20,966 nucleotides of DNA from positions 1 to 20,966 of IMG/VR virus record IMGVR_UViG_3300033571_004201; one strand, 5' to 3'. Below, piece by piece: positions 1 to 20,966 of this stretch. The notes beneath the pieces were generated by a model. The model saw only the letters and a program-made list of their open reading frames with translations. It was not told where the DNA came from and searched no databases. Position 1 is the first letter of the stretch; the number at the start of each line of letters is the position of its first letter. This DNA comes from a virus. The position numbers were made by a program, and so were the translations under genes.

Positions 1-1
1 C

Positions 2-265
2 CCAACAGGCTCAACATCTGAGTTTGCTGTAGTTGGTTACAAAGGCACAAACGCATACGATGCTGGTATGTTCTACTGCCCATACGTTCCTCTACAAATG
101 GTTCGTGCTGTTGATACAGGTACATTCCAGCCTAAGATTGGTTTCAAGACTCGTTACGGTCTAGTTGCTAATCCGTTTGCTGAAGGTACTGACCAAGGTT
201 TAGGTGCTCTGACTACTCAGTCAAACAACTACTACCGTGGTTTCCGTATTGCGAACTTAATGTAA
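2..265 (+). CDS. 23: Major capsid protein gp23, C-terminal part (5' end outside window)
   Basis: This is the C-terminal 87 residues of the T4-type major capsid protein, which forms the hexameric shell of the prohead and mature head. The reading frame is open from the left edge, so the Met at position 68 is internal and not a start. The stretch reading FYCPYVPLQMVRAV, then FQPKIGFKTRYG and VANPFAEG, followed by a tyrosine-rich NNYYRGF and a terminal ANLM, is the hallmark ending of gp23 proteins in T4-like phages. The gene is followed by an 88-base gap with a strong terminator, as expected for a very highly transcribed late gene. The family assignment is from remembered T4 sequence; the proteolytic maturation site and the rest of the fold lie outside the window. 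Confidence 0.96.
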   Translation, partial: PTGSTSEFAVVGYKGTNAYDAGMFYCPYVPLQMVRAVDTGTFQPKIGFKTRYGLVANPFAEGTDQGLGALTTQSNNYYRGFRIANLM

Positions 266-308
266 TTTTGTTAGCAGATGAAGTCACCATTAGAGTGACG
301 TACTTCAG

Positions 309-337
309 AGAGGCTCCTTCGGGAGCCTCTTTTTTTA
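309..337 (+). terminator. Intrinsic terminator after gp23
   Basis: A perfect 9-bp stem (AGAGGCTCC at 309-317 with GGAGCCTCT at 322-330) closes a UUCG tetraloop with the extra-stable C(UUCG)G closing pair, and T330 runs on into a tract of seven more Ts to 337. A weaker hairpin (GTCAC/GTGAC, 283-287 with 295-299) lies just upstream and could add stability to the mRNA 3' end. This is the only clear terminator between gp23 and the next gene. Confidence 0.93.
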
Positions 338-340
338 TCT

Positions 341-348
341 TATAAATA
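341..348 (+). promoter_or_regulatory. T4-type late promoter motif TATAAATA
   Basis: The octamer TATAAATA is the exact T4 late promoter consensus recognised by gp55-programmed RNA polymerase, and a gp55 gene is present at 9545-10084. It lies directly behind the gp23 terminator and before the next late gene. If the octamer occupies -13 to -6 as in T4, transcription would start at about 354, the A of the next ATG. It is the only intergenic TATAAATA noticed here. An AT-rich octamer can occur by chance, so the call rests on position plus exact match. Confidence 0.7.
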
Positions 349-353
349 TAACT

Positions 354-893
354 ATGACAGTTCTTACACGTAACCCATCTAATCCAAATAGTTTACAGCC
401 AAATAAGTTCACGTTGAATTTCTCACGTGCGCCTAATCTTCAATACTTTTGTCAAACTATTTCATTACCAGGTCTTTCGACATCAGAAATTCCTGTACAA
501 AATCCATTTGTTGAACTCTATGCGCCTGGTGAAAAGTCAATCTATGATGTGTTGAATGTGACATTCATTGTGGATGCTGAGATGTTATCGTGGTTAGAGA
601 TTCATGATTGGATTCGTGCTATGACTTTCCCAACTGAGTATGAAGAATATCAAAATCTAAGTAAGCTTTCACAATTTACTTCAGCGCAAGCTACAAAGAC
701 ACCACAATACGCTGATGGTGCGGTAACAATTTTATCAGCATCAAACAAACCATACTACCGCTTCAACTTCAAAGATTTATTTCCAATATCATTATCTGGC
801 TTTGTTGTGTCTACTACCGACACACCAGATACAATAATTACCGCAGACGCTACATTTAGATTTACCTATTATAATGTAGAAAAATTATTCTAA
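354..893 (+). CDS. Tail-tube-fold virion structural protein (gp19-like)
   Basis: A 179-residue protein probably belonging to the T4 gp19/gp54 tail-tube fold group. Visible support is the pattern near the N-terminus NKFTLNFSR, then FCQTISLPG, then a glycine before a variable loop and VTFIVDAEM, ending with an aromatic-rich beta strand TFRFTYYNVEKLF. T4 gp19 shows the same order (N-x-F near the start, an F-x-C then a LPxG-like turn, a VTxxND segment, a hydrophobic final strand). Position directly after gp23 and before uvsY is recalled for T4-like phages of aquatic bacteria; there a tail completion protein (gp3) is sometimes annotated at this place, and the length would also fit gp3. It could be a tail-tube connector rather than the main tube protein. 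No Shine-Dalgarno precedes the ATG, and no in-frame alternative start lies before the conserved region. Confidence 0.65.
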   Translation: MTVLTRNPSNPNSLQPNKFTLNFSRAPNLQYFCQTISLPGLSTSEIPVQNPFVELYAPGEKSIYDVLNVTFIVDAEMLSWLEIHDWIRAMTFPTEYEEYQNLSKLSQFTSAQATKTPQYADGAVTILSASNKPYYRFNFKDLFPISLSGFVVSTTDTPDTIITADATFRFTYYNVEKLF

Positions 894-905
894 ATGTGAT
901 ATACT
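877..905 (+). promoter_or_regulatory. Possible sigma70-like promoter for uvsY
   Basis: TAGAAA at 877-882 and TATACT at 900-905 are separated by 17 bases. The -10 is good, the -35 matches four of six consensus positions and lies inside the preceding coding region. A start near 912 would leave a very short leader. Weak call. Confidence 0.3.
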
Positions 906-917
906 CCTAATAAGGAG
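904..917 (+). promoter_or_regulatory. Hairpin covering the uvsY ribosome binding site
   Basis: CTCCT (904-908) pairs with AGGAG (913-917) around an AATA loop. AGGAG is the Shine-Dalgarno of uvsY, seven bases before its ATG, so this small 5-bp hairpin would mask it. The stem is weak by itself; regulation is inferred, not shown. Confidence 0.45.
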
Positions 918-924
918 ATAGACT

Positions 925-1359
925 ATGAGCAAACTTGACGAAGTATTACAAATGTGGACTGCGGATTCTAATATTGACCGCACTGAACCAGGTAAAGCAC
1001 TGATTGATATTCCAAAACTTCACAGTAAGTACCTGAATATTCTTTCATCACATCGGTTGTTAGCCAAAGAAGCAGAGTTTCAATACAACAAATGGCGTAA
1101 ACTTAAATGGGAATACTATACCGGTAAGCTTGATGATGATGAATTGAAAGCACGTGGTTGGGAACCATTTCCATATACACTCAAATCTGAGATCAATACA
1201 TACTTAGAAGCAGATGATGATGTTAATAAGTATCTTGTCAGAAAACTTCTACATGAAGAGGTTGTTGAAGTATGTCAAGCAATACTAAAAGAATTAAACA
1301 ATAGAACATGGGAACTACGTTCCTTTATTGATTGGGAAAAATTTATTCAAGGTGTCTGA
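925..1359 (+). CDS. uvsY: UvsY-like recombination mediator
   Basis: This 144-residue protein corresponds to T4 UvsY (137 residues), the hexameric mediator that helps load the UvsX recombinase onto gp32-coated single-stranded DNA during recombination-dependent replication and repair. The similarity is in the layout: an early amphipathic helix with SKYLNILSSHR, then a lysine-rich stretch ending in the YYTGKLDDDE segment (T4 has YYSGRGDGDE), then LEADDDVNKYL (T4 LSADKDVLKV), and a C-terminal helix ending near residue 140. The start has a good AGGAG seven bases upstream. The 3' end overlaps the beginning of uvsW by eight bases, and this uvsY-uvsW adjacency is conserved in T4-like phages. Confidence 0.9.
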   Translation: MSKLDEVLQMWTADSNIDRTEPGKALIDIPKLHSKYLNILSSHRLLAKEAEFQYNKWRKLKWEYYTGKLDDDELKARGWEPFPYTLKSEINTYLEADDDVNKYLVRKLLHEEVVEVCQAILKELNNRTWELRSFIDWEKFIQGV

Positions 1360-2833
1360 TCTAGTCTTATACAAACAGAACGAAGCGTTTCTGAAATTTG
1401 ATTGTGAAAGAAGTGTTGCTCAAGAATTAGCAGACTATTTTACATTTTATGTACCTGGTTATCAGTTTATGCCTGCGTACAAGAATCGTTTGTGGGATGG
1501 AAAGATAAGGTTAGCTGACTTACGTTCATACACAATCTATCATGGTCTTGTTCCATACATTCAGAAGTTCTGTGATGAGAGAGGCTACAAGCTTGCGATT
1601 GATACACCAGTAAACATTACGGAGAGTTTTTCAGCAGCAGAAGCTAAGGAGTTTATTGATCAACTTAATCTGGACAAAAGCATTATATCAGAAGGGGTTA
1701 GAGAATATCAATACAAAGCATTCATTACTGCCATAAGAAACAAAAGAATGTTGTTACTATCACCGACTGGCTCTGGTAAGTCGTTGATTCAGTATATGAT
1801 ACTACGTTATCTTCAAAGTAAAGATTATAAGAAAGGACTACTAATTGTTCCTACAACTTCTCTTGTTGAGCAAATGTATTCTGATTTTGTATCATACGGC
1901 TACGATGCCGCAGAGTATGCCCATCGACAGTATTCGGGAAAAGACAAGCATACAGATAAATTTCTGACCATTACTACATGGCAATCTATCTACAAGAATC
2001 CACCAGAATACTTTGAGCAGTTTGATTTTGTATTAGGTGATGAAGCACACCAATTCAAGGCAAAGTCATTGACTACCATCATGACTGGCTTGAAGAATGC
2101 TGAGTATCGTATTGGTTGTACAGGTACTATTGACGGTACACAAACACACAAGTTGGTGTTAGAAGGATTGTTTGGACCGGTATATCAATCTACTACCACA
2201 GCTAAACTGATTGAGAATAAACAACTTGCTGATTTTAAAATCAAATGTTTGGTGTTGAAGTATCCAGAAGATATTTGTAAACAATCTAGAGGTTGGGACT
2301 ATCAAGCGGAGATAGACTACATAGTAACAAGTAGATACCGCAATGAGTTTATTCGTAATCTAGCTATATCATTAGAAGGTAACTCACTTATATTATTTAA
2401 CTTGGTAGAGAAACATGGTAAACATCTTTTTAAACTCATTGAAGAAAAAGCTAGTAATCGGCACGTTTTCTTTGTGTATGGTCGAACAGATGTGGAAGTC
2501 CGTGAAGAAGTCCGTGCAATAACGGAGAAAGAAAACGATGCGATCATTGTTGCTTCTTATGGTACTTTCAGCACTGGCATTAACATTCGTAATCTCCACA
2601 ACGTTATCTTTGCTTCCCCAAGTAAGTCGAGAGTTCGTAACTTGCAGTCTATCGGTCGTGGGCTTAGAATTGGAGATAATAAAACTGAAGCGGTGCTATA
2701 TGACATTGCCGATGATTTTCGTATAGGCAAACATGTAAATTTTACATTGAAACATTTTGGAGAAAGATGTAAAATATACGATGAGGAAAAATTTAAGTAT
2801 AAATTCTATAATATAGAGGTCAAAAATGCATAA
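1352..2833 (+). CDS. uvsW: UvsW-like DNA/RNA helicase
   Basis: A superfamily 2 helicase of about 493 residues, the counterpart of T4 UvsW, which unwinds R-loops and branched recombination intermediates and helps switch from origin-dependent to recombination-dependent replication. An N-terminal double-stranded-DNA-binding domain contains the YQFMPAYKNRLWDGKIRL segment (T4 has a closely similar NWDGRIRLLD). Walker A SPTGSGKS is at about residues 137-144 and the DEAH box at about 230-233; the helicase C domain includes IVASYGTFSTGI and motif VI QSIGRGLR. I prefer the GTG at 1352 over an in-frame TTG at 1328 because the resulting N-terminus (about 15 residues before the FDCERS motif) matches T4 UvsW; neither has a strong ribosome site. 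It overlaps uvsY by eight bases and the next gene by eight. Confidence 0.92.
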   Translation: MSDLVLYKQNEAFLKFDCERSVAQELADYFTFYVPGYQFMPAYKNRLWDGKIRLADLRSYTIYHGLVPYIQKFCDERGYKLAIDTPVNITESFSAAEAKEFIDQLNLDKSIISEGVREYQYKAFITAIRNKRMLLLSPTGSGKSLIQYMILRYLQSKDYKKGLLIVPTTSLVEQMYSDFVSYGYDAAEYAHRQYSGKDKHTDKFLTITTWQSIYKNPPEYFEQFDFVLGDEAHQFKAKSLTTIMTGLKNAEYRIGCTGTIDGTQTHKLVLEGLFGPVYQSTTTAKLIENKQLADFKIKCLVLKYPEDICKQSRGWDYQAEIDYIVTSRYRNEFIRNLAISLEGNSLILFNLVEKHGKHLFKLIEEKASNRHVFFVYGRTDVEVREEVRAITEKENDAIIVASYGTFSTGINIRNLHNVIFASPSKSRVRNLQSIGRGLRIGDNKTEAVLYDIADDFRIGKHVNFTLKHFGERCKIYDEEKFKYKFYNIEVKNA

Positions 2834-3248
2834 CGTCAAACTCATAAGAATGCAGTCTGGTGAAGATATTATGGCTTCTATGATCGAGCAAGAAGATTCT
2901 GACATCATTCAATTAGATGATCCGATGCGTTTGGTATTTCGCCGTTTACCGACTGGGCAAACAGTAATGATGATGATGCCTTGGTTGCCAGTTGAACTAA
3001 TCAAAGAGTTCAGCGCAACCATCTATGCTACTGATATTGTTACTATGGTTGAACCAAGAGAAGAGATGATAAAGTATTATGGTAAGCTTGTAGCAAAGGT
3101 AGTTGAAGATGTAAAAGACGCTGATGAAATATTACATAGACTTTTATCAGAACAAGATGAACCAGAATATGAAGAAGATGATGGTCCTTTAACAGAAGAT
3201 CAACTAGAACAACTTCTTAAAGATATAAAGACCAGTAAACTACATTAA
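2826..3248 (+). CDS. Small Sm-like (LSm) fold protein, function unknown
   Basis: A 140-residue protein. The first 90 residues read as a series of short beta strands opening with VKLIRMQSGEDI, then DIIQLDDPMRLVF, MMMMPWLPV and ATDIVTMVEP, a pattern I associate with small Sm/LSm-like phage proteins found next to uvsW in T4-like phages of aquatic bacteria. The last 45 residues are strongly acidic (EPEYEEDDGPLTEDQ) and likely flexible. If the Sm assignment is right it might bind RNA or form rings, but no RNA-binding residues can be identified by eye. It starts inside the end of uvsW with a GAGG about eight bases upstream, so the two are probably translationally coupled. Family assignment is tentative; existence of the gene is not. 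Confidence 0.8.
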   Translation: MHNVKLIRMQSGEDIMASMIEQEDSDIIQLDDPMRLVFRRLPTGQTVMMMMPWLPVELIKEFSATIYATDIVTMVEPREEMIKYYGKLVAKVVEDVKDADEILHRLLSEQDEPEYEEDDGPLTEDQLEQLLKDIKTSKLH

Positions 3249-3262
3249 AAGGATTTTTCGTT

Positions 3263-4783
3263 ATGTCAAAAGTGGTGACATTTGTTATACCAAGCAGTGC
3301 TGCTCAAGCATATCAAGCACTTGCTAATAAGTATTCTGCTATTGAACCTCCAACATGGGCACTGTTACTTGCTAACGCTGTTCGTGTTGAAGGTTATGAT
3401 CCTTGTATTCTAGACTTCGATGCTGACCCAGCACGTGACTATGAACACGCAGCACATAAGATTGCTGATACAGGCACAGATATAGCAGTCTTTGTTCTTT
3501 ACGGACAAAATCCAAACTCAGGCACCACAATGATGATTGGTGCTTCCAAGTTAGCAACTCAACTCAAACTTTCACACCCATCAATCAAGATCGTATTCAT
3601 TGGCTCACATGCTTCAGCATTGCCATATGATGTAATTGGTTTACCATATGTTGATTTTGTATTCATCAATGAAGGTGTATATGGTTTACTTGATTTACTA
3701 CAAACAAACTATGTTGACGAATTAGATAAGGTTCGGGGTTTGGTGTATAAGAAGCATGGGCTACCTGCTGTTGGTGCTCCTGGTGAAATTGTACAAACCA
3801 AAGATATGGATCGTGTGATGCCTGGTTATGCTTGGGACTTGTTACCAAAAGATAGAAAACTATTAGACAAATATCGTGCTCACTATTGGCACAACTATTT
3901 TAAAGATGATGGTCGTACACCGTTTGCTGCTATCTCAACATCATTAGGTTGTTCATTTGGATGTAACTTCTGTATGATTAACATTGTTAACCGTACATCA
4001 TATGAACAAGGTGTTGTTTCATCAGACTCACGTGGTATGAGATTCTGGTCACCCGAATTAATGCTCAAAGAGTTTGAGTATCTGTATGAGAATGGTGTTC
4101 GTACCGTTCGACTGACAGATGAAATGTTCTTCCTGAATAAGAAATATTACATACCAATTCTAGAAGGTATCAAGCAACGTGGTATGGACTTTAACTTCTG
4201 GGCATACGCACGTGTCGATTCTGTTCGCAAAGATCAACTTGAACTATTCAAAGAAGCTGGTGTGAATTGGTTGTGCCTTGGTATTGAAGCAGCAAATCAA
4301 AATGTTCGTCTTGAAATTGAAAAGGGTAAGTTTGAAGATGTAGATATTCGTCGTGTTGTTTCAGACATCAAATCAGCCGACATTAACATTCTTGGTAACT
4401 ACATGTTTGGTTTTCCAGAAGATACTATGGAAACAATGCAAGAGACACTTGATTTGTCACTTGAACTGAATACAGAACATGCTAACTTCTATGCTGCTAT
4501 GGCATTGCCAGGTAGCCCATTGTATATGTACGCTAAAAATAGTGGTTGGGATTTACCACAATCATTTGAAGAGTTTGCTTTTTTATCATATGATTGTAAA
4601 CCATTGCGTACCAAAACACTGGAAGGTGCTGAAGTGTTGAAGTTCCGTGATGAAGCATGGCACAAATACTTTTCACATGAACCATTTTTAAATCTTGTCG
4701 AAACAAAATTTGGTGAAGATTCAAGAAAGAATATTGAAAAGATGTCAAAGATTAAATTAAAGCGTAAAATACTTGGAGATTGA
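3263..4783 (+). CDS. B12-binding-type radical SAM protein
   Basis: A 506-residue radical S-adenosylmethionine enzyme with an N-terminal Rossmann-like region of the cobalamin-binding kind (residues about 1-170: PPTWALLLANAVRVEGYD, then IKIVFIGSHASALP, then FVFINEGVYGLLDLL) and a central TIM-barrel with the iron-sulfur motif CSFGCNFC (C230, C234, C237). Downstream are typical barrel landmarks RLTDEMFF, FWAYARVDSV, LCLGIEAANQNV and NYMFGFPEDTMETM. Family members catalyse methylations, ring rearrangements and other radical reactions on varied substrates; the product here cannot be inferred. The N-terminal region shows no DxHxxG cobalamin-ligand motif, so cobalamin may bind base-off without a His ligand or not at all. 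AAGGA nine bases upstream supports the start. It is the first gene of the sugar cassette and ends four bases before the next start, suggesting it works on the same molecule. Confidence 0.88.
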   Translation: MSKVVTFVIPSSAAQAYQALANKYSAIEPPTWALLLANAVRVEGYDPCILDFDADPARDYEHAAHKIADTGTDIAVFVLYGQNPNSGTTMMIGASKLATQLKLSHPSIKIVFIGSHASALPYDVIGLPYVDFVFINEGVYGLLDLLQTNYVDELDKVRGLVYKKHGLPAVGAPGEIVQTKDMDRVMPGYAWDLLPKDRKLLDKYRAHYWHNYFKDDGRTPFAAISTSLGCSFGCNFCMINIVNRTSYEQGVVSSDSRGMRFWSPELMLKEFEYLYENGVRTVRLTDEMFFLNKKYYIPILEGIKQRGMDFNFWAYARVDSVRKDQLELFKEAGVNWLCLGIEAANQNVRLEIEKGKFEDVDIRRVVSDIKSADINILGNYMFGFPEDTMETMQETLDLSLELNTEHANFYAAMALPGSPLYMYAKNSGWDLPQSFEEFAFLSYDCKPLRTKTLEGAEVLKFRDEAWHKYFSHEPFLNLVETKFGEDSRKNIEKMSKIKLKRKILGD

Positions 4784-4785
4784 TT

Positions 4786-5556
4786 ATGGATTTGCAAAGA
4801 CAAGCAAACTTATATCGTAAAGAATTATTTGAGAAGTTTGTAGAAGTTAGGCAAGGGCATCCTGGTTCCACATTCTCAATGCTTGAGATAGTAACCACAC
4901 TTTATCATGGTGGTTATGTTGGCTTTGAAGATAAAGTTATTATTAGTAAAGGACATGCCACTGTTGCATTGTATCCGATTCTAAAAAACTTAAACATTAT
5001 TCCACATGAAGATTGGGATAATTGGGGTAAAGGTAAACCAACAAGTTTACGTGTGTTTGGTAACATTTCTATTCCAGGCATTGACATGACTTCTGGTTCA
5101 CTTGGGCATGGAGTTGGTGTTGGTGCTGGTATGGCTATTGCTAATCCACGTAATCATGTTTATGTTGTCATCTCAGAAGGTGAACTCTATGAAGGTTCAA
5201 CATGGGAAGCACTGTTGTTCGTTGCTCATCGTCAAATACCAAACATGACTATCTTTATTGACGTAAACAATCTTATCATTCTTGGTAAGACAGATGATTG
5301 TTTGAAACTCAATTCAATTCGACACAAGTTATCTGGCTTTGATTTTGATTTGTATACTGTTGACGGTCACAATACAAACTCAATTTCAGCAGCACTAGAT
5401 GCTCAGTCAGTACAACCAAAAATTATTATTGCTAACACAGTGAAAGGTAAAGGCTTCAGCTTGATGGAGAACAAACCTGAGTGGCACTATATGCAAGCTA
5501 TTACACCAGAACAAATTGAACAATGCCGCAAGGAGATTAATGATGTTACAGCGTGA
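4786..5556 (+). CDS. Transketolase-like N-terminal (TPP-binding) subunit
   Basis: A 256-residue stand-alone version of the diphosphate-binding domain of transketolase, which with thiamine diphosphate moves a two-carbon ketol unit between sugars. Landmarks are GHPGS with H25, ISKGHATVALYP, and SGSLGHGVGVGAGMA. The metal-binding GDG...N motif is altered: residues 130-133 are SEGE where GDGE is usual, and the partner Asn is at N161, the same 30-residue distance as Asp155-Asn185 in the E. coli enzyme. The Asp-to-Glu change keeps an acidic ligand, so activity is plausible. The ATG at 4786 is chosen because GGAG lies seven bases upstream. It overlaps the next gene, which encodes the complementary subunit; together they match the split transketolases often found in sugar-biosynthesis operons. 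Confidence 0.9.
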   Translation: MDLQRQANLYRKELFEKFVEVRQGHPGSTFSMLEIVTTLYHGGYVGFEDKVIISKGHATVALYPILKNLNIIPHEDWDNWGKGKPTSLRVFGNISIPGIDMTSGSLGHGVGVGAGMAIANPRNHVYVVISEGELYEGSTWEALLFVAHRQIPNMTIFIDVNNLIILGKTDDCLKLNSIRHKLSGFDFDLYTVDGHNTNSISAALDAQSVQPKIIIANTVKGKGFSLMENKPEWHYMQAITPEQIEQCRKEINDVTA

Positions 5557-6463
5557 TGCTTTTATTGAAGAGATTAAAAAACGATTAGAAACAGATAAAG
5601 ATATTTACTTTCTATCAGCAGACTTTGGTGCAGCAGCACTAGACTCTCTGCGTGAAATATATCCAGATAACTTTATTCATTGTGGTATTTCAGAGCAAGC
5701 AATGATTGATATTGCTACCGGTTTAGCATTACAGGGTAAGAAAGTATTCTGTTATGCTATGGCACCATTCATTTCTCTTCGTGCTATTGAACAAATTAAA
5801 TGTGGTCCGTCGATGATGAATCTACCAATTGCTATATTATCTGTTGGTATTGGTATTGGATATGCTGATGCTGGTCCTACACATTATATTACTGAGGACT
5901 TTGCTTGTATGCGTTCAATTCTAAACCTGAATATGTATACATTAGCAGACGCAAGTTCAGCAAAAAGATTAGCTAATAAACTGCTGGACAATCCAGAGTT
6001 GTGTTACATACGTTTTGATCGACACGATCAACCAGAGTTACCAGTAACTAATTTCAAAACAGATTTGACATATAGATTAATTGGTGATATGATAACAACT
6101 GATAAAGTTTTGTTAATTGGTTCTGGTAAGATGTCGCATATTATCAATGAGGTGTGTGAACGTAATAAGCTCACATACAAAGTCGTTGGTGTAGATTTAA
6201 TTCGTGCTAAACCATTTCCTAATACATTAACAATTCTGTTAGAAGCAGCAAAAGGTGCCATAGTTATTGATGAACAGACACCATCTGGTTCACTTGGTGC
6301 TGCTGTAATGGAAGCTATGTCTGAAAAGAATATACTAAAGAAAGTAAAAGTAATTACACTACCAGAAGAATATTTGTTTGAGAATGGTGGTCGTGAGTAT
6401 CTGCTAAAGAAGCATGGTCTAAGTGCAGATAATATTGAAAAAGTATTGAATGATAATTTCTAA
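5543..6463 (+). CDS. Transketolase-like C-terminal subunit
   Basis: A 306-residue protein containing the pyrimidine-binding domain and C-terminal domain of transketolase/DXS-type enzymes. The catalytic glutamate that activates thiamine diphosphate is E51 in HCGISEQAM, followed by the usual IATGLALQGKKVFCYAM and, later, YIRFDRHDQPELP and a C-terminal Rossmann-like domain with VLLIGSGKM and IVIDEQTPSGSLG. With the preceding gene it would build a complete heterodimeric active site. The start is set at 5543, seven bases after a strong AAGGAG; the adjacent ATG at 5540 is an alternative with four-base spacing. The 14-base overlap with the upstream gene implies coupled translation, fitting two subunits needed in equal amounts. 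Confidence 0.9.
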   Translation: MLQRDAFIEEIKKRLETDKDIYFLSADFGAAALDSLREIYPDNFIHCGISEQAMIDIATGLALQGKKVFCYAMAPFISLRAIEQIKCGPSMMNLPIAILSVGIGIGYADAGPTHYITEDFACMRSILNLNMYTLADASSAKRLANKLLDNPELCYIRFDRHDQPELPVTNFKTDLTYRLIGDMITTDKVLLIGSGKMSHIINEVCERNKLTYKVVGVDLIRAKPFPNTLTILLEAAKGAIVIDEQTPSGSLGAAVMEAMSEKNILKKVKVITLPEEYLFENGGREYLLKKHGLSADNIEKVLNDNF

Positions 6464-7433
6464 AACGCCGTATCGTCTGTCATTGTTTGGGGGAGGCACA
6501 GATTATCCAGCATGGTATGAAAAGAATCCATCAAAGGTAATCTCTGCTTCTATGGCATATTATTGCTATATTAGTTTGAAAAAGTTGCCTCCATATTTTG
6601 ATTATGTGAATAGAGTTATTTACTCTAAGATAGAAAGTGTACCAGACATATCACAGATTGAACATCCTTCTGTAAGAGAGTGTTTAAAATACTATGGTAT
6701 ACCTAATGGCATTTCTATTAGTCATGATGGTGATCTACCTGCTAGGTCTGGCATTGGATCATCTTCTTCATTTACTGTTGGATTGATTAACGCTATCACA
6801 ACATATCTTGGTGAGTCATACAGCTCATATGATTTAGCTAATGATGCTATTCATATTGAACAGAATCTTATTGGTGAATCTGTTGGTGTACAAGATCAAA
6901 TTATGGCAGCGATGGGTGGTGTGCAAGTGATTGAACTATCCAAAGATGGTAAAAAAATTATGCCACTGGCTGCGTCATACAGATATTATGAAGAACTACA
7001 GTCACATATAATGTTAGGATTTTCTGGTATCGATAGACTATCTGATGTTCATGCTAAACAACAAGTTGATAATATTAAGTTTGGTAAATCTGAAAAGTAT
7101 TTAAAAGCAATAACTGATATAACCAATGAAGCATATGAAATGATGCTCAATAAAGCATCGATGAAAGAACTTGGTAAGTTACTTGATAGACAGTGGACAT
7201 ACAAACGTCAATTAACAGATGATGTTACAAACGATTACATAGATATAATACATAACAAAGCAATGACTGCTGGTGCTTATGGTGGAAAGTTAATGGGTGC
7301 TGGTGGTGGTGGATTCTTTATGTTTCTTGCACCGCCAGAACAACATGAGAGAATTAAATTAGCAATACCTGAAATCAATGTGTGGGTGCCATTTGAGTTT
7401 GACTTTGAAGGCAGCACAATAATTATGGAGTGA
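6450..7433 (+). CDS. GHMP-family sugar kinase, D-glycero-D-manno-heptose 7-phosphate kinase-like
   Basis: A 327-residue GHMP kinase. The N-terminus ISKTPYRLSLFGGGTDYPAW is the hallmark of the HddA-type subfamily, which phosphorylates the anomeric carbon of D-glycero-D-manno-heptose 7-phosphate on the way to GDP-heptose (fucokinase-like enzymes share the motif). The ATP-binding motif PARSGIGSSSS lies at about residues 97-107, and the C-terminal motif GGKLMGAGGGGFF is intact. It begins 14 bases inside the preceding transketolase subunit gene with no clear ribosome site, so it relies on coupling. The exact substrate is inferred from family; a heptose or other seven-carbon sugar phosphate fits a neighbouring transketolase, which could supply ketoheptoses. 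Confidence 0.87.
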   Translation: MIISKTPYRLSLFGGGTDYPAWYEKNPSKVISASMAYYCYISLKKLPPYFDYVNRVIYSKIESVPDISQIEHPSVRECLKYYGIPNGISISHDGDLPARSGIGSSSSFTVGLINAITTYLGESYSSYDLANDAIHIEQNLIGESVGVQDQIMAAMGGVQVIELSKDGKKIMPLAASYRYYEELQSHIMLGFSGIDRLSDVHAKQQVDNIKFGKSEKYLKAITDITNEAYEMMLNKASMKELGKLLDRQWTYKRQLTDDVTNDYIDIIHNKAMTAGAYGGKLMGAGGGGFFMFLAPPEQHERIKLAIPEINVWVPFEFDFEGSTIIME

Positions 7434-7435
7434 TT

Positions 7436-8608
7436 ATGAAATACCCTTTGATGTCTGATAACGTTACAAGAGAAGATTTAGATTTGGTAATCGAACATCT
7501 AAAAAAAGACAATCCAAAACTTACTAATGGTCCTGAGTGCCGTGCTTTTGAACAAGCATGGAGCAAGTGGTTGGGTGTAAAGTATTCCGTGTTTGTAAAC
7601 TCAGGTGCTTCTGCTAATCTATTGTCAATGACAATGTTGAAGATCAAACATCCAGAAGGTGGTGAAGTTATTGTACCACCTTTCACGTGGGTATCTGATG
7701 TTGCTTCTATTCTTCAATGTGGTTTTACACCAGTGTTTGTTGATATTGATTTAGATACACTTGGTATGAACACCGAAGGTATTCTCAAAGCAGTCACACC
7801 AAAAACACGTGCTGTGTTTCTTACATACGCACAAGGTTTTGATTGCCTTACTGATGAACTTTTACTCAAACTTCGTGCGTTAAACATTCCATTGATTGAA
7901 GATGTATGTGAGTCGCATGGTGCTACACACAATAATCAACTGCTAGGTAGTTTTGGTTGGATGTCTAACTTCTCATTCTACTTTGCTCATCACATGTCCA
8001 CTATTGAAGGTGGTATGGTATGTACGAATGATCCAGAAGTATATCACACAGTTCGTATGCTTCGTTCACATGGTATGGTACGTGAATGTGACTCACCAGA
8101 AATGACTGAACAATACAAAGCAGAAAATCCAGAACTCAATCCAGATTTTATCTTTGCTTACCCAGCATACAATATGCGTAACACAGAAATTGGTGGCATA
8201 CTTGGACAAAATCAGTTGAAATATCTGGATGATAATGTTAAAATACGTAATGAGAATCTATTTTATTTCTTATCTAAATTAGATCAAAAGAAATATAAAG
8301 TAGATTTCAAGTTGGTAGGATGTAGTAACTATGCTTTCAATCTTGTATTACAACCTGAGTATGCTAACCCAGATTTTGTGAAAAGATTGATGGGTAAAAT
8401 GCGTGATAATGAAATCGAGTTTCGTCGTGGCTCTGCTGGTGGTGGTAATCAACTTCGTCAACCATATTTAAAATCGACATATGATGATTACTATCTAGAT
8501 TTTCCTAACACGGAGCACATGCATTTTTATGGCTTCTATATTGGAAATTATCCAACACTAAAGAAATCTGCAATAGATGAAATCGTTGACGTTTTAAATA
8601 GGGTATAA
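7436..8608 (+). CDS. DegT/DnrJ/EryC1 family protein with His replacing the PLP lysine (3-dehydrase-like)
   Basis: A 390-residue member of the sugar aminotransferase/dehydrase family that uses pyridoxal or pyridoxamine phosphate. Landmarks: FVNSGASANLLSM for phosphate binding, VIVPPFTWVSD, LIEDVCESHGA (the Asp contacting the cofactor ring), and SFYFAHHMSTIEGG. In ordinary aminotransferases the sixth residue of that last motif is the lysine forming the Schiff base; here it is H185. The same change defines the C-3 dehydrases RfbH/AscC (E1) and ColD, which remove the C-3 hydroxyl of a 4-keto-6-deoxy nucleotide sugar. A dehydrase rather than an aminotransferase is therefore the better reading. The ATG at 7436 has GGAG five bases upstream. 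The gene sits between the kinase and an SDR gene in the sugar cassette. Confidence 0.88.
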   Translation: MKYPLMSDNVTREDLDLVIEHLKKDNPKLTNGPECRAFEQAWSKWLGVKYSVFVNSGASANLLSMTMLKIKHPEGGEVIVPPFTWVSDVASILQCGFTPVFVDIDLDTLGMNTEGILKAVTPKTRAVFLTYAQGFDCLTDELLLKLRALNIPLIEDVCESHGATHNNQLLGSFGWMSNFSFYFAHHMSTIEGGMVCTNDPEVYHTVRMLRSHGMVRECDSPEMTEQYKAENPELNPDFIFAYPAYNMRNTEIGGILGQNQLKYLDDNVKIRNENLFYFLSKLDQKKYKVDFKLVGCSNYAFNLVLQPEYANPDFVKRLMGKMRDNEIEFRRGSAGGGNQLRQPYLKSTYDDYYLDFPNTEHMHFYGFYIGNYPTLKKSAIDEIVDVLNRV

Positions 8609-8609
8609 C

Positions 8610-9545
8610 ATGGAACAGTGGCGTGTATTAGTAACCGGTGGTGCTGGTTACATCGGAAGCATTTTGGTAGAGTATCTATTACAAATGAACTGTATAGTTA
8701 CAGTGATAGATAACTTCATGTTCAAACAAAATAGTTTGAATCATTTGTGTGAAAATAAAAATTTAAAGATTGTGAATGGTGACATTCGTAATCCAGAACA
8801 CATTGGTCCACTGTTGAGAAATGCCGACATTATTATTCCTCTTGCTGCTTTGGTTGGTGCTCCACTGTGTAATAAAGATGTAGTTGGAGCAGATACAACA
8901 AATAAAGAAGCTGTATTTTGGATGCTTGATCGTATCTCAAAAGAACAACGTATCATTATGCCAACTACCAATTCAGCGTATGGTACAAGCAGCGAAATCT
9001 GTACAGAAGATTCACCACTAAATCCTATCTCCAAATATGCCATTGATAAAGTAGCAGTTGAAGAAGTGTTGATGCAACGTGAGAACTCAATCAGCTATCG
9101 TTTAGCTACAGTGTTTGGTATGTCACCACGTATGCGTACTGACTTGCTCGTAAATGATTTGACTTACCGTGCTGTCAATGATGGTTATGTCGTTATCTTT
9201 GAAGGTCATTTTAAACGAAACTACATTCATGTTCGTGATGTATGTGAAGCATTTTTGCATGCCATCTATCAGTTTGAAGAAATGAAAGGCAACATCTATA
9301 ATGTCGGACTCTCTTCTGCGAACGTTTCAAAACTGGAACTCTGTGAAATTATCAAAGAACATGTACCTAACTTTACGATTGTTGAAGGTGATATCAAGCG
9401 GGATCCCGATCAAAGAAATTATATTGTTTCAAATGAAAAATTAGAAGCAACAGGTTGGATGCCGTATTATAGATTAGATGATGGTATTCAAGAACTCATC
9501 AAAGGTTACACATATCTTAAAAACAATATTCATGGTAATGTATAA
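8610..9545 (+). CDS. NAD-dependent epimerase/dehydratase (extended SDR)
   Basis: A 311-residue extended short-chain dehydrogenase/reductase of the nucleotide-sugar type. The dinucleotide-binding TGGAGYIG is at residues 9-16, the conserved NGDIRNPE follows the fourth strand, the catalytic Ser lies in TTNSAYG, and the Tyr/Lys pair is Y143 and K147 in YAIDK. Later RNYIHVRDVCEAF and NIYNVGLSS are typical of the substrate-binding part. Members are 4-epimerases, 4,6-dehydratases or 4-reductases; the sequence alone does not decide which, although the RNYIHVRDV segment is common in UDP-glucose 4-epimerase-like proteins. It follows the dehydrase-like gene by one base and its TAA shares a base with the ATG of gp55, so the sugar cassette runs directly into a core phage gene. 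Confidence 0.9.
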   Translation: MEQWRVLVTGGAGYIGSILVEYLLQMNCIVTVIDNFMFKQNSLNHLCENKNLKIVNGDIRNPEHIGPLLRNADIIIPLAALVGAPLCNKDVVGADTTNKEAVFWMLDRISKEQRIIMPTTNSAYGTSSEICTEDSPLNPISKYAIDKVAVEEVLMQRENSISYRLATVFGMSPRMRTDLLVNDLTYRAVNDGYVVIFEGHFKRNYIHVRDVCEAFLHAIYQFEEMKGNIYNVGLSSANVSKLELCEIIKEHVPNFTIVEGDIKRDPDQRNYIVSNEKLEATGWMPYYRLDDGIQELIKGYTYLKNNIHGNV

Positions 9546-10084
9546 TGGCAACTAAACACTATGTAAACAATGCTGATTTTTTAGCTGCTCTTGTTAAATA
9601 TCGTGATGATTGTAAATCAGCAAAAGAAAATAGCAAACCAGAACCAAAGATTCCAGATTATATTGGTGAGTGTTTTCTAAAGATTGCTGAACATCTATCA
9701 CGTAAGCCAAACTTTATTTCATATACTTACCGTGATGAAATGATATCTGATGGTGTAGAGAACTGTATTCAATACTTTCGTAACTTTGATCCAGACAAAT
9801 CTAATAATCCATTTGCTTACTTCACACAGATAATTTATTATGCTTTTCTGCGTAGAATTATGCGTGAAAAGAAACAACTGTATGTCAAGTACAAAGCTAC
9901 TCAACAGTTTGGAATGTTAGATGAAGGTGAGATGTATGAAGATGAAAATGGCAACATGAGACAATTTGAACTGTACGATAACATCTCCGAGTTCATTCAT
10001 AACTTTGAAGAAAATAAGAAAAAGAAAAAGGCAAAGAAGTCGGAAGGACTTGAACAGTTCTTAGATGATGATGTAGAATCATAG
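9545..10084 (+). CDS. 55: gp55-like late-transcription sigma factor
   Basis: A 179-residue protein matching T4 gp55 (185 residues), the small sigma factor that directs host RNA polymerase to TATAAATA late promoters together with the sliding clamp gp45. Near the N-terminus YVNNADFLAALVKY parallels YVNNKELLQAIIDW in T4; the central sigma region-2-like segment has YRDEMISDGVENCIQYFRNFD and NPFAYFTQIIYYAFLRRI, matching T4 residues up to its AFVQRI. The C-terminus has a Lys-rich tract and then GLEQFLDDD, resembling the hydrophobic/acidic clamp-binding tail of T4 gp55 (LDFLYE). The ATG overlaps the stop of the SDR gene by one base and no strong ribosome site is visible. The TATAAATA at 341-348 is a candidate target. 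Confidence 0.9.
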   Translation: MATKHYVNNADFLAALVKYRDDCKSAKENSKPEPKIPDYIGECFLKIAEHLSRKPNFISYTYRDEMISDGVENCIQYFRNFDPDKSNNPFAYFTQIIYYAFLRRIMREKKQLYVKYKATQQFGMLDEGEMYEDENGNMRQFELYDNISEFIHNFEENKKKKKAKKSEGLEQFLDDDVES

Positions 10085-10085
10085 T

Positions 10086-11153
10086 ATGAAGATATGCATA
10101 CTTGGTGATACACATTTTGGAATGCGTGGTGATTCTCTTGATTTTCATAAATACATTGAGAAGTTCTACGAGAACACGTTCTTTCCTTACCTAAAACAAA
10201 ATGGTATTACAACCGTTATACAACTTGGTGATCTATTCGACCGCCGTAAGTTTATTAACTTCAATTCACTCTATTTGTGCCGTAAATATTTCTTTGATAA
10301 ACTTAGAGAGAACAACATTGCGTTCATTACGCTTCTTGGCAACCACGATGTCGCATTCAAAAACACCCTAGAAGTAAACTCTTCACAACTGCTACTGAAT
10401 GAATATGATAATATTACTATATACGATTCTTTTGGTACAGTTAATCTTGACGGTATTGATATTGACATTATACCTTGGCTCTGCGATGACAACCAAGATG
10501 AAATCTTTGCTCAAATAAAATCTACTAAATCACAAATCTGCTTGGGGCATTTTGAACTTGATGGTTTTGAAATGGAACGTGGCGTTATTCATCATGGTGG
10601 GCTTGACAGAAACGTTCTAATGAAGTATGATGTAGTATTGTCTGGTCACTTTCATCACAAATCATCAGACGGTACTATTACCTATGTTGGTACACCATAT
10701 GAAATGACATGGTCCGATTACAATGATCCACGTGGCTTTCATATCTTTGATACGGCTACACGTGAAGCAGAGTTTGTACAGAATCCATATCGTATGTTTT
10801 ACAAATTAAATTATGATGATGAGCTTGAACATTTTTCAGAGCACTATCGTACATTTGATTACTCTGTATATGAAGGATCTTATGTCAAAGTGGTTGTGAA
10901 AAACAAATTAAATCCATTTCTATTTGATGTCGTGATAGACAATCTCTACAAAGCAAATGCAGCAGATATATCTGTGGTAGAAGATTTTACTGAGATAATT
11001 GCTAATGATGACGAGTTGATTGATCAAGCAGAAGATACTATGACAATTCTATCCAAGTACATAGACAATCTATCTTTGAATGTAGAGAATGATAAACTGA
11101 AGAGCTTAATGCGTGAACTGTACGTAGAAGCCTTGAACACTGAGATTGAATGA
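10086..11153 (+). CDS. 47: gp47-like recombination nuclease subunit (SbcD/Mre11 family)
   Basis: A 355-residue metallophosphoesterase, the nuclease partner in the T4 gp46/gp47 complex that resects double-strand ends to start recombination-dependent replication. The metal ligands are all visible: GDTHFGMRG with D8 and H10, QLGDLFD with D49, the LLGNHD motif at residues 84-88, GHFE, and SGHFHH near residue 195. The length and motif order agree with the SbcD/Mre11 family. It begins one base after the gp55 stop and its own stop overlaps the gp46 start in ATGA, consistent with coupled synthesis of the two subunits. Confidence 0.93.
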   Translation: MKICILGDTHFGMRGDSLDFHKYIEKFYENTFFPYLKQNGITTVIQLGDLFDRRKFINFNSLYLCRKYFFDKLRENNIAFITLLGNHDVAFKNTLEVNSSQLLLNEYDNITIYDSFGTVNLDGIDIDIIPWLCDDNQDEIFAQIKSTKSQICLGHFELDGFEMERGVIHHGGLDRNVLMKYDVVLSGHFHHKSSDGTITYVGTPYEMTWSDYNDPRGFHIFDTATREAEFVQNPYRMFYKLNYDDELEHFSEHYRTFDYSVYEGSYVKVVVKNKLNPFLFDVVIDNLYKANAADISVVEDFTEIIANDDELIDQAEDTMTILSKYIDNLSLNVENDKLKSLMRELYVEALNTEIE

Positions 11154-12856
11154 TAGTATTTAAAACTTTGCGATGGAAGAATCTTCTATCTACTGGTAAC
11201 TATTTCACCGAAATAAAATTAAACGAGAACGCCAACACTCTGATTGTTGGTACAAATGGCTCAGGTAAATCAACAATGCTTGACGCTCTTTGTTTTTCTT
11301 TGTTTGGTAAACCATTTCGTAACATCAACAAGCCTAATCTCCTAAATAGTATTAATGGTAAAGATTGTGTTGTTGAAGTTGAGTTTACTATTGGTAATCG
11401 TGAGTACAAGATTGTTCGTGGTATCAAACCAAACATCTTTCAGATTTACCAAGATTCAGTTTTGCTGAATCAAGATGCGGCTGCTAGAGACTATCAAGAC
11501 TACCTAGAGAAGTTTGTTCTCAAACTAAACTATAAGTCTTTTACGCAGATCGTTATTCTTGGTTCAGCATCCTTTACTCCGTTCATGCAGTTATCTGCTG
11601 CTGATCGTAGAACTATTATTGAAGATTTATTAGACATTCAAATCTTTTCTACCATGAATGGTTTGGTGAAAGATAGAATCGCAAACAATAAAGATTTGTT
11701 ATTAGAAAAGAAAAGTGAAATTGAACTTGCGAAACAAAGATACGATCTTAAAAAAGAACACCACGAAAAGATTAGTCAAAACAATGACGAAAAGGTAAAA
11801 GAGTATGAGAAAGAGATACAAAGTTGCAGAGAAACCATACGCACCTTATGTGGAGAGGTTGACGACTTGGAAGGAAGGAAACAAAGTCTCACTGAGATAT
11901 GCTCAAAGATTCCTGAAACTGAAAAGAAGATTGCTTCGTTTAAAAAAGTTGAATCGCAAATTGAAAGCAAGATATCCAAAGTGGGAACAGATAGAGAGTT
12001 CTATGAACACAATACTGATTGCCCAACCTGTAGGCAAGCCATTACCTTGGAGTCTAAAGAACGGCACATGGGCGAACTACTATCGAAACAACAGGAACTT
12101 TCTATTGGGTTAGAAGAATTACAAACAAAAATATCAACGCATGAAGGTCTGCTGAGAGTGATGCGTGGTGAAGAAAAAGAATTATCTAATGTTCGTATTC
12201 AATTAGCCACAACAAACACAAGCATCAACTCTTTGAACACTACGATTTCTAGACTTGAAAAAGAAATTAGAGAATTACAGGAAGATAATTCTAATATAGA
12301 TCAAACCGAACTGAATACATTAGAAACACATATCAAACAAGCACAAGCTGAATTGAAACAGTTGATCGATGACCGTGCTTATTATGATGCTGCTTCGTTG
12401 TTGCTCAAAGACACTGGCATCAAAACCAATATCGTCAAACAATATTTACCAGTAATCAATAAGTTGGTGAACAAATACTTGACAAGCTTAGACTTCTTTG
12501 TTAATTTTAATCTTGATGAAGCATTCAAAGAAACAATCAAGTCCCGTCACCGTGATGACTTCAGTTACCATAACTTTTCTGAAGGTGAAAAGCAACGTAT
12601 TGACATGGCACTGATGCTCACATGGAGAGCAGTGGCTAAGTTGAAGAACTCTACCAATACCAATCTACTGATACTAGATGAAGTGTTTGATTCAAGCCTA
12701 GATAATAATGGTACAGAAGAACTAATGAAGATATTACATTCATTAGAAGATGCTAATCTGTTTGTTATCAGCCATAAAGGTGATATACTTCAAGATAAAT
12801 TTGCGAACACAATTAAATTTGATAAGGTAAAAAACTTTTCGAGGATAGTGAAATGA
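11150..12856 (+). CDS. 46: gp46-like recombination nuclease ATPase (SbcC/Rad50 family)
   Basis: A 568-residue SMC-like ATPase that pairs with gp47. Walker A GTNGSGKST is at residues 34-42, followed by a long charged coiled coil (roughly 175-425) interrupted near its middle by a zinc hook, DCPTCRQA, with C291 and C294. The C-terminal ATPase half has the ABC signature FSEGEKQRID at about 476-485, Walker B LLILDEVFD with D510 and E511, and the switch His in VISHKGD. Organisation and length are as in T4 gp46 (560 residues). Start and stop both overlap neighbours by ATGA, placing it in the middle of a coupled string running from gp47 into the deformylase gene. Confidence 0.94.
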   Translation: MIVFKTLRWKNLLSTGNYFTEIKLNENANTLIVGTNGSGKSTMLDALCFSLFGKPFRNINKPNLLNSINGKDCVVEVEFTIGNREYKIVRGIKPNIFQIYQDSVLLNQDAAARDYQDYLEKFVLKLNYKSFTQIVILGSASFTPFMQLSAADRRTIIEDLLDIQIFSTMNGLVKDRIANNKDLLLEKKSEIELAKQRYDLKKEHHEKISQNNDEKVKEYEKEIQSCRETIRTLCGEVDDLEGRKQSLTEICSKIPETEKKIASFKKVESQIESKISKVGTDREFYEHNTDCPTCRQAITLESKERHMGELLSKQQELSIGLEELQTKISTHEGLLRVMRGEEKELSNVRIQLATTNTSINSLNTTISRLEKEIRELQEDNSNIDQTELNTLETHIKQAQAELKQLIDDRAYYDAASLLLKDTGIKTNIVKQYLPVINKLVNKYLTSLDFFVNFNLDEAFKETIKSRHRDDFSYHNFSEGEKQRIDMALMLTWRAVAKLKNSTNTNLLILDEVFDSSLDNNGTEELMKILHSLEDANLFVISHKGDILQDKFANTIKFDKVKNFSRIVK

Positions 12857-13443
12857 GTGAGATATTAACAATTGATACATCTGCTGGTGTACAACAAGTA
12901 GAAAGAGTTGACCCACTACAAATTTTTGGTGAAGATTATTTTATGCTTGGGCAAAAAATGCCAGAATATACTGGTGGATTTCCAGCACCAGCATTAGTTA
13001 ATTTAGCCAAACGATTGAAGATGACTATGAAACTTTATTCTGGTCTTGGTCTTTCTGCTAATCAGTGTGGTGTTGCTGAGAGGATGTTTGTGATGGGTAC
13101 TGATGAGTTTCAAGTTGTCTGTATCAATCCAAAAGTTATAGCACAAGGTGAAATAGTAAAAGACAAAGAAGGATGTTTATCGTTTCCAGGTTTGTTTCTT
13201 AACGTTGACCGACCACAGTGGATTGAAGTTGAGTTTACCGATGAGTTTGGTGACGTAAAGCAAGCAAGACTTGATGGCTTATCTGCTCGTTGTTTCTTAC
13301 ATGAGCTTGACCACCTCAATGGAATAAGATATACTGAACATGTTAAACCTCTTGCTCTAAAAATGGCAAGACAAAAAGCAAACAAGTTGGTGAAGAAGAT
13401 CATCAGGAGAAACAAAAATGAAAGATTGGCAGCACGGGTATGA
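12853..13443 (+). CDS. def: Peptide deformylase
   Basis: A 196-residue peptide deformylase, which removes the formyl group from the N-terminal methionine of new proteins. All three catalytic motifs are present: GLGLSANQ (residues 64-71), EGCLS with metal ligand C108, and HELDH with H150 and H154 and catalytic E151. It is therefore probably active. Phage-borne deformylases are known from aquatic phages and are thought to speed processing of host or phage proteins during infection. The length is slightly above usual, with a short N-terminal extension before the first helix and a Lys/Arg-rich C-terminal tail. It starts within the gp46 stop (ATGA) and overlaps the next gene by 26 bases. Confidence 0.93.
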   Translation: MSEILTIDTSAGVQQVERVDPLQIFGEDYFMLGQKMPEYTGGFPAPALVNLAKRLKMTMKLYSGLGLSANQCGVAERMFVMGTDEFQVVCINPKVIAQGEIVKDKEGCLSFPGLFLNVDRPQWIEVEFTDEFGDVKQARLDGLSARCFLHELDHLNGIRYTEHVKPLALKMARQKANKLVKKIIRRNKNERLAARV

Positions 13444-14515
13444 ACTTGATTACTTGAAAGATTTAGAAAAGAGATACGCTCGTTATAATTCTTTTACCTA
13501 TTCTCCATTTGCTCAAGTAAAAAAGAATACCATAGCAGAAGGTTTACACAAAAAAACACTTCATGTTCTGTGGGAAGATTCAATCTTAGATATAACACAC
13601 GTTAAATCAAAAGGCAATATTACGATGCATGGTGACACTGTTATCGGTGTCAAACAAAAAGGCGATGTTGTATTCTCCAAACTTAATGGTGATCCTAAGA
13701 TATTGGATATGGAAATAAGAAAATACAATCAAGACGCTTGGATGTATGTGTGGGCAGAAGATCCGATCATGAATGAGTTTGCCGAATCTATAGGCTTCTG
13801 TAAAGTTGCGCCGAAGATTACCTCTTTTGGTGAGATGTATATGATATACTATCGTGGAAGAAAGAGAGTTTTTCCAAAGTATGATATGGCAGAACTACAA
13901 AGTATATGTAAGATTCAAGATGTTGATGTATCATTGATCGATAAGATTGCTGAAAGATTGAATCAGTTACCACAGTTCACAAATCATTATAGCAACTACA
14001 ATAAAGATAAATCTTGGTCAGCATTGTCTCTGCGTGGTTACACTGCTGACCCTGCGTTCATTACAAAACCAATTGAGATGAATGATAAGTGGAAAGAAGA
14101 ACACAAAGAAGTTCAATTTGAATTACAGGACACATCTTTATATGAAAAATTCCCAGAGGTACGTGAACTGATCAAACCATTTGGAACAAATGTACACCGA
14201 GTTAGATTTATGAAGTTGAAACCTAATGGTGGTGAACTTGATAGACACACAGATCAAGTTGATCCTGATTCTGGTGGTACACTTGGTAAGCTTGCTCGTT
14301 TACATTTTCCAATTAAAACGAATGATAAAATGATGTTCACTGTATGGCATACAGATGGAACACCTAGATATGTGCACATGAAGAAAGGTGAGTGCTGGTT
14401 TTTAGACACACGCAAACCACATAAAGCAGTCAATGGTGGTGACGAAGAACGTATTCATCTTGTGGTGGACGTTATAACAGAAAAAAATTTACATGATAAA
14501 ATAGTTGAGATATGA
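13418..14515 (+). CDS. Aspartyl/asparaginyl beta-hydroxylase-like 2-oxoglutarate oxygenase with extra N-terminal domain
   Basis: A 365-residue protein whose C-terminal half (about 190-355) is an Fe(II)/2-oxoglutarate dioxygenase of the aspartyl/asparaginyl hydroxylase group. The iron triad is H277 and D279 in RHTDQ and H335 in KPHKAVNGG; R345 in EERIHLVVDV is the expected 2-oxoglutarate anchor ten residues later. The N-terminal 170 residues are a separate domain ending in WMYVWAEDP, FAESIGFCKV and EMYMIYYRG, which looks somewhat like the last part of a GNAT fold; that is only an impression. Substrate unknown: the family acts on protein side chains, but the direct overlap (ATGA) with a DNA-methylase-like gene raises a link with DNA modification. 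AGGAG eight bases before the ATG supports the start. Confidence 0.82.
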   Translation: MKDWQHGYELDYLKDLEKRYARYNSFTYSPFAQVKKNTIAEGLHKKTLHVLWEDSILDITHVKSKGNITMHGDTVIGVKQKGDVVFSKLNGDPKILDMEIRKYNQDAWMYVWAEDPIMNEFAESIGFCKVAPKITSFGEMYMIYYRGRKRVFPKYDMAELQSICKIQDVDVSLIDKIAERLNQLPQFTNHYSNYNKDKSWSALSLRGYTADPAFITKPIEMNDKWKEEHKEVQFELQDTSLYEKFPEVRELIKPFGTNVHRVRFMKLKPNGGELDRHTDQVDPDSGGTLGKLARLHFPIKTNDKMMFTVWHTDGTPRYVHMKKGECWFLDTRKPHKAVNGGDEERIHLVVDVITEKNLHDKIVEI

Positions 14516-16113
14516 AATATTTTTATGAAAGAAACACAGAGTTTTTGAACTCTGAATTCAATAAAAAATTTGAAGAAATATTATGGATGTCCAAAGACGA
14601 ATTTCGTGAATGGATTATTGGCTTACGCAAAATGATTGTACACAATTGGGATGTGAACGGTCAACCTCCACGTGTAGGTGCCAATGAAACAGAAATCGTT
14701 GAGCAATTTAATCAGATGACTTCATTTCCAGTATGGAAGTTTGAAGAGACTGATGAACTGACAAATGAAAAAGATGTGATTCGAAACACAAGTCTAATTG
14801 GTAACGCAGTTAATCAATGGTTTCCAACCATGATGAAAACTAAAATCAATTACACAAAGAATCATGAGAATGCTAAATCAATTTATGATTATTTTGCTAG
14901 AGATGATTTGCTAGAAAACTTTTTGACTTATGCTTCACGACATTTTAAACGTGATTCTTTTTACCATTATTCTTCACCTATTCGATTGAATCAAAAAATC
15001 GAAATAGGTTCTCTTGTATTCATGCCTAAAACAGCAGAAGAGTTTGTTGAATGGTTTGAAACCAAAGCACGTAATTTTGGTACTCATGATTACTGGTTAG
15101 ATCAATTTTCAAATGACAACGAAGATGGTGAGTACACTGGCTACCTAAATCATTTAGACTATCTCAAAGAAAAAAAAGAACTGTTAATCAAACGTGATGA
15201 CATAGAGAGACTTGGTGTTCCTGCTCAATGTCTAACAAATATCGACGCAACTCATTATAAGAAAGGTGTTGATACTTTTCGTATACGTTTGTTTGAAAAA
15301 GAACAGAAAATATTTCCAGTAGGATTTAAAGCTTTCCGTGTGTCGTTCTGTCAGTATGCGGTCAATTTTCCTCCATTAACAGCCAAATACTTGTACGAAC
15401 GATACACGGAGCCTTTTAAGAATCAGCAACAGATTAACATCTATGACCCATCAGCAGGTTGGGGTGGGCGTCTGATTGGTGCTATGTCTATTGACGATGA
15501 ACGAAACATTAATTATATTGGAACCGATCCTAACACAGATCACAATACAGATGATGGGCGCACAAAGTATCATCAGGTAGCAGATTTTTTCAACACAAAA
15601 ACATATCGTGCTTACGGTTTGTTTCCTAAGACACACACATACGAAATCTTTCAGCATGGCTCTGAAGAGATACACAAAGACCCAGCGTTTCAAAAGTATA
15701 AAGGTGAGATAGATTTAATCTTTACTTCACCACCGTACTTTGCTAAAGAAGCATACTCAGATGACCCTGAGCAATCATACAAAAAGTTTTCTAGTTATGA
15801 TTTATGGCGTGATGGTTTTCTACGTCAAACATTGGAAACTTGCTATGAGTATCTAAGAAATGATAGATACCTATTGTGGAATATTGCTGATGTAATTTTC
15901 GATAAAGAGTCTTTACCTTTGGAACAAGATTCAATTGACATTCTTACTGGTTTGGGTATGATATATAAAGGCAAGTTAAAAATGGCATTGGCATCTATGC
16001 CAGGCAGCAATCGTGTTGACCCAGATACAGGCTTACCGAATACCAAAAACTTCTGTAAAGTCAATAACATGTGGTTAAAATACGAACCGATATTTGTATT
16101 TTATAAACCTTGA
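14512..16113 (+). CDS. DNA-methyltransferase-like protein with large N-terminal extension
   Basis: A 533-residue protein whose last ~230 residues are a SAM-dependent amino-methyltransferase domain: the SAM-binding motif DPSAGWGGRLIGA at about 313-325, an acidic residue after the next strand in YIGTDPN, and the catalytic TSPPYF at about 404-409. The motif order (SAM-binding first, catalytic second) with TSPPY suggests methylation of an exocyclic amino group of adenine or cytosine. The first ~300 residues have no motif I recognise; they are charged and aromatic and may hold target recognition. No cognate restriction enzyme is seen nearby, so the role is more likely protection of phage DNA or hypermodification. 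It starts in the stop of the oxygenase gene and is followed by a strong promoter that begins at its last bases. Confidence 0.83.
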   Translation: MKYFYERNTEFLNSEFNKKFEEILWMSKDEFREWIIGLRKMIVHNWDVNGQPPRVGANETEIVEQFNQMTSFPVWKFEETDELTNEKDVIRNTSLIGNAVNQWFPTMMKTKINYTKNHENAKSIYDYFARDDLLENFLTYASRHFKRDSFYHYSSPIRLNQKIEIGSLVFMPKTAEEFVEWFETKARNFGTHDYWLDQFSNDNEDGEYTGYLNHLDYLKEKKELLIKRDDIERLGVPAQCLTNIDATHYKKGVDTFRIRLFEKEQKIFPVGFKAFRVSFCQYAVNFPPLTAKYLYERYTEPFKNQQQINIYDPSAGWGGRLIGAMSIDDERNINYIGTDPNTDHNTDDGRTKYHQVADFFNTKTYRAYGLFPKTHTYEIFQHGSEEIHKDPAFQKYKGEIDLIFTSPPYFAKEAYSDDPEQSYKKFSSYDLWRDGFLRQTLETCYEYLRNDRYLLWNIADVIFDKESLPLEQDSIDILTGLGMIYKGKLKMALASMPGSNRVDPDTGLPNTKNFCKVNNMWLKYEPIFVFYKP

Positions 16114-16138
16114 CAGAATTCCTTCCTTCTGTTATACT
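16110..16138 (+). promoter_or_regulatory. Consensus sigma70 promoter before the small acidic gene and VWA gene
   Basis: TTGACA (16110-16115), exactly 17 bases, then TATACT (16133-16138). The -35 overlaps the last bases of the methylase gene. Transcription would start near 16145 and give a leader of about 23 bases with GGAGG before the ATG at 16168. A short inverted repeat (ACAGAA 16113-16118 with TTCTGT 16127-16132) spans the -35 end and the spacer. Probably an early promoter read by host polymerase. Confidence 0.88.
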
Positions 16139-16167
16139 GAAAGTCGAATAACAGATTGGAGGAAAAC

Positions 16168-16386
16168 ATGTCAGATTTACAACAGTTTACAGATGAGCAA
16201 GAAGCAGAGTTTTATGCAGCTGCAGCTGATATTGTCAATGCATTAAATAAATTTGGACCTGATGTTTTGATAACAGCATTGAGAGCTTGTGATAAGATTA
16301 GCAATCTTATGATTCATGAAACATCTGAAGATGATGAAACTGACTTGACAAATATGGTGATTCCTGATACAATGTATGTTCAGTAA
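16168..16386 (+). CDS. Small acidic protein, unknown function
   Basis: A 72-residue acidic protein (MSDLQQFTDEQEAEF..., ending PDTMYVQ) with no family I recognise. It looks mostly helical in its first two thirds (EAEFYAAAADIVNALNKFG) with an acidic patch SEDDETD near residue 55. The start is fixed by GGAGG five bases upstream of the ATG at 16168; an in-frame TTG at 16156 would swallow that ribosome site. It lies directly behind a consensus promoter and 16 bases before the VWA gene, so the two should share a transcript; it could be a partner or modulator of the VWA/AAA+ pair. Confidence 0.82.
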   Translation: MSDLQQFTDEQEAEFYAAAADIVNALNKFGPDVLITALRACDKISNLMIHETSEDDETDLTNMVIPDTMYVQ

Positions 16387-16402
16387 TTGATAGGAATATC
16401 AA

Positions 16403-18670
16403 ATGAGCAACATTCAAAACCAAAAGTCCGGTCTTGCCAAATTGATGGCGACTGAGAATCTCACAGTTCAACATGCTAAAACACAAACAGCATCGTTCGA
16501 TCCTAAAAATCGTATTCTAACTTGCCCTATTTGGGAAAAAATGTCTGGTGATCTTTATGACTTGCTAATGGGTCATGAAGTGGGTCACGCTATCGATACA
16601 CCTGCTGATGGTTGGCATGGTGCTGTTCATGATCGTGGTGCTAACTACAAAGGCTTTCTAAATGTAGTTGAAGATGCCCGTATCGAAAAACGTCAGAAAC
16701 GCCGTTATCCTGGCTTGCGCCGTTCTTTTGTCAATGGTTTCGATGAGTTGATGAAGCGTGACTTCTTTGGTATTGGTAAACGTGAAGTAAATAGTTTTCC
16801 ATTTATTGATCGTTTGAATCTATACACAAAGTCTGGTTATTCAATGCCTATTGCTTTTGACAAAAAAGAACAAGGCTTTGTTGACCGTGTTCAGCAACTT
16901 GAAACTTGGGAAGATGTTCTAAAACTCACTGAAGAGATTTGGGATTATTCCAAAGAAGAACAATCTCAGACTTTCATACCGCAAGATCAATTTTCCTTCA
17001 GTGATGAAGGTGATGAAGATGGTGAAATTGGTTCAGGCGATGGTGATACTGAGATCGATGGTAAAGGCAAACAAAAATCAAAAGCAAGTGCTGCTGGTGA
17101 AGGTGGTGATGATCAAAAAGAATCAGACTCATCTTCTGGTGGCAACACAGATGAACAGTCTGATGATGTTGATGGCAATGGTAATGTGATCAATCGAATC
17201 AAAGAATCACAAAGTGCTGATGATAACTTTGAACCACGTTGTGAAACGGATGAAAACTATCGTCGCAATGAAACTTCTTTGATTGACAAAAAAGCACGTG
17301 ACTATGTGTATGTCAATTTACCAACACCCAATTTGAAAAGAATTGTCACACCAGCAAAACGTGTTCATGAACTCTTGACAAAAGATTTTTCTGAACAAAA
17401 ACCAGAATCATATGAAACTATTGCTAATGGTTTGTACAATGATTTTCGTCGTAAAAACGAACGATTCATTTCACTGTTAGCAAAAGAATTTGAAATGCGT
17501 AAGGCTGCTGAAAAGTTTGCTAAAGCAAAAGTTTCTGACACTGGTGACATTGATGTTAGCCGAATCTTCAAATATCAAATTGATGATGCTATCTTCAAAA
17601 AAGTTATGCGTGTACCTAAAGGTAAGTCGCACGGCTTGATTCTGTTGCTTGACAAGTCTGGCTCGATGACTGACAATCTGGCAGCATCATATGAACAGAT
17701 TTTGATTCTTGCTTCATTCTGCCGTAAAGTAAGCATACCATTTGCGGCATATGGTTTTGGTAACTCTGATGGTGTTCGTGACTTAGACTACCCATCTGAA
17801 CAGAAGGCTGAAGGCTGGACTTATGGTTGTTTCAGTGAAACTCCTGGTGATATATTAGGTTCACCTGTTTACTTGCGTGAAATGATCAATTCCAGAATGG
17901 GCAACTCAGAATTTTCTAAAGCAGTCAAGAACATTCTGTGTCTAATGGATTCTTGGAGTAATCGTTATGGCTACAGAAATTCATCTGGTGAAAACTTTTA
18001 TCGCCCAACATCCGATTCGTTGTCGAATACACCGTTGACTGAAGCATTGATTGCATCACAAACTATTATCAATGAGTTTCGTCAAGTAAATAATCTTGAC
18101 ATTGTGAATCTGTGTATTGTTCATGATGGTGATGCTGATTCAGTCAATAAGTATATGATGGCAGATGGTAGACATTCTTATTTCAATCAAAAATATAACA
18201 ACGTATTTTTGGTAGATAAGAAAACAAAAACACAAGTATCTGTGCCAGAAAGTGAAGATGGTGTTCGTATCGCAGTTTGTAACTGGTTGTCAAAAACAAC
18301 TGGTGTAAAGATTATTGGTTTCTACTTGACGCCTCATAATCACATCAAATCTGCTTTGCGTAACAAATTCTTTCACCCTGAAATAGATGATATTCGTGAT
18401 GATTACAATCGTCGTTACGATTTTTACGACAAGCTTACCAAGTATCAAAAGATACTGAAAAAAGATAAGTATCTGGAATCTAATAATCCTGGCTACGAAT
18501 CTTTCTTTTTCTTGCCTGGTGGCTATGAATTGAACGTTGATGATGAAGAACTGGAAATGCCAAATAAAGTTACCGCAACTAGTTTGACAAAAGCATTTAG
18601 TAAGTTCACCAAAAATCGTCAAATCAATCGGGTACTTGTGTCACGATTCATTGGTATGATAGCAATTTGA
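16403..18670 (+). CDS. CobT/VWA-type protein with N-terminal HExxH motif
   Basis: A 755-residue protein with three parts. Residues about 1-190 carry a zinc-peptidase-like motif, GHEVGHAID (H58, E59, H62), and 28 residues after H62 a glutamate at E90 in NVVEDARIE. Residues about 195-275 are a low-complexity acidic Gly/Ser/Asp-rich linker. The C-terminal part is a von Willebrand A domain: MIDAS motif DKSGSM with D417, S419 and S421, a later T in NTPLTEAL, and VHDGDAD. Acidic linker plus VWA is the layout of CobT, the partner of the AAA+ CobS in cobaltochelatase, and of VWA proteins acting with MoxR ATPases. The AAA+ partner is the next gene. In phages such proteins have been labelled peptidase or CobT; whether the HExxH is catalytic is open. 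AGGA seven bases before the ATG supports the start. Confidence 0.87.
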   Translation: MSNIQNQKSGLAKLMATENLTVQHAKTQTASFDPKNRILTCPIWEKMSGDLYDLLMGHEVGHAIDTPADGWHGAVHDRGANYKGFLNVVEDARIEKRQKRRYPGLRRSFVNGFDELMKRDFFGIGKREVNSFPFIDRLNLYTKSGYSMPIAFDKKEQGFVDRVQQLETWEDVLKLTEEIWDYSKEEQSQTFIPQDQFSFSDEGDEDGEIGSGDGDTEIDGKGKQKSKASAAGEGGDDQKESDSSSGGNTDEQSDDVDGNGNVINRIKESQSADDNFEPRCETDENYRRNETSLIDKKARDYVYVNLPTPNLKRIVTPAKRVHELLTKDFSEQKPESYETIANGLYNDFRRKNERFISLLAKEFEMRKAAEKFAKAKVSDTGDIDVSRIFKYQIDDAIFKKVMRVPKGKSHGLILLLDKSGSMTDNLAASYEQILILASFCRKVSIPFAAYGFGNSDGVRDLDYPSEQKAEGWTYGCFSETPGDILGSPVYLREMINSRMGNSEFSKAVKNILCLMDSWSNRYGYRNSSGENFYRPTSDSLSNTPLTEALIASQTIINEFRQVNNLDIVNLCIVHDGDADSVNKYMMADGRHSYFNQKYNNVFLVDKKTKTQVSVPESEDGVRIAVCNWLSKTTGVKIIGFYLTPHNHIKSALRNKFFHPEIDDIRDDYNRRYDFYDKLTKYQKILKKDKYLESNNPGYESFFFLPGGYELNVDDEELEMPNKVTATSLTKAFSKFTKNRQINRVLVSRFIGMIAI

Positions 18671-18674
18671 TAAC

Positions 18675-18702
18675 GAACTGCCACTTGACAAAGTGGTGGT
18701 TC
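18675..18702 (+). terminator. 12-bp stem-loop after the VWA gene (possible terminator), overlapping a promoter
   Basis: GAACTGCCACTT (18675-18686) pairs with AAGTGGTGGTTC (18691-18702) around a GACA loop; ten pairs are Watson-Crick and two are G-U. It is followed by TATTTTAT, a poor but T-rich tail. It begins five bases after the VWA stop. The loop and top of the stem are the -35 hexamer of the next promoter. Confidence 0.6.
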
Positions 18703-18713
18703 TATTTTATAAT
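18685..18713 (+). promoter_or_regulatory. Perfect consensus sigma70 promoter for the AAA+ ATPase gene
   Basis: TTGACA (18685-18690), exactly 17 bases, then TATAAT (18708-18713): both hexamers match the consensus in every position. Transcription would start near 18720, leaving about 25 leader bases with GGAG eight bases before the ATG at 18746. The -35 sits at the tip of the preceding stem-loop. TAGTTC follows the -10, as at the next promoter downstream. Confidence 0.93.
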
Positions 18714-18745
18714 GGTAGTTCTTAATGTGATTTGGAGTTTATATT

Positions 18746-19927
18746 ATGACAAGTCGTTCTGAAAAGCGCCAGTTGTTTCTTGATGCTCTTTCCGCAACTG
18801 GTAAAACAGAAATTTCATTAAATGAAATTCGTGATCTTTCTGACAACATTGGTATTCCACTGCCTCAGTGGTTTGTCAAAGATGAAACTAACAAAGTAAA
18901 GCGTGGTGTCTACCGCATCCCGTCTACCCCTTCAGCACCCTCTATACAGCTTGCAGCGCAAGTTATTCCAATGGCTAAACGTGAAGATACTCAAGGTAAT
19001 CGCATTGCTAATGTGACAACTGATCTTGAGATTGAAAATCTGATACCTGCTCAATATAGCAACTATGTTCCTTTTGGTAACTTTGAGGATGTGTTGTCAA
19101 TTGTGAAATCTAACACGTTCTTCCCTGTGTTCATTACTGGTCAATCTGGTAATGGTAAAACAATGTCTATCGAGCAAGCTTGTGCTAAAGCAAAACGCAA
19201 GTTCGTTTGCGTATCAATGACACCCGATACTGATGAAGGTGACTTGCTTGGTAACTATGTGTTGATCAATGGTCAAATGGAATGGCGTGACGGTCCTGTG
19301 ACTGTCGCAGCCCGTCAAGGTGCTGTTCTGTGTATCGATGAAATTGATTATGGTGCTCAGAATCTTTCTTGCTTACAGCGTGTTCTCGAAGGCAAACCGT
19401 TCTTGCTGAAGAAAAAAAATGAACTGGTAACACCTGCGCCTGGTTTCACTGTGTTTGCTACTGCTAACACAAAAGGTAAAGGTTCTGAAGATGGTCGTTA
19501 CATGTTCACGAACGTTCTGAATGAAGCATTCCTTGAACGTTTCCCTAACACGATGGAACAGGATTGGCCACCATCACGAATTGAAGAAAAAATCATCAAC
19601 AAAGAACTTGACTTTGTTGGTCGTGCTGATGCTGCTTTTGCCAAGAACCTTGTGACTTGGGCAAACGCAATCCGTACCACGTTTGCTGATGGTGGCTGCG
19701 ATGAAGTTATTTCTACCCGTCGTTTGGTACACATTGTCAAAACGTTTGGTATCTATGGCGACAAACGTAAAGCGATTGAGTATTGCTTGAATCGTTTTGA
19801 TGCTGATACCAAAGCTACCTTCTACGATCTGTATACTAAAGTTGATGCTGGTATCGATCCTGTTGCGGCAGCTGAACCTGAACCAGTAAAATCTGCTGCT
19901 GAATCCACAGAAGAAGTGCCATTCTAA
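18746..19927 (+). CDS. MoxR/CobS-like AAA+ ATPase
   Basis: A 393-residue AAA+ ATPase. An N-terminal domain of about 95 residues precedes the ATPase core: Walker A GQSGNGKT at residues 132-139, MTPDTDEGDLLGNY (the insert typical of MoxR/CobS proteins), Walker B LCIDEID with D198 and E199, sensor-1-like ATANTKGKG, and the arginine-finger region NEAFLERFPNT. CobS works with CobT in cobalt chelation, and MoxR proteins work with VWA partners as chaperones; a VWA/CobT-like gene lies just upstream. No CobN is in the window, so a chaperone or remodelling role is as likely as cobalamin synthesis. The C-terminal 20 residues are Ala/Glu-rich, probably disordered, and end in EEVPF. Its own consensus promoter and a terminator frame it as a single-gene unit. 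Confidence 0.9.
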   Translation: MTSRSEKRQLFLDALSATGKTEISLNEIRDLSDNIGIPLPQWFVKDETNKVKRGVYRIPSTPSAPSIQLAAQVIPMAKREDTQGNRIANVTTDLEIENLIPAQYSNYVPFGNFEDVLSIVKSNTFFPVFITGQSGNGKTMSIEQACAKAKRKFVCVSMTPDTDEGDLLGNYVLINGQMEWRDGPVTVAARQGAVLCIDEIDYGAQNLSCLQRVLEGKPFLLKKKNELVTPAPGFTVFATANTKGKGSEDGRYMFTNVLNEAFLERFPNTMEQDWPPSRIEEKIINKELDFVGRADAAFAKNLVTWANAIRTTFADGGCDEVISTRRLVHIVKTFGIYGDKRKAIEYCLNRFDADTKATFYDLYTKVDAGIDPVAAAEPEPVKSAAESTEEVPF

Positions 19928-19940
19928 GTCATTCTTAGCC

Positions 19941-19971
19941 AGAGAAAGTGTTGACGCACTTTCTCTTTTTT
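19941..19971 (+). terminator. Intrinsic terminator after the AAA+ gene, with a -35 box as its loop
   Basis: AGAGAAAGTG (19941-19950) pairs perfectly with CACTTTCTCT (19957-19966) over 10 bp around a six-base loop TTGACG, and T19966 opens a run of six Ts ending at 19971. It begins 14 bases after the AAA+ stop codon. The loop is exactly the -35 hexamer of the following promoter, and the T tract lies in that promoter's spacer. Confidence 0.9.
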
Positions 19972-19979
19972 GTTATAAT
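19951..19979 (+). promoter_or_regulatory. Sigma70 promoter for the winged-helix gene, embedded in the terminator
   Basis: TTGACG (19951-19956), exactly 17 bases, TATAAT (19974-19979). One mismatch from consensus. Transcription would start near 19985-19987, only a few bases before the pseudoknot-forming leader. TAGTTC follows the -10, as at the promoter before the AAA+ gene. Confidence 0.87.
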
Positions 19980-19988
19980 TTAGTTCAA

Positions 19989-20029
19989 AGCAGAGATTAG
20001 TCGCCTCTGCTCTTCTTTTTGTGCGACTA
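19989..20029 (+). promoter_or_regulatory. H-type RNA pseudoknot in the leader of the winged-helix gene
   Basis: Stem 1 is AGCAGAG (19989-19995) with CTCTGCT (20005-20011). The loop of stem 1 contains TAGTCGC (19998-20004), which pairs perfectly with GCGACTA (20023-20029) as stem 2. Loop 1 is two bases (AT), there is no base between the stems, and loop 3 is eleven pyrimidine-rich bases, which suits two coaxially stacked 7-bp stems. Stem 1 alone is followed by TCTTCTTTTT and stem 2 by six Ts (20030-20035), so either could also act as a terminator. The ribosome site GGAG follows at 20038-20041. No known riboswitch class is recognised. The structure is seen in the sequence; a regulatory role is inferred. 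Confidence 0.65.
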
Positions 20030-20048
20030 TTTTTTATGGAGTATTTTG

Positions 20049-20318
20049 ATGAGTAAGTCCGTTAAAGAAAAAATCCTTGCGTATCTTTCCAAGGATTCTG
20101 GCTATAACACACTAACTGTTGCACAGATCCGTGCTCGTTTTGGTATCACAAATGTATCTGCTCGTATTGAAGAACTGCGTTCTGAAGGTTACTGCATTTA
20201 CACAAACAAGAAAACGCTTGAAGATGGTCGTCGCATCACCTACTACAAGCTTGGTAAACCAACTAAAGCAATGGTTGCTGCTGCTCATGCTACATTGGGT
20301 GGTGAGGCGTTTGCCTAA
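20049..20318 (+). CDS. Small winged-helix DNA-binding protein
   Basis: An 89-residue basic protein with a winged helix-turn-helix layout: helix 1 VKEKILAYLSKD, helix 2 TVAQIRARFG, recognition helix NVSARIEELRSEGY, then two wing strands CIYTNKKTLEDGRRITYYKLG and a short Ala-rich C-terminal helix. This arrangement fits small phage repressors or accessory transcription factors. GGAG seven bases before the ATG at 20049 fixes the start; an in-frame ATG at 20019 lies inside the leader structure and is not used. It is transcribed alone from an embedded promoter behind the AAA+ gene and is followed by a terminator, so it could regulate this promoter set, but no operator has been shown. Confidence 0.85.
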   Translation: MSKSVKEKILAYLSKDSGYNTLTVAQIRARFGITNVSARIEELRSEGYCIYTNKKTLEDGRRITYYKLGKPTKAMVAAAHATLGGEAFA

Positions 20319-20337
20319 TAAAGTTTGAAAACGGGTG

Positions 20338-20378
20338 GAGTAGGAGCATATATACATATGTGTTCCTACTCTTTTTTT
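20338..20378 (+). terminator. Intrinsic terminator after the winged-helix gene
   Basis: GAGTAGGA (20338-20345) pairs with TCCTACTC (20364-20371), and the inner bases GCATATA and TATGTGT (20346-20352, 20357-20363) extend this to a 15-bp stem with two G-U pairs and a TACA loop. Seven Ts follow (20372-20378). It lies 20 bases after the stop codon and ends 12 bases before the next ATG. Confidence 0.9.
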
Positions 20379-20389
20379 ATGGATAAATT

Positions 20390-20966
20390 ATGCAACTACA
20401 AGTTAACCTTGAAGAACTAAGAAAAAACAAATTGTTTGTAGCGACACCAATGTATGGTGGCATGAATCATGGTTTGTATATGAAGTCGTGTTTGGACTTA
20501 CAAACTATTATGATTCGATATGGTATTGAAACCAAATTCTCCTTCCTTTTCAACGAATCGCTAATCACACGTGCTCGTAACTATCTTGTTGACGAGTTTC
20601 TACGCACAGACTTTACACACATGATGTTCATTGACTCCGATATTCATTTCGATCCGAATGATATCGTTGCTCTGATGGCGCTCAACAAAGATGTTATTGG
20701 TGGTCCTTATCCTAAGAAGTCAATCAACTGGGGTAACATTGCTGAGACAGCACGTAAACATCCAGACCTTAATCCAAAAGAACTTGAAAATCTTGTGGGT
20801 GAATATGTCTTTAATGTTGTTAAGGGCACACAACAATTTCAAGTCTCTGAACCTCTAGAAGTTATGGAGATTGGTACTGGTCACATGATGATTAAGCGTC
20901 AAGTGTTCGAGAAGATGGAAAAAGAATACCCATTCATCAAGTATAAACCAGATCATATCGGGCAAG
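20390..20966 (+). CDS. Glycosyltransferase-like protein, GT-A fold (3' end outside window)
   Basis: The first 192 residues of a protein seen widely in T4-like phages of aquatic bacteria. It opens with LFVATPMYGGMNHGLYMKS, has SFLFNESLITRARNYLVDEF, and a DxD-type motif in MFIDSDIHFDP (D82, D84), which in GT-A glycosyltransferases binds the metal and the sugar nucleotide. A later IGGPYPKKS and MEIGTGHMMIKR also fit that fold. Such an enzyme could use the nucleotide sugar made by the 3263-9545 cassette, on phage DNA, virion protein or a host surface, but nothing here shows the acceptor. No strong ribosome site precedes the ATG (only TGGAT about five bases upstream), and the 71-base gap before it is filled mainly by the terminator. 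Confidence 0.8.
   Translation, partial: MQLQVNLEELRKNKLFVATPMYGGMNHGLYMKSCLDLQTIMIRYGIETKFSFLFNESLITRARNYLVDEFLRTDFTHMMFIDSDIHFDPNDIVALMALNKDVIGGPYPKKSINWGNIAETARKHPDLNPKELENLVGEYVFNVVKGTQQFQVSEPLEVMEIGTGHMMIKRQVFEKMEKEYPFIKYKPDHIGQ

Follow-up and report, generated by a model that had tools for sequence, protein, structure and literature searches.

Computation shows that the leader of a winged-helix mRNA in a T4-like phage forms an H-type pseudoknot, which occupies the leader from about +1/+5 up to a point 8-10 nucleotides before the Shine-Dalgarno (SD) sequence. Comparison of related leaders indicates that this pseudoknot is neither a DNA operator nor a chance fold but an RNA structure maintained by strong selection, and that a large group of T4-like phages has long retained it. 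It probably serves either to protect the front end of the mRNA or to control its translation.

The window analysed here (the whole stretch of 20,966 nucleotides from the IMG/VR virus record IMGVR_UViG_3300033571_004201) is a fragment of a T4-like phage genome, with genes for a UvsW-like helicase, a gp55-type late sigma factor, and CobT-like and CobS-like proteins. Recombination proteins resembling gp47 and gp46 (named from their translations only) are encoded at 10086-12856. Translations also reveal a block of metabolic genes between uvsW and the late sigma factor gene (3263-9545), comprising a radical SAM protein, a split transketolase, a GHMP-type kinase, a DegT-type aminotransferase and an NAD-dependent epimerase; this content suggests a surface sugar made by the phage.

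Structure of the leader pseudoknot

The pseudoknot (19989-20029, plus strand) sits between cobS (18746-19927) and the winged-helix gene. The 5′ arm of stem 1 (S1; AGCAGAG, 19989-19995) is followed by loop 1 (L1; AT, 19996-19997), the 5′ arm of stem 2 (S2; TAGTCGC, 19998-20004), the 3′ arm of S1 (CTCTGCT, 20005-20011), the U-rich loop 3 (L3; CTTCTTTTTGT, 20012-20022) and the 3′ arm of S2 (GCGACTA, 20023-20029). The arms are assigned from the sequence together with covariation, and the loops from the sequence and its relatives. S1 and S2 measure 7 bp each and interlock without an inter-stem base, and 14/14 pairs are Watson-Crick. A sequence-only reading of the window had described just such a pair of perfect interlocked stems, with 2 bases in L1 and 11 in L3, and the letters confirm it.

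The same score and geometry recurred in 6 of 400 dinucleotide-shuffled whole windows, and in none of 5000 shuffled leaders. A pseudoknot scan of the window found no other equal-scoring site with such geometry. On the evidence of this one sequence, a chance origin would be conceivable at some place within 21 kb, though hardly at this particular leader.

Covariation and family geometry

Relatives were collected by scanning IMG/VR with the winged-helix and CobS proteins, which yielded 327 loci with the winged-helix gene and 87 distinct leaders carrying the pseudoknot. Pairs were counted on a MAFFT alignment (A3) with six pairs for S1 and six for S2. Across the 87 leaders, standard pairs occupy 99.4% of cells, compared with 34-50% in slid controls and 81.6% in shuffles. 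Both sides have changed in 186 cells, spread over 10 of the 12 pairs; these cells count related sequences repeatedly, so that the independent double changes number at least the distinct pair types reached, which is still more than 10. S2 is paired in 100% of cells across the 87 leaders, and its 5′ arm varies widely, including AGTCGC, GGTCTC, GACTGC, GGTTGC, GATCAC, GTATCAC, GAATTGC and TGTGTCGC. One-sided changes lead to G.U in S2 without exception (11/11) and in S1 in 17 of 23 departures, a pattern to be expected if the arms pair as RNA, but not if they are DNA palindromes. The overall share of standard pairs, the unbroken pairing of S2, the double changes and the restriction of one-sided S2 changes to G.U together argue for strong selection on the RNA structure. 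In the sequence-only reading, the winged-helix mRNA was said to begin with an H-type pseudoknot. Stem 2 does show compensatory changes, and this covariation supports that placement, as does the conserved promoter spacing described below.

Since the pseudoknot finder required standard pairs, the leaders that it rejected were read individually. Among those belonging to the pseudoknot clade, both stems persist in L213, L222, L218, L220, L212, L216 and L232, separated by one or two inter-stem bases; in L214, S2 is intact and S1 is damaged. There are two exceptions. In L001/L093 (one contig) the leader was lost through deletion of the -10 and nearly the whole pseudoknot, reflecting either a real mutant or an assembly error, and in L229 a short hairpin stands in place of the pseudoknot. 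A pseudoknot fit in L235 was spurious and was removed.

Within the family, S1 varies from 5 to 9 bp with a purine-rich 5′ arm, S2 from 6 to 8 bp, L1 from 1 to 3 nucleotides (mostly AAA or AAC) and L3 from 9 to 17 nucleotides in true relatives, with 57% U. The C-G pair of S2 at the junction is invariant, and the L1 adenine A10 is the only unpaired column that is at least 90% conserved in the alignment of 87 leaders. The distance from S2 to the SD sequence is 6-11 nucleotides in most members and is kept while L3 varies. A promoter can be recognised in 83 leaders, and in 81 of them S1 starts 5-12 nucleotides past the -10, with a mode of 8-9, corresponding to +3/+4. In one clade (L125, L130), S1 starts 14-16 nucleotides past the -10 that was used for the measurement, which would leave these leaders with an unpaired 5′ tail unless transcription begins at another site. 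Judged from the aligned leaders, it is the topology and both distances that are held, and the sequence is rather free.

The transcription unit

The elements flanking the pseudoknot also lie on the plus strand. A terminator scan places the intrinsic terminator of the upstream cobS gene at 19941-19966. The -35 of the promoter that follows falls within its hairpin, and the -10 directly adjoins its U-run (19941-19979 for the whole arrangement). The overlap between terminator and -35 is also present in relatives, in which it is kept via compensatory changes (GGGGGAGTGTTGACACACTCCCCC); in another clade the terminator hairpin is placed between the -35 and the -10 (TTGACACAGGCGCAAGTCTGTGTCATAAT). The promoter itself (19951-19979) is strong and of the sigma70 type, TTGACG-17-TATAAT, with a score of 11/12 in the promoter scan, and 83 of 87 relatives have a promoter scoring at least 9/12 in the corresponding position. 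Its spacing predicts +1 at about 19986/19987, so that S1 begins at +3/+4.

On the other side of the pseudoknot, a spacer of eight A and U residues leads into the SD sequence GGAG (20038-20041; 20030-20041 with the spacer). The gene that follows (20049-20318) encodes a basic winged-helix protein of 89 amino acids, which domain and family matches and a structural model assign to Pfam HTH_39 and PHROG 4973. A sequence search of the PDB with this protein returned no significant match, and the AlphaFold model (pLDDT 79.7) matches generic DNA-binding winged helices with weak E-values. A 16-bp intrinsic terminator (20337-20372, terminator scan) ends the monocistronic mRNA, and every relative with the pseudoknot that was inspected likewise has a terminator 3′ of the gene (detected by script in 67 of the 87 and by eye in the others). 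This terminator is long in the window and in relatives; its stem varies, yet its AU-rich apical portion (ATACATATA-like) shows striking conservation. The unit is thus predicted to produce a monocistronic mRNA of about 390 nucleotides, structured at both ends. In some relatives (G001:C1 at about 150543, G002:C1 at about 40174) a gene is inserted between cobS and the winged-helix gene, and its own leader is also long and contains hairpins close to the start (GTGTCACT...AGTGACAC in G002).

Gene specificity and sister clades

Among 898 distinct ribosome binding sites (RBSs) scanned, the pseudoknot was found next to 117 that belong to winged-helix genes, against 8 scattered others. No second pseudoknot family was detected at other leaders, either in two contigs of 172 and 133 kb or at the 898 RBSs, and the other promoters in two large relatives mostly head short (~30-nucleotide) open leaders. 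A pair of geometric matches in the two-contig scan proved to be tmRNA rather than pseudoknot leaders. Two large related phage contigs encode tmRNA (L154:1066-1422 and L166:7160-7534; 139-167 bits with the beta_tmRNA and permuted tmRNA models), which may point to betaproteobacterial hosts or to gene capture.

Searches with Rfam 15 at the gathering score gave no credible match for the pseudoknot in the window, in two stretches of relative contigs or in 20 loci. At E<=10, the 161 bases of the leader gave weak matches at chance level only. No motif of this kind was found in the literature searched, the coverage of which was incomplete. On these two grounds the pseudoknot is probably an undescribed RNA family.

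Winged-helix relatives with 59-71% identity are present in other T4-like phages, where they lack the pseudoknot. Sister loci have a different upstream gene where inspected; CobS is about 46-47% identical and, when found, lies elsewhere in the contig. In 30 of 31 distinct sister leaders, a hairpin of 5-8 bp starts 5-8 nucleotides after the -10, with arms such as CTTGC/GCAAG, CTCGT/GCGAG, TACTCAA/TTGAGTA and CTTTCA/TGAAAG and many further complementary variants. Hairpin-type leaders (L050-L080 and part of L211-L246) have a covarying hairpin at the predicted start and a longer AU-rich linker to the SD sequence, of 14-29 nucleotides. A tree of 40 proteins requires one change between the pseudoknot and hairpin leader types. 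In annotated phages, a DNA search returned no match to the window element, and a protein search recovered only DLP6 and HTVC008M, both without the pseudoknot. The homologue in the cultured Stenotrophomonas phage DLP6 has, by eye, a hairpin directly after a -10-like TATGAT. Hairpins at the same place in the sister leaders and in DLP6 indicate that this gene family maintains structure at the 5′ end, with the pseudoknot as one solution.

Comparison with known systems

In T4 gene 32 mRNA, a leader pseudoknot is the translational operator bound by gp32 (PMC3014915, PMC535899). As in the gene 32 leaders of T4, T2 and RB69, the mRNA of a T4-type phage begins here with an H-type pseudoknot ahead of an AU-rich RBS, and the shape persists while the sequence drifts. 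Unlike gene 32, the gene encodes an HTH_39 winged helix of PHROG 4973 rather than a gp32-type single-stranded DNA-binding protein, and the pseudoknot lies 19-20 nucleotides upstream of the AUG instead of about 67. The unstructured stretch of about 40 nucleotides with UUAA(A) repeats is absent, and 19 U-rich nucleotides separate S2 from the AUG. Moreover, the pseudoknot is conserved here over a much wider sequence range, and its protein partner is putative.

Among bacterial RNAs, the 5′ stem-loop stabilisers of the E. coli ompA/papA type also place a structure at about +1 to +5 before an open RBS; the element here is a pseudoknot rather than a hairpin, belongs to a phage gene and would have a putative stabilising role. 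The small RNA RydC likewise folds into a compact pseudoknot, which is required for RNA stability in vivo (PMC4337610), but RydC is a free small RNA acting with Hfq and not an mRNA leader. ToxI of type III toxin-antitoxin systems, another H-type pseudoknot, lies immediately before a small gene. Unlike ToxI, which occurs in tandem repeats, the present element is single-copy, has no terminator between RNA and gene, precedes a gene without a ToxN-like product and has no Rfam match.

Function of the pseudoknot

We favour, with a probability of roughly 0.45, a role in cis as a 5′-terminal, cap-like structure that shields a compact mRNA. RppH and RNase E depend on single-stranded 5′ ends, which accounts for the stabilisation of mRNAs by 5′ structures (PMC3997798). 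With nearly the first transcribed bases paired and two helices stacked, the winged-helix mRNA would offer no single-stranded 5′ end to these enzymes or their host equivalents. The 3′ edge of the pseudoknot would meet the initiating 30S subunit at its upstream border, leaving the AU-rich RBS open to ribosomes and little exposed to nucleases. The constant SD distance may hold the pseudoknot at this footprint border. As in 5′-terminal mRNA stabilisers, a stable structure lies a few nucleotides from the predicted +1 and the RBS is open; together with the replacement of the pseudoknot by a hairpin in sister clades, this fits 5′-end protection. That different structures can take the same position is also easier to reconcile with a shield than with a specific binding site. 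However, the open 5′ tail predicted for the L125/L130 clade would weigh against a shield. Shielding would also need no more than a plain hairpin, and the strict retention of the pseudoknot and of its SD spacing therefore suggests an extra, more specific role.

Such a role could be that of a translational operator, in which the winged-helix protein, or another phage or host protein, would bind the pseudoknot and block the 30S subunit at the adjacent SD sequence, as gp32 does. We regard this as possible, if short of likely. The pseudoknot lies only about 8-10 nucleotides from the SD sequence at a spacing kept while L3 varies, the gene product is a small, basic nucleic-acid-binding fold, and gene 32 provides a precedent in T4-type phages (PMC3014915, PMC535899). 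An operator would, however, have to tolerate stem and loop sequences that are almost free to vary. Recognition by the encoded protein is further disfavoured by homologues 60-70% identical to that of the window, which have a quite different hairpin leader, and by fold matches to winged helices of the generic DNA-binding kind. It is doubtful, though conceivable, that the leader represents a second independent phage translational operator regulated through a leader pseudoknot, after gene 32, serving a winged-helix regulator in a large uncultured T4-like clade, possibly with the winged-helix protein itself recognising the RNA. Of the roles listed in the sequence-only reading, a 5′ stabiliser and an element under protein control are thus the plausible ones.

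Other explanations fare worse. A ligand riboswitch of the compact pseudoknot type, controlling SD access, would share with preQ1-I and SAM-II a similar size and an H-type pseudoknot adjoining the RBS. It is quite unlikely, since there is no conserved unpaired core apart from the L1 adenine; moreover, the SD sequence lies outside the pseudoknot and is not engaged, and the gene is not one of biosynthesis or transport. The sequence-only reading had recognised no riboswitch family, and neither the window nor 20 relatives matches preQ1-I, SAM-II or any other Rfam riboswitch at the gathering score, preQ1-I and SAM-II being absent even among the chance-level weak matches; the ligand control that it had considered is disfavoured accordingly. 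It had also noted a T-rich run after each stem and proposed an attenuator or a terminated small RNA of about 50 nucleotides. U-rich stretches do follow both S1 and S2 in the window, but they are not conserved: in clades that keep the pseudoknot they are absent after S2 (L134, L135, L147) or thin after S1 (several leaders), which makes attenuation very unlikely. In addition, the terminator scan calls the two flanking terminators and not S1 or S2, S2 as a hairpin would require an 18-nucleotide loop, and an RBS and gene always follow the pseudoknot. The fixed position just past +1 would suit an element acting in cis on the transcribing polymerase, through antitermination of the HK022 put kind or pausing. 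Put elements are constrained in sequence, though, and the pseudoknot is not; a strong conserved terminator directly 3′ of the gene would also be odd in an antiterminated unit, and we give this explanation very little credence. Finally, inverted repeats beside the promoter of a winged-helix gene could be overlapping DNA operators of its product. The G.U wobbles among one-sided changes weigh strongly against this, and interlocked arms of changing sequence are unlike conserved half-sites, so that such operators are almost certainly not the explanation.

Pseudoknotted mRNA leaders proven by comparison are rare in phages. With 87 distinct sequences, this compact, gene-specific RNA family constitutes a natural series for the effects of 5′ pseudoknots on RNA decay and ribosome loading.
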